Shown: positions 1-64,000 of the stretch, piece after piece
Position numbering within the stretch: the stretch's first letter is position 1
Layout of the letters: every line of letters begins with the position of its first letter
DNA from: Kordia sp.
GTDB taxonomy: Bacteria > Bacteroidota > Bacteroidia > Flavobacteriales > Flavobacteriaceae
Direction: 5' to 3'
Assembly: GCF_022447245.1 (NCBI RefSeq)
Contig: NZ_JAKVBC010000003.1
Span: forward strand, 62,001 to 126,000
DNA: 64,000 nt
Notes under the pieces: model-generated
The model's database searches: none
What the model was told of the DNA's origin: nothing
The model's input: only the letters and a program-made list of their open reading frames with translations
Program-made: the position numbers and the translations under genes

Positions 1-122
1 ATAAGAAAAACTCACACGGAAATATCAATTTTGTATTATTAAGCGATATTGGAACGCCTGTTTTAGATAAAATTGTTCCGAATGAAATCATTATTGAGGC
101 TTTCAATTTTTACAACTCTTAA
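1..122 (+). CDS. aroB: 3-dehydroquinate synthase, C-terminal end (partial)
   Basis: Reading from base 3 gives an open frame of 39 residues ending at TAA 120-122, beginning KKNSHGNINFVLLSDIG and continuing with DKIVPNEIIIEAFNFY. This matches the C-terminal tail of Bacteroidetes AroB, where KK(N)xHGxINFVLL followed by a helix ending EAFxFY is typical. AroB makes 3-dehydroquinate from DAHP in the cytoplasmic shikimate pathway using NAD and a divalent metal; the catalytic core lies outside the window. The call rests on remembered family sequence and only 39 residues. Chorismate synthase, from the same pathway, lies about 18.6 kb downstream but is not linked in an operon. Confidence 0.8.
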   Translation, partial: KKNSHGNINFVLLSDIGTPVLDKIVPNEIIIEAFNFYNS

Positions 123-256
123 CATTAAAAACACAGTTTACTGACATTATTTTTTTCTTTTCAAAAAAAATAGTTGTATTTTTATTATGAGCTAAATAGC
201 TAAAAATTCTCCTTATTTACCTAAGACCGTAGTATTAATTTTAAAAGATTATTCCT

Positions 257-535
257 ATGAGAAAAGCTATCATAGATTATAAAAAAGTGACGCCTGAAAT
301 TCTTCAACTTTTACAAGAGCGTTATCCTGGCGGCTATAGAGATCGGGACATTATTGTATTTGATGACCATCACAATAACACTATTGAAGCCGTAGAGGTC
401 CGCACTAACGACACCATTTATTTAGTAAAAGTGAGTAGCAAATTACACTACACCATGACCAATGTAGATAGTAATACTGTTATTGAAGAAATTACTCCTG
501 ACGAAAATATTGTGAATGATTTTTCGGAAGAGTAG
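257..535 (+). CDS. Small acidic conserved hypothetical protein (92 aa)
   Basis: A 92-residue soluble protein with no signal peptide, membrane segment or recognised motif. It begins MRKAIIDYKK and has an acidic C-terminus (EEITPDENIVNDFSEE). The central part alternates beta-prone residues (IEAVEVRTNDTIYLVKVSSK), suggesting a small alpha/beta or all-beta fold. It stands alone, 134 bases after aroB and 2 bases before the end of the convergent DinB-like gene. No ribosome binding site is visible, as is usual in Flavobacteria. I do not recognise a function; it looks like a genuine lineage-specific gene because codon use matches its neighbours. Confidence 0.7.
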   Translation: MRKAIIDYKKVTPEILQLLQERYPGGYRDRDIIVFDDHHNNTIEAVEVRTNDTIYLVKVSSKLHYTMTNVDSNTVIEEITPDENIVNDFSEE

Positions 536-537
536 CG

Positions 538-1050
538 TTAAACATAGCGTTCGTTAATTACATTAACATGATGCTTTTCGTGCCCAGCTACAATGTATGC
601 CAAAGCACGAACAGACATTTCATTGCCGCTTGCGACGCCTACTCTAGCCAACATTTCATCTGAAAAACTCTGGAATAACGCAATTGTCCCTTGTCGAATC
701 GCACAATATTCACGAAGCATTTCAGCACTATCTCTATCATTTGCTCCAGAATACGGAACATAATCATCCTGTTCAAAACCTGGCAAATCCGTTTTATCAT
801 TTCTTGCAAAACGCAGCGCTCTGTTACAAAATATACGTTCTGTATCCATAATATGCTGCAACACCTCTTTGATTGTCCATTTTCCTACCGCATAAGCGCT
901 TTTCAATTGCGCATCAGTTAAAGAATTTACCAATTCCGTCACTTCCTCTACACCTTTTGCCAATGCTTCAAAAATATCTTTACCTTTAAATTTCTGAATA
1001 TACGGATCAAAATATGGATTGTATTCGTTTATGTTTGGAAATGGAATCAT
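538..1050 (-). CDS. DinB family protein
   Basis: A 170-residue protein of the DinB/YfiT-like four-helix bundle superfamily (DinB_2 type). His66 (in KEVLQHIMDTERI) and the His157/His160/His161 cluster (GHEKHHVNV) occupy the metal-ligand positions of the family. The tryptophan of VGKWTIKEVLQH is also a family hallmark. Members are metal-binding proteins; some are thiol-dependent S-transferases (bacillithiol or mycothiol users), but the substrate here cannot be read from sequence. Length is typical. It is convergent with the small gene at 257-535 and appears monocistronic. Fold assignment is firm, biochemical role unknown. Confidence 0.85.
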   Translation of the reverse strand: MIPFPNINEYNPYFDPYIQKFKGKDIFEALAKGVEEVTELVNSLTDAQLKSAYAVGKWTIKEVLQHIMDTERIFCNRALRFARNDKTDLPGFEQDDYVPYSGANDRDSAEMLREYCAIRQGTIALFQSFSDEMLARVGVASGNEMSVRALAYIVAGHEKHHVNVINERYV

Positions 1051-1148
1051 AACTAATTGCGGTTTTTTGGTTTTTATTTTTTAGAAACTGAATATACTGC
1101 TAATTTCACTTCTTGAAAAGTTAGCACAGCAACATAGTCAAAAGAAAA

Positions 1149-1502
1149 TCAAATTTTAAACAAATACATCCAAATTATTCTTGAAATCCGCATGTTAAAA
1201 AAGGACAATCCAATCATTGCAACAGCAATCATTAAGAAGATTTGAAAGTTATCTCCAAACTGAAAAACATACGACAGTAATAAATACAACCCAATTGCCT
1301 CACCAACTGTCAACATGTAACTTACATACATCGCCCCATAAAAGTATCCAGGCTCTTTTTCAAATTTATAATCACAAACTGTACACTTTTCATGCATTTT
1401 TGGTAATTTTAGCTTAAAAAACCCTCCTTTTTCTTTAAAAACCTTTCCTTTACGGCAATTAGGACAAGTTCCAATATATATATTTTTAACTGTATTTTCC
1501 AT
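1149..1502 (-). CDS. DUF983 domain-containing membrane protein
   Basis: The protein starts at MENTVKNIYIG (ATG 1500-1502), giving 117 residues. A longer frame reaches 1535, but a TAACTTTG promoter box at 1520-1527 lies inside it, so the inner ATG is preferred. The N-terminus carries CPNCRKGKVF and later CTVCDYKFEKEPGYFYGAMYVSY, the paired CxxC zinc-ribbon and the PGYFYGAM signature of DUF983. Two hydrophobic segments follow (roughly residues 60-80 and 88-108). The family is widespread in Bacteroidetes and Alphaproteobacteria with no established function. It is divergent from the AraC-type regulator. Confidence 0.85.
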   Translation of the reverse strand: MENTVKNIYIGTCPNCRKGKVFKEKGGFFKLKLPKMHEKCTVCDYKFEKEPGYFYGAMYVSYMLTVGEAIGLYLLLSYVFQFGDNFQIFLMIAVAMIGLSFFNMRISRIIWMYLFKI

Positions 1503-1519
1503 GAATTCTAATTTTAATA

Positions 1520-1527
1520 CAAAGTTA
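1520..1527 (-). promoter_or_regulatory. Probable -7 box of the DUF983 gene
   Basis: The minus strand reads TAACTTTG, an exact match to the Bacteroidetes TAnnTTTG -7 consensus, 18 bases before the chosen ATG at 1502. No clear TTG -33 element is seen at the expected spacing, so the call rests on the -7 box and position alone. Confidence 0.45.
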
Positions 1528-1596
1528 AAAACCAATGATTTGCCTTAAAGTTTGTATTTTCGCATTTTATAGCACAAAAAAGACATTTTATAGAAA

Positions 1597-2460
1597 ATGA
1601 AATTACTTCCTGTTTATAATATTTCACAGTTTAAAGAACAAGAAACAAGCAAACACTTGTACTGCAATCGTTTTAAAGAGCATTTACAAACGCATCCATT
1701 TATTGAAAAACCACATAGACATGATTTTCATTTACTTGTCATTTTCACAAAAGGAACTGGCACACATGTAGTTGACTTTAATACGTTTCATATTGTTCCC
1801 GGCAGTGTTTTCGCTTTACAACCAGGACACATGCATCATTGGGAACTCTCTAAAGATATCGATGGTTATATTCTATTTCATTCGAAAGAATTTTACAATC
1901 TCCATTTTCAACATAAACAAATTAATGATTATCCATTTTACTTTTCTACATACAATACACCTGAACTAGTTTTAGATATTGAAGAAGCGAACAATATTTC
2001 ATCGCTTTTTGAAATGGTTTTAGCAGAATATTCTTCAACAGCTTTATTAAAAGAACATGCCGTTTTGAGTTTATTGGATGTAATTTACATTAAACTATCA
2101 CGTCACTACATCAATCCTACTCATTTGCAAATCAAAAGATACCATACCGTCTTAAGAAATTTTGAAGTATTGCTTGAACAGTATTACATACACGAAAAGA
2201 AGCCTTCTTTTTATGCTTCCAAGTTAAATATCACTTTGAAACATTTGAATAGAATTTGCAAGGAAACCTTAGAAAAAACCGCCACGACTGTTATTACTGA
2301 TCGTATCATTTTAGAAGCAAAACGAATGTTATTAACGCCTGAATTATCTGTAAATGAAATTGCCAATTATTTAGGATTTGAAGATTACTCGTATTTTTCG
2401 AGATTATTTAAACAGAAAACAGCATTATCACCTTCTGAGTTTCGGAAGTTAGAATATTAA
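1597..2460 (+). CDS. AraC family transcriptional regulator
   Basis: A 287-residue regulator with an N-terminal cupin-like sensing domain (about residues 20-130, including HRHDFHLLVIFTKGTG and the later PGHMHHWEL) and a C-terminal pair of helix-turn-helix motifs (about 190-287). The second HTH contains SVNEIANYLGFEDYSYFSRLFKQKTALSPSEFRK, the classic AraC/XylS signature. The HRH and HMHH histidines suggest a cupin metal or ligand site. The effector and targets are unknown. It is divergent from the DUF983 gene with about 94 bases between starts; no adjacent gene on its strand looks like an obvious regulon member. Confidence 0.9.
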   Translation: MKLLPVYNISQFKEQETSKHLYCNRFKEHLQTHPFIEKPHRHDFHLLVIFTKGTGTHVVDFNTFHIVPGSVFALQPGHMHHWELSKDIDGYILFHSKEFYNLHFQHKQINDYPFYFSTYNTPELVLDIEEANNISSLFEMVLAEYSSTALLKEHAVLSLLDVIYIKLSRHYINPTHLQIKRYHTVLRNFEVLLEQYYIHEKKPSFYASKLNITLKHLNRICKETLEKTATTVITDRIILEAKRMLLTPELSVNEIANYLGFEDYSYFSRLFKQKTALSPSEFRKLEY

Positions 2461-2532
2461 GCGATTAGATGCGCTCTTGTTTTCAGAAAGTTGATTTACT
2501 TAGATGTTTTAGAACTATCTTCAAAAGAAAAA

Positions 2533-2586
2533 GATTCAGCACTTACTGTAAAACACAGAAAAATACTGAATCCTAATCTATTTTTT
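2533..2586 (+). terminator. Possible terminator after the AraC gene
   Basis: GATTCAG (2533-2539) pairs with CTGAATC (2566-2572); the loop holds a second small stem (CTGT/ACAG). A run of six T follows at 2581-2586. The loop is large and the T-run is spaced from the stem, so this is only suggestive. The rest of 2461-2649 holds nothing else recognisable. Confidence 0.3.
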
Positions 2587-2649
2587 CAATTAATAATTCT
2601 ACTTCACATTTCGACTACACTCAATGTTTGGTATCTAAAAATAGAAGTT

Positions 2650-5238
2650 TTATGCTGAATTACGGCTCGCATTAATGTTTCCGAATAACGAACGTGTCAC
2701 CATTTTTTCATAGGTCTTTAGTTCGTTTTCATCCGCATTTGGATCTTTTTGTAATTCTTGAATCTTACGTAAGGCATATTGTTGAATCGTAAGTAACGGT
2801 AAAACAATCTTTTCACGGGCATGAATTGAAGCTTTCCCTGCCTGTTCATTCTCCATTAAGGTTTCGTAACCTGTTAGTTTTAAGAGCATTCGCTTTGTGC
2901 GATTGAATTCTTCAAAAACAATAGTCCAGAATTCACCAAACTCCTCATTATCTTTCATATATGCAGTTAACTTAAAGAAAGACTTCGTTAAACTCATCAT
3001 ACTGTTTTCAAGCAATGTTCGGAAGAAAGAAGAGTTTTTGTATAGGTTTTCAACCGCTTCAAACTGTCCGTTTTTCTCCATATACTCTAATGCAGTTCCT
3101 ACTCCATAAAAACCAGGAACGTTTTGTTTCAACTGACTCCAGCTTCCTACAAATGGAATGGCACGCAAGTCAGAAAAATTGAATTCTTTAGACTTTGAAC
3201 GTTTTGACGGACGACTACCAATATTAGTTTTTGCATAATATTTTAATGTACTCATTCGCTCCAAATAAGTTAAGAATCTTGGATGTTTTTTAAAAGCTAC
3301 ATACGTATCATAACTTACCGAAGCCAAGGTTTCCATTGTCTTTTTATCTTCATTTGAAAACTCTGCTTCTTCGTTTGAAAATATTTCATTTGAGATTCCT
3401 GAGCTCAACAATTGCTCTAAGTTGTATTGACATGACTCTGGAGTTCCAAAATTTGAACTAATTGTTTGTCCTTGTACCGTTAATTGAATTTCTTCATCTT
3501 GAATTGTTTTCCCTAACGAAGCATAAAATTGATGTGTTTTTCCTCCTCCACGTGCTGGCGGCCCACCTCTACCATCAAAGAAAATAACTTTGATTCCAAA
3601 TTCACGTGAAATAGCCGTGAGTTCTTCTTTTGCCTTAAAAATACTCCAATTCGCCATTAAATAACCTCCATCTTTTGTTCCATCAGAGAAACCTAACATA
3701 ATATACTGCTTGTTTCCTCTTCGTTTCAAATGCGCTGCATAAGCTTCATTTGTATACAAAGTTCGCATCACATCTTGTGCCGCTTGCAAGTCCGGAACTG
3801 TTTCAAATAAAGGCGAAACATCTACATCCGGTTGCTTCCAATTACATAAACGCAACATTGTAAATGCTTCCATTACATGCAATGCCGATTGATTGTTACT
3901 AATAATATAACGATTAGCTCCACGTTCACCATTGCGGCTCTGAATGGTTTTCATCGCATAAATTGATGAAATAGTAGCATTTGTGATTTCATTATCAAAA
4001 TATTCAGCTTGTATAACGCTATCAATATTTGTCAGTACTTTTATTTTTTCTTCTGCCGTAGCATTCGCATAGTCAATAGAAAATAAAGCATCTTCTCGAG
4101 ATTCCATCACATCTACAATGTTTTCAAATACACCTTGATGCACTCTTGAATCTTGACGAATGTCTAACATCGCAAAGTGATATCCAAACAACTTTACTTT
4201 ATTGATTAAGTCATTCAATTCTGTAGAAAATAATGATTGATGGTCAGTTATTATAACATCTCTAATTGCTTTTAATTCCGCTTCAAACTCAGCCAAAGAA
4301 AGCATTCCGTCTTCTTTTCGCAGATATACATTGTCATACAACATATGTTCTAAACGTACTAAGCGCTTTTCTACACCTTCAAACGTGAGTCTACGCTTCA
4401 ACTTACGAATGTCTCTATAATAGTTCAGTAAAATTGTGCTACGCAAACGCTCTGCCACCTTAAGTGTGATATCTGTTGTTACAAATGGATTTCCATCACG
4501 ATCGCCACCAGGCCAAAAACCTAAATCAATCACTTGATTATCTAGTTCTTCATCTTTAAAGATATTATCCTGAATGTAATTGTATATTTTACTTGCAGAA
4601 TGATAAAAAACGTTCTCCAAGTACCATATTAAGCTTACCGCTTCGTTATATGGTGTAGGCTTTTCCTTTTTAAAGAAAGGAGTTTTTCCTAATTGCGCCA
4701 ATAATTTTTTTATCGTCAATAAATCATCTTTTTCAATAGCCTCTGCTAAATCAGTAATGATTCCAAGTACTTGTCCAGGGTAAAATTGTGTTGGATGCGC
4801 TGTTAATACAGGACGGATTTTAAAATGTTTTAAATAGTTTTTTAATGCATCCATCTGATGCTTTTCTTGCGCTTCCTCCTTTATGTTTCGTAGTGTTCCA
4901 CGTCCATCCATATTGTTTACAATAGGAAACGCTGCATCTTCAACAGCATCAAATAAAACTACCTGACGCTCAATATATTGAATGAAGCGAAACAGTAAAT
5001 TAACCTTTTCTTCCTCAGTTTTATCTTTTTCAACATAGCGCTCAAAGAATTTGTCCATGATTTGTGATGGATTCTTATCGCGCCTATACCCTTCTTCACA
5101 AATCTCACTAAATAAAGGCAATAACACACCTGTATTGGAGATTCCATCAAAAGGTAAAGTCATAAAAATACTGTTGTAGATTTGATATTTAGAAGAAACA
5201 TTTTCTTTAAATCGTTCTAGTTTTGGTTTGCGAGACAT
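2650..5238 (-). CDS. ppc: Phosphoenolpyruvate carboxylase
   Basis: An 862-residue enzyme that carboxylates PEP to oxaloacetate with bicarbonate, the anaplerotic entry to the TCA cycle. The first active-site block is VLTAHPTQFYPGQV (His148), and FWPGGDRDGNPFVT (about 241-254) is the conserved GGDRDGNP block. The C-terminal catalytic loop is VIFFDGRGGPPARGGGKTH, and MLGFSDGTKDGGY matches the MLGYSDSxKDxG block. The first and third blocks depart from the textbook VLTAHPTE and HGRGGxxGRGGGP forms, as in the divergent Bacteroidetes clade. Length is near the usual 870-950. It is monocistronic; no regulatory serine-phosphorylation N-terminus of the plant type is seen. Confidence 0.93.
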   Translation of the reverse strand: MSRKPKLERFKENVSSKYQIYNSIFMTLPFDGISNTGVLLPLFSEICEEGYRRDKNPSQIMDKFFERYVEKDKTEEEKVNLLFRFIQYIERQVVLFDAVEDAAFPIVNNMDGRGTLRNIKEEAQEKHQMDALKNYLKHFKIRPVLTAHPTQFYPGQVLGIITDLAEAIEKDDLLTIKKLLAQLGKTPFFKKEKPTPYNEAVSLIWYLENVFYHSASKIYNYIQDNIFKDEELDNQVIDLGFWPGGDRDGNPFVTTDITLKVAERLRSTILLNYYRDIRKLKRRLTFEGVEKRLVRLEHMLYDNVYLRKEDGMLSLAEFEAELKAIRDVIITDHQSLFSTELNDLINKVKLFGYHFAMLDIRQDSRVHQGVFENIVDVMESREDALFSIDYANATAEEKIKVLTNIDSVIQAEYFDNEITNATISSIYAMKTIQSRNGERGANRYIISNNQSALHVMEAFTMLRLCNWKQPDVDVSPLFETVPDLQAAQDVMRTLYTNEAYAAHLKRRGNKQYIMLGFSDGTKDGGYLMANWSIFKAKEELTAISREFGIKVIFFDGRGGPPARGGGKTHQFYASLGKTIQDEEIQLTVQGQTISSNFGTPESCQYNLEQLLSSGISNEIFSNEEAEFSNEDKKTMETLASVSYDTYVAFKKHPRFLTYLERMSTLKYYAKTNIGSRPSKRSKSKEFNFSDLRAIPFVGSWSQLKQNVPGFYGVGTALEYMEKNGQFEAVENLYKNSSFFRTLLENSMMSLTKSFFKLTAYMKDNEEFGEFWTIVFEEFNRTKRMLLKLTGYETLMENEQAGKASIHAREKIVLPLLTIQQYALRKIQELQKDPNADENELKTYEKMVTRSLFGNINASRNSA

Positions 5239-5353
5239 AAGCTCAAAATTTTAATGTGGTTTTTCAAATAGAAGGTACATACCTGAAATCAGATTAGTTA
5301 AACAAACAATTCAAAATATTTTTCGAAGCTTTTTAAAATTGAGTTTACTAATG

Positions 5354-5387
5354 AAAAAACCCTTACACGAAAAGCGCAAGGGTTTTT
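5354..5387 (-). terminator. Rho-independent terminator of the Lrp-type gene
   Basis: AAAAAACCCTT (5354-5364) pairs with AAGGGTTTTT (5378-5387). On the minus strand the stem ends in a U-run. It lies 26 bases downstream of the Lrp-family stop codon and upstream of ppc, so it separates the two minus-strand genes. Confidence 0.75.
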
Positions 5388-5412
5388 ATATGCTGTATTT
5401 TTCGCTGTATCG

Positions 5413-5892
5413 TTATAAATCGTTAAAAATAGAATGCATCAAGCGATTCTTATCGTTGATACTTTCTTCTAACGAAATCATGGTTTCTGTACGCGATACA
5501 CCATCAATATCATCAATCATAAAGATGATATCTTTAGCGTGTTTTGTGTTTTTTGCACGTACTTTACAGAAAATATTAAACTTTCCAGTAGTAATGTGCG
5601 CCACCGTGATATATGGAATTTCTTGTATTCTATTTAACACAAACTTTGTTTGCGAGGTTTTTTCAAGGAATATACCTACATAAGCGATAAATGAATATCC
5701 TAATTTATGATAGTCTAATGTTAACGAAGACCCTTTAATAATTCCTGCCTCTTCTAATTTTTTAACACGAACATGAACTGTTCCTGCAGAAATTAATAAC
5801 TTCTTTGCGATGTCCGTAAATGGAATTCTAGTATTCTCAATCAGCATGTCTAATATCTGATGATCCACTTCATCTAACCTAAATTTTGCCAT
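5413..5892 (-). CDS. Lrp/AsnC family transcriptional regulator
   Basis: A 159-residue feast/famine regulator. Residues 1-60 form the winged HTH (LDEVDHQILDMLIENTRIPFTDIAKKLLISAGTVHVRVKKLEEAGII). Residues 65-150 form the RAM/AsnC effector domain (YVGIFLEKTSQTKFVLNRIQEIPYITVAHITTGKFNIFCKV). Family members form octamers or dimers and respond to amino acids; here the ligand is not evident. It has its own terminator and is separated from the M14 peptidase by 87 bases of same-strand spacer. Length is typical of AsnC-type proteins. Confidence 0.92.
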   Translation of the reverse strand: MAKFRLDEVDHQILDMLIENTRIPFTDIAKKLLISAGTVHVRVKKLEEAGIIKGSSLTLDYHKLGYSFIAYVGIFLEKTSQTKFVLNRIQEIPYITVAHITTGKFNIFCKVRAKNTKHAKDIIFMIDDIDGVSRTETMISLEESINDKNRLMHSIFNDL

Positions 5893-5979
5893 GATTATCT
5901 TATATTATTTTTTAAAGATAATGCAAAAAAAACAAAAAAAACCGAATAATAATGCATAAAACACCATTAGATATGTTAA

Positions 5980-7119
5980 CTAATTGTCAATTTTATTGAA
6001 TTTTCTTAAATACTCAGCTACCTCTGTTTGCAACGAAAACGATTGAAATATATACTTCGCAGCGATTGCCTCCTGAAAATCAATGATTTTGTGTCCAAAT
6101 GATTTTTTTAATATTTTTTTATCTTCAATTTGTGGTTGAAAGTCAATTTTTTCATTTGTGAGCACTTCTTGGTACATAATTCCTAAATCAAAAGTTTCAT
6201 TTTGCTCTGTTTTTACATTTTTTAAAATGACATCATAATACTGTTTTGCATTTTCGGGAATTGCAAAATAAGCGTCTGTAAATTGCCCTGTAATTTCTGT
6301 TGAACTTATGTACTGAATTGCCTCTATAAGTGCGTAAAAAATCAATTCGCGTGTTTTTTCGCGTCTGTAATCGCCTGGAAAGTGTCCAGCCTCAAATAAA
6401 ACAGTTGGTGTTCCTAAGGACTGAAATGTATCTCCTACACAATTAATATTAAAACCGTCATCGTAGCGCCCAATATGATTTGGAATGATTTTTTGAAGCA
6501 TTTCGTTCATTTTTACAATGATTTGCATGCTTTTTTGACGACTTGGAGTTATTGATCGCTCTTGATCCTCAGAAGGCGTTAAAAACGATAGTATAGATGA
6601 CTTATCTACATTTCCTGCACTGTACATTGTGCGCTGTCCATGTAAATTGTAGCAATAATCAGGTTGAAATTCCTCATAAACAGCTTTTAAAACTGTACTT
6701 TCTGGTTGCGAAAGTGTTTGTGCATCACGATTTAGGTCAATTTCATTGGCATTTAAGCGCGTATAGGCATGAGAACCATCTGGATTCAACATTGGAATGA
6801 TACATAAAGTACAATTGCTTAGAATTGCTTCTGAAGCTTCTGTTGATTGTTTTAAAAAAGTGCATAGATCAAATATAGCTTTGGTGGTAGTAGATTCATT
6901 TCCGTGCATCTGTGACCACATAAGTATTTTTTTGCTTCCATTTCCAATCGTTAGGGAATGGATAGGGCGATTTAATACAGAACGCCCAATTACTTTTACC
7001 TTGAATTTTAAGGGCAATGATTTTAGCAAAGGATCAATATGTGTAAGAGTAATGTATCGACCTTCTAATGATGATTCAAAATTTGAGCGAAACCAATTCG
7101 CTAATGGATGTGTATACAT
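5980..7119 (-). CDS. M14 family zinc carboxypeptidase
   Basis: A metallocarboxypeptidase-like protein of 379 residues from ATG 7117-7119. An upstream in-frame ATG at 7176 would add 19 residues that lie inside the operator array, so the shorter start is preferred. The zinc motif HGNE (in WSQMHGNES, about residue 72) is followed by PMLNPDGSHAYTRLNANEIDLNRD, then YNLHGQRT with the third zinc histidine, and FEAGH with the likely catalytic glutamate. No signal peptide is visible, so it is probably cytoplasmic, like the M14 amidase/peptidase group acting on cell-wall or amino-acid conjugates. It faces the XRE regulator across shared operator sites and is probably controlled by it. Confidence 0.88.
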   Translation of the reverse strand: MYTHPLANWFRSNFESSLEGRYITLTHIDPLLKSLPLKFKVKVIGRSVLNRPIHSLTIGNGSKKILMWSQMHGNESTTTKAIFDLCTFLKQSTEASEAILSNCTLCIIPMLNPDGSHAYTRLNANEIDLNRDAQTLSQPESTVLKAVYEEFQPDYCYNLHGQRTMYSAGNVDKSSILSFLTPSEDQERSITPSRQKSMQIIVKMNEMLQKIIPNHIGRYDDGFNINCVGDTFQSLGTPTVLFEAGHFPGDYRREKTRELIFYALIEAIQYISSTEITGQFTDAYFAIPENAKQYYDVILKNVKTEQNETFDLGIMYQEVLTNEKIDFQPQIEDKKILKKSFGHKIIDFQEAIAAKYIFQSFSLQTEVAEYLRKFNKIDN

Positions 7120-7127
7120 ATGTGTCT

Positions 7128-7434
7128 GTTTACAAGTTACAAATGTAAACATTGTATATTTTACAATTGTAAACACAAAAATTACATCTACTTGTTTATT
7201 AATGTAAACGAGATTCTATAGACTCAATATACACTTGTTTACAAATAGAAGTATATATGTATATCAGATATAAAAATAATACAAACAACTGTTTATTAAC
7301 ATGTTAAGAACATCAACCTAAAGTAATATATAACCTATTAATTATTGTTTAACTTTGTACACTTGTACATTTGAAATATTCTTTTTACATTTGTAAACAT
7401 ATCAATTCAACACTTATTGTTTACAATGCTAAAC
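7128..7434. promoter_or_regulatory. Array of GTTTACA/TGTAAAC operator palindromes
   Basis: At least six related sites lie between and into the starts of the M14 and XRE genes. They are GTTTACA...TGTAAAC across 7128-7150, TTTACAATTGTAAA (perfect palindrome, 7160-7173), GTTTATTAATGTAAAC (7194-7209), half-site GTTTACA (7237-7243), TTTTACATTTGTAAAC (7383-7398) and GTTTACAATGCTAAAC (7419-7434). The last overlaps the XRE start codon at 7426. Palindromes of this size are the usual targets of dimeric HTH_3 regulators. The arrangement implies that the XRE protein represses or controls itself and the carboxypeptidase. Binding by this protein is inference. Confidence 0.7.
7350..7357 (+). promoter_or_regulatory. 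Probable -7 box of the XRE gene
   Basis: TAACTTTG matches the TAnnTTTG consensus, 69 bases before the ATG at 7426. Two GTTTACA-type palindromes (7383-7398 and 7419-7434) lie between this box and the start codon, a position suited to repression. No convincing -33 TTG. Confidence 0.45.
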
Positions 7435-7848
7435 ACTTCAGATTTTACAAAAAGACTTAAAAAAGTAATTGAATATTATGACTTATCTGCTTCTGCATTT
7501 GCTGATAGATTAGGCGTACAACGTTCTAGTATCTCACATATTTTATCTGGAAGAAACAAACCAAGTTTAGAATTTGTAATGAAGATTTTGAGTAATTTTC
7601 CAGAAGTAGAATTGTATTGGTTGTTGAATGGAAAAGGTAGTTTTCCAAAAACAGAAGCAAATGAAATACTGCAGCCTACTGCTCCAATTTCAAAACCAAA
7701 AACTACACAAACTACAATTCAACAATCATTGCCTTTGGAAGAAAAAATACAAGCCACTATTCCATCACAAGTTTCTTCAAGTGATAAAACAATTGACAAG
7801 ATTGTGATTTTTTATACAGATGGAACTTTTGAGGCGTATCAGAAGTAA
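7426..7848 (+). CDS. XRE family (HTH_3) transcriptional regulator
   Basis: A 140-residue regulator starting at ATG 7426 (MLNTSDFTKRLKK); a TTG at 7417 is in frame but lies in an operator. Residues 8-62 form the lambda-repressor-like HTH (IEYYDLSASAFADRLGVQRSSISHILSGRNKPSLEFVMKILSNFPEVELYWLLNGKGSF). The middle, residues 70-120, is rich in Thr, Pro and Gln and probably disordered. The protein ends in a conserved beta segment, KIVIFYTDGTFEAYQK, a tail seen on many flavobacterial XRE proteins. Its upstream region is studded with GTTTACA palindromes, so autoregulation is likely. It is divergent from the M14 carboxypeptidase. Confidence 0.9.
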   Translation: MLNTSDFTKRLKKVIEYYDLSASAFADRLGVQRSSISHILSGRNKPSLEFVMKILSNFPEVELYWLLNGKGSFPKTEANEILQPTAPISKPKTTQTTIQQSLPLEEKIQATIPSQVSSSDKTIDKIVIFYTDGTFEAYQK

Positions 7849-7881
7849 ATTAACTAATTTCACTTCCAATTTTCAACAATA

Positions 7882-8217
7882 CTATATTCCTGCAATTAGA
7901 TATAGTATTAGTAATATTAATGTAAACATCGATATCTCAAACAAAAAGAAATTATAGCTTGTCCAAAGTAATGTTACTAAAACAAATACAATACTAATTA
8001 AGCCTGCTGTTGTTTGTGTAGCTACTGATTTTCTTTTTGTATAAGGAAATGCAATCAATAAAATTATTGTTGCCAATACTAATGTGATTATAAGTATGAG
8101 TTCTAATGATAGTGTATCAACTTCTTCCATACCCATGATCCACAATAAAACATAAGCAAGTTGCCCAGCAGAAATCAAAGAAAATATGGTTGAAACTAGA
8201 TAATAATTGATTTTCAT
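7882..8217 (-). CDS. Small polytopic membrane protein, function unknown
   Basis: A 111-residue hydrophobic protein with about four transmembrane segments (roughly residues 8-28, 38-57, 68-88 and 91-110). The only charged cluster, PYTKRKS, sits between segments 2 and 3. The start MKINYYLV is the only reasonable one. No family recognised. It is convergent with the XRE gene and divergent from the lipoprotein gene at 8349, so it is a single-gene unit. Confidence 0.65.
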   Translation of the reverse strand: MKINYYLVSTIFSLISAGQLAYVLLWIMGMEEVDTLSLELILIITLVLATIILLIAFPYTKRKSVATQTTAGLISIVFVLVTLLWTSYNFFLFEISMFTLILLILYLIAGI

Positions 8218-8348
8218 ATTTTAAAAAAATCATGTTTCGCCTAAAGATACTAAAATACAACAACTACTGTATTCCTTCAGGATTTTGTGTATCTGCATCT
8301 GATTTTTTAGTTACTTTGTAAAGAATTCACGCAAAAATTATAATTCTA

Positions 8349-8726
8349 GTGAAAAAAATCATTTTTACGATCGGTTTGGCGCTACTCCTAACTTCTTGCT
8401 ATGATGTGGAAGCAAATTGCCAAGATTTTAAAACAGGAACTTTTGAATTTACCTATGAAATTAATGGTGAAACTAAAACAGGGAAATCTGTACGAACAGA
8501 CACACTGAGTATTGATTATTATGAAAATAAGATTGATACATTCACTGTACGTTGGGTAACTGATTGTGAATTTATAGGTCGCAAATTGCATCCTGTAGAT
8601 TATTCAGACAGCAAACCGATACAAATGAAGATTCTTACTACAACGAAAGATTCGTATTTGTTGGAGTATAATCTATTGGAAGATCCATCTACTAGAAAGC
8701 GTGGAACTGTTAAAAAAATAGATTAG
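8349..8726 (+). CDS. Putative lipoprotein, often mislabelled DNA topoisomerase IV
   Basis: A 125-residue exported protein with a GTG start. The type II signal peptide MKKIIFTIGLALLLTSC has its lipobox cysteine at residue 17. The mature part (NCQDFKTGTFEFTYEINGET, then DTLSIDYYENKIDTFTVRWVTDCEF and MKILTTTKDSYLLEYN) matches a small flavobacterial family of beta-rich lipoproteins. These carry the misleading database name DNA topoisomerase IV, but nothing here resembles a topoisomerase. Two cysteines remain in the mature protein besides the lipid anchor. The stop codon is only one base before the GTG of the terC frame, so co-transcription is likely. Confidence 0.75.
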   Translation: MKKIIFTIGLALLLTSCYDVEANCQDFKTGTFEFTYEINGETKTGKSVRTDTLSIDYYENKIDTFTVRWVTDCEFIGRKLHPVDYSDSKPIQMKILTTTKDSYLLEYNLLEDPSTRKRGTVKKID

Positions 8727-8727
8727 T

Positions 8728-9516
8728 GTGTTCTAATTATTTTCAAATCCAGATGTTTGGGCAGCGATTGTAACACTGACCTTATTAGAAATTGTTTTAG
8801 GAATTGATAATATTATTTTTATTTCAATTGCCGCTGGAAAGTTACCTGATAAACTTCGCAAACGTGCTACTAGTATCGGTTTAGCACTAGCCATGGCAAT
8901 GCGTATTATTTTATTGTTTGGAATTTCTTGGCTTGTGGCAATGAAAGCACCATTTTGGTTGATTAATGAAAGTTGGATTACTGGTGGTATTAGCTGGCAA
9001 GCAGTAATTTTGTTTTTTGGTGGAATTTTCTTGTTGTATAAGAGTACCAAAGAGATTCACGAAAAAGTAGTTGATAAAGAACATGATCAGCGCGAAGTAA
9101 TAAATCATCGTTCCACTACTTTAACGAAAGCTATTATTCAGATTACGATGATTAATATTGTGTTTTCATTTGACTCTATTTTAACCGCAATTGGAATGAC
9201 TAACGGAATTTCTCCGAATCCGACAGATGCATTAATTGTAATGATTATTGCTGTTGTGGCTTCAGTTATTATTATGATACTGTTCGCGAATTCTGTAGGT
9301 TCGTTTGTAAATAAGAACCCTTCGATACAAATCTTAGGATTGTCATTTTTGATTTTGATTGGATTTATGCTTATTGCAGAAGCTGCACATATTTCACACC
9401 TCACAGTACTTGGTCAACATGTAGGCGCTATACCTGAAGGATATTTATATTTTGCGATTGCTTTCTCTTTAATGGTAGAATTCCTGAATTTGAGAATGGC
9501 TAGAAAGAAGGCGTAG
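8728..9516 (+). CDS. TerC family membrane protein with a nonsense codon at its 5' end
   Basis: The frame that encodes TerC runs unbroken from 8737 to 9516 and reads LFSNPDVWAAIVTLTLLEIV then GIDNIIFISIAAGKLP before the first ATG at 8893. Family members normally start a few residues before the F-x-NP-x-VW block. Here GTG-TTC is followed by TAA (8734-8736), where a sense codon such as GAA would be expected. The ATG at 8893 would give only 207 residues and lose the first helix with the conserved GIDN motif. Six or seven transmembrane segments and the second acidic block (NIVFSFDSILTAIGMT) are intact. TerC proteins are linked to metal export and metalation of secreted enzymes. It is either recently broken or uses an unusual start. 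Confidence 0.7.
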
Positions 9517-9519
9517 TTG

Positions 9520-9547
9520 TTGGCTATTGGCTATTGGCTATTGGCTA
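9520..9547 (+). repeat. Four tandem TTGGCTA heptamers
   Basis: Immediately after the terC stop, TTGGCTA is repeated four times without interruption. It resembles short low-complexity repeats often seen between flavobacterial genes. No coding role. Confidence 0.9.
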
Positions 9548-9565
9548 AATTGTTTATTTTATTTA

Positions 9566-9588
9566 TTTCAAAGTTATAAACTTTGAAA
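9566..9588. terminator. Hairpin between convergent terC and hydrolase genes
   Basis: TTTCAAAGTT (9566-9575), a three-base loop and AACTTTGAAA (9579-9588) make a perfect ten-pair stem between two convergent genes. There is no strong U-run on either side, so termination efficiency is uncertain. Confidence 0.45.
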
Positions 9589-9592
9589 CACC

Positions 9593-10393
9593 TTAGTTTA
9601 AAATTTCATCCAAGGCTTTAAAATACTCAGGAAAACTGATTAGGTTATTGTGTTCGCCATTTTCAATGGTGTAAAACTTTTTAGTGTCACTACCCGATTT
9701 TTTATAAAGCTCTTGCCCATGTTCATAAGGAACAACAACATCACTTGTTCCATGAATCATATACGTAGGCATTGAAATTTTTTGAATATTTTGAATGTTC
9801 TGAAAAGGATATTTCAACAACCATTTTAGCGGCAAAAACCAAAAACGCTTCTTCCCTATTTCGTATACACTTGTAAACGTGGATTCTAGCAATAGTAATT
9901 TTGCATTGCGCTTTATTGCTGTATGTGTAGCAAACGCGCCTCCTAGTGAACGTCCAAAGATGGTAATTTCTTCTTCTGAAAATTTTGTTTTGGCATAATC
10001 ATAAAATAATAATGCATCTTCTAACATCATTTGATGACTGCGTTTCCCCATACTTTTACCGTAACCACGATAATCCATAATTACGACATCATACTTGTAT
10101 TTTGAAGATAATTGCTCTGCCCATTCTCCCCAATATTCCAGCGTACGAGCATTTCCATGAAAATATAAAAGTACACCTTTTGGATTTTCTTGTTTGTAGT
10201 GCAAACCATGTAAAACTGCATCATCAGAAGCTTTTAGATAGATTTCTTCAAAAGCTAAAGAAGATGTAAACACATGATCTTGCGGCAAGGTTTCACTGTG
10301 GAATATTATTTTTTCTTGAAAAGCGAGTAACATAAAAATTATGAGCAAATATAATGCAATCAGTGAAATAACAATACGTTTGATAAATTTCAT
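9593..10393 (-). CDS. Membrane-anchored alpha/beta hydrolase (downstream paralogue)
   Basis: A 266-residue serine hydrolase with an N-terminal membrane anchor (residues 5-25). The nucleophile elbow is FGRSLGG (Ser149), the oxyanion-side strand is LYFHGNARTL, the aspartate is probably in HGTSDVVVPYEHG and the histidine in NGEHNNL. This is the layout of YqkD/BEM46-like esterases whose substrates are unknown. Its start codon directly follows the stop of its paralogue at 10394 (TAA then ATG), so the two are translated from one message. The pair arose by tandem duplication: anchors, MDYRGYGKS(x)GKR and the elbow align without gaps. Confidence 0.88.
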   Translation of the reverse strand: MKFIKRIVISLIALYLLIIFMLLAFQEKIIFHSETLPQDHVFTSSLAFEEIYLKASDDAVLHGLHYKQENPKGVLLYFHGNARTLEYWGEWAEQLSSKYKYDVVIMDYRGYGKSMGKRSHQMMLEDALLFYDYAKTKFSEEEITIFGRSLGGAFATHTAIKRNAKLLLLESTFTSVYEIGKKRFWFLPLKWLLKYPFQNIQNIQKISMPTYMIHGTSDVVVPYEHGQELYKKSGSDTKKFYTIENGEHNNLISFPEYFKALDEILN

Positions 10394-11254
10394 TTAGGCT
10401 TTTTTTCTTCTAAAGTTCAAACTAGAGTTTTTTGGATCTATTTCTTTAGGCAATTCTGAATGCAAAATTTCTTCTAAAAAACGATGGTATTGCGGAAAAG
10501 TATGCAAATTGTTGTGTCCGCCATCAATTACGGGATATAATCGTGTCCATTTTGGATTTATTTTAGACAATTTCACGCTAGTTTTGAATGGAATGAGTTT
10601 ATCACTAGTTCCATGTATTATTTTGATTGGACATTTTACATATTCAATCCAACGATATGTCTTTACTGGAAACCTCAGAATCAGAGACATAGGCATGATT
10701 GGCAAAAAACGTTTTGTTATGTGTTTTACACTATAATAAGGCGCATCTAAGATTAGTAAGCGTGGATTATTACTTGAAGCCAATTTTGCAGCAAATCCAG
10801 AGCCTAACGACCTTCCATACAAAGTTATATATTGTTCGTCTACTTGTTCTTTTAAACGATCGTACACGTGCTGTAAATCCTTTTTGATGCCTGCTTCGGT
10901 CCGTTTTCCTGTACTTTTTCCGTAGCCGCGATAATCTACCATTAATACATCAAAACCGTGACGTGTAAAATCGACTGCAAATTTTCCCCAACCTTTAATG
11001 CTTCTTGAGTTTCCTTTTAAATATAAAACCACTCCTTTGGGTCTACGGACCTTAAAATGAATTCCATTGATATTTACACCTGGATCGACTTCAATATTAT
11101 ATTCGTCAAAAATTTGATTCTCATAATTAAATTCAAAATCGCTTGGAAGTTTTTCAGCTTTGAAGATAAAACGTTCTTGTAAAAAGTACAATACTACATT
11201 TGCAATGATGTAAATGATGATAAATATTATAATTCCTAGTGTCCAATATGACAT
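10394..11254 (-). CDS. Membrane-anchored alpha/beta hydrolase (upstream paralogue)
   Basis: A 286-residue paralogue of the next gene. It has an N-terminal anchor (about 5-27), VDYRGYGKSTGKR, and the elbow YGRSLGS with Ser149. The second glycine of GxSxGG is serine here, and the oxyanion strand reads LYLKGNSRS rather than LYFHGNART. The histidine of the usual HG is thus lysine, which may change specificity. The acid and base residues are likely in HGTSDKLIPF and GGHNNLH. It is first in a two-gene operon. The C-terminal 20 residues beyond the fold are basic (FRRKKA). Confidence 0.87.
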   Translation of the reverse strand: MSYWTLGIIIFIIIYIIANVVLYFLQERFIFKAEKLPSDFEFNYENQIFDEYNIEVDPGVNINGIHFKVRRPKGVVLYLKGNSRSIKGWGKFAVDFTRHGFDVLMVDYRGYGKSTGKRTEAGIKKDLQHVYDRLKEQVDEQYITLYGRSLGSGFAAKLASSNNPRLLILDAPYYSVKHITKRFLPIMPMSLILRFPVKTYRWIEYVKCPIKIIHGTSDKLIPFKTSVKLSKINPKWTRLYPVIDGGHNNLHTFPQYHRFLEEILHSELPKEIDPKNSSLNFRRKKA

Positions 11255-11434
11255 GTATAGCGTTGGTTTTTGATTTCATAAGATAAGAAAAGTTTGGAAA
11301 AAAAGTTTCTTTTTCTTCTTAAGTCTCATTTAAAAAAGAAATTCATCAAGAAACATAAGAATTTCATAAAATTTAGAGGTAACAATTTTGAAGTTTATGC
11401 ACTTGGTAATAATATTAACTTAAAAACTTTTAAA

Positions 11435-11623
11435 ATGAAAAAAAGTAAATTGAAAAATCTTGCATTAAGCAAAAAAACAGTTTCTAGTTTAACAACAAAA
11501 GTATTAGGAGGCGCTGCAGCGAGTAGCAAAAGTTTCCGTTTGGCTGATTGCCCTGCTCCAGTAACTCAAAGACAAACTTGCCAATATTCTTGCGAGAAGA
11601 AAAGTTGTTATTGCATGGACTAA
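11435..11623 (+). CDS. Orphan GG-leader RiPP precursor (class I lanthipeptide-like)
   Basis: A 62-residue peptide from ATG 11435. The frame is open from a TTG at 11294, but that extension is low-complexity Lys/Phe sequence. The leader, MKKSKLKNLALSKKTVSSLT then TKVLGG (residues 1-26), fits the Bacteroidetes pattern MKK-xx-L-xx-L-x-L-x-K-K-(T/S)-(V/I)-S ending in GG, where a C39-type protease is expected to cut. The 36-residue core has five cysteines in DC, TC, SC, SC and YC and several Ser/Thr, suitable for thioether or disulfide linkage. No LanB, LanC, C39 or transporter gene is nearby, so modification, if any, acts in trans. A strong UUCG-loop terminator follows. Confidence 0.75.
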   Translation: MKKSKLKNLALSKKTVSSLTTKVLGGAAASSKSFRLADCPAPVTQRQTCQYSCEKKSCYCMD

Positions 11624-11629
11624 ATGCTT

Positions 11630-11654
11630 AAAAGCGAACTTCGGTTCGCTTTTT
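11630..11654 (+). terminator. UUCG-loop terminator of the RiPP precursor
   Basis: AAAGCGAAC, TTCG loop, GTTCGCTTT and further T residues form a strong intrinsic terminator directly after the stop codon. The second RiPP precursor has an almost identical stem-loop. Confidence 0.85.
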
Positions 11655-11699
11655 ACTTTACGTAATAAAAATAAAAAATTCTTCTAACAAATTACTGAT

Positions 11700-12238
11700 C
11701 TAAAAGCATTGCAAACTACCTGTATAGCTGGAGATTGCTTCGTTATAAGCTTGATTCATTTGTTTGGTAAAAGCGATATTCTCAGAAACCACAATTTCAT
11801 ATATTGTATTTACTCTTAACACTGCATATTCTTTGACTTTTATAAAGTCATCTAGTGCATTTTGATGCACTCCCATTTTTATTAAAATCAACCCTTTTTG
11901 ATTGTGTATTCTACTTAATGAAAGTGTATTGTTGATTGATTTTGCTTAGGTTATAGCATTTTCAAGGTCTTTTAGTACTGCTTTATCTTGAGTTAATAAC
12001 AATTTACTATATGCTCTTTTTGACAACGCATCAATTATATTGTTTGTGTCATTTTTTTGCACTGCATTTTTACAGGCAGCAGCAATATAGATGTCTGTTT
12101 TTGCTAGTTGTGTCTATTGATTGTTTCAAAATACTTCGCTAAAAGTTCTTTGTACGATTTTGTCATCAATGAATCTGTTTGCCTAAACGTTGGAATTATT
12201 CCGAAAAGGCAGAGAAATAGAATACAGATTTTGAAAAT
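11700..12238 (-). pseudogene. Decayed gene for an exported helical protein
   Basis: Read on the minus strand, a secretory signal-like start (IFKICILFLCLFGIIPTF) lies at 12238 with no ATG and a stop just upstream. It continues QTDSLMTKSYKELLAKYFETIN and then hits TAG. One frameshift later the frame resumes as KTDIYIAAACKNAVQKND and DALSKRAYSKLLLTQDKAVL. It passes one in-frame TAA and runs to 11700 (ending ISSYTGSLQCF). So the gene has lost its start, gained two stops and shifted once. The helical, Leu/Ala/Lys-rich content suggests a TPR-like or other all-helical exported protein. The family is not recognised. Confidence 0.6.
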
Positions 12239-12340
12239 TTAGGAACAGAAATACCGCTTAAAATTGAACATAGTATGGTTTTGAAGTATAATTACAAGAT
12301 AAACAAACTTCTTATACAAACATGCAGAATTTTAGATTCG

Positions 12341-13498
12341 CTATTTCAAATTCTCTAAAATAAAATCTACCGTTTTATTGGTATTGTTGTTTACAATGTA
12401 TGAATCCGTGATGTGTTTTGAATCAACAGCAAATCCATTTTTCGCTAATGATTCAATGTTTTCAAGATAATTTAATGAAATTTTACCACGCAATAATGGC
12501 TTCATATCTTTTCCAGATTTGTGGTAATCGTATACTTTTTTTAATCCAGTGAGATATAAGTAGTCTTTGGTAAATCCACCACCACGATGTGCCCTAGTAG
12601 ATATATTAAATGCAGTTTCACGATCTAAATCGTAGGTATTTACAAACAAGCGGAATGTTTTGGAGAATGAATATCCTTTTGCCAAACTATCTACTGCAAT
12701 CACGCGATATGCTAATTCTTTTAAGCGCTTTACCGTCAAATTGTTACTCATATATTCTGAAAAAACAGCCAAACCTTCCTGAGTTTCTTCATAGTTAGGA
12801 AAACCATTTGCAAATATTTTAAGTGGATGTAACAATCCGTTCATGGTCGTTACCATGTGTACTCCAATTTCATGATTGGTCAATACGGCAATTTCATTTT
12901 TAGAAAAAATATGCTTCTCATTGATCACCAGCGTTTTGATGTTGTTCAACACCATTGCAATGGCACTCATGTCCTTAGAAAACTTGATTTGATATGAAAA
13001 ATCATATTGTTTTGAATATTCTCGGAACAATTCTTCTGTCTTTTGAGCACTATATTTTGGTTGAAATTGTGTATCACTTTCATCCTCTTCATCAAAATGC
13101 AGAATAAATTTCGCATTTTCTACATCTTGTTCGGTTGGCGTTCCAAAAGAACGCAAACTATTGTAGTAAAATTTACGCTTTGTTCCTATAGTTTCTATGC
13201 ACTGAATTAGTCCTGAATACGCATAAATTATATCTTCATAAAGTGCTCTGGTAGATTCATCTTCAATTTTCTCAATAGGCTGTTCAAAAAGTTCTCTATG
13301 CAAATGAAAACGATCAAAATCTATTTTTGGGTAGACAAATTTAGGATCGGTAAGGTATTTTGATTGGAAGAATTTTTGTTTTTCTTCCTCCATATTTATC
13401 GGATTGACATAACTTAGCAACTCCACTTTCTTTACTAAGTCATCAATATTTTTATCTATTTCAAAAAGCACTTTACTCGCTACATTGATATCATTCAT
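12341..13498 (-). CDS. DUF1704 / QEGLA-motif metallopeptidase (MATCAP-like)
   Basis: A 385-residue member of the family named flavohemoglobin expression-modulating QEGLA motif protein. The zinc signature is HEIGVH at residues 209-214 (an HExxxH motif) and the name-giving QEGLA is at 240-244, which probably supplies the third ligand. The family is homologous to eukaryotic MATCAP tubulin tyrosine carboxypeptidases, so a carboxypeptidase activity on a terminal residue is a reasonable inference. There is no signal peptide. It is the last gene of a tightly spaced operon with an ATP-grasp ligase and an N-formylglutamate amidohydrolase-like enzyme (18 bases after the latter), which suggests it trims the product of the ligase. 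Confidence 0.88.
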   Translation of the reverse strand: MNDINVASKVLFEIDKNIDDLVKKVELLSYVNPINMEEEKQKFFQSKYLTDPKFVYPKIDFDRFHLHRELFEQPIEKIEDESTRALYEDIIYAYSGLIQCIETIGTKRKFYYNSLRSFGTPTEQDVENAKFILHFDEEDESDTQFQPKYSAQKTEELFREYSKQYDFSYQIKFSKDMSAIAMVLNNIKTLVINEKHIFSKNEIAVLTNHEIGVHMVTTMNGLLHPLKIFANGFPNYEETQEGLAVFSEYMSNNLTVKRLKELAYRVIAVDSLAKGYSFSKTFRLFVNTYDLDRETAFNISTRAHRGGGFTKDYLYLTGLKKVYDYHKSGKDMKPLLRGKISLNYLENIESLAKNGFAVDSKHITDSYIVNNNTNKTVDFILENLK

Positions 13499-13516
13499 TC
13501 GTACTATGTTCTTTTC

Positions 13517-14344
13517 TTAGCTATGTTTTTGGAAAAAGTCATCTGCATGTTGTGGAACAAGCGTTTTTAGGGCTTCTTCTAAGGCAGATACAACTTCGGG
13601 GAACATGATTTGATTAATTTCGTCGCAATATATCTTTTTTACTTCAGTTGCCAAAACTAAGGTGTTGCTAAAATGCTGTGTAATAAATTTTAAAAAGTAT
13701 CCATTTCCTTGAAACGTATCATTTATTTTAGAAGAGGAAGCAATTCCGTTTGGCAATTTGATTTCTGAAAGCATTGTACGCCAAGATTCAATAAGTTCAC
13801 CAAAACGCTCATTATCAACATTTCCTGTTCCTAAATTGAAGGTTGGCACTTCTCGCTCCCAACGTTTCCAATTGTATGAATGCATATCATATACAACGCA
13901 AACACCAAATTTTTCTTCCAGTTTTGCAATTAACACATGTACAACTTTATAAAAGTTAGCATGTTTATCCAAACTCTTCTGTTTCATGTCGGCTGGCGGT
14001 GGAGAATGCCATAATTGTTTTCCCCATGCATCTTCATAAATAGCACTTTCTGGCGCGCGATTTAAGTCATATTCAAAACGAGAATCCATTCCGGCAATGA
14101 CAATGGGATGTGTTTGTACCATTTCTTTAGTTGCAGGATCTTCTTCAAACCAGCGTTCATATTCGGTATGAATACAATTCTCCCAAAGTTCACGTCTAAA
14201 TTGATGTCCATCATGTACCGCTCCACAAGCATAAGGTACATATTTGCCAATTTTTATCGTAAAAGAATAATCGGCTGAAACAGCTTCAAATAGCTCTTCT
14301 TGTTGAATTTTTGAAATGATTTCGTCAATGGTTAGTCTTTTCAT
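13517..14344 (-). CDS. N-formylglutamate amidohydrolase-like protein
   Basis: A 275-residue FGase-family (PF05013-type) hydrolase. Metal-site blocks are AVHDGHQFR (residues 42-50), DSRFEYDLNR (87-96) and YDMHSYNW (152-159). The known members hydrolyse N-formylglutamate in histidine breakdown, or other N-acyl amino acids. No hut genes are nearby, so the histidine pathway is unlikely here. Its setting between small membrane proteins and the DUF1704 peptidase in an ATP-grasp operon suggests hydrolysis of an amide-linked amino acid conjugate. The sequence has no signal peptide. Confidence 0.87.
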   Translation of the reverse strand: MKRLTIDEIISKIQQEELFEAVSADYSFTIKIGKYVPYACGAVHDGHQFRRELWENCIHTEYERWFEEDPATKEMVQTHPIVIAGMDSRFEYDLNRAPESAIYEDAWGKQLWHSPPPADMKQKSLDKHANFYKVVHVLIAKLEEKFGVCVVYDMHSYNWKRWEREVPTFNLGTGNVDNERFGELIESWRTMLSEIKLPNGIASSSKINDTFQGNGYFLKFITQHFSNTLVLATEVKKIYCDEINQIMFPEVVSALEEALKTLVPQHADDFFQKHS

Positions 14345-14360
14345 ACATCTATTACTTATG

Positions 14361-14486
14361 TTATACTATTGGTCGTTTTGATCTAAATAATTTTATGTCA
14401 GCACATTTATATTCATACTCATATTGATTTTCCACTTTAAAATCAATTTTATAATCATAATCATACAATGCCAATAAATTATCCAT
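14361..14486 (-). CDS. 41-residue ORF overlapping the stop of the preceding gene
   Basis: ATG 14484-14486 overlaps the end of the 137-residue gene (the bases ATGGATAA contain both the new start and the old stop). The frame runs 41 codons to TAA, beginning MDNLLALYDYDYKIDF and ending FRSKRPIV. It is rich in Tyr, Asp, Glu and Lys with one Cys. The overlap is typical of translational coupling, and the ORF fills an otherwise empty gap of about 130 bases before the next gene in a tightly packed operon. No homologue is known to me, so whether it is expressed is uncertain. Confidence 0.4.
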   Translation of the reverse strand: MDNLLALYDYDYKIDFKVENQYEYEYKCADIKLFRSKRPIV

Positions 14487-14892
14487 TTCTTTTTTTTTGA
14501 GATTTGACTACACTGTGAGCATTTGTGTATTTGATATAAGGTGTAAAGGCATATCCTATAAATCCCATTCCAAAGGAAATTCCAATTAGACTTCCCGTAG
14601 AAATCCAACCTGCTTCAAATAATTTTTGTGTAAAATAAATATCTGCTAAAATGATCGCAACTCCAACAATTGAATACAAAATTAAATGCCTTATTACTTT
14701 AGATTTTTGTTCTTGTAAGTCCTTGTCTTCTAAGTTTATTTTTGCAATCTCCTCTTTAGCGTTTTCATCAAATTCAATTTTAGGGCATTTTCTAATAAAA
14801 TCTGCTTTTTCATGTGTAATTCCACATAAATTACCAGTTGTAAAGTCAAACTTTTTATGCTCACAAAAAGTACAATGCCTAGAAATTTCCAC
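14479..14892 (-). CDS. Small membrane protein with an N-terminal Cys-rich knuckle
   Basis: A 137-residue protein. The N-terminus, HCTFCEHKKFDFTTGNLCG, followed by KCPKIEF, has four cysteines spaced like a zinc ribbon (CxxC, then C and C). Two transmembrane segments follow (about residues 66-87 and 93-116), with a basic tail QKKRNG. Similar small proteins are common in Flavobacteria and unnamed. It is six bases downstream of the 134-residue gene in the ATP-grasp operon, so it probably acts with that pathway or is simply co-transcribed. Confidence 0.7.
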   Translation of the reverse strand: MEISRHCTFCEHKKFDFTTGNLCGITHEKADFIRKCPKIEFDENAKEEIAKINLEDKDLQEQKSKVIRHLILYSIVGVAIILADIYFTQKLFEAGWISTGSLIGISFGMGFIGYAFTPYIKYTNAHSVVKSQKKRNG

Positions 14893-14898
14893 GTATTC

Positions 14899-15303
14899 TT
14901 ATTTAATAGTTATGAGTTTGATACTTTTTTTAACAATATAGGCTCCTTTTTGATCTCGAGAAACCTGCACATCTGCTGTATACTCTAAGTTATTCTTTTT
15001 TAGTAATGATTCCAACTCTCGAAGTTTTTTTTCATGAATATCAATTTGCTTTTTGCATTGTTGTATAGGTCTAAAAGCTATGGCCAATAAAATTCCTCCC
15101 GCAGCAATTGTTGCTTGAAATATTGGAAATGTTGTCCATTCAGCCGAACTTCCATACGCACCTAAGCCAATAATTGCAAGTGCAATGATTCCCAATGTGC
15201 TTCCTTTTATAAGTAATTCTCTTTGTTTTAGTTTGAGTTTCTCTATTTCCACAAGGTTATTGAGGACTTCTACACTAAAATATTCTTTATCTTCTTTCTC
15301 CAT
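14899..15303 (-). CDS. Small membrane protein with flanking coiled coils
   Basis: A 134-residue protein. An amphipathic helix (VEVLNNLVEIEKLKLKQREL, residues 12-31) leads into two closely spaced transmembrane segments (about 33-52 and 59-78). A second coiled-coil stretch (QCKKQIDIHEKKLRELESLL) and a short beta-rich tail follow. Not recognised as a named family. It sits 39 bases downstream of the sulfurtransferase and seven bases upstream of another two-TM protein; the pair may form a membrane complex, which is inference from adjacency only. Confidence 0.65.
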   Translation of the reverse strand: MEKEDKEYFSVEVLNNLVEIEKLKLKQRELLIKGSTLGIIALAIIGLGAYGSSAEWTTFPIFQATIAAGGILLAIAFRPIQQCKKQIDIHEKKLRELESLLKKNNLEYTADVQVSRDQKGAYIVKKSIKLITIK

Positions 15304-15342
15304 TATACTATGTGGTAGTTATGAATCATTATGATGATTTAA

Positions 15343-16170
15343 TTATTCTTTATACAAACTTCCCCATTCCGTCCATGAACCATCATATACACTGTATTTT
15401 TTAAAACCTACATGTTCCGCAGCTAATGCTAAAATACAAGCGGTAATTCCTGATCCACAAGAAAATATAAATGATGAATCGTCTTTATGAAATGATTCAA
15501 AAATATCTAGAAGCGCTGTTTTTAGTTTGAATGTATGATTGTGCAAAAGTTTGGAATATGGAAGGTTATGTGACGTTGGAATTTGTCCACTTCGTAAACC
15601 TTTTCTTGGTTCTGAAATTTTTCCTGTAAATCTTCCTTCTGAGCGTGCATCAAGAATTGTACTTTTGGTGTTGTTTATTTCTTGAAGCATTTCTGAATAA
15701 TTCCTAAAGAGATATAGATGATCTTTTCCTTGAAAGTTTCCCTTATTTCCTCGATATGTTTTTTTACTTTCTAGCAGATAGTTTTCCGCTTTCCATGCGG
15801 GAAATCCGCCATCTAAGACTGCAATATTGTCAAATCCCATTGCTTTGAACATATACCAAACTCTAGGTGAGGCATAAATCCCCAATTCATCGTATACAAC
15901 AATAGCGCTTTCTTGATTGATTCCTAGTGCTTGGGCTTTTTCAGTAAACGCTTCTACAGAAATCATCGTGTTTGGAAATGGAGCATCTATAACGCTGAAT
16001 ACTTTTTTTATGTCAAAAAAACGTGCATTTGGAATTTGAGTAGTTTCTGCAGCTTTATCAGCATCTACAACTCTTGATATTGTACCATTTAAAACAATAA
16101 GATTGGTTGCATGAATATGTTCTTGCAACCAATCTACAGATACTATTGAATTTGTAATTTGTAGTAGCAT
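15343..16170 (-). CDS. sseA: 3-mercaptopyruvate sulfurtransferase-like (tandem rhodanese)
   Basis: A 275-residue protein with two rhodanese domains (about 10-130, inactive, and 150-275, catalytic). The catalytic loop is SCGSGITACI with the sulfur-carrying cysteine at 238. The CGSGxTA form is that of mercaptopyruvate sulfurtransferases, not the CRxGxR form of thiosulfate sulfurtransferases. The conserved HIPGA equivalent reads QIPNARFFD. Its start overlaps the stop of the ATP-grasp gene by one base (TAATG), so the two are translationally coupled. That coupling hints at a sulfur-linked step, such as a cysteine or thiol-containing conjugate, in this operon. Confidence 0.85.
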   Translation of the reverse strand: MLLQITNSIVSVDWLQEHIHATNLIVLNGTISRVVDADKAAETTQIPNARFFDIKKVFSVIDAPFPNTMISVEAFTEKAQALGINQESAIVVYDELGIYASPRVWYMFKAMGFDNIAVLDGGFPAWKAENYLLESKKTYRGNKGNFQGKDHLYLFRNYSEMLQEINNTKSTILDARSEGRFTGKISEPRKGLRSGQIPTSHNLPYSKLLHNHTFKLKTALLDIFESFHKDDSSFIFSCGSGITACILALAAEHVGFKKYSVYDGSWTEWGSLYKE

Positions 16171-17201
16171 TAGGCGTCATCAACAGCTTTACGCAATCGT
16201 ACGCGTCGGTCAAATGCTTGTAATTTATCGACAACTTTACTTTCTATAAAATCGATTACTTTTTCCTGTACTTTCGCTTTGTACACTTTATTGATATAGG
16301 TAATTCCTCCTGGAGACATTACATTAACTTCTACTAATTTTCCACCAATCACATCAATTCCGACAAAATAGAGTCCATCATTCACTAATTTTGGACCAAT
16401 TTGTTTACACAAGGCTTTTTCTGCTTTCGTAAGCGAGTGTTTTTGCACACTTCCGCCAGCACTGACATTGGATCTATGATCATCGGAACCTGGTACGCGT
16501 TTCATAGCTCCAATTGGCTCGCCATTTAGCAACAAAATACGAACATCTCCTTGATCTGCTCCTTCGATATAATCTTGAAGAATTACATAATTTGACGTTC
16601 CATCGCTATTTGTTATATAGAAATCTAACAACGATTTAATATTGTTCATCGCCGATTTTTCTATTAAAATAACTCCAGAACCTCCAAAGCCATTCAAAGG
16701 TTTCAAAATCATTTTATCCGCTTTCGATTCTTTAATTTGCTGAACTAAATAGTCTTTATTTTTAGAAACATGCGTATTTGGAATAATGTTACTATGTGCA
16801 TCTCCAAAAGCTGCTGTATAAAGCTTATTGTTAGCTTCTCGCATTCCTTGAAGTGAGTTTACAATAAAGACATCATCTTTTACAGAATCAAGAAAATTAA
16901 GCATGATTGGGTCAAGTGGCGGATTTGCTCGCATAAAAATTACATCAAATCCTGCTAATGGCAACATTTCTTCTCTCAATTGTGCTTTTGAATAAAATGA
17001 TTTTAAGGTACTGGGCACTTTATCCATTCGGGCGATTACATTACAAAAAGCATTGGTAACACTATCTCTAATCGTTAAATTAGATGGTGTACACATGGCT
17101 ACTCCATGTCCTCGTTTAACACATTCTTTAATTAAAGCTAAACTTGTATCGTTTTCTGGATCAATATCTTCCCAAGGATACATTAAAAAACAGATATTCA
17201 T
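16170..17201 (-). CDS. ATP-grasp ligase of the glutathione synthetase type
   Basis: A 343-residue ligase. It has the GshB-like RANPPLD block (91-97), the ATP-binding loop KPLNGFGGSGV (167-177), DVRILLLNGEPIGAMKRVP (219-237) and the Mg-binding end GIDVIGGKLVEVNVMSPGG (281-299). ATP-grasp enzymes join a carboxylate to an amine through an acyl phosphate. True GshB makes glutathione from gamma-glutamylcysteine and glycine, but no gshA is adjacent, so the substrate is uncertain. It is the first gene of a seven-ORF minus-strand operon with a sulfurtransferase, an amidohydrolase and a carboxypeptidase-like protein. That set points to synthesis and turnover of a small amide-linked conjugate. Confidence 0.88.
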   Translation of the reverse strand: MNICFLMYPWEDIDPENDTSLALIKECVKRGHGVAMCTPSNLTIRDSVTNAFCNVIARMDKVPSTLKSFYSKAQLREEMLPLAGFDVIFMRANPPLDPIMLNFLDSVKDDVFIVNSLQGMREANNKLYTAAFGDAHSNIIPNTHVSKNKDYLVQQIKESKADKMILKPLNGFGGSGVILIEKSAMNNIKSLLDFYITNSDGTSNYVILQDYIEGADQGDVRILLLNGEPIGAMKRVPGSDDHRSNVSAGGSVQKHSLTKAEKALCKQIGPKLVNDGLYFVGIDVIGGKLVEVNVMSPGGITYINKVYKAKVQEKVIDFIESKVVDKLQAFDRRVRLRKAVDDA

Positions 17202-17264
17202 TGCGATATTTTTTTGGTTGGTTTTTGGTTCTTTTAAAAATATATAAAATAGTTGGTTTTTACA

Positions 17265-18716
17265 CTATGATTCTTTTGATTGATAATTATCGTCCCAATT
17301 TTTAGGTTTTGGATCGTGTAATTTGTCTAAAGATTTTGCTACAACCATTGATACAGTAGCGTCTCCAGTAACATTAATCACCGTTCTACACATATCTAAA
17401 GGTCTATCAATCGCAAAGATCAAAGCGAGTCCGATTGGTAATAGTGTCGGATCAAACCCTACAGATTCTAATACTATTACCAACATTACCATTCCTGCAC
17501 TTGGTACAGCGGCACTCCCGATAGAAGCCAACAGCGCAGTAAATACAATGATTAACTGAACTTGAAAATTGATATCTTCAGGGGTAAGTACTTGCATGAT
17601 GAATACTGCTGCAATTGCCTGATATAAACTTGTTCCATCCATATTTACAGTTGCACCAACAGGCAAAACAAACCCAGAGACTTCTTTATCAACTCCAATA
17701 TGTTCTTCTACTCTTTCCATGGTTACAGGTAATGTTGCTGCACTGGAACTAGTTGAAAATGCTAACAATTGTGCTGGACTGATTTGTTTTAAAAACCATA
17801 ATGGTGATTTTTTTGTGTACACACTGACAACTGCTAAGTAAAAAACAACCATTAAAATCAATCCTCCAACAACACATAATCCATAAGATAAAAGTTTCAT
17901 TAGAATTTCAGGGTCATCAAAGGCTACTATTACATTTGCTAAGAGTGCAAAAACGGCGTATGGGGCGAATAACATAATTAAATCTACCATTTTCATAACA
18001 ATCTCATTCAAGGAGTCGAATATGTCAATCATAGGTTTGGCTTTGTTTTCTGGAATGAGCAACAAACAAATACCTAAAAATAATGCAAAGAAAATGATTT
18101 GAAGCATTTTAGCTTCTCCCAAAGCTTTAAAAATATTTTTTGGAAAAATATCAACTAGTGGTTGTAATGGACCAGCATCTTTTTGAGCTGCGGCTTTCAC
18201 CAGCTTATCATTTACACCATCGGAATCCGCATATTTTTCTTTTATTTTTTCAATTGTTTCTTTGGGCATTCCTGTTCCTGGTTGTACAGTGTTTACGATA
18301 CCTAAACCGATAATAATTGCAACTAAAGTCGTTATTACATAGATTCCAATAGTTCGCAAACCCATTTTTTTGATTTTGGCAATATCCTTCAAATCAGATA
18401 TCCCTTTAATGAGTGATGCTAAAATCAAAGGAACAGCAATTAATTTAAGTAAATTGATAAAAATGGTTCCAAAAGGTTTTATCCAGCTACTAATAAAATG
18501 TTCTGCTTTTGTTACTTCTACATTCTTAGCTTTGATTTCTTTAATGGTGGTCACCACTTCTCCATTGATAATTTCTTGAACGATTTGCTGAGAAGCAGGA
18601 ATTTCTTTTAAAACTACTTTTTCACTTCCCCAAGAAGTTGACAGTAAGATGAAGGCAAAAATTACGCCTAATGTCATTCCTATCAAAATTTTCCAATGTA
18701 ATGCCATTTTTTTCAT
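17265..18716 (-). CDS. Dicarboxylate/amino acid:cation (SDF/DAACS) symporter
   Basis: A 483-residue secondary transporter of the glutamate/aspartate family. The serine-rich hairpin FSTSSSAATLPVTMERVEEHIGV and the following GATVNMDGTSLYQAI block are the substrate and sodium site of the family. A second hairpin block is GSAAVPSAGMVMLV, and RTVINVTGDATVSM lies in the last helix. An unusually large polar insert follows the first helix (about residues 33-70) and another lies around 150-185. It probably imports acidic amino acids or C4-dicarboxylates with Na or H. It lies 63 bases upstream of the ATP-grasp operon on the same strand. Confidence 0.93.
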   Translation of the reverse strand: MKKMALHWKILIGMTLGVIFAFILLSTSWGSEKVVLKEIPASQQIVQEIINGEVVTTIKEIKAKNVEVTKAEHFISSWIKPFGTIFINLLKLIAVPLILASLIKGISDLKDIAKIKKMGLRTIGIYVITTLVAIIIGLGIVNTVQPGTGMPKETIEKIKEKYADSDGVNDKLVKAAAQKDAGPLQPLVDIFPKNIFKALGEAKMLQIIFFALFLGICLLLIPENKAKPMIDIFDSLNEIVMKMVDLIMLFAPYAVFALLANVIVAFDDPEILMKLLSYGLCVVGGLILMVVFYLAVVSVYTKKSPLWFLKQISPAQLLAFSTSSSAATLPVTMERVEEHIGVDKEVSGFVLPVGATVNMDGTSLYQAIAAVFIMQVLTPEDINFQVQLIIVFTALLASIGSAAVPSAGMVMLVIVLESVGFDPTLLPIGLALIFAIDRPLDMCRTVINVTGDATVSMVVAKSLDKLHDPKPKNWDDNYQSKES

Positions 18717-18747
18717 GTAGCTCGTTTTGTGTTAGGTTATCTTGTTG

Positions 18748-19812
18748 TTATTTTTGAATGGTTCTATTGAGTAAGTAATAATCGGCTAATACCAATGCTG
18801 CCATTGCTTCCACAATTGGTACGGCTCTTGGTACTACGCATGGATCATGACGTCCTTTTCCTGTCATTTCTACAATTTCACCATCTTTATTAATCGTGTC
18901 TTGAGATTGCATAATGGTTGCCACAGGTTTAAACGCCACATTGAAGTAAATGTCCATTCCGTTGCTGATTCCTCCTTGAATTCCACCAGAAAGATTGGTT
19001 TTTGTGCTTCCATCAGCATTGAATATATCATTGTGCTCACTTCCTTTCATTTTTGCACCTTCAAATCCACTTCCATATTCAAAACCTTTTACAGCATTAA
19101 TCGACAACATAGCTTTTCCTAATTCTGCATGTAATTTATCAAATACAGGTTCTCCTAGGCCAGTAGGAACATTTTGAATTACACACATCACAGTTCCTCC
19201 AATGGTATCACCTTCTTTACGTATTTGACGAATTCGTTCTTCCATTTCTGCAGCTTTCGCAGCATCAGGACTACGTACAGGATTGCTTTCTGTCAAAGAA
19301 AAATCCAATTCATGATAAGGCGTATCCAAGCTAATTTCTCCTACCGAAGATACAAAAGCGTTTATTTTTATATCGGAAAGTAACTGTTTTGCAATGGCTC
19401 CAGCTACGACTCTACAAGCCGTTTCGCGTGCTGAACTTCTTCCGCCACCTCTATAATCGCGATGTCCGTATTTTTGATCGTAAACATAATCGGCATGTGA
19501 TGGACGATATGTTTCTTTTATATGTGAATAATCGTGTGATTTTTGATTTGTGTTGTGAATTGCAAACCCAATAGGAACTCCCGTAGTTTTTCCTTCAAAG
19601 ATTCCAGAATAAAAGGAAACTTCATCTGGTTCTTTTCGTTGTGTAACAATTGCTGATTGCCCTGGTTTTCTACGATTCATCTCATGTTGAATCATTTCTA
19701 AATCCAATTCCAATCCAGCCGGACAACCGTCAATAACTCCTCCAATTGCGCTTCCATGTGATTCTCCAAAAGTGGTCAATTTGAATAGAGATCCAAAAGT
19801 ATTACCTGCCAT
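18748..19812 (-). CDS. aroC: Chorismate synthase
   Basis: A 354-residue enzyme converting EPSP to chorismate with reduced FMN, the last shared step of aromatic amino acid synthesis. Family signatures are all present: [19 protein letters not shown] near the N-terminus, [15 protein letters not shown] about residue 117, and [18 protein letters not shown] near the C-terminus. Length is normal for the bacterial monofunctional enzyme. It lies 31 bases upstream of the symporter on the same strand and has its own -7 box. Confidence 0.97.
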
Positions 19813-19825
19813 AGTATTTTTTTAT

Positions 19826-19833
19826 CAAATGTA
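19826..19833 (-). promoter_or_regulatory. Probable -7 box of aroC
   Basis: The minus strand reads TACATTTG, matching TAnnTTTG, 14 bases before the aroC ATG. That implies a very short leader. No good -33 element at standard spacing. Confidence 0.45.
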
Positions 19834-19997
19834 AATTTAAACTAACAGATTTAAAAACCCAACAAATGCTTAAAATTAACTTAACATTTGACAGATCGCC
19901 TTCATAAATTATTAACATTCAACCTACTAAGCTTAACGCTAGTTTTTCATAATTTTTTCTTGTTTGTTTTTTATTTGTAGCATTGTAAGAATAGCCC

Positions 19998-20831
19998 ATG
20001 AAAAAACGAAAAATAGATCTTGTTGTGATTTCCGATGTTCACTTAGGAACGTTTGGTTGTCACGCTAACGAACTGCTAGCCTACCTAAACAGTATTGATC
20101 CAAAAAAAGTGATTTTGAATGGTGATATTATTGATATTTGGCAATTTAGAAAGCGTTATTTTCCAAAACCGCATTTACAAATTATTAAAAAGCTAATTGA
20201 CTTCACTACAAAGGGTGTAGAAGTGATTTATATTACTGGAAACCACGATGAATCTTTGCGTCGTTTTTCCGATACAAAAGTTGGTAATTTTTCTTTGGTT
20301 GATAAATTGGTATTGGAGTTAAATGGAGAAAAAGCATGGTTTTTCCATGGAGATGTATTTGACACCTCTATTCAAAATGCAAAATGGATTGCAAAATTAG
20401 GTGGAATAGGTTATGATTTATTAATCCGTTTGAACCGAATAATTAACTGGTTTTTATTGAAACTAGGTCGTGAAAAATACTCGCTTTCTAAAAAGATAAA
20501 AAACAGTGTAAAGAAAGCTGTAAAATATATAAGTGATTTTGAAGAAGTTGCTGCCGACTTGGCAATTGACAATGGATATCAATATGTAGTTTGTGGACAT
20601 ATCCATCAACCACAAATGGAGAAGAAAACCAATAAAAAAGGTTCCTGTATTTACTTAAATTCAGGTGATTGGATCGAAAATTTAACTGCTTTAGAATATC
20701 ATAAGAATCGTTGGAAACTATATCGTCATTCAGAAGATCGCTTGACCGCTTTTTACGCAGACGAAGAGCTAAAATCCATGGACTATAAGGATTTGCTAGC
20801 TGCGATTACCATTGTGAAAGATCTGAAATAA
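19998..20831 (+). CDS. lpxH: UDP-2,3-diacylglucosamine diphosphatase-type metallophosphoesterase
   Basis: A 277-residue calcineurin-like phosphoesterase. Metal-site motifs appear in order: SDVHLG (12-17), NGDIIDIW (41-48), GNHDE (81-85), HGDVFD (about 117-122) and CGHIHQPQ (about 205-212). This is the LpxH/UDP-DAGDP hydrolase layout, which splits UDP-2,3-diacylglucosamine into lipid X and UMP in lipid A synthesis at the inner membrane face. LpxH homologues of this length are the usual form in Bacteroidetes. A basic, amphipathic middle region (residues 140-175) could contact the membrane. The symbol is by similarity; the wider family has other phosphoesterases. Confidence 0.8.
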   Translation: MKKRKIDLVVISDVHLGTFGCHANELLAYLNSIDPKKVILNGDIIDIWQFRKRYFPKPHLQIIKKLIDFTTKGVEVIYITGNHDESLRRFSDTKVGNFSLVDKLVLELNGEKAWFFHGDVFDTSIQNAKWIAKLGGIGYDLLIRLNRIINWFLLKLGREKYSLSKKIKNSVKKAVKYISDFEEVAADLAIDNGYQYVVCGHIHQPQMEKKTNKKGSCIYLNSGDWIENLTALEYHKNRWKLYRHSEDRLTAFYADEELKSMDYKDLLAAITIVKDLK

Positions 20832-20993
20832 GCTTGTATAGCACTACTTTAGACTTGATTCGAATTAGTTAAATATACTTAGATTTTAAGTGATTTACCT
20901 GAAGTCTTCCTCACTTTTAGAAGCTTTTCAGCTAAGAAAATTGTAGTTTTGATGACATATTTAAAAACTCATTAAATTAAAAGAATTCGAACA

Positions 20994-21488
20994 ATGGATC
21001 TTAATCTGAATCAACTTAAAACAGAGATTTATGATAATTGTTCTTCCGAAATTTCAAACTTCACAATTGAATCAGAAGGTAAAGAATACTACGCTTCTCG
21101 ATTTCAGCTTAATGGACTAAACATTTTAAGTAGAAACGCTAAAATAACACCAAAAAAAGTTGGACAGTTTGTAACTTTTTGGAAACGAAACGAGCATGGA
21201 ATAACTGCTCCTTTTGAAACATCTGATTGTATTGACTTTTATATTGTAAACGTTCGAACTGAAAATCATTTTGGACAATTTGTCTTCTCAAAAGCGATAC
21301 TTATCAAAAAAGGAATTATTTCAACTGGAAAGAAAGAAGGAAAAAGAGGTTTTCTAGTCTATCCTAAATGGGATATTCCAAACAATAAACATGCTGAACA
21401 AACTCAGAAATGGCAATTGGATTATTTTTATGAAATAAACACTACTACAGACTTAAAAAGAGTATCAGAGCTATACGGAGTTGGATAA
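20994..21488 (+). CDS. MepB family protein
   Basis: A 164-residue protein with the features of the MepB family: ESEGKEYYASRFQLNG near residue 30, KKVGQFVTFWKR (53-64) and HFGQFVFSKAILIKKGI (about 93-109). The near-C-terminal GFLVYPKWDIPNNKHAEQTQKWQLDYF (residues 122-148) is the most conserved part. MepB is named for a gene next to the MepA efflux pump in Staphylococcus; its biochemical function is not known. It stands alone here with no efflux gene beside it. It may be a transferred accessory gene, but codon use looks native. Confidence 0.82.
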   Translation: MDLNLNQLKTEIYDNCSSEISNFTIESEGKEYYASRFQLNGLNILSRNAKITPKKVGQFVTFWKRNEHGITAPFETSDCIDFYIVNVRTENHFGQFVFSKAILIKKGIISTGKKEGKRGFLVYPKWDIPNNKHAEQTQKWQLDYFYEINTTTDLKRVSELYGVG

Positions 21489-21576
21489 CTACTCATGATC
21501 TTCACTCTGATTACCAATATTTATGTGAAGACGAAAATAATTCCTAATTTACCCAAAATTCGGATTCAATAGCACA

Positions 21577-22287
21577 ATGAAAAATTCAAAGAAGAAAAGC
21601 TTTAAACAATATGTTTTATTCTCACTAGGAGAACTTATTTTGATCATTGCAGGTATTCTCATTGCAATGAATATTAATAATTGGAATGAAAAACGTATTT
21701 CCCTGAAAAAAGCTAACGTATATATCGATAAAATCAGAAAAGATTTGGCTGTAGACACTTCCTTTTTTGAATATGCCATTAAAAGAATTGATTTAAAAAT
21801 TGATTATAAAAAAAGTCTGTTCAACCAAGATAGTCTAACTAAATTTTCCACGATACAAATACAAGGAATAGTTGCAACTGGAACCAATAATATTTCTATT
21901 AATAACAATGCATACAAAAAAATGATAGAATCAGGTATTGTAACTTTGGAAGAAAAGAAGTTTTTATTCGAAAGATTAGATGCTTATTATACTATTTTCA
22001 GTAATTACTTGAACGAATTTAATAGATGGGAAGAAAAATATGCCTCTAGGGATTCAGATTTTTGGGTATATCAAAATCGCTATGAGACAACATATTTCGA
22101 TTCTATACAACCCATTGTAAATGTTGAAGAAAACCGCAAAAAATTACTAAACATAGTGAACTCAGTAGAAGGTAGAAATTATATTAACATGTCTATTGTT
22201 CGCGAACAACAAATGAAGGATATCTATACCAAAGGTAAAAAAAGAGCTAAAAGATTAATCAAACAAATTGATTCTCTTCAAAACTAA
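21577..22287 (+). CDS. DUF6090 family membrane-anchored protein
   Basis: A 236-residue protein with the family hallmark near the N-terminus: KQYVLFSLGELILIIAGILI followed by AMNINNWNEKR, one transmembrane helix ending in NNWNE. The remainder is a helical, mostly extracytoplasmic domain rich in Lys, Asp and Asn. The family is abundant and paralogous in Flavobacteriaceae and has no known role. It ends six bases before the end of the convergent FAD/Fe-S dehydrogenase gene. Confidence 0.85.
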   Translation: MKNSKKKSFKQYVLFSLGELILIIAGILIAMNINNWNEKRISLKKANVYIDKIRKDLAVDTSFFEYAIKRIDLKIDYKKSLFNQDSLTKFSTIQIQGIVATGTNNISINNNAYKKMIESGIVTLEEKKFLFERLDAYYTIFSNYLNEFNRWEEKYASRDSDFWVYQNRYETTYFDSIQPIVNVEENRKKLLNIVNSVEGRNYINMSIVREQQMKDIYTKGKKRAKRLIKQIDSLQN

Positions 22288-22293
22288 AGTAAT

Positions 22294-25212
22294 CTATAGT
22301 AAAGCACGTCTCAGCACTGTAATCGGATGTAAAGCATCTTTATCAGTTCCATCTTTAATTTGATGTCTGCAACTTGTTCCATTGGCGGCTATAATTGTAT
22401 CGGATTCTGCTGCTCTTACTGCTGGAAATAACGACTGCTCTCCTACTTTCATACTAACTTCATAATGCTCTTTTTCATATCCGAATGAACCTGCCATTCC
22501 ACAGCAACCCGAAGCAATAATTGTTGGTTTGTAGTTTTTTGGAAGATTCAAAATGTCATACGTACACTTTTGATTGGATAATGATTTTTGATAACAATGT
22601 ACATGAATTTTGATGCTTTTTGCTTCTTCTGTAAATGCTTCCGAAGTAATTTCTCCTGCTTTGATTTCTGCAGCTAAGAATTCCTCTAGCAAATAGGTGT
22701 GTTTTGCAATGCTTTTTGCCGCTTCTTTATCATCTGCTAAACGAATATATTCATCTCGAAATGTAAGTATTGCTGAAGGTTCTATTCCTACTAAAACAGC
22801 ATTTTCGTTGATCCGATTTTTAAAAATCATTACATTCTTATTAGCAACTTTTTTTGCTTCTAACAAGAACCCTTTTGATATGAAAGTTCGTCCACTCTCT
22901 GCATGCGAAATATGTTTGATTTCATATCCTAATTTAGATAATACAATTAGAGCGTCTTGTCCTATATCAGATTCTAAATAATTGGTGAATTCATCACTAA
23001 AAATGTATACTTTTTTAGATTTAAAAAAACTACTATTTAATTGATTTATTGATTTTTGAATTATACTATTTAAAGTTTTTATTGAATTTACAGGAAGTGT
23101 GCGTTTTTGTGCTACTCCTAGTCGTTTTTTTATAATTTTAGATGTAAAACTATTTGTTTTTACAAAATTAGAAAGCACTGGAAATGTACTTGCCAAACGA
23201 TTGGATTTCGTAGAAAATGCAAAGGCTTTATCCCGAAAACTTGGCTTATTAGATTTGTAATATTGATGCAAAAATTCTGCCTTTAAAGCAGCCACATCTA
23301 CATTGCTTGGACATTCACTCGCACAAGCTTTACAACTTAAACACAGATCAAAAACTTCCTTTAATTCTTTATGATCAAATTTGTTTTCCTTTTCGGATAA
23401 TGTTAGAAACTCTCGCAATGCATTGGCTCTTGCACGTGTTGTATCTTTTTCATTAGTTGTAGCTCGATAACTTGGACACATAGCTCCCGAAAATGAAGCT
23501 GGTTTTCTACAATCACCAGAACCATTACACTTTTCTGCTGCACGTAAAATTCCTTGACTATCGGAGAAATCATATAAAGTATCTATTGTTGGTTCTGTAC
23601 GATCAATTTCATAGCGAAGCGAAGTATCCATTTTTGCCGCATCTACTATTTTTCCTGGATTGAAGATATTATTTGGATCAAAAACTGCTTTGACTTCTTT
23701 TAGTAATTCATAATTCTTCTCTCCTATCATTATTGGAATGAACTCTGCTCGTACAATTCCATCACCGTGTTCACCACTAAACGAACCGTTGTATTTTTTA
23801 ACCAGTTTAGCAACATCGTGTGTTATTTTTCGAAACAACACAACATCTTCTTTCTTTTTTAGGTTCAATATTGGACGTAAGTGTAATTCTCCTGCTCCTG
23901 CATGTGCATAATATACAGCTCTCTGTTTGTAGCCATCCATAAGTTGTGTAAATTCAGCTATATAATCTGCTAAATCTTCCAATGCAACTGCTGTATCTTC
24001 AATGCAGGCTACTGCTTTTTTATCACCAATAATATTTCCTAACAAACCTAAACCCGCTTTGCGTAATTCCATCGCTTTGGCAATTTCTTCACCTTTTAAA
24101 ACTGGATAATGGTAGCTTTTTCCTTCTTGTTCAAGTGACGCAATTAAAGCTTTTGTTTGTATTTGTAAGTTTTCTGTTGAATTTGATCGTAATTCGAGTA
24201 ATAAAATCGCTTGAGGATCGTCTTTTACAAAGAATCTGTTTTTGGCTTGCGCCAGATTTGACTTTGTACAATCCAAAATAATTTTATCCATCATTTCACA
24301 GGTGTACAAATTATGTTCCATCGTCAACGAAACTGATTGCAAACAATCTTCTATGCTTTTATAATGAGCAGCTACCACGCAACTTTCTGTTGGTGGCAAT
24401 TCGTCCAATTGCAACGTTATTTTAGTAGTAAAGGCTAATGTTCCTTCACTTCCAGATAATAATTTACACATATTGAAGGTATCACCATCTACTGAAAAAG
24501 GTTTGGACTTTAGCAATTCGTCAATCGCATAACCTGTATTACGTCTGTGAATAGCGTCTTTTGGAAATTCTGACCTAATTTCATGTTGGTTTCCTTCATC
24601 AGAAAGCATCTCATACACTTTTTGATAAATGCTGCCTTCAAGCGTCTCTAAGCTGCGTTTTTGATGAAATACTTCCGTAGTAATATCTCCAAAAGTCACT
24701 TCACTTCCATCCGATAGTATTACGTCCTTTGCAATGACTTTATCACGCGTCACGCGATATTTTATAGATGTTGTGCCCGAAGAATTATTTCCAACCATTC
24801 CTCCAATCATACAACGATTAGACGTGGAAGTGTTAGGTCCAAAAAACAAATCAGTTGCTTTTAAATGATTGTTGAGTGCATCACGAACAACTCCTGGCTG
24901 CACCGTAACAGTTTTTGCAACAGTATCAACATGCAAAATTTCTGTAAAATATTTTGAAACATCTACCACAATTCCTTCTCCTACACATTGTCCTGCTAAG
25001 GAAGTTCCTGCTGTTCTTGGAATCAGTGAAGTATGATTTGTTTTTGCAAAATCAATAAGAGTTACTAAATCCGTAGTATCCTTAGGGTATGCAACGGCGA
25101 GCGGAAGTTTACGATATACAGATGCGTCAGTTGCATATAGGATTCTGTGTAAATCATCATAAAAAATGGTACCTGAAAAGGTATTTTTCAACTGCTCCAA
25201 TTTCGCCTTCAT
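22294..25212 (-). CDS. FAD-linked oxidase/Fe-S dehydrogenase (YdiJ-like 2-hydroxyacid dehydrogenase)
   Basis: A 972-residue fusion. Residues 20-235 are a PCMH-type FAD-binding domain (PRTAGTSLAGQCVGEGIVVD, and GGMVGNNSSGTTSIKYR). Residues 265-530 are the FAD-oxidase C-terminal domain, with HAGAGELHLRP and GEHGDGIVR. A 4Fe-4S ferredoxin region has CxxSxDCRKPASFSGAMCPS and LCLSCKACASECPSNVD. The C-terminal part has a CCG-type cluster site (ASGCCGMAGSFGYEKEH). This is the domain order of D-2-hydroxyglutarate or D-lactate dehydrogenases such as YdiJ. It probably passes electrons to quinone at the inner membrane. The substrate is not decided by sequence alone. Confidence 0.88.
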   Translation of the reverse strand: MKAKLEQLKNTFSGTIFYDDLHRILYATDASVYRKLPLAVAYPKDTTDLVTLIDFAKTNHTSLIPRTAGTSLAGQCVGEGIVVDVSKYFTEILHVDTVAKTVTVQPGVVRDALNNHLKATDLFFGPNTSTSNRCMIGGMVGNNSSGTTSIKYRVTRDKVIAKDVILSDGSEVTFGDITTEVFHQKRSLETLEGSIYQKVYEMLSDEGNQHEIRSEFPKDAIHRRNTGYAIDELLKSKPFSVDGDTFNMCKLLSGSEGTLAFTTKITLQLDELPPTESCVVAAHYKSIEDCLQSVSLTMEHNLYTCEMMDKIILDCTKSNLAQAKNRFFVKDDPQAILLLELRSNSTENLQIQTKALIASLEQEGKSYHYPVLKGEEIAKAMELRKAGLGLLGNIIGDKKAVACIEDTAVALEDLADYIAEFTQLMDGYKQRAVYYAHAGAGELHLRPILNLKKKEDVVLFRKITHDVAKLVKKYNGSFSGEHGDGIVRAEFIPIMIGEKNYELLKEVKAVFDPNNIFNPGKIVDAAKMDTSLRYEIDRTEPTIDTLYDFSDSQGILRAAEKCNGSGDCRKPASFSGAMCPSYRATTNEKDTTRARANALREFLTLSEKENKFDHKELKEVFDLCLSCKACASECPSNVDVAALKAEFLHQYYKSNKPSFRDKAFAFSTKSNRLASTFPVLSNFVKTNSFTSKIIKKRLGVAQKRTLPVNSIKTLNSIIQKSINQLNSSFFKSKKVYIFSDEFTNYLESDIGQDALIVLSKLGYEIKHISHAESGRTFISKGFLLEAKKVANKNVMIFKNRINENAVLVGIEPSAILTFRDEYIRLADDKEAAKSIAKHTYLLEEFLAAEIKAGEITSEAFTEEAKSIKIHVHCYQKSLSNQKCTYDILNLPKNYKPTIIASGCCGMAGSFGYEKEHYEVSMKVGEQSLFPAVRAAESDTIIAANGTSCRHQIKDGTDKDALHPITVLRRALL

Positions 25213-25406
25213 GCTGGTGTTATTGATATTGTGTGTAATTTTGCAGCAATATAAACTTATTTTTTAAGTTATAAATAACAAACAAGCACCCTGTAACAAT
25301 AAGATATTAACATGTGAAATTAATTAAATAAGACTACACATTTTAGGAATGGTATGGTTGTTGGTTTGGTTCATCAAATGAAATTAAAAATATAAACTAT
25401 TTAAGC

Positions 25407-25880
25407 ATGAAAAAACTATTGATTTTAGGAGTTCTATTTCTAGGATATACAGCTTCTGCTCAGCAAATTTCAGATAACGCAATTGGTTTACGAATTGGTG
25501 GAAATAACGGATTTGGTACTGAAATTTCATATCAAAGAGCATTATGGGACAACAATCGATTGGAATTAGATTTGGGCTGGAAAGACAACGATGATTATGA
25601 TGCGTATAAAATTACTGGATTGTACCAATGGGTTTGGAATATTGATGGTGGATTTAACTGGTACGCTGGCGCTGGTGGTGGAGTTGGAAGTTGGAATAGC
25701 AATCGCAATTTGACAAATGATGGCTTTTACGCATTCTTAGCGGGTGACGTTGGTATTGAATATAATTTTGACTTTCCATTACAACTTTCACTAGATGTAC
25801 GTCCCGAAATTGGTTTTGACGATGGATTTAATGACGACTTAGATTTGGATTTAGCGCTTGGCGTACGCTATCAATTCTAA
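25407..25880 (+). CDS. Small outer-membrane beta-barrel-like protein
   Basis: A 157-residue exported protein. The signal peptide is MKKLLILGVLFLGYTASAQ with cleavage expected after AQ (residue 19). The mature part alternates polar and aromatic residues in about eight short strands (GLRIGGNNGFGTEISYQ, LELDLGWKD, YKITGLYQWVW, FNWYAGAGGGVGSW, YAFLAGDVGIEYNF, LQLSLDVRPEIGF, LDLALGVRYQF). It ends in F, the usual signal for barrel assembly. That suggests an OmpX/OmpW-size eight-stranded barrel in the outer membrane. Exact role unknown. Confidence 0.75.
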   Translation: MKKLLILGVLFLGYTASAQQISDNAIGLRIGGNNGFGTEISYQRALWDNNRLELDLGWKDNDDYDAYKITGLYQWVWNIDGGFNWYAGAGGGVGSWNSNRNLTNDGFYAFLAGDVGIEYNFDFPLQLSLDVRPEIGFDDGFNDDLDLDLALGVRYQF

Positions 25881-25909
25881 TTTTTCTAGGGTAATTCTTT
25901 GCATTTGGT

Positions 25910-25917
25910 TAAATTTG
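25910..25917 (+). promoter_or_regulatory. Probable -7 box of the TlpA-like gene
   Basis: TAAATTTG matches TAnnTTTG, 31 bases before the ATG at 25949. No clear -33 element. Confidence 0.45.
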
Positions 25918-25948
25918 CGCGTTTAACTTTTAAAATTATTCAACAAAA

Positions 25949-27106
25949 ATGTATTTAAACGTGAAGAAAGTATTTGTGATTACTTGTATTATTGGGACGT
26001 TATTGTTTTCCGCTTGTGATAAAAAGACACAAAACTCGGCAGATGGATATACAATAGAAACTACAATTAACGGACTTCCTGATGGTGTTCGTGCATTTTT
26101 GAAAGTACCAAATGAAAAAGGTGTTCCGCAACCAAAAGATACTGCTGTAATACAAAATGGAAAATTTACATTTACAGGAAAATTAGAGCATCCTGAATTA
26201 GGGTTTATTTATATAAATGGTGCAGAAGGGAATGTAAACTTACTTTTAGAAAATGCAACCATCACGATTGACGCTAATAAGGACAACTTGTCAACTTCTA
26301 AAGTTTCTGGAGGAAAACACAACCAAGAATATGTAGATTTTGTCGAAGATTCAAAGGCACTATCTGAAAAAGTACAAAAAATAAGAGCACGCTATCAAAA
26401 AGCAGTCACTACAAGAGATACTGCTGTTATTAATGCTGCAAAGAAACAAGTTGCTGATTTAGACAAGCAAGCAGTTGAATATCAGGAAAAGTATGTATTA
26501 GATCATCCAGATTCATATATTTCTGTAATGTTGGTAAACCGTATGTTGCGTAGTAAATTGACAACTGCTAAAAAAGCAAAGCAATTTTTTGATGCACTTC
26601 CTGATGACATGAAGAAAACACGCGTAGCACAAGATTTATTTATAAAATCAACAGAAATGTTGCGATCTACTTTAGGTTCCGTAGCTACAAACTTTTCAGC
26701 ACCAAATCCGGAAGGAAAAAAGATTTCTTTAGATGAAGTAAAGAGTAAAGTCACTATCATTGATTTTTGGGCTTCTTGGTGTGGACCTTGCCGTAGAGAG
26801 AATCCGAATGTGGTAAAGATTTACGAAAAGTATCATAAAGATGGATTAGAGATAATAGGAGTTTCTTTAGACGGACGTCCTAACCAAAATAACGCTAGAG
26901 AGGATTGGCTACGTGCTATTAAAACAGATGGTTTACAATGGCCACAGGTTTCTAACTTAGATGGATTTAGAGATGCCATTGCCCGTACCTATAATGTTCG
27001 TTCTATTCCTGCTACATTTATCTTAAATGAAAAAGGTGAAATTGTAGAAAAGAATTTACGTGGAGCCTCATTAGAAGCAAAAATTAAAGAATTACTCGGA
27101 AAGTAA
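25949..27106 (+). CDS. TlpA-type thioredoxin-fold lipoprotein with DUF4369 domain
   Basis: A 385-residue envelope protein. The type II signal ends at LLFSAC with the lipid-bearing cysteine at about residue 25. Residues 35-130 form the beta-rich DUF4369 domain (TIETTINGLPDGVRAFLKV). A helical linker covers 135-240. The C-terminal 140 residues are an AhpC/TSA-TlpA thioredoxin fold with WASWCGPCRREN (Cys278 and Cys281). It is expected to reduce or shuffle disulfides on the periplasmic side. It is very common in Bacteroidetes, often in cytochrome maturation or stress roles; no partner is adjacent. Confidence 0.9.
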   Translation: MYLNVKKVFVITCIIGTLLFSACDKKTQNSADGYTIETTINGLPDGVRAFLKVPNEKGVPQPKDTAVIQNGKFTFTGKLEHPELGFIYINGAEGNVNLLLENATITIDANKDNLSTSKVSGGKHNQEYVDFVEDSKALSEKVQKIRARYQKAVTTRDTAVINAAKKQVADLDKQAVEYQEKYVLDHPDSYISVMLVNRMLRSKLTTAKKAKQFFDALPDDMKKTRVAQDLFIKSTEMLRSTLGSVATNFSAPNPEGKKISLDEVKSKVTIIDFWASWCGPCRRENPNVVKIYEKYHKDGLEIIGVSLDGRPNQNNAREDWLRAIKTDGLQWPQVSNLDGFRDAIARTYNVRSIPATFILNEKGEIVEKNLRGASLEAKIKELLGK

Positions 27107-27180
27107 ATATAATTCCGAATTATATGAAAGCTGATTTTCAAGAAGTTAGTTTTTTATTCAAAAAAACGCATATTTTTTAT

Positions 27181-27210
27181 TTGCACGGTTCAAAAACTAT
27201 GGTATATTTG
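27181..27210 (+). promoter_or_regulatory. Promoter of tRNA-Tyr
   Basis: TTG at 27181-27183 and TATATTTG at 27203-27210 are separated by 19 bases, an exact fit to the Bacteroidetes sigma-A promoter TTG-N19-TAnnTTTG. It lies 26 bases before the first base of the tRNA. This is the best promoter in the window. Confidence 0.75.
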
Positions 27211-27236
27211 CAACCGCAATAAAGCAAAAAAGCGTT

Positions 27237-27319
27237 GGGGAGATACTCAAGCGGCCAACGAGGACAGACTGTAAATCTGTTGGTTTTTACCTTCGCAGGT
27301 TCGAATCCTGCTCTCCCCA
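27237..27319 (+). tRNA. tRNA-Tyr (anticodon GUA)
   Basis: An 83-base cloverleaf. The acceptor stem GGGGAGA (27237-27243) pairs with TCTCCCC (27312-27318). The anticodon stem is ACAGA/TCTGT with loop CTGTAAA (anticodon GTA). A long class II variable arm (TGGTTTTTACCTTCGCA region) precedes the T arm with GGTTCGAATCC. The long variable arm is as expected for bacterial tRNA-Tyr. CCA is not encoded: the discriminator A at 27319 is followed by CAT. Confidence 0.97.
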
Positions 27320-27325
27320 CATAAC

Positions 27326-27355
27326 AAAAAATCCGCACGAAAGTGTGGATTTTTT
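27326..27355 (+). terminator. Terminator of tRNA-Tyr
   Basis: AAAAAATCCGCAC, GAAA loop, GTGTGGATTTTTT form a 13-pair stem with one G-U, ending in a U-run, seven bases after the tRNA. Confidence 0.9.
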
Positions 27356-27465
27356 TGTTTTTGGAAAATTTGAAGCAACGCTTCAAGAATTTGGAAAAAG
27401 CAAAAAATACAATGCGTAGCCTTAGGGTTTTCTATTTGCAGCAGCGCGGAAAAGGATTATCAAAT

Positions 27466-27481
27466 AATCCTGCCCTCCCCA
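27466..27481 (+). repeat. Imperfect copy of the tRNA-Tyr 3' end
   Basis: AATCCTGCCCTCCCCA differs by one base from AATCCTGCTCTCCCCA at 27304-27319, the end of the T arm plus acceptor stem. The bases before it do not fold as a tRNA. It is either a worn-out tRNA duplicate or the distal attachment site of an element that once integrated in the tRNA gene. Confidence 0.6.
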
Positions 27482-27492
27482 TATCAAGCAAG

Positions 27493-27519
27493 AAACCACG
27501 TCAACTGACGTGGTTTTTT
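27493..27519 (+). terminator. Second terminator after the tRNA repeat
   Basis: AAACCACGTCA, a two-base gap and TGACGTGGTTT form a perfect eleven-pair stem followed by T residues. Same-strand with the tRNA; it also sits upstream of the convergent gene end at 27574. Confidence 0.75.
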
Positions 27520-27573
27520 GTTTTTTCAAGCGTTTTGAAAACTTGTTTCAAGATAAATTTTAAGAGCGATTTT

Positions 27574-28503
27574 TTATTCTAAAAGTGTAAGCGTTCGTTT
27601 CAGCAATAATTTTAAATCAAAAATATTTTTTTTGTCTTCTAAAGAAAAAGAACTTACAATTCCGCTTTCGCTTGCATACATAATTCGTATATCTTTTGTT
27701 ACTTCAACATCTACATCCTGATCTTCTATAATTATTTCAGAAATCTCGATAGGCTTTCCTTCTACATCAAGAGAATCTTTGAATTGCTCTCTAATCACCT
27801 TTTCTGTATCTTTTCGCATCGCTTCTTTAATTCCATCATTCAATATCTCTGATGAATGAATAAATTCATAATTCTCTCCTACTTTAAAAACTCCATATTT
27901 CCTCACTTGTTTGGAGGGATGTCCCATTGGATCATTTTTTGGAATTGTATCCTTATTATAATATTGATATGAAATTTCTTTTTTATAAAATCCAAAAATA
28001 GAATTGATATCCTTTTGATAAATGCGTGTTACAGAAAACGTCCCTTCATTTAATTGTTGTTCTAATGAAGAAATTAACTCTGATAAATTTGAGCCATTTG
28101 AAAATTTTCGTTTTGCCTTTTTTATATTTTTTTGAATTTTCGTGTTCACTTCTTCTTCATTCGTAATACTAAATTCTGCTTTAGCAATATTTAAGTAAAT
28201 CTCACTTTTTACACCATTTAAAAGTACACTTTCCAAATCAGTTTTATCAAACTTGTCTAAATAGATTGTAGCATTTACAAAATCACCTTTAGTTTCCCCA
28301 AATTTGAAATTCAAATGATAATTCGTAGTATCTTTTTCCTCTGGTGTATGATTTATTTCATTCACCTTATAGGTCAACTTTTGTCCTTTTTTAAAAATTG
28401 GAATAATTTGAGCCGTAGAATCTTGTTCATTCGTAATTACTTGTGCTGACATGCTATAACAAAGTATACATGCAATTAAGATAAGTGTAGTTTTCATATT
28501 CAT
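27574..28503 (-). CDS. Exported hypothetical protein
   Basis: A 309-residue secreted protein. The signal peptide runs through LILIACILCYSMSAQ. A second ATG two codons in (28497) may be the true start, MKTTLIL. The mature protein is highly charged and beta-rich, with no cysteines, and contains GQKLTYKVNEINHTPEEKD, a pattern often seen in periplasmic proteins with a DUF6263-like fold. It repeats KFGE/KVGE-type strands. Not assigned to a named family with confidence. It is single and convergent with the tRNA region. Confidence 0.7.
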   Translation of the reverse strand: MNMKTTLILIACILCYSMSAQVITNEQDSTAQIIPIFKKGQKLTYKVNEINHTPEEKDTTNYHLNFKFGETKGDFVNATIYLDKFDKTDLESVLLNGVKSEIYLNIAKAEFSITNEEEVNTKIQKNIKKAKRKFSNGSNLSELISSLEQQLNEGTFSVTRIYQKDINSIFGFYKKEISYQYYNKDTIPKNDPMGHPSKQVRKYGVFKVGENYEFIHSSEILNDGIKEAMRKDTEKVIREQFKDSLDVEGKPIEISEIIIEDQDVDVEVTKDIRIMYASESGIVSSFSLEDKKNIFDLKLLLKRTLTLLE

Positions 28504-28581
28504 AATAATTAGTTTTGAACAAAGTAAATATTTTTTTCTAAATTATACCAAAGGGAAAATTCCCCTTTTTTAGTGTCTGTA

Positions 28582-29232
28582 TTAGATTTTACCGAGCTTT
28601 GTCATCACAAACAAAGCAATAATTGGAATTGCCATAAATACCACAATTTCTGTTTCTTGTACAAGTATATTTGGGCGAAGTATTAGCGTTATCACAAATC
28701 CAGCTACAGCGCCACCAAAATGCGCATCATGCCCTATATTTCCTACGCGTTTTTTCATTCCATAAATAGAAAATATTAAGTAGCATATTCCAACGATATA
28801 CGCTTTTACAGGAAAGGGAATAAACATGATATACAAGCTGTTATTAGGGAATAGTAAGATAGAAGCGTATAATACTCCAGAAACAGCTCCACTGGCTCCT
28901 AAAGCACTGTAATGCGGCTCATTTCGATGAAAATAATAGGAAAGTATATTCCCTAGTAGCAAACTAGCAACATAAATAAGTAAAAAATATTGCGCTCCCA
29001 AAGTGAAAATTACACTATTGGCAAAAAAGTACAAGGTAAGCATGTTAAATACCAAATGCATGACATCTGCATGCAAAAATCCAGAAGTCATCATTCGGTA
29101 ATGTTGACCATTGTCAATAGCACTGATATTGAATAAATACTTTCTTATAAATGAATCATCATCAAATCCTTTGATTGATGGTAAAACGTTTGCCAAAATT
29201 ATTCCAATCGTTATGGGTTCTAAATTCATCAT
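28582..29232 (-). CDS. Rhomboid family intramembrane serine protease
   Basis: A 216-residue six-TM protein. The nucleophile is in GASGAVSG (Ser114) and the base in HDAHFGG (His171), the GxSx...H dyad of rhomboids. The HLVFNMLTLYFFA segment of TM2 carries the conserved HxxxN. It cleaves transmembrane substrates within the membrane; substrates are unknown. It starts MMNLEPITIGII, with either Met possible. Its promoter shares an 18-bp palindrome with the divergent acyltransferase gene. Confidence 0.92.
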   Translation of the reverse strand: MMNLEPITIGIILANVLPSIKGFDDDSFIRKYLFNISAIDNGQHYRMMTSGFLHADVMHLVFNMLTLYFFANSVIFTLGAQYFLLIYVASLLLGNILSYYFHRNEPHYSALGASGAVSGVLYASILLFPNNSLYIMFIPFPVKAYIVGICYLIFSIYGMKKRVGNIGHDAHFGGAVAGFVITLILRPNILVQETEIVVFMAIPIIALFVMTKLGKI

Positions 29233-29253
29233 AAATTAGCCTTTATTAAGTGC

Positions 29254-29271
29254 CAAATATAGCTATATTTG
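29254..29271. promoter_or_regulatory. Back-to-back divergent -7 boxes in a palindrome
   Basis: CAAATATAGCTATATTTG is a perfect 18-bp palindrome. Read either way it contains TATATTTG, an exact TAnnTTTG box (29264-29271 on plus for the acyltransferase, 29254-29261 on minus for the rhomboid). The two starts lie 57 bases apart. Two polymerases could hardly bind at once, so the genes may compete or be regulated together. Confidence 0.55.
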
Positions 29272-29289
29272 TGAAAATTTAGTATTCCT

Positions 29290-30186
29290 ATGCAGCTTAT
29301 TGCGTTCATTTTTATTTATCCTATACTTTGGTTGATTTCTATTTTACCTTTTCCGCTACTCTACTTATTTTCTGACTTTTGCAATTTTATTATATATCGC
29401 CTAATCGGCTACCGAAAAAAAGTTGTACGTGGGAATTTGGCGTTGGTTTTTCCAGAAAAGAGTGATGCCGATCGTTTGAAGATTGAAAAGAAATATTACA
29501 GTCTTTTGTGTGATATGTTTTTGGAAATGATTAAATCACTTAGCATTTCTAAAAAATCTATGCGTAAACGTTTTGTGTTTTCTGATCTTGAATTAATTAC
29601 AGAATACGAAAAACAAGGAAAAAGTATCCTTCTAATCTCTGGACATTATGCTAATTGGGAATGGATGAATATTATGAACGAATACGTTTCACATAAAGGA
29701 TTCGGGATTTATAAAAGGCTTACCAATAAATATTTTGACAAACTTGTTCGTAAGATTCGTGAAAAAACCGATGCTACACTGATTACAACAAAAGAAACTT
29801 TTAAGACCATAAAAAAAAATGAAGATAATGGTTTGCTGGGTATTTATTATATGGTGAGCGACCAATCACCAAAGCCTTTAGCACATTATTATTGGACAGA
29901 TTTTATGAATATTACCGTTCCTTGTTTTGATGGACCAGAAATAATAGCACGTAAAGCTGATATGCCTTTCATATATTTTAGAATTGAAAAAATAAAACGA
30001 GGTCATTACCAAGGATCATTTATGGATTTGACTCCAAAAGGAATTTCAAATTACGCAAAACATGTGCCAACTGATTTATTTTACAGAGAACTAGAAAAAC
30101 AAATTAGAGAAGTTCCTGAGCATTACTATTGGGTTCATAAACGCTGGAAACACCGAGATAAAGTGCCGATTGAGCATCAAAAATAA
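29290..30186 (+). CDS. Lysophospholipid/lipid A acyltransferase (LpxL/HtrB family)
   Basis: A 298-residue inner-membrane acyltransferase. An N-terminal hydrophobic anchor (residues 3-33) is followed by RKKVVRGNLALVFPEK. The catalytic HX4E motif is GHYANWEW (His119, Glu124). Later family blocks include YMVSDQSPK (the DQxP block) and VPCFDGPEIIARKADMP. LpxL-type enzymes move an acyl chain from acyl-ACP onto a Kdo-lipid A precursor; in Bacteroidetes the homologue may also make ornithine-type lipids. It is consistent with the other envelope genes in the window. Divergent from rhomboid. Confidence 0.88.
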   Translation: MQLIAFIFIYPILWLISILPFPLLYLFSDFCNFIIYRLIGYRKKVVRGNLALVFPEKSDADRLKIEKKYYSLLCDMFLEMIKSLSISKKSMRKRFVFSDLELITEYEKQGKSILLISGHYANWEWMNIMNEYVSHKGFGIYKRLTNKYFDKLVRKIREKTDATLITTKETFKTIKKNEDNGLLGIYYMVSDQSPKPLAHYYWTDFMNITVPCFDGPEIIARKADMPFIYFRIEKIKRGHYQGSFMDLTPKGISNYAKHVPTDLFYRELEKQIREVPEHYYWVHKRWKHRDKVPIEHQK

Positions 30187-30199
30187 AACTACCTTTTGT

Positions 30200-30685
30200 A
30201 TGAAACTATCAGATGTTTGATTTTCAGAAGATCAGATTGTTATCAAAGGAAATACATCTCCTTTATTTACCAGAATTCCATTGTTGATTTTAGCAATTGT
30301 TACAGCATTAGTTCCCGTTGCTGTACTTACGTATCGTGGAATTGAAGGCTTAGGTTTTCATTTTGGAATTGTTGCCATTATTATAAGTTTTGAAGCTGCT
30401 TCCTATCTTATCTTAAGAATCGTTTTGTGGAATACGCATGGAAAAGAAACACTAACTTTTACAGAGGAAGGTATTATCTATCAAGCCGATTATAAGTATT
30501 TTAAAGGTCGTGAAATTGTTGTTGCTAAATCTAAAAACATGCAATTTTCTTCTCATAATAAAGAAAAAGACACCTGTTTGTTTTCCACAGAAAATAAAGA
30601 AGCTGATATCCAAAATGTGTTGCCTATATCAAGACATCATTTACAAAAAATACAACAAGAATTTAATCAATATTACAGCAATTAA
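30200..30685 (+). CDS. Membrane protein gene with an early in-frame TGA
   Basis: From ATG 30200 the frame reads MKLSDV, then TGA (30218-30220), then FSEDQIVIKGNTSPLFTRIP and on through two hydrophobic segments (LLILAIVTALVPVAVLTY and FGIVAIIISFEAASYLILRIVL). A soluble beta-rich tail ends QQEFNQYYSN at 30685. The part before the first downstream start (TTG 30281) looks coding, so the gene seems to have gained a nonsense codon at position 7. If translated from TTG 30281 the product is 134 residues. The family is not recognised; the shape suggests a PH-like domain behind two helices. It follows the acyltransferase by 14 bases. Confidence 0.55.
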
Positions 30686-30692
30686 AATTGCG

Positions 30693-31196
30693 TTACACTA
30701 CTCTACCTTCTTTTACAGCTTTGCCATCTAACCAAGCTCCAATAGCTAAACCAAAAGCCAATCCAATAGGTAAACCCAATGCTATATTTCCGAAAGCAAC
30801 GCCCCAAGGCATTCCAATAGCCATTCCTATGGGTATCCATAAACTTACATAAAAACCTTTATTGACCAATTTGTGCTTTGTAATAGCTGCACTTTTGATT
30901 TTTGCTTTCTTTTTTAAGAAGTTACGACGCGTTTCTTTGTCTTCAAAACCTACCTTGTTTGGAATTGAAGCCACATACGCATCCATTTCTGCTTTAAATG
31001 CATCTAGTGCTTCTGAAGAAGCAGCATGTGTTGCCATTTTTTCTAACAATCGTTTAAAGTAAGCTGTTTCTACTTTTTTATGTAGCGACTCGTCAAAAGA
31101 AGCTGTTTTTTCATCTAAAGTTCGAAGCGTTGCGTTTTTCCAATCTGTATATGTAGTTCCTATAGCACTTTTTATTTGAATTGTATTTGATAACAT
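30693..31196 (-). CDS. Hypothetical protein with C-terminal glycine-rich membrane hairpin
   Basis: A 167-residue protein. Residues 1-105 are helical and charged (MLSNTIQIKSAIGTTYTDWK, later LKKKAKIKSAA). Residues 115-158 are a glycine-rich hydrophobic hairpin (LWIPIGMAIGMPWGVAFGNI and GLPIGLAFGLAIGAWLD) with a GxxxG pattern like glycine-zipper membrane hairpins. No known function. It ends eight bases from the convergent gene at 30685. Confidence 0.65.
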   Translation of the reverse strand: MLSNTIQIKSAIGTTYTDWKNATLRTLDEKTASFDESLHKKVETAYFKRLLEKMATHAASSEALDAFKAEMDAYVASIPNKVGFEDKETRRNFLKKKAKIKSAAITKHKLVNKGFYVSLWIPIGMAIGMPWGVAFGNIALGLPIGLAFGLAIGAWLDGKAVKEGRVV

Positions 31197-31300
31197 GAGT
31201 AGTGTATTTTTTCTTTTCGTTACACGCTATCAAAATAGTAACGATCTAAATAAAGCATCTAGTATATTTGAATATTTTTAGATTCTTTAATTATTCTCAT

Positions 31301-31330
31301 AAAAAAAAGCCATCCAAAATAGACGGCTTT
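31301..31330 (-). terminator. Terminator of glmM
   Basis: AAAGCC (31306-31311) pairs with GGCTTT (31325-31330), extended by two pairs after a mismatch; on the minus strand a run of eight U follows. It lies 23 bases downstream of the glmM stop. Confidence 0.7.
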
Positions 31331-31352
31331 CTTTCTAATATATTTTTTACTT

Positions 31353-32741
31353 CTATAAATTCGCTATCGCTGAAATCTCTTTCATAATGCGCTGTGCTAA
31401 CTCATCAGCTTCTTGTTGTGATGCTGCTTCCGTATAGATTCTTATAATAGGTTCAGTGTTTGATTTACGCAAGTGTACCCAATTTTCAGGGAAATCAATT
31501 TTAACACCATCAATTGTAGTTACATTTTCGTTAGCGTACTTCTCTTCCATCGCTTTTAAAATTCCATCTACGTCTAATTCTGGCGTTAATTGAATTTTAT
31601 TTTTACTCATAAAGTAACTTGGATAGCTATCACGCAATTCGCGAACAGTCATTTTCTTTTCCGCTAAATGTGTTAAGAATAAAGCCACTCCTACTAAAGA
31701 ATCACGTCCGTAGTGTAATTCAGGATAAATGATTCCTCCATTTCCTTCTCCCCCAATTACTGCATTGGTATCTTTCATCTTAATCACTACGTTTACTTCT
31801 CCAACGGCACTTGCTTGGTATGTTCCACCATGTTTCTCAGTTACATCACGCAATGCTCTTGAGGATGATAAGTTCGAAACCGTGTTTCCTTTTACTTTTC
31901 CTAACACATAATCTGCGCAAGCAACCAAGGTATATTCTTCTCCAAACATTTCTCCATCATCACAAATAAATGCCAAACGATCTACATCAGGATCAACCAC
32001 GACACCAAAATCAGCTTTTTCTTTTACGACAAGCTCTGAAATATCCGTCAAATGTTCTTTTAATGGTTCTGGATTATGTGGAAAATGTCCATTTGGCTCA
32101 CAATACAATTCAACCACATCTACGTTTAATGCGCGTAATAGTTTTGGAATAGCAATTCCTCCTGTAGAATTCACTCCATCAACAACCACTTTAAAATTGG
32201 CTTGTTTAATGACTTCAGCGTCTACTAATGGTAAGTTTAATACTTCTTTTATATGTTTGTCAATATACGTATCATTTGGTGTCACTGTTCCTAAATCGTC
32301 TACTTCTGCAAAGTCAAAATCGTCACTTTCTGCAATTTCTAAGATCACTGCTCCATCTGCTCCATTTAAGAATTCTCCTTTATGGTTTAACAACTTTAAC
32401 GCATTCCATTGTTTCGGGTTATGACTAGCTGTTAAGATGATTCCTCCATCTGCTTTTTCTAAAGGTACCGCAACTTCTACTGTTGGTGTTGTTGACAAAC
32501 CTAAATCAATCACATCAATTCCTAAACCAACTAAGGTATTTACAACTAAACTCTGAATCATTTCTCCAGAAATTCGTGCATCTCTACCGATAACAACGGT
32601 TAATTTTTCTTTGTCATATTCATTTTTCAACCAAGTTCCATAAGCACTGGCAAATTTTACTGCATCAATCGGTGTTAAATTATCTCCTACATTTCCTCCA
32701 ATGGTTCCACGAATCCCTGAAATTGATTTGATTAACGTCAT
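31353..32741 (-). CDS. glmM: Phosphoglucosamine mutase
   Basis: A 462-residue alpha-D-phosphohexomutase converting glucosamine-6-P to glucosamine-1-P for peptidoglycan and lipid A. The phosphoserine loop is ILTASHNPKQWNALK (about 101-115). The metal loop is VVDPDVDRL, the sugar loop GGEGNGGIIYPE, and the C-terminal phosphate loop RKSNTEPIIRIYTEA. In Bacteroidetes the single homologue of this length is usually called GlmM, though phosphomannomutase activity is possible. It follows the acyltransferase by seven bases and has its own terminator. Confidence 0.88.
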   Translation of the reverse strand: MTLIKSISGIRGTIGGNVGDNLTPIDAVKFASAYGTWLKNEYDKEKLTVVIGRDARISGEMIQSLVVNTLVGLGIDVIDLGLSTTPTVEVAVPLEKADGGIILTASHNPKQWNALKLLNHKGEFLNGADGAVILEIAESDDFDFAEVDDLGTVTPNDTYIDKHIKEVLNLPLVDAEVIKQANFKVVVDGVNSTGGIAIPKLLRALNVDVVELYCEPNGHFPHNPEPLKEHLTDISELVVKEKADFGVVVDPDVDRLAFICDDGEMFGEEYTLVACADYVLGKVKGNTVSNLSSSRALRDVTEKHGGTYQASAVGEVNVVIKMKDTNAVIGGEGNGGIIYPELHYGRDSLVGVALFLTHLAEKKMTVRELRDSYPSYFMSKNKIQLTPELDVDGILKAMEEKYANENVTTIDGVKIDFPENWVHLRKSNTEPIIRIYTEAASQQEADELAQRIMKEISAIANL

Positions 32742-32748
32742 AATATAT

Positions 32749-33810
32749 CTATCTAAATTTATTTTTAAGTTTTAAGAATGGTTTTTCAAAGTATTGATAT
32801 GAAAAGTGCGAAACTATAAAAGTTACAGCAAAGACTAACCCATACGAGAGTAAAATTATTGTTATATCCGACATGGCAACTTTGTCTACCATTTTGAGCA
32901 TTACTAATCCTATAAGCTGCATTACTAAGGGATGAAACATATAAATACCATACGATATCTTTCCTAAATAGTTCAATGCTTTATTTCGTATGTTAATTAA
33001 AGGACTGTAACTCAATGTCAATATTACAAAACTAAACAATAACATGCTGAAAAAATGGTATAAATTTGCGTCTATTCCTTTGAATATATCTGTACAAAAG
33101 TATGCTAAAAATATCCCTAAAACAGCTATTTTGATGTACTTATGCATCTTATTCCCTAAATCAAATCGCTCGTGTAATACTGCTAGCAATCCTCCTGTTG
33201 AGAAGTAAAAATAAAGAAAATCAAATTTTCGTAGAAATGGAAAGATATCACTAGCAAAAATAGCAAAGTACACCATTGTCAAAATCACTATGAACCTGAT
33301 AAAGAATTTCTTTTTTATAAAAAATAACATCGGTGGAATGAGCAAATAAAACTGCTCTTCTATTCCAATAGACCAGAGTATTTCTAATGCTCCACCAGGT
33401 TGATATAAGGTAGAAGCTACATTGGGCAAGAAAAACACAAACATCAATACGGCATTGGACATATCGTAATCAGCCTCATAGGGAATGCCCATATACGACA
33501 ACACTACTTTGTAATAAAGAAATCCTACAATTAAGATTAAAAAGTACAATGGATAAATCCTTAGAATTCGCCGCAAATAGAAGCTTTTCAGATTTATTTT
33601 TCCTTTTTGTACAACTTCACGATACAACAATCGGATGATTAAGAATCCACTCAACACAAAAAAAACATACACAGCTTCTCTTCCTCTATGAAAAATAACG
33701 CCCTCATTATACGTTGGTAATCCTCTGTTTCTGAAAAATTCAGGAATATGAACTAACATTACAAGTAATGCTAATATAAAACGTAATGGGTTTAGGTTGG
33801 GAAGTATCAA
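32749..33810 (-). CDS. Acyltransferase family 3 (OafA/YrhL-like) membrane protein
   Basis: A 353-residue protein with about ten transmembrane segments. Family motifs include LNPLRFILALLVMLVH near the N-terminus with the catalytic-type histidine, HRGREAVYVFFVLSGFLI (the R-x-x-G-x-FFxxSG block), YLRRILRIYPLYF and SIGIEEQFYLLIP. Such enzymes O-acetylate surface polysaccharides. The start is TTG 33808-33810, because the family block starts at once and the -7 box lies just upstream; the next Met would remove part of the first helix. It probably shares a message with glmM. Confidence 0.87.
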   Translation of the reverse strand: MILPNLNPLRFILALLVMLVHIPEFFRNRGLPTYNEGVIFHRGREAVYVFFVLSGFLIIRLLYREVVQKGKINLKSFYLRRILRIYPLYFLILIVGFLYYKVVLSYMGIPYEADYDMSNAVLMFVFFLPNVASTLYQPGGALEILWSIGIEEQFYLLIPPMLFFIKKKFFIRFIVILTMVYFAIFASDIFPFLRKFDFLYFYFSTGGLLAVLHERFDLGNKMHKYIKIAVLGIFLAYFCTDIFKGIDANLYHFFSMLLFSFVILTLSYSPLINIRNKALNYLGKISYGIYMFHPLVMQLIGLVMLKMVDKVAMSDITIILLSYGLVFAVTFIVSHFSYQYFEKPFLKLKNKFR

Positions 33811-33822
33811 AAATGTTTTTTA

Positions 33823-33830
33823 CAAATATA
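33823..33830 (-). promoter_or_regulatory. Probable -7 box of the acyltransferase-glmM unit
   Basis: The minus strand reads TATATTTG, matching TAnnTTTG, 13 bases before the TTG start at 33810. Between here and 34041 nothing else is recognisable. Confidence 0.45.
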
Positions 33831-34040
33831 ATATTCTCAGAAAAATATTCTTAGTAAATTTAACCCATATTCTTTATTAGAAAATCTATTACAGCTCCGA
33901 GTTACTATAATACGATCGCTTTGCTGTACTTTTTTAATGTAACTATAGCTATGGCTTTACCTAAATTAAGAAAAATACTCGTATATCATGGTATTTCGAA
34001 CCTTCATTACGAAGTTCTAATACATAATCTGGGTTAACAA

Positions 34041-34634
34041 ATGAATTTCTTAGCACATATTTACCTTTCACATAACGACGACGAAATAAAAATCGGAAAC
34101 TTTATTGCCGATAGTGTTCGTGGAAAAAAATATAAAGACTATCCAGAAAGAGTCCAACAAGGTATTTTACTGCATCGACATATTGATACGTATACCGATA
34201 CACATGCTACAGTAAGAATGAGCACCAAACGTCTGCACAAGAATTACAGTCATTACAGTGGTGTAATTGTTGACATATTATACGATCATTTTTTGGCTAA
34301 AAACTGGAAAAATTACTCAGATATTCCACTAGAAAGGTATGTGAATGATTTTTATCACTTGCTAGAAGATCATTTTGAAATGCTTCCGCTGCATGTACAG
34401 CGGTTAGTTCCACACATGATTCATGACAATTGGTTGCTTAGCTATGCTTCTATTGAAGGCATAACCAAAGTGTTGGAAGGAATGAATCGTAGAACTCAAA
34501 ACCGTTCCAAAATGAATTTGGCTGTCATAGAGCTTCAGGAGTTTTATGATGAATTTGAAGCCGAATTCACTTCTTTTTTTGATGAATTAATCGAATTTTC
34601 TAAACAAAAACTAAACGAATTACAACATGAATAA
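34041..34634 (+). CDS. acpH: ACP phosphodiesterase (DUF479, AcpH family)
   Basis: A 197-residue all-helical HD-like phosphodiesterase that removes 4'-phosphopantetheine from acyl carrier protein. Family blocks are MNFLAHIYLSHNDDEIKIGNF, IADSVRGKKY, QGILLHRHIDTYTDTH and VDILYDHFLAKNW. Metal-binding His and Asp residues are all kept. Length matches E. coli AcpH (193). Its last eight bases overlap the gamma-glutamyltransferase gene, so the two are coupled although their roles are unrelated. Confidence 0.87.
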   Translation: MNFLAHIYLSHNDDEIKIGNFIADSVRGKKYKDYPERVQQGILLHRHIDTYTDTHATVRMSTKRLHKNYSHYSGVIVDILYDHFLAKNWKNYSDIPLERYVNDFYHLLEDHFEMLPLHVQRLVPHMIHDNWLLSYASIEGITKVLEGMNRRTQNRSKMNLAVIELQEFYDEFEAEFTSFFDELIEFSKQKLNELQHE

Positions 34635-36324
34635 ACTATTGCTTTTTTGCCTTTGTTGCTTATTTTTCTTTTCCTGTAAAGAAGCTAAAAAAGAAAAAGA
34701 ACCCGTAAAAGGTGTCATTGCGGAAAACGCCATGGTAGTTTCTGCACGTGTAGAAGCTTCTAAAATTGGAAATCTGATTCTGAAAAAAGCTGGAAATGCT
34801 TTTGATGCGATGGCTGCTATGGAATTGGCGCTTGCAGTTGCCTATCCGTATGCAGGAAGTTTAGGCGGTGGCGGATTTATGGTGTATCGCTTAAGAGATG
34901 GTAGTATTGGTTCGTTAGATTTTAGAGAAAAAGCACCGTTGGCAGCAACTAAAAACATGTATATTGATTCTATCACCGATAAAGTGATTCCTAATAAAAG
35001 TACGCTTGGTGCCATGGCGGTAGGAATTCCTGGAAATGTCGCGGGCGTGTATGCTTCACATGAAAAGTATGGAAAATTATCAATGGATGAAATCATTACG
35101 CCAGTGATTGAGCTTGCCAAAAAAGGTGTTGTTGTTACCAAAAAGCAACAGGAGCGTCTAGAAAAATATAGAGACTACTTTTTTAAAGTCAATGATGCTG
35201 ACTTCTTATTTGGAAAGGATTGGAAAGCAAAAGATACAATCAAACGTTTACAATTGGCAAAAACACTGGAACGTATTAGAGACAATGGTCGCGATGAATT
35301 CTACAAAGGAGAAACAGCACAAATTCTGGTAGATTTTATGCAAAAATCTGGTGGAATTATGACGATGGAAGATTTGGCAAAGTACCAAGCAAAATGGCGT
35401 ACACCAATTACGTTTACCTATGATGATTTGCGTGTTATTTCCATGTCGCCACCATCAAGTGGAGGAATATGCTTAGCAGAAATTATGAAAGCCATAGAAC
35501 CGTATGATTTAGCTGAACTTGGACATAATACTACTAAAGCCGTTCAATTAATTACTGAAGCTGAACGTAGAGCGTATGCAGATCGCAATTATTTTTTAGG
35601 CGATCCTGACTTTGTAAAAATTCCAACAGAAATTTTATTGAGTGACGATTATATTAAAGAACGGATGTCTACATTTTCTTTTGAAAAAGCAACACCGTCA
35701 TCGGAAGTTGCTCATGGAAATATTGAGATTGTAGAAAGTGATGAAACTACCCACTACTCTATTGTAGATCAGTTTGGAAATGCTGTTTCTGTCACTACGA
35801 CGATTAATGGTGCGTATGGTTCTAAGTTATATTGTGAGGAATTAGGTTTCTTTTTAAACAACGAAATGGACGATTTTAGCGCGAAACCTGGTGTTCCTAA
35901 TATGTTTGGACTCGTTGGTGCAGAAGCCAACAGTATTGCTCCTGAAAAGCGTATGTTGAGCTCTATGACTCCTACGATTGTTGAGAAAGATGGCACATTA
36001 TATATGGTTGTAGGAACACCTGGCGGATCAACAATTATTACCAGTGTTTTACAAACCATTTTAAACGTGTATGAATACGATATGGGCATGCAAGAAGCCA
36101 TTAATCAGCCTCGTTTTCATCATCAATGGTTGCCAGATACCGTAAAAATGGAGCCGAATGGATTTGGTGACGAATTGAAAGCAGAATTGACAAAACTAGG
36201 TTATACCATTGATGCAACCAATAGTCCAGTAATTGGAAAAGTAGAAGGAATCTTGGTATTACCTGATGGAAAACTGGAAGGTGGCGCAGATCCACGTGGT
36301 GATGATAAAGCGGTTGGGTTTTAG
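34627..36324 (+). CDS. ggt: Gamma-glutamyltransferase (lipoprotein form)
   Basis: A 565-residue Ntn hydrolase. The signal LLLFCLCCLFFFSC marks a lipoprotein, so it acts in the periplasm. Self-cleavage is expected before Thr375 in DETTHYSIVDQFGNAV, giving two subunits. The substrate-site blocks are SLGGGGFMVYRL and LDFREKAPLAA in the large chain, and SSMTPTIV and GTPGGSTIITSVLQ in the small one. It breaks gamma-glutamyl bonds of glutathione or transfers the glutamyl group. A glutathione-synthetase-like ATP-grasp lies about 18 kb away; a link is speculative. Confidence 0.95.
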   Translation: MNKLLLFCLCCLFFFSCKEAKKEKEPVKGVIAENAMVVSARVEASKIGNLILKKAGNAFDAMAAMELALAVAYPYAGSLGGGGFMVYRLRDGSIGSLDFREKAPLAATKNMYIDSITDKVIPNKSTLGAMAVGIPGNVAGVYASHEKYGKLSMDEIITPVIELAKKGVVVTKKQQERLEKYRDYFFKVNDADFLFGKDWKAKDTIKRLQLAKTLERIRDNGRDEFYKGETAQILVDFMQKSGGIMTMEDLAKYQAKWRTPITFTYDDLRVISMSPPSSGGICLAEIMKAIEPYDLAELGHNTTKAVQLITEAERRAYADRNYFLGDPDFVKIPTEILLSDDYIKERMSTFSFEKATPSSEVAHGNIEIVESDETTHYSIVDQFGNAVSVTTTINGAYGSKLYCEELGFFLNNEMDDFSAKPGVPNMFGLVGAEANSIAPEKRMLSSMTPTIVEKDGTLYMVVGTPGGSTIITSVLQTILNVYEYDMGMQEAINQPRFHHQWLPDTVKMEPNGFGDELKAELTKLGYTIDATNSPVIGKVEGILVLPDGKLEGGADPRGDDKAVGF

Positions 36325-36337
36325 ATTTGTTAGATTT

Positions 36338-37266
36338 TTAGATGCGCTTCGCTTTTACCTCTTGAGACTTTTTCATTTTGTTTGTGTTTGAGCTCATATT
36401 AATTTGATTATGATTTACTTTTAATGTATTGGTTATTATTAATGTCGGGCTTATGTCAAAACTTAGATAACTATCATTTTCACGTTTATGGCGAATACCA
36501 CAAAGGAACAATAGGCTTTGTAGTTTCTTCTTAACTGAAAAACTTGACAACTCTCATGTTTTAGGCAAGTAAGGCAATAATTTTAATGAATTTTCAACGT
36601 GTAAATTAAACTCACACTTTTCAATACTGTTATTTTCAATTTCTTTCAATATTTCAGCTTCTTATAATTTTAATTTGTTGATAAATTTATTGTAAACTTC
36701 CATATTAATTTCGGCAAATACAAAATGCTCCTTTATTTTTTCAATCTTTTATTTAGTAGCCTTTATATTGTATTTTTAATGCTATATAACTTCCTTATTT
36801 GACTCACTGAAGTAATCAAATGTATATTTCATGTGTAGCTTTGGCCATACTATAAATTTTTCATCTATATGAAACGTAGTTAAAAAGATTTAAACTTTTC
36901 ATTGAGTTTGTCTACACGATTACAACCAAAACAACCTTTTACGTGTCCTCTACAATAAGTAATATTATTTATCTTTCTGTATGTCAGGTGTTTATTTTTC
37001 CAAACGCATGACGTTTTAAAAATCCTCTCATTGGTAAGTTTGGGTTATTCTTATGTTGTTTGCTTCCTATACCGTTTTTCTGGGTATTGATATTATTTAC
37101 TTTTTTTGAACAAATCTTTTGATACGATAGGCTTTTGATTTCCTATCACAACCTTTCCATTAAGTAAACGATTTGCAAGTAATCCGCAATAGATAGGATT
37201 TCTGAATATGCGCCTCATATTTTGCTTTTGAGTGATTAACCCTATTTCTATAAGCGCTTTATGATC
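36338..37266 (-). pseudogene. Decayed large serine recombinase (C-terminal two-thirds)
   Basis: Several minus-strand reading segments, in order and in different frames, match the recombinase and zinc-ribbon part of large serine recombinases. They include KALIEIGLITQKQNMRRIF then RNPIYCGLLANRLLNGKVV and GNQKPIVSKDLF (near 37266-37110). Then come LPMRGFLK and YCRGHVKGCFGCNRVDKLNEK (the zinc ribbon). The coiled-coil part is EHFVFAEINMEVYNKFINKL, and KKLQSLLFLCGIRHKREND is the family's C-terminal LxFPxGIxYxxExD block (36338-36550). There are many stops and shifts, and the N-terminal catalytic serine domain is missing. It marks an old integration. Confidence 0.7.
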
Positions 37267-37542
37267 TCAACATTTAATTGTACAGAAATACATCCCTTTT
37301 TCTTTCTTCTACGAAAAAGTTATTAGGAGTTGTAAAAAACCCTATTTTTTTGGGTCGTTTTTGTTCAAATTTTAATTTTACTTTTTAAATGATCTTTTTG
37401 CTCGCTATACACATAGATGCAGCTAATAGTACAGAAAATAAGATTAATTTTACTTACATGGCTTTAATCTGTTGCCGTATTGGTATGTGATAAAGTTAAA
37501 AGAGATTTTGTATACTATGTCTAGATTCTGAAAAGTTTTTAA
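37267..37542. other. Gene-free spacer beside the recombinase remnant
   Basis: AT-rich sequence with no open frame worth calling. It may hold more of the decayed element, but I cannot recognise recombinase catalytic-domain motifs in any frame. Confidence 0.5.
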
Positions 37543-38343
37543 TTAAAGATATACATTGGAAACCAACTGTTCTACAGTCGCATGCGCACTTCCTCCTTTA
37601 GGTTCAATCGTTATATTAAGTGACGTAGCTTTGTTTATATATTCTAATACAACAACATCTTTACTTTTATCAATAACACCCATACTGATCATTTCTCCAT
37701 TCACATCTCCCCACATCTGATAAGTTTTATCTGCAGATAATCCAGGGAGTTTTTGAACATTTACGATCGCTGATTTTTCTTCATGGTTGATATATGCGGT
37801 AGCGAATCCTCCGGGAATTTTATCATTCCCTTTTAGTGCATATTGAAGTGTATTTGGATCTTTTATAACATCAGCTAACAATTGAGAATTTTTCAATTCA
37901 CCTTGTAAATTTTCAATCTGTGATTTAATATTATCTAATTCTTGTTGCGTTGTTTTCAAATCTGTTTTAGTACTATCCCATTGCGTAAACATCCAAAGCG
38001 AACTTACCATGAATATTGCGGCCAAACTTGCTGCAATCCACATGAATGTTTGTGATTTTTTTACAGGTTTTTCTATAGAAACATTTTCTTCTGGAAGTGT
38101 TCTTACATTTACATAATCTTCTCTAATTGCTGCAAATAAATCTTCCTTGATAAAATCTGGTGGCTGAATAGCATTTTCGAGCGATACATTTTCAAAATCT
38201 TGCTCTATTTCGGCATACTTTTGAGCCAGAATTTCGTCTTCTGCTAACATTTTTTCAAGCGTTACCAATTCTTTATCAGGTATTAAACCTAATAAGTACA
38301 TCTCTAACATTCCACTTTCTATGATAGCATTTCTATCTTTCAT
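37543..38343 (-). CDS. Anti-sigma factor (RskA-like C-terminal domain)
   Basis: A 266-residue single-pass protein. Residues 1-75 form a cytoplasmic anti-sigma region (MLEMYLLGLIPDKELVTLEK, and a QKYAEIEQDF helix). One transmembrane helix lies at 101-120. A coiled coil (about 124-158) and an extracytoplasmic anti-sigma-K type domain follow (about 165-266; VNVQKLPGLSADKTYQMWGD, MISMGVIDK, TIEPKGGSAHATVEQLV). It overlaps the sigma factor gene by four bases (ATGA), so the two are coupled. It is expected to hold the ECF sigma at the membrane until an envelope signal is sensed. Confidence 0.88.
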   Translation of the reverse strand: MKDRNAIIESGMLEMYLLGLIPDKELVTLEKMLAEDEILAQKYAEIEQDFENVSLENAIQPPDFIKEDLFAAIREDYVNVRTLPEENVSIEKPVKKSQTFMWIAASLAAIFMVSSLWMFTQWDSTKTDLKTTQQELDNIKSQIENLQGELKNSQLLADVIKDPNTLQYALKGNDKIPGGFATAYINHEEKSAIVNVQKLPGLSADKTYQMWGDVNGEMISMGVIDKSKDVVVLEYINKATSLNITIEPKGGSAHATVEQLVSNVYL

Positions 38344-38894
38344 GTCAACAATTCTAAAATACAGATTAAAACCAATAGTTCTTTTGCATATATATCACGT
38401 AATTTCCCAACAGCTTGTCGAACATACGATTTAAATGTGCCTAAAGGAACACCCATTTCTTCGTGAGCTTCCTTGTGTGTGAGTCCGTTAAAGTAAACTA
38501 GCTTTAGAGCTGTCTGATGATGTTCGTCTAATTTTGATAGTGCACCTTTCAATTCTACATGTAAGTTTTCATTTTCTTCAACTCCTTCATCTTTATATAC
38601 ACTTAAATCTTCTGTTTGGATGAGTTTTTCGTCTTTTCGAAGAAAATTTAAGGTAGTGTTTCTAGCTATTCTATACAACCAAGTATAAAATTTACCTTTA
38701 GATGCATCATACAAATGTGACTTATCCCAAGCTTTCATAAACGTTTCTTGCAAAATTTCTTGTGCAGCTTCTTCATTTCTACACATGCGAATTATAACAC
38801 CATAAATAGCTCCAGAATACATGTCGTATAGCTTGGAGAGTGCGGTTTCGTCACGATTTTGAAATCGTTCTATATATATGGTATCGTTGCTCAC
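38340..38894 (-). CDS. ECF RNA polymerase sigma factor
   Basis: A 184-residue sigma-70 factor, taken from GTG 38892-38894 (MSNDTIYIERFQNRDETALSK). A TTG start at 38915 would overlap the -7 box. Region 2 spans about 15-85 (LSKLYDMYSGAIYGVIIRMC, EILQETFMKAWDK, FYTWLYRIARNTTLNFLRK). Region 4 is near the C-terminus (LVYFNGLTHKEAHEEMGVPLGTFKSYVRQAVGKLRD). The linker is acidic, as is typical. It pairs with the RskA-like anti-sigma gene downstream and probably activates the divergent fasciclin gene, as such triplets are recurrent. Confidence 0.9.
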   Translation of the reverse strand: MSNDTIYIERFQNRDETALSKLYDMYSGAIYGVIIRMCRNEEAAQEILQETFMKAWDKSHLYDASKGKFYTWLYRIARNTTLNFLRKDEKLIQTEDLSVYKDEGVEENENLHVELKGALSKLDEHHQTALKLVYFNGLTHKEAHEEMGVPLGTFKSYVRQAVGKLRDIYAKELLVLICILELLT

Positions 38895-38912
38895 TTTTGA
38901 GATAAATCTTAT

Positions 38913-38920
38913 CAAATTTA
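38913..38920 (-). promoter_or_regulatory. Probable -7 box of the sigma/anti-sigma operon
   Basis: The minus strand reads TAAATTTG, matching TAnnTTTG, 19 bases before the chosen GTG start at 38894. It supports the shorter start of the sigma factor. Confidence 0.45.
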
Positions 38921-39030
38921 AAAAAAAAATTCACCTAGCTCATCCAAAAGGGAAAAACTTGTGTATATAAAATCAAAAGCGCTTAAAAAATCAAAAAAGA
39001 ATTAAAAATTAAAAAACTAAAAAAATTATT

Positions 39031-39543
39031 ATGAAAAAATTAATCCTAACAATCACAACCGTAGCTTTATTTTTATTCACAGCTAACTCACATGCACAAA
39101 AAAAAGATGTTGTAGATATTGCAGCTTCTAGTGAAAGTTTTTCAACATTAGTCACTGCTGTAAAGGCAGCAGGTTTAGTGGATGCACTAAAAGCTGATGG
39201 ACCATATACTGTATTTGCGCCAACAAACGACGCATTTGCTAAAATTGATGCAAATACGTTAGGCGAATTATTGAAGCCAGAAAACAAATCAAAATTGACA
39301 AGTATTTTAACATACCACGTGATCAAGGGAAAATTAACTGCAAAAGACGTAGTTGCTGCTTTGAAAAAAGGAAAAGGAAAAGTAACATTAACAACACTTG
39401 GCGGAAGCAAGATAACCGTTATCCAAAACGATAAAGGTATTTGGCTGAAAGACGCTAACGGAAATTATAGTCAAATCTCAAAAACTGATGTTATGGGAAC
39501 AAATGGCGTAATTCACGTAATTGATAGCGTAGTAATGCCATAA
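39031..39543 (+). CDS. Fasciclin domain-containing secreted protein
   Basis: A 170-residue exported protein. The signal peptide is MKKLILTITTVALFLFTANSHA with cleavage near residue 22. One FAS1 domain follows, with both family blocks: FSTLVTAVKAAGLVDALKAD and GPYTVFAPTNDAFAKI (H1), then LTYHVIKGKLTAKDV and TNGVIHVIDSVVMP (H2). FAS1 domains act in adhesion or in the periplasm and are common beside ECF sigma systems in Bacteroidetes. It is divergent from the sigma factor and ends in a strong terminator, so it is a likely target of that sigma. Confidence 0.93.
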   Translation: MKKLILTITTVALFLFTANSHAQKKDVVDIAASSESFSTLVTAVKAAGLVDALKADGPYTVFAPTNDAFAKIDANTLGELLKPENKSKLTSILTYHVIKGKLTAKDVVAALKKGKGKVTLTTLGGSKITVIQNDKGIWLKDANGNYSQISKTDVMGTNGVIHVIDSVVMP

Positions 39544-39568
39544 TTTTGGTGCTAGTTAGTTTTACAAG

Positions 39569-39602
39569 AAAAGGGAACGGTTTTAAATCGTTCCCTTTTT
39601 TA
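39569..39602 (+). terminator. Terminator of the fasciclin gene
   Basis: AAAAGGGAACG (39569-39579) pairs with CGTTCCCTTTT (39589-39599) and a T-run follows. A strong intrinsic terminator that can also serve the convergent gene. Confidence 0.88.
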
Positions 39603-39634
39603 TATCTAAAATGCTAAAAATCTAAGCTAGTTGT

Positions 39635-40159
39635 CTATTTTGATCTAGAACCTACAAATTGCTGCGATTTGTTTTTAAACAACACATTAAAGGTTGTTAA
39701 ACTTCCATACATACGCGTAATATATTGTTGCAAATCAATTTTTTCTTGTTCATCCAAATTACTTGAATTGATTTTTTGTTCCATCACACGGATGCGATCG
39801 CGTACCATGACAATTTTATGAAAGAAACTATCAATCGGAAGTTCTTTACTCTTCAAATTGGTATCACCTGGTTCTAAAATCAGCTTTCCTCCTTTCCACT
39901 TATCGCCAATTGGAACAATCTCAGAAACATCAGACCATTTTTTAAGCATGTTACGTAAAATAGTTTCTACTTCGTAAAAACTTACGCTATCAACTTCATC
40001 TTCAACAGCTTCTATAATTTCAAAATCGCTATCAATATCAATGGTTTCCAATCCGTTTTCAATAAAAGTAACCCAATAATGTTTAGAAGTTACATTGGTT
40101 ACAACGCCCAATCCATACTCAGGATGTTTGATTCGGGAACTTATTCCTAAAATGTTCAT
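39635..40159 (-). CDS. Conserved hypothetical protein with Tudor-like N-terminus
   Basis: A 174-residue soluble protein. Residues 5-48 (GISSRIKHPEYGLGVVTNVT, then YWVTFIENGLETIDI) look like the small SH3/Tudor-type domain found at the C-terminus of UvrD/PcrA helicases, which binds protein partners such as RNA polymerase. The rest is a helical domain rich in charged residues (EVETILRNMLKKWSD, VMVRDRIRVMEQKI). It is common in Flavobacteria with no assigned function. It is convergent with the fasciclin gene. Confidence 0.7.
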   Translation of the reverse strand: MNILGISSRIKHPEYGLGVVTNVTSKHYWVTFIENGLETIDIDSDFEIIEAVEDEVDSVSFYEVETILRNMLKKWSDVSEIVPIGDKWKGGKLILEPGDTNLKSKELPIDSFFHKIVMVRDRIRVMEQKINSSNLDEQEKIDLQQYITRMYGSLTTFNVLFKNKSQQFVGSRSK

Positions 40160-40340
40160 ATATTTTTGTGGTATTATTATTGTTTTGTATAAATTCTATT
40201 TCAATAATTTGTAAATTTAATAATTGAATGTTGCTTTGCCACAAGGCAAGGCCATGAGACCTTTAGAAAAAATAATTAAAATATTTTGACAGAAGCATCA
40301 GAATATTTAAGTCTCGATTATTAAGTAAAAATACTATCCT

Positions 40341-41195
40341 ATGAGAAATCTAGCAATACATCCATTAAAAAATATTGTATTTTTTATTTGTATAAGTTTG
40401 ATCTATTTTGCTTGTACGAATGAACAAAAACAAACGACAAAGTATACCAAAGAGATTGCTCTGCAACAGGAAACAAATACGGGAGAAAGTTTAATCAATC
40501 CTGAAGGAAAAACAATTCAAGAACGCTTTAATACACCAAAAGCATATACAAGAGTTCCTTTAGATAAAAAGCATTTTGGTTCGTATTTGCGAAAACTACC
40601 TTTGAAAGCATTTAATAGTAAAGTCAAATATTTTGATGGCAGCGATAAATACAATAATAACGTTTACATTTCTGTGATCGATATGGAAATTGGTACGCGT
40701 GACTTGCAACAATGTGCTGATGCTGTAATGCGTTTACGAGGTGAATTTTTGTTTAAGCAAAAACGCTTAAACGACATACACTTTACCTTTTTATCAGATG
40801 GAAAACCAAGATATTTCAAAAAGTACGCCAAAGGTGATCATTCGTATAAAAAGTTTAGACGCTATATGAACTACATTTTCGCGTATGCAAACACAGCATC
40901 TTTGCGCAAAGAACTTGCAAAGGTCAAACACATCCAAGATATTCAAGTTGGTGATGTATTTATTCAACAAGGAAATCCGTACGGACATGCAGTCATTGTT
41001 GTCGATGTTGCCAAAAATGCACAAGGTGAAAACATATTCATGATAGCACAAAGTTACATGCCAGCACAAGAAACTCAAATCTTAGTCAATAATCAAAATG
41101 AAACGATAAGTCCCTGGTATAAAGCAAAAGAAGGTACATTGCGAACTCCTGAATGGACTTTTGAGAGTAGTGATCTCAGAAGATTTAAAGACTAA
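40341..41195 (+). CDS. DUF4846 domain lipoprotein
   Basis: A 284-residue exported protein. The signal is FFICISLIYFAC with a lipobox cysteine near residue 25. The mature protein carries the DUF4846 features: FGSYLRKLPLKAF, VKYFDGSDK, QCADAVMRLRGEFLF, FYLSxGKP-like FLSDGKPRYF and GDVFIQQGNPYGHAVIVVDVA with a histidine in GHAV. The last block resembles the Cys/His region of NlpC/P60-like folds but lacks an evident cysteine. Function unknown. It is followed after 30 bases by another envelope protein on the same strand, so an operon is likely. Confidence 0.82.
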   Translation: MRNLAIHPLKNIVFFICISLIYFACTNEQKQTTKYTKEIALQQETNTGESLINPEGKTIQERFNTPKAYTRVPLDKKHFGSYLRKLPLKAFNSKVKYFDGSDKYNNNVYISVIDMEIGTRDLQQCADAVMRLRGEFLFKQKRLNDIHFTFLSDGKPRYFKKYAKGDHSYKKFRRYMNYIFAYANTASLRKELAKVKHIQDIQVGDVFIQQGNPYGHAVIVVDVAKNAQGENIFMIAQSYMPAQETQILVNNQNETISPWYKAKEGTLRTPEWTFESSDLRRFKD

Positions 41196-41225
41196 TTCTT
41201 TCAAAACCCAACCTAAAAACTATTC

Positions 41226-41936
41226 ATGAAGAAAATACTAAAAATCCTAGGCAAATTTATCTTAGGAATTGCTTTAACAATCGTACTCCTATTCGCCGTT
41301 TTATATTTTATGTACAATGAACCTTTACCAAAAGGAACAGAAGGCTCCGAAGCAGATGCAATGGCTACTAAAATGTTGACTGCATTAAATCACGAAGCGT
41401 ATAAAAACACCAGATATTTAAGTTGGACCTTTCGCGGAGCTCATCATTATGTTTGGGATAAAGATCAATATCAAGTACTAGTATCTTGGGATGATATAAA
41501 AGTGGATTTGAATTTAAAAACTCCAAACACAAGTACAGTTACTGTTAATGGGAATAAAATTACCAACCATTATCAATCACATTATTTTGAAAAAGCACTT
41601 TCTTATTTCAACAACGATTCTTTCTGGCTGGTAGCTCCCTACAAAGTTTTTGACGAAGGAGCAACACGTAGTATTGTTAGTAACAAAGCAGGGGAAAAAG
41701 GACTATTAGTTACCTATTCTTCTGGCGGAACTACTCCTGGCGACTCGTATTTATGGTTTCTAGACGAAAATGGTCGTCCTAAAGGCTATCAAATGTGGGT
41801 AGATATTCTTCCTATTGGCGGTTTATATGCTTCTTGGGATCATTGGCAAACAATGAAAAACGGTATTCCGCTAGCTAGCTTACATACTCTTTTATTTTTA
41901 GACATACATGTTGATAGTATAAAAGCTTGGAATTAA
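41226..41936 (+). CDS. Membrane-anchored hypothetical protein
   Basis: A 236-residue protein with one N-terminal transmembrane helix (residues 8-29, GKFILGIALTIVLLFAVLYFM). A periplasmic beta-rich domain contains many Trp and Tyr (YLSWTFRGAHHYVWDKDQYQVLVSWDDIKVDL, DSYLWFLDENGRPKGYQMWVDILPIGG). The pattern resembles outer-membrane lipoprotein-sorting-like domains but I cannot place it. Probably co-transcribed with the DUF4846 gene upstream. Confidence 0.7.
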   Translation: MKKILKILGKFILGIALTIVLLFAVLYFMYNEPLPKGTEGSEADAMATKMLTALNHEAYKNTRYLSWTFRGAHHYVWDKDQYQVLVSWDDIKVDLNLKTPNTSTVTVNGNKITNHYQSHYFEKALSYFNNDSFWLVAPYKVFDEGATRSIVSNKAGEKGLLVTYSSGGTTPGDSYLWFLDENGRPKGYQMWVDILPIGGLYASWDHWQTMKNGIPLASLHTLLFLDIHVDSIKAWN

Positions 41937-42067
41937 AGTAAATAAACAGCTTATCAAATTTCTTTATGGTATCTTCTTGTATTGTTAAATGTTTCTTAAC
42001 ATATTAAAAAAAAGACTTAACTTTAGCCCACTTTTATTATACAAAAAACTTCTATAATCTAATCATT

Positions 42068-44797
42068 ATGAAAAAGAATTACTTTTTAATATTGATGTTG
42101 TTGCCTATGCTTGGTTTTTCGCAAGGAAAATTATTTTGGAAACAATCTAACAAAACAGACTTTCAGCCAGAAGAATTGCTTGAAAGATCCTCTACCCCAG
42201 TTGTATATGAATTATACACATTAGACCTAAATTCCCTTAAACAGTTACTAGCTGCTGCTCCCGACAGAGACTTAAACATTAAGTCAGAAATTGTCGTACA
42301 ATTCCCAGGTGCAGAAGGAAAAATGGAAAACTTTGAAGTATATAATGCTTCTATTATGGAACCTACATTTGCGGCAAATTACCCAGACATTCAGTCGTAT
42401 GTAGCTATAAGTAGAGAAAACACAGGAACTGTAATCCGCTTCTCAACGACAATTTTTGGATTTCATGCTACAGTACATGCCATTGGTAAAACTATGTACA
42501 TTGACCCATTCACTACTGATTTAGGAACATACGTAATGTATGCAAAAGCAGATCTTTACAGTGATGTACAAGAAAGACTTGGATGTCTAGTTGAGGACAG
42601 TGGTAATGCAAACAGAACTGGCTCAAATGCAAGTGAAACACCAGCTAAAAATGCAAATGATGGTCAATTAAGAACTTTCCGTTTGGCCTTAGCTTGTACG
42701 CAAGAATATGCTAATTATCATATCGATGCTGCTGGACAATCTGGTGCTACTGATGCTGTAAAAAGAGCTACGGTTTTAGCTGCTATGAACGTATCAATGA
42801 CTAGAGTAAATGCTGTTTTCGAAAGAGATATGTCTTTAACCATGACTTTAGTAGATAACACAAGTATTATTTTCTTAGCTGAAAATGATGGATATACCGA
42901 TAGTAATGCAGGACAATTAATCAACCAAAATGTTGCCATCGTAAACGCAAATATTGGTGTTGCCAACTATGACATTGGTCACGTATTCACAACAGGTGGT
43001 GGTGGATTAGCTGCCTTAGGTGGTATTTGCTTTAGTAATAACAAAGCTGCAGGAGTTACTGGTTCTGGAAACCCTGTAGGAGATCCTTTTGATATTGATT
43101 TCGTAGCACACGAAATGGGACACCAATTTGGAGCTCCACATACTTTTAATGGTAGTCAAGGAAATTGCTCTGGTGGAAATAGAAATGCTGCAACGGCAGT
43201 TGAGCCAGGAAGTGGAACTACAATAATGGCATATGCTGGAATTTGCGGATCAGATAATGTACAAAACAATAGTGACGATCACTTCCATGCCATTAGTATT
43301 GACAACATGTGGAATAGATTGAACCAAAACCCAACATGTTCAAATAATACCGCAAATGGGAATACAGCTCCAACAGTAGATGCTGGACCTGACTATACAA
43401 TTCCCTATGGTACTGCATTTACATTAACAGGTTCTGCTACTGACCCTGATGGAACTACATTATCATACTGTTGGGAACAAGTAGATGCTGGAGTTATTGC
43501 AGGTGTTCCTAATACAACGAGTACTACTGATCCACAATTTAGATCGTACTCTCCAGTAGCAACAGGAGATCGTACATTCCCACGTTTGGAAGATATTTTA
43601 AATGACAACTTAACTCCAGCTTGGGAAGTTATCCCTAATGTTGCCAGAGTAATGGATTTCGCATTAACAGTAAGAGATAATGGAACTCCAAATGGAGGTC
43701 AAACTAATAGAGATGACATGAGAGTTACCCTGGCAAATACAGGTCCTTTTAGAGTAACTGCTCCAGATACAACCAACGAAAGTTTTGACACAAACTCAAC
43801 AACAACTATTACTTGGGATGTTGCAGGAACTACTGCTAACGGAATCAATACTTCAAATGTAAATATCTTATTATCAACAGATGGAGGGCAAACCTTTCCA
43901 ACTGTTTTAGCTGCAAATACTGCCAATGATGGTTCTGAATCAATTACATTCCCTGTAATTTTTGAACCTTACTGTAGAATTAAAATTGAAGCTGTTGGAA
44001 ACATTTTCTTTGCAATTTCAAAATCATTCTCTGTAGGAGCAACTGTATCTACATCTACTGACTGTAACACATATACTACAGGATCTATTGCAACAGCAAT
44101 TCCTGATGGTTCGGGTGCCAATCAACAAGGAAATGCTGTAGCTACACCTGCCATTACAGTAACTGAAACTACTGCTATTACAGATATTAGAGTAACTACA
44201 GATATCACTCATTCTTATATTGGCGACCTATACTTACGCTTACAGTCTCCAAATAGTGGACCTTTTGCAGATTTTTGGATACGAAGCTGTAATACTGCAC
44301 AATTCGGAAATATAAATGCTACATTTAGAGATGGAGAAGCAAGTATAACTTGTGCCTCACCTACCGTTGGTACTTTTGCTCCACCAGCAAACTCACTTTT
44401 AGCAACACTTGGAGGAATTAACCCTTCTGGTGACTGGATTTTAGTTGCTGCTGATTTCTATAACGGAGATACAGGTGTGATTAATGAAGTTTCTATTGAA
44501 CTTTGTACAACGACGACAACAGTTACTTTAAGTAATGAAGAGTTCGAATTAGAAAACTTTACTCTATATCCTAATCCAAACAAAGGGGAATTCTCTTTAT
44601 CGTTTAACTCAACTTCAGGAGAAGATATCAATATCGATGTTCATGATATTTCTGGAAGATTAATCTATACGAAAGGTTACAATGCTACTTCTAACTTTGA
44701 TGAAAACATTTCATTAAAGAATGTAAGTACTGGTATGTACCTAATCACCGTAACTGATCAAGAAAGAACTGTTACTAAAAAGTTAATTGTTGAGTAA
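42068..44797 (+). CDS. T9SS-secreted reprolysin-like zinc metalloprotease
   Basis: A 909-residue secreted protease. Signal peptide MKKNYFLILMLLPMLGFSQ, then a propeptide of about 180 residues. The metalloprotease domain carries HEMGHQFGAPH (348-358), the HExxHxxGxxH of metzincins, with a Met-turn expected in GTTIMAYAGICG. A cadherin/PKD-like region (DAGPDYTIPYGTAFTLTGSATDPDG) and further beta domains follow. A proprotein-convertase P-domain (about 700-810, ITDIRVTTDITHSYIGDLYLRL) comes next. The protein ends in a type A T9SS sorting domain (FTLYPNPNKGEFSLSF and GRLIYTKGYN). It would be exported across the outer membrane to degrade proteins outside the cell. Confidence 0.94.
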   Translation: MKKNYFLILMLLPMLGFSQGKLFWKQSNKTDFQPEELLERSSTPVVYELYTLDLNSLKQLLAAAPDRDLNIKSEIVVQFPGAEGKMENFEVYNASIMEPTFAANYPDIQSYVAISRENTGTVIRFSTTIFGFHATVHAIGKTMYIDPFTTDLGTYVMYAKADLYSDVQERLGCLVEDSGNANRTGSNASETPAKNANDGQLRTFRLALACTQEYANYHIDAAGQSGATDAVKRATVLAAMNVSMTRVNAVFERDMSLTMTLVDNTSIIFLAENDGYTDSNAGQLINQNVAIVNANIGVANYDIGHVFTTGGGGLAALGGICFSNNKAAGVTGSGNPVGDPFDIDFVAHEMGHQFGAPHTFNGSQGNCSGGNRNAATAVEPGSGTTIMAYAGICGSDNVQNNSDDHFHAISIDNMWNRLNQNPTCSNNTANGNTAPTVDAGPDYTIPYGTAFTLTGSATDPDGTTLSYCWEQVDAGVIAGVPNTTSTTDPQFRSYSPVATGDRTFPRLEDILNDNLTPAWEVIPNVARVMDFALTVRDNGTPNGGQTNRDDMRVTLANTGPFRVTAPDTTNESFDTNSTTTITWDVAGTTANGINTSNVNILLSTDGGQTFPTVLAANTANDGSESITFPVIFEPYCRIKIEAVGNIFFAISKSFSVGATVSTSTDCNTYTTGSIATAIPDGSGANQQGNAVATPAITVTETTAITDIRVTTDITHSYIGDLYLRLQSPNSGPFADFWIRSCNTAQFGNINATFRDGEASITCASPTVGTFAPPANSLLATLGGINPSGDWILVAADFYNGDTGVINEVSIELCTTTTTVTLSNEEFELENFTLYPNPNKGEFSLSFNSTSGEDINIDVHDISGRLIYTKGYNATSNFDENISLKNVSTGMYLITVTDQERTVTKKLIVE

Positions 44798-44820
44798 TTA
44801 ACTTTTTATAATATATTTAA

Positions 44821-44853
44821 AACTCCGAAACGTTTGTATTTCGGAGTTTTTTT
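44821..44853 (+). terminator. Terminator of the metalloprotease gene
   Basis: AACTCCGAAA (44821-44830) pairs with TTTCGGAGTT (44839-44848) and a T-run follows. Confidence 0.88.
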
Positions 44854-44864
44854 ATCTACATTTT

Positions 44865-45239
44865 ATGAAAACCGTTTTTGACTATACATACAAAATTTTA
44901 ATGGCAATTTCCGAAAGCACAGGATTCACGTATAAGGAAATTAACATCATAGTGTGGTTTATTGTTATTCCACTTTCGTGGATGCTACTACTCGACAAAA
45001 TTTATCAGAGACGTTTGTTTACAATTGCCTTTAGTTTGCTTGTGGTGCTTACACTTGTCTTCATTCCTAATTTTACGGAATTTTGCGATTGGCTCTTTCA
45101 GAAATCAGTTGATTTTTTAAATCTTTTTAATACTGTTGGAAGTAATTATGTGGCTTCTTCCGTGATTATTTGTCTGCTTACCCCATTTACGGTCTATATG
45201 GTTTTGATCAGAAAAGCATTTTTTAAAAATTCCAACTAA
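44865..45239 (+). CDS. Small membrane protein, function unknown
   Basis: A 124-residue protein with about three transmembrane segments (roughly 27-43, 53-70 and 95-113), starting MKTVFDYTYKILMAISESTGF. It has two acidic/aromatic loops and a basic tail (IRKAFFKNSN). It recalls small flavobacterial proteins without names. It follows a strong terminator and ends just before the terminator of the convergent RiPP precursor gene. Confidence 0.65.
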   Translation: MKTVFDYTYKILMAISESTGFTYKEINIIVWFIVIPLSWMLLLDKIYQRRLFTIAFSLLVVLTLVFIPNFTEFCDWLFQKSVDFLNLFNTVGSNYVASSVIICLLTPFTVYMVLIRKAFFKNSN

Positions 45240-45252
45240 TGGATCATATACT

Positions 45253-45277
45253 AAAAAAACGAACCGAAGTTCGTTTT
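45253..45277 (-). terminator. UUCG-loop terminator of the second RiPP precursor
   Basis: On the minus strand AAAACGAAC, loop TTCG, GTTCGTTTT and further T residues. It is nearly the same stem-loop as at 11630-11654 after the other precursor. Confidence 0.8.
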
Positions 45278-45307
45278 CATAATGATACATTTCATTTCCA
45301 GTTAATC

Positions 45308-45562
45308 TTATCTGCAAATTCCAATAGGTTCGCAAGATATCGTAGGACAACCATTACTTGGGTTACAACCTACAGTACAATTATTAGTTGGACAATTATC
45401 CGTTGGGCAATTATTATCCGTGGCACATCCTTGTGTTTCTGCGCAAATACCTATTGGCTGGCACGATATTGTATTAAATGTTCCACCTTTGATAGCAGGT
45501 GTGTTAAAATTTGAGATAGACTTCTTGTTAAGCTTTAATGAATTAAGATTCTTTTTTTTCAT
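45308..45562 (-). CDS. Orphan GG-leader RiPP precursor with ten core cysteines
   Basis: An 84-residue peptide. The leader MKKKNLNSLKLNKKSISNFN then TPAIKGG (residues 1-27) has the same plan as the precursor at 11435 (MKK, L-x-x-L-x-L-x-KK-S-I-S, GG). The 57-residue core has ten cysteines, many Thr, Asn and Pro, and near-identical blocks at its two ends, ISCQPIGIC and ISCEPIGIC. Between them are NNCPTDNCPTNNC repeats. The regular cysteine spacing suggests a multi-ring thioether or disulfide product. No modifying or export genes are nearby. Many Bacteroidetes genomes carry scattered precursors served by one distant enzyme locus. Confidence 0.78.
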   Translation of the reverse strand: MKKKNLNSLKLNKKSISNFNTPAIKGGTFNTISCQPIGICAETQGCATDNNCPTDNCPTNNCTVGCNPSNGCPTISCEPIGICR

Positions 45563-45778
45563 GATTATATAAATTAAAAGTTATGGCGTTAAATTAAATG
45601 AATTCACCAAAAATCAATTACGGTAAAACCTTATTTAACAAGCTAATAACAATTTCATTTATATTTATAAATACCACTATTTTTTTGAAATGTACTATTA
45701 AAATATCACAAAGCGTTTAAATTCTATTATTGTGTAAAATTGAAATTATTCTAGGTCATTTTCTGCTACTAAAATTCG

Positions 45779-45786
45779 TACCTTTG
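45779..45786 (+). promoter_or_regulatory. Probable -7 box of uvrA
   Basis: TACCTTTG matches TAnnTTTG, 18 bases before the ATG at 45804. It makes the in-frame TTG at 45792 an unlikely start because transcription would begin at about that base. Confidence 0.5.
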
Positions 45787-45803
45787 CATTTTTGCGAAAA
45801 ACT

Positions 45804-48638
45804 ATGACGAATTACGAAGAAAATATTGAAGTACAAGGCGCTAGAGTTCATAACTTAAAGAATATTGATGTCACCATTCCTAGGGAGAAATTGGTAGTAA
45901 TTACTGGACTTTCAGGAAGTGGAAAATCATCACTAGCTTTTGATACTATTTATGCCGAAGGACAACGCCGCTATATTGAAACATTTTCTGCGTATGCGCG
46001 ACAATTCCTCGGTGGATTAGAACGTCCTGATGTTGATAAAATTGATGGTTTGTCGCCCGTAATTGCCATAGAGCAAAAAACTACGAGTAAAAGTCCGCGT
46101 TCTACCGTTGGAACTATTACTGAAATTTATGACTTTCTCCGTCTATTATTTGCCAGAGCTTCGGATGCGTATAGTTACAATTCTGGTGAAAAAATGGTGA
46201 GTTATAGTGATGAGCAAATCAAAAATTTAATTCTAAACGATTTTAAAGGAAAACGTGTCAACATCCTTGCTCCTATCATACGTTCACGAAAAGGACATTA
46301 CCGTGAATTATTTGAAAATATTGGCAAGCAAGGTTTTGTAAAAGTACGTGTCGATGGCGAAATTCTGGATATTGAAAAAGGAATGCGCGTCGATCGTTAT
46401 AAAACCCACGATATAGAAATTGTGATTGATCGCTTGAAGGTAGATAACAATATTGATAATGATAAACGCTTAACAGAGACAATCAAAACCGCCATGTATC
46501 ACGCAGATGATGTATTAATGGTCATTGATCAAGATGCACCTACGGAAGCGCGTTATTTCAGTCGTAACTTAATGTGTCCATCTTCTGGGATTTCCTATCC
46601 AAATCCAGAACCCAATACGTTTTCTTTCAACTCTCCAAAAGGAATGTGTCCTAACTGTAATGGTTTAGGAACGTTATATGAAGTAAACGAAAACAAAGTG
46701 ATTCCTGATCCAAAAATGAGCATCAAAGCTGGTGGAATTGCTCCTTTGGGTGAATATAAAAAATCGTGGATTTTCAAGCAATTGGAAACCATAGCAGAAC
46801 GTTACGAATTTAAACTCAGTGATCCTATCAAAGATATTCCTGAAGAAGCCATGGATGTCATTTTAAATGGTGGAAACGAGAAATTCTCAGTAGTTAGCAA
46901 AACGCTTGGTGTTACGCGTGATTATAAGATTGATTTTGAAGGAATTGTAAGTTTTATCAAAAACCAATACGAAGAAAGTGATTCATCATCCATCAAACGT
47001 TGGGCTAAAAATTATATGGACAAAGTAAATTGTTCAGAATGTAACGGTTCACGCTTACGCAAAGAGTCACTCTACTTTAAAGTCAATGAGAAAAACATTG
47101 CGGAATTAGCGAATATGGACGTAGTAGAATTGTCTGAATGGTTTGATGATTTAAAAAACAATCTTACTGAAAAGCAACAAAAAATTGCTACGGAAGTTGT
47201 TAAAGAAATATCGACACGGCTGCGATTTTTATTAGATGTTGGATTAAATTACCTTTCTTTAAACAGAAGTTCTAAATCGCTTTCCGGTGGAGAAGCGCAA
47301 CGAATTCGACTCGCAACACAAATAGGCTCACAGTTAGTAGGTGTTTTATATATTTTGGATGAACCAAGTATCGGTTTACACCAAAGAGACAATGAAAAAC
47401 TGATTAATTCGCTTGAATCTTTACGTGATATTGGAAATTCTGTCATTGTGGTAGAACATGATAAAGATATGATTGAACGTGCCGATCACGTCATTGATAT
47501 TGGTCCAAATGCAGGAAGACATGGTGGAGAAATCATTTCGGAAGGAACACCAACAGAATTGTTGAATCACAATACCTTAACTGCAGCGTATTTAAACGGA
47601 AACAAAGAAATTGCAGTTCCGGCAGAACGCAGAAAAGGAAATGGAAAAAAGCTAGTCTTAAAAGGCGCTACAGGAAATAACTTGAAAAATGTTTCTGTAG
47701 AATTTCCTTTAGGGAAAATGATTGGTGTTACAGGAGTTTCTGGTAGTGGAAAATCTACCTTAATTAATGAGACACTCTACCCTATTCTAAATGCACATTT
47801 CTTCAATGCTGTAAAAGAACCAATGCCGTACAAGAGCATCAAAGGTTTGGAACATATAGACAAAGTAATTGATATCAATCAGTCGCCAATTGGTCGTACA
47901 CCACGATCAAATCCTGCGACGTATACTGGTGTTTTTAGTGAAATTAGAAGTCTGTACGCAAAAACTCCAGAAGCTATGATTCGCGGGTACAAACCGGGAA
48001 GATTTAGCTTTAATGTAAAAGGAGGTCGTTGTGAAACTTGTCAAGGTGGCGGATTGCGTGTCATTGAGATGAATTTCTTGCCAGACGTATATGTGGAATG
48101 CGAGACTTGTCAAGGAAAACGCTTTAATCGTGAAACCTTAGAGATTCGTTACAAAGGAAAATCCATTGCTGATGTGTTAGAAATGACCATCAATGAAGCG
48201 GTTGATTTTTTTGAACACATTCCAAAAATTTATAGAAAGCTAAAAACCATCAAAGATGTTGGTTTGGGTTATATTACACTTGGACAACAAAGTACCACAC
48301 TTTCTGGTGGGGAAGCACAACGTATCAAACTAGCCACAGAATTATCGAAAAGAGATACAGGAAATACTTTTTATATTTTAGACGAACCTACAACTGGACT
48401 GCATTTTGAAGACATTCGCGTCTTAATGGAAGTTTTAAATAAATTGGTCGATAAAGGAAATACCATTGTCGTAATTGAGCACAATATGGACGTGATTAAA
48501 ATGGCAGATCATATTATCGATATCGGATATGAAGGAGGAAAAGGCGGCGGACAAGTAGTAACTACAGGAACTCCTGAAGAAGTTGCCAAACATAAAAAGA
48601 GTCATACAGCACGTTTTTTGAAGAAGGAGTTGGAATAA
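45804..48638 (+). CDS. uvrA: Excinuclease ABC subunit UvrA
   Basis: A 944-residue DNA damage sensor for nucleotide excision repair, starting at ATG 45804 ([20 protein letters not shown]). It has two ABC ATPase halves. Walker A motifs are [14 protein letters not shown] and [14 protein letters not shown]; signature motifs are [17 protein letters not shown] and [16 protein letters not shown]. Zinc modules include CPNCNG near residue 285, CSECNG near 413 and CETCQGGG with CETCQGK near 740-760. It loads UvrB at lesions with a UvrA dimer. Length is typical. It is monocistronic here. Confidence 0.98.
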
Positions 48639-48719
48639 TAATCAATTACATACTGTTCTGCCAATAGTAATGCTTTTTCTAAGCATACGTTACTATTATA
48701 TAAAAAACAGTCTACAAAC

Positions 48720-49367
48720 ATGAAGCACACATCAATTGATAGAAAATATAAAACACCTCTTGGAATTGTTACTTGCAGATTAATAAGCAACAGTACTACG
48801 ATTGATTTTATTGAAAATAGAACGTATCAAAATGGGCAGTCTACTGTTTACAAGACAAGTAGTCACTTCATAGAACTTATTGAGTTTAAAATTCGAATTC
48901 CCTTATATGATGGAAAGTCGGTAACGGATTCGCAAGGATGGATTTGGCGAATTACAAAGCTTCAAGAAGACTCGGAAACTATTGAACTTTATTGTAAACT
49001 TGAAAATACCGAATCAGAGATTGAATTTGATACTGCAACAGGAGAATCTTTGGATGCCATTGAAGCTAGTACTGCTGATTGGGTTTTACATATAGGAACG
49101 GAAGACGGAGAAGTCATGAATTTTAGAGCAAAAAACAGTGATTGGTTTCCTGAACGATTGCAAAATAAAGTTGATTTTTATCAGTCCATTACAAAAATGG
49201 AAAGAAACGGCTTTACAACTAATATTCCAGATTTACGATTAAATGAAAAGTTACATATCCAATACATTTGTGCTTATGACAAAAACTCAGAAGATATAGA
49301 TAAGAGCTCTACTTGGTTTTCTGTAGATGAACTTAAAAGAGAACTTGAGAGTTGGATAGGTATTTAG
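48720..49367 (+). CDS. Hypothetical protein (215 aa)
   Basis: A soluble, acidic, beta-rich protein with no signal peptide or membrane segment. It begins MKHTSIDRKYKTPLGIVTCR and has two Trp-containing stretches (SQGWIWRITKLQED and ADWVLHIGTEDGE). The C-terminal part ends FSVDELKRELESWIGI, a likely helix. No family recognised. It sits 81 bases after uvrA at the edge of the decayed accessory region, and could be an immunity-type or otherwise accessory protein; that is a guess. Confidence 0.6.
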   Translation: MKHTSIDRKYKTPLGIVTCRLISNSTTIDFIENRTYQNGQSTVYKTSSHFIELIEFKIRIPLYDGKSVTDSQGWIWRITKLQEDSETIELYCKLENTESEIEFDTATGESLDAIEASTADWVLHIGTEDGEVMNFRAKNSDWFPERLQNKVDFYQSITKMERNGFTTNIPDLRLNEKLHIQYICAYDKNSEDIDKSSTWFSVDELKRELESWIGI

Positions 49368-49430
49368 TACTTTACACTCTCTACTTCTTTAGAAACTATT
49401 CTATATCCTTTTAAATACAGGTATTAAACG

Positions 49431-49658
49431 CTATTTTTTAGTGATATAATGGTTTTCCAGCTCTTTAAAAACAGCCTTTAATTGTGCCATAACTTGTTTT
49501 TCACCGGCTGTTAAGTTGCCCGTTTCCTTTTCAAGAAGATTTTCTATAGCAGTAATATTAGCATCTGGTAAATCATAATTTAATCGCCCGCAAATGCCTG
49601 TTTCTATATTTATTACAAATAGTTCATCAGTATCTATAATAGGTAAATGTTGTTGCAC
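49431..49658 (-). CDS. Orphan ORF lacking a clear start (75 aa from GTG)
   Basis: From GTG 49656-49658 the protein begins MQQHLPIIDTDELFVINIE and ends NHYITKK. The same frame is open further upstream to the stop of the gene ending at 49749, reading STTGAPLKLRWESIKGAKLF then GKYVVV. No ATG or good start lies in that part although its composition looks coding. So this may be the 3' part of a gene whose 5' end was lost, or a small protein from the GTG. No family recognised. Confidence 0.4.
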   Translation of the reverse strand: MQQHLPIIDTDELFVINIETGICGRLNYDLPDANITAIENLLEKETGNLTAGEKQVMAQLKAVFKELENHYITKK

Positions 49659-49748
49659 TACTACATATTTCCCAAATAGTTTCGCTCCCTTTATGGATTC
49701 CCATCTGAGTTTTAAAGGCGCGCCCGTGGTAGAAACATCACTGATAAA

Positions 49749-50462
49749 CTACCATTTGTAAGTATTCTCTTTTTGTACATACACACCATGTGAGGTATTA
49801 TATACTTTATATGTAGCATTGCTGTCTGAAAGTCGTATACTATCGCCTTCTCTATTCCTGTAATGTTTGTTTGCATAATATATTAAAAATCCTTTCGCAT
49901 TTTTAGCATCTAACCATTCAGGAGCCTCATACGGAGTACTATACAATTGCATCAATGAATCACCTTCTATTTCCATATAATAATTCTCTGGTGCTTTAAA
50001 TTCTCCTTGTATCCACTCGATTTGAGGATCTATAATTAAATTAAAAAAAGGATTATTTTTTAAGCTGACATTGGCATAAGCGCTTTTAATCATCCAATCT
50101 AAGGAAGCATCTGGATTATTTCTCTTCTTCGGAAGCAGACGAGTTATCATGATTTCAAGAAAACGTGCATTCTCTTTTTTAGCAAGTTTTGGAGGAATAA
50201 GAATTGTACTTTTAATGTCACAAAAACATCCATCATTCGTAAGTTCATACATTTCATTGGTTTTCCCATTTACAATTTGAACATATCTCCCGCCAAATCC
50301 ACTGCCACCTTCGTAAAACGTTTTTAGTGTATCAATAACTTTATCATTATTAAAATCATCAATGTTAATTTTCAAGTCACGTTGTCCAAAAACATGGGAT
50401 ATACTAAAAAAAAGTAGTATCGCTAAGATTCTTTGTATGTTGCTTCCATTCTTGTTGATCAT
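49749..50462 (-). CDS. Exported hypothetical protein (237 aa)
   Basis: A secreted protein with signal peptide MINKNGSNIQRILAILLFFS then ISHVFGQ, cleaved near residue 27. The mature part starts RDLKINIDDFNNDKVIDTLKTFYEGG, which resembles the Ca-binding DxDxDG-like repeat of FG-GAP/dockerin-type exported proteins. It also contains CFCDIKSTILIPP, a CxC pair. No family named. It ends at 49749 and its stop is in the same frame as the startless ORF downstream. It is 6 bases after the GNAT fragment stop at 50469 on the same strand. Confidence 0.65.
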   Translation of the reverse strand: MINKNGSNIQRILAILLFFSISHVFGQRDLKINIDDFNNDKVIDTLKTFYEGGSGFGGRYVQIVNGKTNEMYELTNDGCFCDIKSTILIPPKLAKKENARFLEIMITRLLPKKRNNPDASLDWMIKSAYANVSLKNNPFFNLIIDPQIEWIQGEFKAPENYYMEIEGDSLMQLYSTPYEAPEWLDAKNAKGFLIYYANKHYRNREGDSIRLSDSNATYKVYNTSHGVYVQKENTYKW

Positions 50463-50468
50463 GATACT

Positions 50469-50699
50469 TTAGTAATTACTCTTGTTATTTTTTAGCCAAT
50501 CCGATATTTCAATTTTATACCAATTATGAAGGTCACCATCATACATAAAAGTATCTATAAACTTCATACCAACTTTTTGTAAAATTTTGTTGGAAACTCC
50601 ATGAATTATGTCCGCCGCAGCTCCTATTTCTTTTAAATCGAGTTTCTCAAATCCATATCTAAGACAAGCTACAGTCGTTTTTGTTGCAATTACAATTTG
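50469..50699 (-). pseudogene. C-terminal fragment of a GNAT acetyltransferase
   Basis: The minus strand reads KTTVACLRYGFEKLDLKEIG, then AAADIIHGVSNKILQKVGMK and FIDTFMYDGDLHNWYKIEIS, ending at TAA 50469-50471. N-x-x-S-x-x-(I/V)-L-x-K-x-G-M and the final hWYxI are the RimJ/RimL-type GNAT signature. The N-terminal two-thirds is missing. The frame starts exactly where the IS1182 transposase fragment stops (about 50697), so an IS-linked deletion removed the rest. Confidence 0.65.
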
Positions 50700-50924
50700 A
50701 AAAATACGACAGGATCGATACTCTTTTGTCTGCTATGCCCATAGTATCTTTTGGTAAGTTCATACAAATAATCCAAGTCTAAAACTCCTAATAAACGACG
50801 ATAAAAGTTCTGCTTTGGAATACGATCACTTAATTGAAAATTGCTAAATAATTTTTCTTGATAGATTTTCTTGCCTTGCATAACCTAAGATACGTAATTA
50901 TTTAATATCTTAAACTTGTGCAAC
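50690..50924 (-). mobile_element. IS1182-type element, left-end remnant
   Basis: The minus strand has a terminal-repeat-like GTTGCACAAG at 50915-50924, a leader, and the first 63 codons of an IS1182-family transposase (MQGKKIYQEKLFSNFQLSDR, then RIPKQNFYRRLLGVLDLDYL and SIDPVVFFKL) from 50881. The frame is cut off at 50690 at the junction with the GNAT fragment. The rest of the transposase is absent. This gives the reference left end for recognising the other remnants at 57309-57570 and 53466. Confidence 0.7.
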
Positions 50925-51489
50925 AGGCACAGCACCTAAACTGCATTAAAACACAGCTTGGGGAAAACGTTAGCTACCATTCAGTGTAATAACAGCCAAA
51001 ATCATTGTTAAAACAAAAATTCAAGCACCAATTAGAAGGATCTTTGACCGTGCAAGAAGCATTTACCCATAAAAAGTTTCAACTTCATAAACTAATGAAA
51101 AAAGAATAGCTAGTATGAGATGAGGAATTACTGAATTAAATGAAACAGTTAATTGAGAGAAAACACTTTGGTGTATATCAAAAACTAAAATTGAAAATCA
51201 TAGAATTTGAAAAGCAAAATATGTTTCAAAACAAAATGCCATTAGGAATGTTTAAGTGTATGAATCACAGGTATTCTTGTGAGAAAGAATTTGATTTCAC
51301 AATAATGAACATCATTTATTAATTTTGAAACTCCCTTGGTTTTTTTGGTAAAAATAGCTTAAACTTGTTGAAAAATATAAAACTCGATTATCGCGTGCAA
51401 AAAAAATAGTTTGAATAAATCTCAATACTTCATTGAATTTTGTTAAGAGCTATTTGAGTTTTATATTTATAATTTCTAAATATAAAATC
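50925..51489. other. Decayed sequence between IS remnant and lipoprotein gene
   Basis: A plus-strand frame around 51020-51310 has coding-like stretches (LTVQEAFTHKKFQLHKLMKK, then MKQLIERKHFGVYQKLKLK) broken by two or three stops. It looks like a worn gene that I cannot name. The remainder is AT-rich with no recognised motif. Confidence 0.4.
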
Positions 51490-52008
51490 ATGACTATTAG
51501 ATTATTTTTATTACTGTTTACAATAAGCTTTACAGCCTGTACTATTTCTCAAAACACACCAACTTATAAAGCCAACGAAACGGTAAGTATGGATACTTTC
51601 CTACAAGATGCCATTACTGAAGGCTTAAAGCGAGATAAAATTACAACAGATTTAGCTTTAGAAGTTGCCGCTGTAGATAGTTTTTTTGTCCAAAAATGTA
51701 ATATTTGTAAAAATGTCCGCAAGGCCTTAAAAGAGCATGAAGGCTTTAGCAATGAAAGCGAAATGAGTGGTCAAGTAGCTTATCTTAAGAAGGTTAAAGG
51801 TAAAGGAAAGCCAGGTAAACTTGCATTTCAAAACGTTGTTAAATCTTATCTTGATCAACACTTTGAAAACGCTGGGCTTACTGCAAAACAAAAAGAGGCT
51901 ATTCAAACAAAATTAAAAGAAGAGGCTAAAAAAGGAGAAATGTTGGTAAGCGTGTATAATTTTTGCCCAAGTTGTACAGGTGCTGAAGGTGCTTGTAAAG
52001 TTAAGTAA
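51490..52008 (+). CDS. Putative lipoprotein with CxxC pairs
   Basis: The protein is read from ATG 51490 (172 aa); an upstream frame to 51433 adds only AT-rich codons. The type II signal MTIRLFLLLFTISFTAC has its lipobox cysteine at 17. The mature protein is helical and Lys-rich and contains two cysteine pairs: KCNICKNVR (about residue 75) and FCPSCTGAEGAC near the C-terminus. These could bind metal or heme (no CxxCH), or be redox active. No family known to me. It stands alone in the decayed region, but its composition looks like a functional gene. Confidence 0.65.
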   Translation: MTIRLFLLLFTISFTACTISQNTPTYKANETVSMDTFLQDAITEGLKRDKITTDLALEVAAVDSFFVQKCNICKNVRKALKEHEGFSNESEMSGQVAYLKKVKGKGKPGKLAFQNVVKSYLDQHFENAGLTAKQKEAIQTKLKEEAKKGEMLVSVYNFCPSCTGAEGACKVK

Positions 52009-52574
52009 CTAAATTATTACTGGGGCAATACTGCTGTCACATGTGAGTAAATATCGTTAAAAATAAAGTGAAATTGATTAAAAAAGGGAACACCATCTGA
52101 TGAATTTACTTTTGATTTATTTAAAAATTGGTTAAAATTAGCAATAGAAAACAAAGTGCTCATTTACAATGTGAAGGACATAAATTTCATGTCTGTACAA
52201 CATCATTTAGGACAAAAGGAAAAGAAAGACGTACTTTAAAATATTATGGGATAAAAGTTAACCGAATTGTAAACCAGACGGAAAACCAAAAAGTTCTAAA
52301 ATCTCGGAATGTTAATTCCTAGAAATTTTCAACAGCATTTGATTTTGACTTACATATTGACGATTTAAAAGGTGTTGTGATTGAGAGTTAATGATTTAAT
52401 TTTAAAGCAATTATTATTAAACCTACTGACAAAAACTGGATTGAAACAATAAAAAGTGAAATAAAAAACGTTGGGGTAACACCTTATATAACTTATTGCT
52501 AGTTCTTGTCTACTTGCGAAAATCCTGTCGGATTTTCTATTCGGTTTCAATTTGCTAAATTTAGCTCTTAAACC
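52009..52574. other. Gene-poor decayed spacer
   Basis: Short open stretches (for example 52128-52322) lack a credible start or family. A plus-strand segment near 52390-52480 (FKAIIIKPTDKNWIETIKSE) looks like a worn coding fragment. A palindromic repeat lies near the right end. Confidence 0.4.
52519..52536. repeat. Hairpin within an interspersed intergenic repeat
   Basis: AAAATCC, TGTC loop, GGATTTT. It sits inside about 90 bases (52480-52570: TATAACTTATTGCTAGTTC, CTACTTGCGAAAATCC, CAATTTGCTAAATTTAGC) resembling an interspersed element found before accessory genes in related Flavobacteria. The resemblance is from memory. Confidence 0.4.
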
Positions 52575-53440
52575 ATGTACAAAACATTGTTGCCAATTTG
52601 GACAAAAAATTATGAATCAAACAATAGCAAGTCTAATTTTACTAATGACATTAAAATTTCCTTCGGTCAAGAATTAGTCGAAAAAATGAGCGAAAACGAA
52701 TTTACAATTGGTAAGACATTTAAAATTAAATCGCAACTACTGGGTGAATCAAGAGATTTGAATATTTATCTACCTCTTGGTTATACTCAGGACAGTTTGA
52801 AAACTTATCCAGTAATATATTTATTATACGGCTCAAAAGATGAAGATTTTATACTTGTTTCTGGAATTGTTCAGTTTGGCTCTTTTTCCTGGATTAATAT
52901 AATTCCTGAAACAATAATTGTGGGGATTGAAAATCTGGACAGAAAAAGGGATTTTACCTATCCTTCTCAAAACAAACTTGACCAAAATGAATTCCCGACA
53001 TCTGGAAAATCATAAAACTTCATCACTTTTATTGAAAGAGAACTTCAACCTTTCATAGATTCTTAATACAGAACAACAGAAGTGAAAACGATTATTGGAC
53101 AATCACTAGGTGGCCTGTTAGCGACAGAAATTCTATTTAAACGACCTCACCTCTTTGATAATTATATTATTGTAAGTCCAAGTTTATGGTGGGATGACGA
53201 AAAAATCCTAGACTTTGAAATGGCTTCTTATATCTCAACAAAATCGATTTATATTGCAGGAGGAAAAGACGGAGAAGTAATGGAAAGGATAGCAAGAGAA
53301 TTGTTTGCCAAGCTGAAAAAAATAAAAAGCAAAAAACGAATTTATTTTATGAATTTTTAGTGAACAAAACACACGGAAACGCATTACATATTGCTGTATT
53401 TAATTCTTTTGAGAAAATTTTTAAACAAAAAAAAGAATAA
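52575..53440 (+). pseudogene. Broken alpha/beta-hydrolase-fold esterase
   Basis: One frame encodes most of an IroE/enterochelin-esterase-like protein: FTIGKTFKIKSQLLGESRDL, NIYLPLGYTQDSLKTYPVIY, FGSFSWINIIPETIIVGIEN, then IIGQSLGGLLATEILFKRPH with the nucleophile elbow GQSLGG, and SPSLWWDDEKILDF. TAA codons interrupt it at 53013 and 53064. After 53360 a frameshift gives NKTHGNALHIAVFNSFEKIF, which holds the catalytic histidine. A signal-like start, MNQTIASLILLMTLKF (ATG 52611), lies in another frame. So the gene has two stops and two shifts. It probably cut esters such as siderophores outside the cytoplasm. Confidence 0.8.
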
Positions 53441-53465
53441 AAAAATGGATACAACAATGGTAACC

Positions 53466-53540
53466 GTTGCACAAGCCTATAATTTCTAAAAAAAGGCAGT
53501 ATTAGCGTTTTAAGGATGTCTTTCTTTTTAATTTTAGGAG
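53466..53540. repeat. IS1182-type right-end copy
   Basis: GTTGCACAAGCCTATAATTT at 53466-53485 and the following 50 or so bases are a diverged copy of 57309-57380. Both begin with the same terminal-repeat-like GTTGCACAAGCC. No transposase sequence is attached here. Confidence 0.55.
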
Positions 53541-53777
53541 CAAACTGTATATAAATACTATAATAATGATGGTTTTCAAGCCGTTAAATACATAATTACT
53601 TGCCACAAACACCTTGTTCAAGGTGTTTTTTTGTCCAAAATTTAAGTATAAACCGACATCGTATGATATCATAAAAACAGTTGATTCTCCGATACCTAAA
53701 AACAGGAAAACGATCTTTGGCATGATGAGGTAAGTAAAATAATACTTTATATACCCATGTAAAATCGATATTAACAA
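53502..53777 (-). CDS. Possible small membrane protein or fragment
   Basis: A frame of 91 residues from TTG 53777, or 73 from an inner ATG (MPKIVFLFLGIGESTVFMIS). It has two hydrophobic stretches (residues 13-30 and 68-85) and a basic C-terminus encoded within the IS-end repeat. That suggests its true end was replaced by an insertion. No family recognised. Confidence 0.25.
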   Translation of the reverse strand: MLISILHGYIKYYFTYLIMPKIVFLFLGIGESTVFMISYDVGLYLNFGQKNTLNKVFVASNYVFNGLKTIIIIVFIYSLLLKLKRKTSLKR

Positions 53778-53797
53778 GCAAATATTTACAAAATTTA

Positions 53798-53851
53798 GAA
53801 ATAACAGGAACTCCAGTTATAGTGGAAATAACAGGAATTCCTGTTATTCAT
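53798..53851 (+). repeat. Two tandem 27-bp units
   Basis: GAAATAACAGGAACTCCAGT (start of unit 1, 53798) and GAAATAACAGGAATTCCTGT (start of unit 2, 53825) begin two adjacent 27-bp units. In frame they read EITGTPVIV and EITGIPVIH. The rest of 53852-54309 has no gene that I can support. Confidence 0.75.
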
Positions 53852-54309
53852 ACGTTATACATAATTCAAAAAGAGAATCGGAGACATACCCTATTAAGTG
53901 GGATAAAAGGAAGATTTTATGTGGTTTTTAAATTAAAATCACTAAGATTTTCATCCAAGTTTTTATCAGTTACACTATGAAAGACAGTTATTTCAAATGT
54001 TGAAATGTAGTTAAAAACTTGAAAAATGTAGTAGATTTATTTCATAAAATCAATAAAATCTAAAGACGTAGATGCTAATAAAAGGTACACCTCATACAAA
54101 AAATAGAAAGCAGAACTTTTTTCCTATTTCAAACGGATTTTAATGCTATTTTGGCTCTTTTTTGAACACTTTTTTTTGCTTAAATTTAAGTTGTAATTTA
54201 GTTTAACTAAGAATGAAAATATAAATATTTATTAATTATGGAATAAATTGCGTTTAAACCCAACTTATTCTTATCGTTTTGTAAAATAAATCTTAATCAT
54301 TAAAACTGA

Positions 54310-55203
54310 GTGATATTCGATAAACTACATATCATATTTCTTTCCAAAAAAACAAAAAGACAAATTGAAAAATTAATACTATATATTTCTCTTGTTAGTT
54401 TTTTTACACATCTAACATTGATATATCTTTCTGAATTTGAGATTCTTAAATTATTTCCTGAGTCTGATTTGTTCAAAAATCCAGTATCAGCTATTTACAC
54501 TCCTTTCTCTTTCATACTTATCTATGAAGTTTACCTTTTGATATACTATTTACCAAAATCCTTTACAACATATATTACAAAACAATATGAAATCATAGCA
54601 CTCATAATAATCCGAAAACTTTTTAAGGACCTTTCTTCCTTGGAACTTAAAGCTAATTGGTTCGAAATTAAAGGTGATCTCCAGTTTACTTATGACATTG
54701 TGGCTTCATTGGTTCTATTTTATTTGATTTTTCAGTTTCAAAAACAAGGCAAAAGATTTTCAATTAAAAAGGATATTATCGATTCAAAAATTCAAAGTTT
54801 TATAAAAAGAAAAAAGATAATTGCCACTATTCTAGTCCCGCTCTTTTTCACTTTGGCCTTAATCACACTCATAAATTGGTCCCTTGAAATATCTTTTTCA
54901 GCGAATAAGCTACCTTCATTTGATGAAATCAATAACTTGTTTTTTGATGAATTTTTTACTGTCTTAATTCTTGTAGATGTTGTGCTATTAATAGTTTCGT
55001 TCTTTTATACAGATAAATTTCACAGGATTATACGAAATTCAGGATTTGTTGTTTCTACAATTCTGATTAGATTATCCTTCGGTGTTTCAGGATTGGTAAG
55101 CACAATTCTAGTTGTTGTTGCAGTTCTATTCGGTCTGTTAATCATTTTAATTCATAACCAATATGAAAAAAGCACTATGCCAAAGACCATTAACAAAAAA
55201 TAA
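54310..55203 (+). CDS. Polytopic membrane protein, function unknown
   Basis: A 297-residue protein with a GTG start (MIFDKLHIIFLSKKTKRQIEK) and about seven hydrophobic segments (roughly 22-42, 62-80, 90-105, 127-143, 172-193, 212-235 and 245-285). Charged loops include RKLFKDLSSLELKANWFEIK and KKDIIDSKIQSFIKRKK. The last two helices are rich in Val, Ile and Leu. No family recognised. It is flanked by decayed insertion sequences, yet its frame is intact, which argues for selection or recent arrival. Confidence 0.65.
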   Translation: MIFDKLHIIFLSKKTKRQIEKLILYISLVSFFTHLTLIYLSEFEILKLFPESDLFKNPVSAIYTPFSFILIYEVYLLIYYLPKSFTTYITKQYEIIALIIIRKLFKDLSSLELKANWFEIKGDLQFTYDIVASLVLFYLIFQFQKQGKRFSIKKDIIDSKIQSFIKRKKIIATILVPLFFTLALITLINWSLEISFSANKLPSFDEINNLFFDEFFTVLILVDVVLLIVSFFYTDKFHRIIRNSGFVVSTILIRLSFGVSGLVSTILVVVAVLFGLLIILIHNQYEKSTMPKTINKK

Positions 55204-55361
55204 TGATTTAATCTGTATGGTAACAGAAAATTAAAAAATTAGAGGTCATTACATAACTGAAAGATTAGTTCGTAAAATCCGCTACTTTTCATATACAAGA
55301 CCGTTAGACTGTCTCAATACTCGCATATTATTTTTTATTGATGTTACATATTCCGATATTT

Positions 55362-56166
55362 AAGTATGCAAAGATAAAGCAAGAATTAGAAGCTGATGTC
55401 ACTACTGAAAACCTTCAATAATCTACTAACGACCCAGATAGTAGACATCAAATAATAAGAGGAACGATAACAGAAGTTTGCTGTACTGCACAAACTACTG
55501 TTGACCAAAAACATAACATCTTTATTGATTATTAAGTCACCAATCAAAACGATAAGAAAGCTATGGGAATGATGCTCAGAAGAGCTAAATCTATTTTGAG
55601 AAATTATCAGTTTACAGGACTTTATGACAAAGGATATCATACAGGAAGTGAATTTGATATTGCACATTCGTTAGGTGTCGAAACATTAGTTGCTATCCCT
55701 TATATATGCAAAGCCAGTCAAGCCCCTGATCCTATATATAATGTAGAATATTTTAAATATGACAAACACAAAGATTGTTATATATGCCCATAAGAACATG
55801 AACTGACAAGTAATCAAAATTGGTACAAGGCACGTAACTATAAATTCAAACAATACAAAATTAAGGCGTGCAAAACTTGCACTGTTAGAAACTTATGTAC
55901 AACAGCTAAAGTCAATGGAAAGATCGTACAACCAAGTGAATATGCGTATGCTATTGAAGGCAATGCAGAACGTGTAAAAGCTACTGAAGACACATACACA
56001 AAAAGCGACAAGCTATCGTAGAACATCTCTTAAGAACCATCAAAAGACAATGGGATTTGATCATATAATTACTAAAAGAACAATAGAATCAGCATCTGCT
56101 GATTTTGGATTGATTGCTTTAGCCTACTATTTGAAAAAAATCATCAATATTGGCAAAGCTTTATAG
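55362..56166 (+). pseudogene. IS1182 family transposase, decayed
   Basis: The plus strand reads the C-terminal two-thirds of an IS1182-type transposase: DPDSRHQIIRGTITEVCCTA, AMGMMLRRAKSILRNYQFTG, LYDKGYHTGSEFDIAHSLGV, SQAPDPIYNVEYFKYDKHKD, then HELTSNQNWYKARNYKFKQY and DFGLIALAYYLKKIINIGKA. In-frame stops appear after ENLQ, after FIDY and after YICP, with a shift near 56030. The DDE residues are partly kept (the D of LYDKGYHTG). Most stops look like single changes from CAA, AAA or GAA. Clearly inactive. Confidence 0.85.
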
Positions 56167-56381
56167 AGTACCGAAAAACAATGTTTAAACCATTTTAAAA
56201 GGCTTAATTATTTATATGAGCCCAAAAATAGCATCATTAAAATGTCAAAATAATAATTATACATATGTCAAAAAGTCTTTAGAATAGGTGTCAAATTTAA
56301 AAAAAATAGGTAGTTTTGACACGTATTGCCGTTATACTTCATTACACCGAACTAAACTTAATAAACTAAAGACTTTTTAAC

Positions 56382-57266
56382 ATGAAAAATACTTCATTAA
56401 CCGTATTTATTATCTTTTTTGGTATTTCCTTTTCAGTTTTTTCACAACCCCCAATCATTTTCTATGAGCAAGGAATGAATTCTACAAGTCCAGGTATAAC
56501 ATCTCAAGTTTTTACAGATCTTGGTGGTCCAGTTTTTGCTGCTGATGATTTTGTAGTTCCAGTTGGAGAGCAATGGGATATTGACCGAATAGAATCTCTT
56601 GGCTCAAAAAATTCCAATCCACTCTCAGATGTACAACTTATTATATGGTCTCATGATCCTGTGTCATCCCTACCAAATACTGAAATTTATGATGTTGTTA
56701 TTACACCTACTTCAGGACCAAATGACCCAAATATAATATTAGATATTGATCCTAATAATCCATTGGTTTTATCTGAAGGTACTTATTGGATCACTATTGC
56801 GCCCATCTTAGCTTTTTCAGGGAATGCTGGTAGATGGTATTGGACTAGATTTGGCTCTCCTGTAGTGGGAGAGGAATTTCAAATAATAGACCCTAATGAT
56901 GTGTTTGGTGCTGGTTACACAAATTGGATAAGAGGTAGCATATTTAATGCTAATTTAGTTAATCTATCTTTCAGACTTGGATCTTGTAATGGTGGTTGTA
57001 CATTATCAGTTAAAGACCAAACGCAAATTAATGAAATTAAAATATTCCCTAATCCAGCAGAGGATATCATATTTATTAATAACTTAAATGAAATAGACCT
57101 TTCTAGTATTAAAATCTATGATTCGATTGGACGACTAATTAAAAGTATTGACATCTTAAACTTCGAATCACAAATTAAAATAGATGATCTTGTGCCAGGT
57201 TTTTATATTATTAGTCTGACTTCTAAAGATAATAGGAAATTTTCAAAAAGGTTTTTTAAGAAGTAA
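56382..57266 (+). CDS. T9SS-secreted protein with type A sorting domain
   Basis: A 294-residue secreted protein. Signal peptide MKNTSLTVFIIFFGISFSVF then SQ, cleaved after about residue 22. The mature N-terminal region (residues 30-205) is one beta-sandwich domain (FAADDFVVPVGEQWDIDRIE, LIIWSHDPVSSLPNTEIYD, YWITIAPILAFSGNAGRWYW). The C-terminal 75 residues are a T9SS type A sorting domain (IKIFPNPAEDIIFINNLNEI, IKIYDSIGRLIKSIDI, PGFYIISLTSKDNRKFSKRF). It is delivered to the cell surface by the gliding/T9SS machinery. Its ligand is unknown. It follows the IS1182 pseudogene by about 215 bases. Confidence 0.85.
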   Translation: MKNTSLTVFIIFFGISFSVFSQPPIIFYEQGMNSTSPGITSQVFTDLGGPVFAADDFVVPVGEQWDIDRIESLGSKNSNPLSDVQLIIWSHDPVSSLPNTEIYDVVITPTSGPNDPNIILDIDPNNPLVLSEGTYWITIAPILAFSGNAGRWYWTRFGSPVVGEEFQIIDPNDVFGAGYTNWIRGSIFNANLVNLSFRLGSCNGGCTLSVKDQTQINEIKIFPNPAEDIIFINNLNEIDLSSIKIYDSIGRLIKSIDILNFESQIKIDDLVPGFYIISLTSKDNRKFSKRFFKK

Positions 57267-57308
57267 CAATAACTCATTTATTACAATAAAAGCACAATAC
57301 TAATAATT

Positions 57309-57570
57309 GTTGCACAAGCCCATAATTTCAAAAAATAAGGTATTCGTATTGTATTCAGCGTGTCTTTTTTCTTCTAACTATATAACTCTAAAAAAAATAT
57401 CTATTGTAATATAGAAATAGTGTTTATATAATAATCCAAAACAGTTAACAGAAGAAGGTAGATATTCTCTTTCGGAATTCGATCAAATTACCAAATAGTT
57501 TATTTGATATATTTATCTGATTTACATACAATTATACACATAATTATTAGATATATTAGACTTGTACAAT
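57309..57570. mobile_element. MITE-like remnant of an IS1182-type element (262 bp)
   Basis: It is bounded by GTTGCACAAGCC (57309) and, inverted at the other end, CTTGTACAAT (57561-57570). Read on the minus strand from the right, the end and leader align with the left end at 50924-50882. Just inside lies a degraded copy of the transposase start, with ATG-TAA in place of ATG-CAA. The left 70 bases match the copy at 53466. So both ends survive with nearly all of the transposase deleted, the layout of a miniature inverted-repeat element. Confidence 0.55.
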
Positions 57571-57787
57571 AGGTGCGATGTATAACCGCAATTACGTATG
57601 ATCAGACTATTTTTTAATACATTCAGAATTACCAACATAAGTGTTAAACTGAAAATTAACAGATATAAATCCTCAACTATCGGTTACAAGTGCCCCCTAA
57701 CACCTAATTTTAAATCCAAGCTAATTTAGTAAAATGCGAACTTAATACATGTATAAATCATTATGCTTAAATTTCTATTTTCCAATA

Positions 57788-58039
57788 ATGACGCAACTCA
57801 ACAAAACCGAAAAATCGCATCAAATCTACACCAAACTCAAACAACTAGACCAAAGTGGCTCTAAATATTTTAAGCAAACTTCTCAATCAGAAACAAGTAG
57901 AAAAATGTACTTGAAAATGGTCAAAAAAGAAATTCATGGGGATTTAATTGATTTTGGAATCAACAATCTTAGACGATTTACGGAAATTAAATTAGCTGAG
58001 AAACTGTATCGAATCAGAAAATATCATCAAAATGAATAG
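57788..58039 (+). CDS. Small basic hypothetical protein
   Basis: A protein of 83 residues from ATG 57788 (MTQLNKTEKSHQIYTKLKQL); the frame is open from ATG 57749 but the 13 extra residues are hydrophobic and look like spacer. It is basic and helical (LKMVKKEIHGDLIDFGINNL, LRRFTEIKLAEKLYRIRKYH). No family known. It could pair with the short ORF that follows 54 bases later, as small accessory gene pairs often do. Confidence 0.4.
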   Translation: MTQLNKTEKSHQIYTKLKQLDQSGSKYFKQTSQSETSRKMYLKMVKKEIHGDLIDFGINNLRRFTEIKLAEKLYRIRKYHQNE

Positions 58040-58092
58040 TACTGGTGAATTATTAATAAAATTCAGAAACCTAAGAGCTTTTTGACTTTTAG

Positions 58093-58254
58093 ATGTTAAA
58101 TAGTCATCAGATTCTGAATGTAATGAAACAACAAACGGAAGCAACGCTGAGTTATATAATTGAATTGGATAAAGGTAACATGGCTGTTTTATCATTTTTA
58201 GTGACCAACTATGTGAAATATCTAGAACATCGCCTCAAACAAATACTGGAATAA
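58093..58254 (+). CDS. 53-residue ORF
   Basis: An ORF of 53 codons beginning MLNSHQILNVMKQQTEATLS and ending KYLEHRLKQILE; an inner ATG at 58123 would give 43. It is helical with a short hydrophobic patch (MAVLSFLVTNYVKYL). It is 54 bases after the previous small gene and 75 before the esterase gene. Too short for certainty. Confidence 0.3.
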   Translation: MLNSHQILNVMKQQTEATLSYIIELDKGNMAVLSFLVTNYVKYLEHRLKQILE

Positions 58255-58329
58255 ATTGTACTTTGCACATGTATTAGTTTTGTGGTACATTTATAGGAAA
58301 TCAAAAATCTGATAACCAAACCATATACC

Positions 58330-60090
58330 ATGATCAAACGTTCTTGTAAACTACCTGCCAAATGTTTCTTACTAGTATTTCTTAGTGTATTTTGTTTCTT
58401 TTCCTGTACCGAATCGGGCAAAAAAGATGCTGCTACAGTAAACATAGAACTTCCGTTCCCAGCAGAACATTATAAAGAAGCCTTAGATGGAAGATTAATT
58501 CTGTTAATTTCAGAAAATAAAGATACAGAACCTCGATTTCAACTTCGAGACGATTCCAAAACCTGTCAAGGCTTCGGAATGGACATTAGCAACTGGAAAC
58601 CCAATGAATCGAAACAATTTGATGCAAACGCTTTTGGATACCCGATGCAAACCTTTTCAGACCTACCTTTGGGAGAATTTTATGTACAAGCTGTATTTCA
58701 TAAATACGAAACCTTTAACCGTGCGGATGGACATGTCGTAAAGCTGCCAATGGACCGTGGCGAAGGACAACAATGGAATCGTGCGCCTGGAAACCTCTAC
58801 TCTACACCACAAAAGATTACGATTAAAGATGGACAATTTCCTCCACTAAACATACAACTAGATCAAAAAATACCGCCTATCAAAGCGCCCGAAGACACAA
58901 AGTATGTAAAGCATATAAAAATCAAGAGTAAACTGTTGAGTGATTTTTGGGGAAGAGATATGTACATAGGCGCGCATGTGTTGTTGCCAGAAGGTTGGGA
59001 CACACATCCTGATGTAAAATACCCACTTGCCATTATGCATGGACATTTTCCAAAGGATTTTGGAGGATTTCGAACCACGCCGCCCGATCCGAATCTAAAA
59101 CCTGACTATAATGAACGCTTTGATGTAAAAGGATATAATATCACAGTACAACAAGAAGCGTATGATTTTTATAAAACTTGGACAAGTCCTGATTTCCCTA
59201 GAGTCATCGCTATTAAAATACAACATCCAACGCCATATTATGACGATTCGTATGCGGTAAACAGCGAAGCACAAGGTCCGTATGGAGATGCTATTACTTA
59301 TGAACTCATTCCTCATATAGAAAAACAGTTTAGAGGCATTGGAGAAGGCTGGTCGCGCTTTGTATATGGCGGAAGTACTGGTGGATGGGAAGCCTTGGCA
59401 GTACAGGTAAAGTATCCTAAGGAATACGGAATGTGTTTTGCAGCCTGCCCAGATCCAATTGATTTTAGAGCCTATTGTTTGGTCAATATTTACGAAGACG
59501 AAAACGCCTATTACGAGAAAGGAACTTTTAGAAAAACACTGGTTGCGGGACATCGCGATTATTTGGGAAATGTAGATGCTACATTAAAAGACATGAACTA
59601 TCGTGAATTGGTCATAGGTACCAAAGGGCGCTCTGGACAACAATGGGATATTTGGGAAGCTACCTATTCTCCTATAGATAAGGAAGGTTATCCGAAGCGA
59701 ATTTGGAATCGCCTTACGGGAGAAATCGACAAGGAAGTGGCTGCCTATTGGAAAGAAAATTACGATCTCGCCTATATTTTAAAAAGAGATTGGGCTACAC
59801 ACGGAAACAATTGGAAACATAAAATTCACTTGTATTGTGGCGATATGGATAATTATTATTTAAATAATGCCGTATATCTTGCAGAAGAAATCCTGTCAGA
59901 AACCACTGAACCTTATTACGATGGTGAAGTAGATTACGGTGATCGTGCAGAACATTGTTGGAACGGAGATCACGATAATGGAAATCATATCAGTCGCTTG
60001 CGCTATCACCGTATGTTTATTAAAAAGTATGTGGAGAAAGTGCATAAAGTAGCGCCAAAAAATGCAGACTTGAAAAGTTGGAGGTATTAA
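58330..60090 (+). CDS. Exported alpha/beta-hydrolase-fold esterase-like lipoprotein
   Basis: A 586-residue protein. The signal ends FLLVFLSVFCFFSC with lipobox cysteine near residue 26. Residues 35-175 are a beta-rich N-terminal domain (RLILLISENKDTEPRFQLRD, PLGEFYVQAVFHKYETFNR). From about 195 an esterase-D-like hydrolase fold follows: YIGAHVLLPEGWD, YPLAIMHGHFPKDFGGFR, and the elbow YGGSTGGWEAL with Ser349. His residues near the C-terminus (AEHCWNGDHDNGNHISRLRYH) may complete the site. It is probably a periplasmic or surface esterase of unknown substrate. Intact and separate from the decayed region. Confidence 0.8.
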   Translation: MIKRSCKLPAKCFLLVFLSVFCFFSCTESGKKDAATVNIELPFPAEHYKEALDGRLILLISENKDTEPRFQLRDDSKTCQGFGMDISNWKPNESKQFDANAFGYPMQTFSDLPLGEFYVQAVFHKYETFNRADGHVVKLPMDRGEGQQWNRAPGNLYSTPQKITIKDGQFPPLNIQLDQKIPPIKAPEDTKYVKHIKIKSKLLSDFWGRDMYIGAHVLLPEGWDTHPDVKYPLAIMHGHFPKDFGGFRTTPPDPNLKPDYNERFDVKGYNITVQQEAYDFYKTWTSPDFPRVIAIKIQHPTPYYDDSYAVNSEAQGPYGDAITYELIPHIEKQFRGIGEGWSRFVYGGSTGGWEALAVQVKYPKEYGMCFAACPDPIDFRAYCLVNIYEDENAYYEKGTFRKTLVAGHRDYLGNVDATLKDMNYRELVIGTKGRSGQQWDIWEATYSPIDKEGYPKRIWNRLTGEIDKEVAAYWKENYDLAYILKRDWATHGNNWKHKIHLYCGDMDNYYLNNAVYLAEEILSETTEPYYDGEVDYGDRAEHCWNGDHDNGNHISRLRYHRMFIKKYVEKVHKVAPKNADLKSWRY

Positions 60091-60110
60091 TTAGAATTTA
60101 TCTTTTGATT

Positions 60111-60230
60111 CGTCTTTGCGAACGTAAGCGCTGTAATTTGATTCAAAGCATATATTGAGTTTTCTTAAAATGTGATTGCCACGTTTTTTATCATTTATGC
60201 GTATGCTAAATGAAAAAATCTCGCAAAGAC
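60111..60230. repeat. REP-like palindromic repeat, diverged copy
   Basis: CGTCTTTGCGA (60111-60121) and TCGCAAAGAC (60221-60230) are inverted, with GTGATTGCCACG between. This is the pattern of the interspersed CGTCATTGCGA...GATTGCCACG...TCGCAATGACG elements common in Flavobacteria. Confidence 0.6.
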
Positions 60231-60324
60231 TTACCAAAAGGCAATGAACAGCTTAGAATTTACTTATACATCTCCATACAATTTTCTATCGAAAATCACT
60301 CGATGTGAAGTCTTGAGTTTAATG

Positions 60325-60421
60325 CGTCATTGCGAACAAAGTGAAGCAATCTATAACTTTAAACAACAGATATGTTTTATGATAAACAGATCACCACGTC
60401 ACTAAGTTCCTCGTGATGACG
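60325..60421. repeat. REP-like palindromic repeat, second copy
   Basis: CGTCATTGCGA (60325-60335), AAGCAATCT, AGATCACCACGTCAC, and TCGTGATGACG (60411-60421) form an imperfect long inverted repeat of the same family as the copy at 60111. The two fill most of the 485-base gap 60091-60575; nothing else is seen there. Confidence 0.7.
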
Positions 60422-60575
60422 AATCATAAGTGTAAAGTCATAATTTTTACAATGACTTGTTTTTGTCATAGAAATCAATGTAACATTTAGTGAAATCTGT
60501 TAATATTAAGCCTTTGTCAAAATAATCACAAAACTCTTTTTACCTTTATACAAATTACCAATCAAAACCAACCCT

Positions 60576-63500
60576 ATGAAAACCATAAAATTACTTGTCC
60601 TTTGTCTATTTCTATTTCCTATGCAGCATCATGCTCAAAAACGAAAAAAGAAACAGAAAACACCAGCTATACAATTGACTGATTCTTTATTTCACGGTTT
60701 AAAATGGCGAAATATTGGTCCGTTTAGAGGTGGAAGAAGTGTAAGATGTAGTGGAGTCATAGGGCATCCACTGACCTATTACATGGGTTCTACTGGTGGC
60801 GGTGTGTATAAAACTACCGATGCTGGGATTACGTGGAAAAATATCTCAGATAACTTTTTTAAAACAGGATCTGTCGGTGCCATTGCGGTCTCAGAAAGCG
60901 ATACCAATATCGTTGTTGTCGGTATGGGAGAACATGCAGCACGTGGTGTCATGACTTCTATGGGAGATGGAGTTTATAAATCGATGGATGCAGGAAAAAC
61001 ATGGAAACACTTAGGTTTAGAGAATACGCATCATATTTCAGATGTTATTATACATCCTACAAATCCTAATATTATCTATGTTACAGCGCAAGGCGCACAA
61101 TATGCACCAACAGAAGCACGCGGAATTTACAGAACGACAGATGGCGGAACTACTTGGGAAAAGATTTTATATGTAAACAATACCACAGGCGCTTCTTCCC
61201 TATCGATGGATATGAAAAACCCTCGAATTTTATATGCTTCTATGTGGCAACATCGTCGTTATCCTTGGTATATGGAATCTGGTGGCGAACATTCTGGATT
61301 GTATAAATCATCAGATGGCGGAGATACATGGACAAAATTGAAAGCAGGCTTACCAAAAGCTTTTGGGAAATCAGGAATCTCAGTATCTAGAGCCAATCCA
61401 GAACGTGTGTTTGCAGTGATTGAAGCAGAAGGAAAAAAAGGCGGTGTGTATCGTTCTGATGATGCAGGAAAAAAGTGGGTTCAAGTCAATGGAAATCGTG
61501 TCAATATTGCACGCTCTTGGTATTATATGGAGATTTTTGCCGATCCACAGAACGAAAATGTGGTGTATGTGCTAAATGCTCCAGTAATGAAGTCTATTGA
61601 CGGCGGAAAAAGTTTTACCAATATTCCTGTGCCACATGGCGATAATCATCACTTATGGATCAATCCGCATGACAATAGCAATTTGATCAACTCGAACGAT
61701 GGTGGCGCTAATATTTCTTTTAATGGTGGAAAAAGTTGGACTACACAACAAAACCAACCTACTTCACAGTTTTATCGTGTGATTACAGATAATTTAGTAC
61801 CGTACAATGTATATGGGGGACAACAAGATAATTCTGCCATAGCGATTGCCAGTCGTACCAACGATGGCGGTATTGATTGGAAAGATTGGTATTCAGTTGC
61901 TGGTGGCGAAAGTGCTTTTATTGCCTTTGATCCTGACAATCCAGAAACGGTATATGGTGGAACCTATCAAGGAAATATCAATTCTTGGACTAAATCTTCC
62001 AGAACCCAAAAAAACATCAAAGAATATCCTGAATTAGGACTCAGTATTGCGCCAAAAGATGCAAAGTACCGTTACAACTGGAATGCTCCTATTATCAGTT
62101 CTCCGCACAATAGAAAAACAATTTATCACGCAGGAAATGTAGTCTTTAAAACAATGGATGGCGGAATTAATTGGACGATCATCAGTCCTGATTTAACAAA
62201 GAACGAAACTGAAAAACACGGTCCTGGCGGTGGTCCTTATACCAACGAAGCTGCTGGAGGCGAAAATTACAATACGTTGACTGCTTTGGTGGAATCACAA
62301 CATGAAGAAGGTGTATTGTATGCTGGAAGCGATGATGGATTGTTACATATTACTAGAAATGGCGGTGCGAATTGGGAAAATATTACCCCAAAAGGAATTG
62401 AAGATGGCATCATCAATAGTATAGATATTTCTGAGCACGATCCTGCTACAGCGTATGTCGTGATTATGCGCTATAAATCCTTAGATTTAAGTTCGTATAT
62501 TTTTAAAACAAACGATTACGGAAAAACGTGGACAAAGATTGTAAATGGATTGAATGATCCAAATGGATTTGCCAGAGTGGTAAGAGCTGATAAGAAACGA
62601 AAAGGATTGTTATACGCTGGTACCGAAACTGGATTGTATGTATCAAATGATGATGGCGTATTTTGGCAACGTTTGAATTTGAATTTACCCGTAGTTGCTA
62701 TTAACGATTTGACTATGCAGGACAACGATTTGGTCATCGCAACCTCAGGGCGTGGATTTTGGATTTTGGACGATGTTGGTGTATTACAAAATATGACTCC
62801 TGAAACTAAGTCTATTCAACTATTTACACCTAAGCCTAGCTATCGTATTTTTGGAGGTGTTTCGAAGGCAGTTGGACAAGGTACAAATCCTAAAAGCGGT
62901 GTGACCTTTGATTATTATTTAGATAAAAACGCTGATACTTTAGATTTAAAATTAGAAGTTCTACAAGGTTCTAAAGTAATACGAACGTATACAAATAAGA
63001 AACCAAAGAAATTTAGATCATGGCCAGGCGGACCTTCTAAACCTGAAGTTTTACCATCTAAAAAAGGCTATAATAGATTTACATGGAACTTTGCTAGAGA
63101 AGCTATACCATCTATTAATAAAGTATTTGTTTTTGGTGGACATGCGGGATCAAACGTTGCTCCAGGAAATTATACTTTACGCTTAACGCTAGATGATGAA
63201 AGTGTTGAAACAAAAGCTACGATTCTTCCAAATCCTGCCAACAAATCGACAACACGAGATTTTACTGAACAACAAGAAATGCTCTTTACTATTGAGAATA
63301 CTGTCAGAAACATGCATGAATCTGTAAATCAGATGCGCTCTGCTAAAACACAACTAAATACCTATGCCAAGCTTTTAAAAAGCAATGAAGCAGCAAAACC
63401 TTTATTAGAAAAAGGAGAAGCCCTATTGAAGCGTATTAATAGTTGGGAAGAAAATTTAATCCAAGTGGAACAAAAAACCTTTCAAGATGTGATCAATTTT

Positions 63501-63731
63501 AATAATAAACTGAATGCACAGTTGATTGTATTGTTACGCTATATAGACCAACCGAATCCTAAAGTAACACAAGGCGCAAAACAACGCTTGAACGATTTAC
63601 TAAACGATTGGCAAGTGTATACAAACGAACGTGATGCGATTATCAATACTGAGATGAAAGCGTATAACGATTTGTACAAATCATTGGAGATTCCTGCGTT
63701 GATTATTGAAAAGAAGTCGAAAACTGATTAA
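60576..63731 (+). CDS. Exported WD40/BNR-like beta-propeller protein (VPS10/sortilin-type)
   Basis: A 1051-residue secreted protein with signal peptide [15 protein letters not shown]. The first 740 residues contain many BNR/Asp-box type repeats ([77 protein letters not shown]), giving one or two seven- to ten-bladed propellers. The C-terminal 300 residues include a beta domain and a helical segment ([20 protein letters not shown]). Such proteins are often called glycosyl hydrolases, but no catalytic residues are evident here. Bacteroidetes carry several, some next to metalloproteases. No T9SS tail is seen. Confidence 0.9.
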
Positions 63732-63794
63732 ATGCAAGTTTTAAGTATTCGTTGAAAATTAGTTTTTATTATAACAAAAATAAATATTTAAGTT

Positions 63795-64000
63795 ATGAGT
63801 AAAAAAATAGGGCTTAAAGAAGCAATGTCCATTGGAATTGGGGGAATGGTAGGCGGTGGAATTTTTGCTGTGTTAGGCTTAGCTGTTTCGCTTGCACAAG
63901 GTGGTACACCAATAGCTTTTCTTTTTGCAGGACTTTTAGCTTTAATTACATCCTACAGTTATGTAAAACTATCTATGAAATATCCGGATCGTGGCGGAAC
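63795..64000 (+). CDS. APC family amino acid permease, N-terminus (partial)
   Basis: From ATG 63795 the frame is open to the window edge (68 codons). It reads MSKKIGLKEAMSIGIGGMVG and continues GGIFAVLGLAVSLAQGG. The GxGGMVGGGIFAVLG block is the substrate-binding first helix of the amino acid-polyamine-organocation superfamily. A second helix (IAFLFAGLLALITSYSYVKL) follows, with YPDRGG typical of the loop. The rest is outside, so the substrate is unknown. Confidence 0.9.
   Translation, partial: MSKKIGLKEAMSIGIGGMVGGGIFAVLGLAVSLAQGGTPIAFLFAGLLALITSYSYVKLSMKYPDRGG

Follow-up and report, generated by a model that had tools for sequence, protein, structure and literature searches.

MATCAP has been described in eukaryotes as a tubulin carboxypeptidase, and the metabolism of N-acetylaspartylglutamate, an N-acyl acidic dipeptide, involves the RIMKL ligase, GCPII (a C-terminal glutamate carboxypeptidase) and aspartoacylase. 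According to the accessible parts of the papers cited here, ATP-grasp ligases are the writers in the tubulin tyrosination/glutamylation cycle (PMC4431377), and enzymes of the MATCAP family cut Glu, Ala and Tyr from C-termini and trim polyglutamate (PMC10499314); within the accessible part of the latter, a tubulin carboxypeptidase paper, the conservation survey covers eukaryotes only. The rimBK and rlo systems each combine genes for an ATP-grasp ligase and a protease; RimB trims glutamate tails, and rlo is linked to hypo-osmotic conditions (PMC11957791, PMC12239564).

The locus described here lies in the window, i.e., the whole 64,000-nucleotide stretch of Kordia sp. DNA that was analyzed (Table 1). 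It differs from rimBK and rlo in that the ligase belongs to the GshB family and not to RimK, the protease is a MATCAP and not an aspartic retropepsin, and an FGase is added. The ligase scored 186 bits with GSH-S_ATP vs. 73 with RimK, and no aspartic protease family was found among the proteins scanned, which places the locus outside rimBK. With the tubulin cycle (TTL/TTLL, CCP, MATCAP/TMCP) it shares the MATCAP fold and catalytic motif as well as two kinds of trimming hydrolase; however, the system here is bacterial and no tubulin-like gene was noticed in the run. The combination of a ligase, a C-terminal carboxypeptidase and an N-deacylase resembles N-acetylaspartylglutamate metabolism, although the enzymes here come from other families or subfamilies. 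A further likeness is found in RimK-AspA/AstE pairs, where an ATP-grasp ligase sits beside an AspA/AstE deacylase; the window's own genome has such a pair (L144), but elsewhere in the genome, without MATCAP and with both genes of other subfamilies.

Table 1. Genes of the minus-strand run and its upstream neighbor; positions are those of the window.
Feature	Position	Strand	Length	Remarks
MATCAP/DUF1704 zinc carboxypeptidase-like, short form	12341..13498	(-)	385 aa	HEIGVH 209-214, QEGLA 240-244
FGase-family hydrolase (N-formylglutamate amidohydrolase fold)	13517..14344	(-)	275 aa	HxGH, DLNR, DMHSYN, invariant E234
Small membrane protein 2	14479..14892	(-)	137 aa	GTG start; N-terminal Cys/His-rich stretch; one hydrophobic stretch
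Small membrane protein 1	14899..15303	(-)	134 aa	two hydrophobic stretches
Two-domain rhodanese, 3-mercaptopyruvate sulfurtransferase (MPST)-like	15343..16170	(-)	275 aa	accessory gene
GshB-like ATP-grasp ligase, clade GshB1	16170..17201	(-)	343 aa	
SDF-family dicarboxylate/amino-acid symporter	17265..18716	(-)	483 aa	63 bases before ligase

The minus-strand operon is real: it holds six good genes, preceded in most relatives by the gene of an SDF symporter, which is the upstream gene of the run in most Flavobacteriaceae loci. The gene set and its order were found again in tens of genomes, which is beyond chance. The ligase and sulfurtransferase genes overlap by one base (TAATG), and gaps of 39 and 134 bases separate the MPST gene from that of membrane protein 1 and the membrane protein 2 gene from that of FGase, respectively. 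The sequence-only reading had proposed seven minus-strand ORFs; the strand and the TAATG junction held, while the convincing genes number six, and the gap between the membrane protein genes, given as 7 bases, measured 6. Three further minus-strand ORFs of at least 50 aa (14062-14250, 14393-14608 and 16058-16234) lie in other frames and overlap the real genes. The symporter and the FGase-MATCAP fusions described below had been omitted from that reading. Neither promoter-like sites (31 vs. 40 in shuffles) nor terminator-like sites (3 vs. 3.7 in shuffles) were above chance. A phage origin was rejected, none of the six proteins having a PHROGs match at E 0.001.

The sulfurtransferase matched PF00581 over two stretches (87.5 bits) and did not pass the 3-mercaptopyruvate sulfurtransferase model NF008557 (190.7 < 250). 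Among the best 80 of 573 confirmed loci, all of the short-MATCAP form and, by title, nearly all from Flavobacteriaceae, it was found at 35 and not found at 45, and was rejected as a core part. Membrane protein 1 had no Pfam, NCBIfam or PHROGs family match, and membrane protein 2 had none in Pfam or PHROGs, with NCBIfam matches far below cut-off. At 95 loci, within 7 kb of MATCAP, membrane protein 1 had one relative (59%), at Kordia aestuariivivens locus L032, and no BLAST match was listed for membrane protein 2. With a single relative of one of them, in another Kordia, the two proteins were also rejected as core parts, where they had been placed before. The symporter scored 394 bits with PF00375 and 241 bits with the GltP model, below its cut-off of 638.

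A triad-type locus (GshB, FGase and MATCAP) was present in 24 of the 25 MATCAP-bearing Bacteroidota genomes sampled; within the same run, GshB was found in 22 of these 24, both exceptions lying at contig ends, and FGase in 21. PF02955 matches above 160 bits occurred in 15 of 16 MATCAP genomes vs. 2 of 280 others in one 296-genome sample; the two genome samples have 12 MATCAP genomes in common. The set was found again in rhizobia and Photobacterium, and seven sampled genomes, as well as Photobacterium and Vibrio, carry an FGase-MATCAP fusion. In other lineages, MATCAP is fused to an apparent degenerate FGase (a single profile comparison, E 4.6e-5, probability 68%). GshB is present with both MATCAP forms, each form paired with its own GshB clade. 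On the same strand, upstream and within 6 kb, the SDF symporter was found at 60 of the best 80 of 573 confirmed loci. Plasmids gave 127 records with a match, of which 10 loci were examined. The shared pathway that the sequence-only reading had proposed for ligase, amidohydrolase and DUF1704 is supported in that the three genes are co-conserved and the ligase lies apart from E. coli-type GshB. Co-conservation and GshB/gshA clustering had been named beforehand as the points on which this pathway could fall, and neither spoke against it. Assignments as AroC (chorismate synthase) and as TerB-like were made by eye.

The window's MATCAP scored 321 bits with the family profile PF08014, and its H209, E210, H214 and Q240-G242 were invariant in 16 aligned rows. 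A PDB profile search gave human MATCAP (7z5g, 3.3e-12), and Foldseek with the AlphaFold model (pLDDT 91.5) returned human MATCAP chains only at E <0.001. Profile, HExxxH and (E/Q)EG motifs and fold all agree with the MATCAP/TMCP family, in line with the earlier assignment of DUF1704; the cut-off of the 'QEGLA' equivalog TIGR02421 (338.65) was missed at 304.5.

The FGase and AspA families both have small N-acyl amino acids as substrates. The window's FGase exceeded the PF05013 cut-off (48.7 bits vs. 28.9) and scored 20.4 with TIGR02017, the model of true N-formylglutamate deformylase (HutG), under its cut-off of 278.75; this counts against the amide cycle proposed below. Since a sequence search of the PDB gave one weak match (E 0.048) and an 11-row profile none, a fold search was needed: the predicted model (pLDDT 91.5) matched, at E <0.001, only 2q7s, an N-formylglutamate amidohydrolase (TM 0.72), and the next matches were weak and to M14 carboxypeptidase. 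Three triad-type genomes (G053, G273 and G356) had no FGase match genome-wide; there, an AspA/AstE-family deacylase lies 90, 40 and 3109 bases from GshB2, respectively. Other genes intervene in G356, which also counts against the cycle, and the gene before AspA in that genome, considered as a GCS2 ligase, had only CBS domains in Pfam. The motifs D-(L/V)-N-R and D-x-H are common to FGase and these AspA proteins and, to judge from the sequences, would fit a shared type of substrate. Other ligase-deacylase neighbors in the sampled genomes were a RimK-like match beside AspA in at least nine, picked from match lists with the window genome's pair alone Pfam-checked, and GCS2 beside FGase in three.

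We give about an even chance to the core being a module of three enzymes that form and cleave a single amide-linked compound, possibly one linked to osmotic state. The GshB-type ligase would activate a carboxylate with ATP and join an amino acid to it, MATCAP would take off the C-terminal amino acid, and FGase (in a few lineages, the AspA/AstE-type deacylase) would hydrolyze an N-acyl amino acid, probably an acidic one, at its amide bond; the neighboring symporter may transport glutamate/aspartate or dicarboxylate. Since N-acetylaspartylglutamate metabolism in animals follows the same logic, the likeliest substrate would be soluble, either an N-acyl peptide or a conjugate with an amino acid. 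The earlier proposal of an amino-acid or thiol conjugate that is later trimmed probably stands for the amino-acid conjugate and its trimming; the thiol product is disfavored by the restriction of the sulfurtransferase to 35 of the best 80 of 573 confirmed loci. A link to osmotic state is suggested by the accessible part of one paper with a transcriptome of one species, Photobacterium damselae, where GshB rose 38.4-fold and the QEGLA gene 27.5-fold at low salinity (PMC10308900), the adjacency of the two being taken from consecutive locus tags. Two observations count against the cycle: stand-alone divergent MATCAPs occur in G186, Legionella adelaidensis and Pseudoalteromonas, and at four of the best 80 of 573 confirmed loci SDF-MATCAP persists while GshB and FGase are absent. 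The genomes of these four had no FGase match and no GshB match above 73.1 bits; MATCAP can therefore act without the other two.

It is improbable, in our judgment, that a true glutathione synthase and a mercaptopyruvate sulfurtransferase make or recycle a glutathione-like thiol, with the hydrolases serving turnover. This would account for the GSH-S_N and GSH-S_ATP domains of the ligase (PF02951, 89.2 bits; PF02955, 186.1 bits), its conserved loop Arg 233, its score of 292 with the glutathione synthase model PRK05246 (cut-off 272) and the sulfurtransferase where it occurs. However, TIGR01380 was not passed (244.9, cut-off 299.05), and K87, K209, G234 and T288 (E. coli numbering) were changed in 10 listed cluster rows and kept in three canonical rows. 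The ligase passed the NF009110 subfamily model (469.8 > 408) and, in a tree of 47 of the 104 collected ligases (canonical rows, n=3) in which GshB1, GshB2 and canonical sequences formed three groups (support 100/99 each), fell outside E. coli-type GshB. Further, neither PF04107 nor PF04262 (GCS2, Glu_cys_ligase) was matched in the window's genome (99.75% complete; eukaryote-type GCS lay outside the search), so that the missing gshA, noted before for the immediate neighborhood, extends to both families genome-wide; both were absent from 10 of the 16 MATCAP genomes as well, and more than half of the best 80 loci had no detected sulfurtransferase. On its sequence features, the ligase differs from ordinary glutathione synthase, whose fold family and domains it shares, and glutathione synthesis was rejected as a simple reading.

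A mixed salvage operon, in which transporter, peptidase and amidohydrolase would break down acylated amino acids or peptides after their import and the ligase would be a loosely related step, also appears improbable. The frequent symporter and the four SDF-MATCAP loci speak for it; the enzymes, however, appear cytoplasmic as judged by eye, and a loose link does not predict one GshB clade per MATCAP form. Unlikely, though less remote, is a cycle on a protein, in which the ligase would attach glutamate or another amino acid to the C-terminus or a side chain, MATCAP would shorten the tail and the M14-like FGase would take off its last or branch residue; RimK/RimB work in this way on ribosomal protein S6, and TTL/TTLL ligases with CCP and MATCAP enzymes on tubulin. 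As far as the accessible parts of the papers go, MATCAP relatives trim tubulin polyglutamate (PMC10499314), RimB removes RimK-added glutamates (PMC11957791), the proteases of the rlo operon, which pairs ATP-grasp and protease, are needed for hypo-osmotic survival while ATP-grasp loss rescues the defects (PMC12239564), and RimK rises 52-fold alongside GshB and QEGLA in the low-salt set of P. damselae (PMC10308900). Two hydrolases of different folds would also suit chain shortening plus branch removal. Against this stand the small N-acyl substrates of the FGase and AspA families, the location of the RimK-AspA pair elsewhere in the genome and the make-up of the run, where no gene for a likely substrate protein is conspicuous: beyond SDF, GshB, MPST, FGase and MATCAP, the gene groups in at least 34 of the best 80 of 573 confirmed loci resembled ordinary flanks by eye and, in part, by search.

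Our literature search, with most subscription journals outside its coverage, returned no paper naming the GshB-FGase-MATCAP triad. The 2009 survey of amidoligase neighborhoods by Iyer and colleagues may list it and, given this and the limited journal coverage, no priority is claimed. It is rather doubtful that the module is a bacterial writer/eraser for amino-acid tails on protein, with a GshB-type writer, a MATCAP shortener and an M14-like FGase removing the anchoring residue. In that case it would be the prokaryotic counterpart of the tubulin cycle and may have supplied one of its erasers. The strictest curated models behind the labels 'glutathione synthase', 'N-formylglutamate amidohydrolase' and 'flavohemoglobin expression-modulating QEGLA motif protein' are not all passed by the window's proteins, and the module provides a testable prediction for genes so labelled. 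In Bacteroidota and Pseudomonadota, a conserved operon encodes bacterial kin of MATCAP alongside a deacylase and an amide-forming ligase, and this operon context offers a direct handle on the role of bacterial MATCAPs.

The window, positions 62001–126000 of contig 23 in an assembly of 5.24 Mb (99.75% complete), carries a run of genes extending from an SDF symporter to MATCAP/DUF1704, with successive intergenic gaps of 63, −1, 39, 6, 134 and 18 bases. The sequence-only reading had described an operon from the ligase to the peptidase; its six named genes, their coordinates and the TAATG junction were borne out, but its count of seven ORFs and a 7-base gap were not, the latter being of 6 bases.

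Genes of the run, in order of transcription
Gene	Coordinates	Strand
SDF symporter	18716-17265	minus
GshB-like ATP-grasp	17201-16170	minus
Two-domain rhodanese	16170-15343	minus
Small membrane protein	15303-14899	minus
Small membrane protein	14892-14479	minus
FGase	14344-13517	minus
MATCAP/DUF1704	13498-12341	minus

Nearby, a short plus-strand ORF (11435-11620), 0.7 kb past the MATCAP gene and on the opposite strand, has a class I lanthipeptide-like leader and a Cys-rich core (NF038153, 18.4 bits, below the cut-off of 22). Two adjoining minus-strand alpha/beta hydrolase genes (9593-10393 and 10394-11254) also occur as a pair in Kordia zhangzhouensis (locus L033), and a MepB-like protein is encoded at 20994-21488 on the plus strand (PF08877, 169 bits).

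The MATCAP profile PF08014 matched 16 of 296 genomes sampled from the phylum and 21 of 396 from the class; with 12 common to both, this gave 25 distinct genomes, one of which (G186) has a divergent, stand-alone MATCAP. Among the other 24, a GshB-family ligase was found in the MATCAP run in 22, both GshB-less runs (G367 and G533) ending at contig ends, and FGase, separate or fused, was present in 21. In the 296-genome sample, PF02955 exceeded 160 bits in 17 genomes, namely 15 of the 16 with MATCAP and 2 of the 280 others (G194 and G076), the best score below this group being 97 bits; the strong GshB family is thus almost restricted to MATCAP genomes there. In 80 flavobacterial loci (the best 80 of 573 matched), counting same-strand genes within 6 kb upstream of MATCAP, we found FGase in 76, GshB in 73, SDF in 60 and the sulfurtransferase in 35. 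Taken as a whole, the triad of GshB-like ligase, FGase and MATCAP is almost certainly a single functional module.

The seven GshB-less loci among these 80 comprised two interrupted by a contig end (L061 and L064), one with approximately 2.4 kb ahead of FGase and GshB absent there (L065), and four genuine absences (L098, L099, L104 and L110). The genomes of these last four retain SDF-MATCAP, have no FGase match and show no PF02955 match above 73.1 bits; GshB and FGase are thus missing jointly where MATCAP stays, which counts against a strict triad. So do the stand-alone MATCAP genes, found in G186 and, within the stretches fetched, on a Legionella adelaidensis and a Pseudoalteromonas plasmid, the divergent Pseudoalteromonas copy (L120:5419-6699) lying close to betIBA (glycine betaine synthesis). 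At individual loci, the FGase gene of Patiriisocius marinistellae (L086) is broken up as a 133-aa and a 127-aa ORF, and Tenacibaculum encodes a protein of 108 aa, with no Pfam family above cut-off, between sulfurtransferase and FGase (L043:8809-9132, L050:7930-9090), which, judged by eye, resembles a domain fused to the Seonamhaeicola sulfurtransferase.

The module occurs in two forms. In type I, that of the window, the order is GshB1-FGase-MATCAP, and FGase and MATCAP are fused into a single protein of about 660 aa in six genomes (G045, G509, G562, G577, G532 and G592) and, in G367, into one truncated by the start of the contig to 608 aa. The fusion also occurs in Photobacterium GJ3 and in Vibrio HDW18, where no ligase was found within the 17 kb fetched, likewise at odds with a strict triad; a DUF413 (MaoP) gene precedes both loci (L117:5529-5993 and L112:6690-7046, respectively). 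Type II, with the order FGase-long MATCAP (~610–690 aa)-GshB2, was found in G002, G122, G171, G211, G231 and G603, partially in G533, where the contig breaks off, as well as on plasmids from Sinorhizobium, Aminobacter, Pararhizobium, Shinella and Roseateles. In G103 and G118, a single run contains GshB1 and GshB2 together with FGase and long MATCAP. Since the extra N-terminal part of long MATCAP can be aligned to 196 FGase-profile columns (probability 68%, E 4.6e-5) and is without the FGase catalytic stretches, there is a moderately strong case that it is an FGase domain that has degenerated. The fusions and the reused domain speak for the two enzymes sharing a substrate and being in physical contact.

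The window's MATCAP shows 88% identity with its Kordia aestuariivivens counterpart, marking the source as a Kordia-like flavobacterium, and has intact HEIGVH and QEGLA motifs. Its model (pLDDT 91.5) matched human MATCAP best (7z6s and 7z5g, TM 0.54–0.60 by query), with no others at E <0.001; weaker matches included a Shewanella lipoprotein and several carboxypeptidases, which we take to be M32. The FGase model (pLDDT 91.5) matched N-formylglutamate amidohydrolase 2q7s (TM 0.72) as sole entry at E <0.001, followed by weak metallocarboxypeptidase matches. According to PMC10499314, human MATCAP relatives cleave C-terminal tyrosine, alanine and glutamate and trim polyglutamate chains.

Three genomes (G053, G273 and G356) have long MATCAP and GshB2 and no FGase-family match genome-wide. 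An AstE/AspA-family gene lies 90 bases past GshB2 in G053 (70 bits) and 40 bases from it, on the opposite strand, in G273 (73 bits); replacement is a weaker case in G356, because the AspA-family relative is 3.1 kb off with other genes intervening. As AspA-family matches occurred in 20 of the 25 MATCAP genomes, most having such genes elsewhere too, presence alone is uninformative and position carries the evidence. The three proteins share 39–43% pairwise identity, are distant from the AspA that accompanies RimK in the window's genome, and have the motifs D-(L/V)-N-R and D-x-H in common with FGase. Members of both families, where known, free acidic amino acids from N-acyl forms. Replacement, common motifs and family activities together suggest that a substrate or product is an acidic amino acid in N-acyl form.

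Ligase-plus-deacylase is a recurring theme in these genomes. A RimK-like match lies 209–276 bases from an AspA match in at least nine of them, with Pfam confirmation covering the window's own genome alone, where the two genes overlap as a second such pair (L144:5449-7282). FGase adjoining GCS2 in three genomes (G171:C42, G186:C3 and G211:C5; domain matches 359–405 bases apart) would be a third kind. In contrast to these pairs, the triad has a carboxypeptidase in addition.

With regard to the reaction, the window's ligase resembles E. coli GshB (1gsa, E 4.1e-41), but in a tree of 47 of the 104 ligase rows (3 canonical), GshB1, GshB2 and canonical GshB fell into three groups, supported at 100/99. 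Among 13 rows of the ligase alignment, K87, K209, G234 and T288 (E. coli numbering) were kept in all three canonical rows and replaced in all ten cluster rows, loop Arg 233 being retained in all 13. Neither PF04107 nor PF04262 matched in the window's genome; across 16 MATCAP genomes, GCS2 matched in six and Glu_cys_ligase in none. The ligase nevertheless passes PRK05246, which counts against a non-glutathione reading, so it may catalyze a glutathione-like reaction.

We give even odds to a small-molecule make-and-break cycle. The ligase would use ATP to couple the carboxylate of an acyl or peptidyl group with an amino acid; MATCAP, judging from family and fold, would remove a C-terminal amino acid; FGase or AspA, judging from family and from the replacement of one by the other, would free the N-acylated amino acid; and the symporter, from its position, may handle the free amino acid or dicarboxylate. 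The triad may instead write and erase amino-acid tails on a protein, a reading that we rank lower because the FGase/AspA families favor a small soluble molecule.

A tie of the triad to low osmolarity is plausible but thin. According to PMC10308900, Photobacterium damselae GshB (RS17020) and the QEGLA gene (RS17025) were up 38.4- and 27.5-fold at 1% NaCl, and RimK 52.2-fold. PMC3091676 co-lists VV2_1203 (COG3930) and VV2_1204 (glutathione synthetase) as clade-2-specific in Vibrio vulnificus, and PMC12239564 describes the rlo operon, one of whose genes encodes an ATP-grasp: hypo-osmotic survival requires the operon's proteases, and ATP-grasp loss rescues the defects. No paper naming the triad was found in the literature searched, though an older survey beyond it might do so; we regard the triad as a variation on a known theme, in which an ATP-grasp ligase is joined by a hydrolase that trims.
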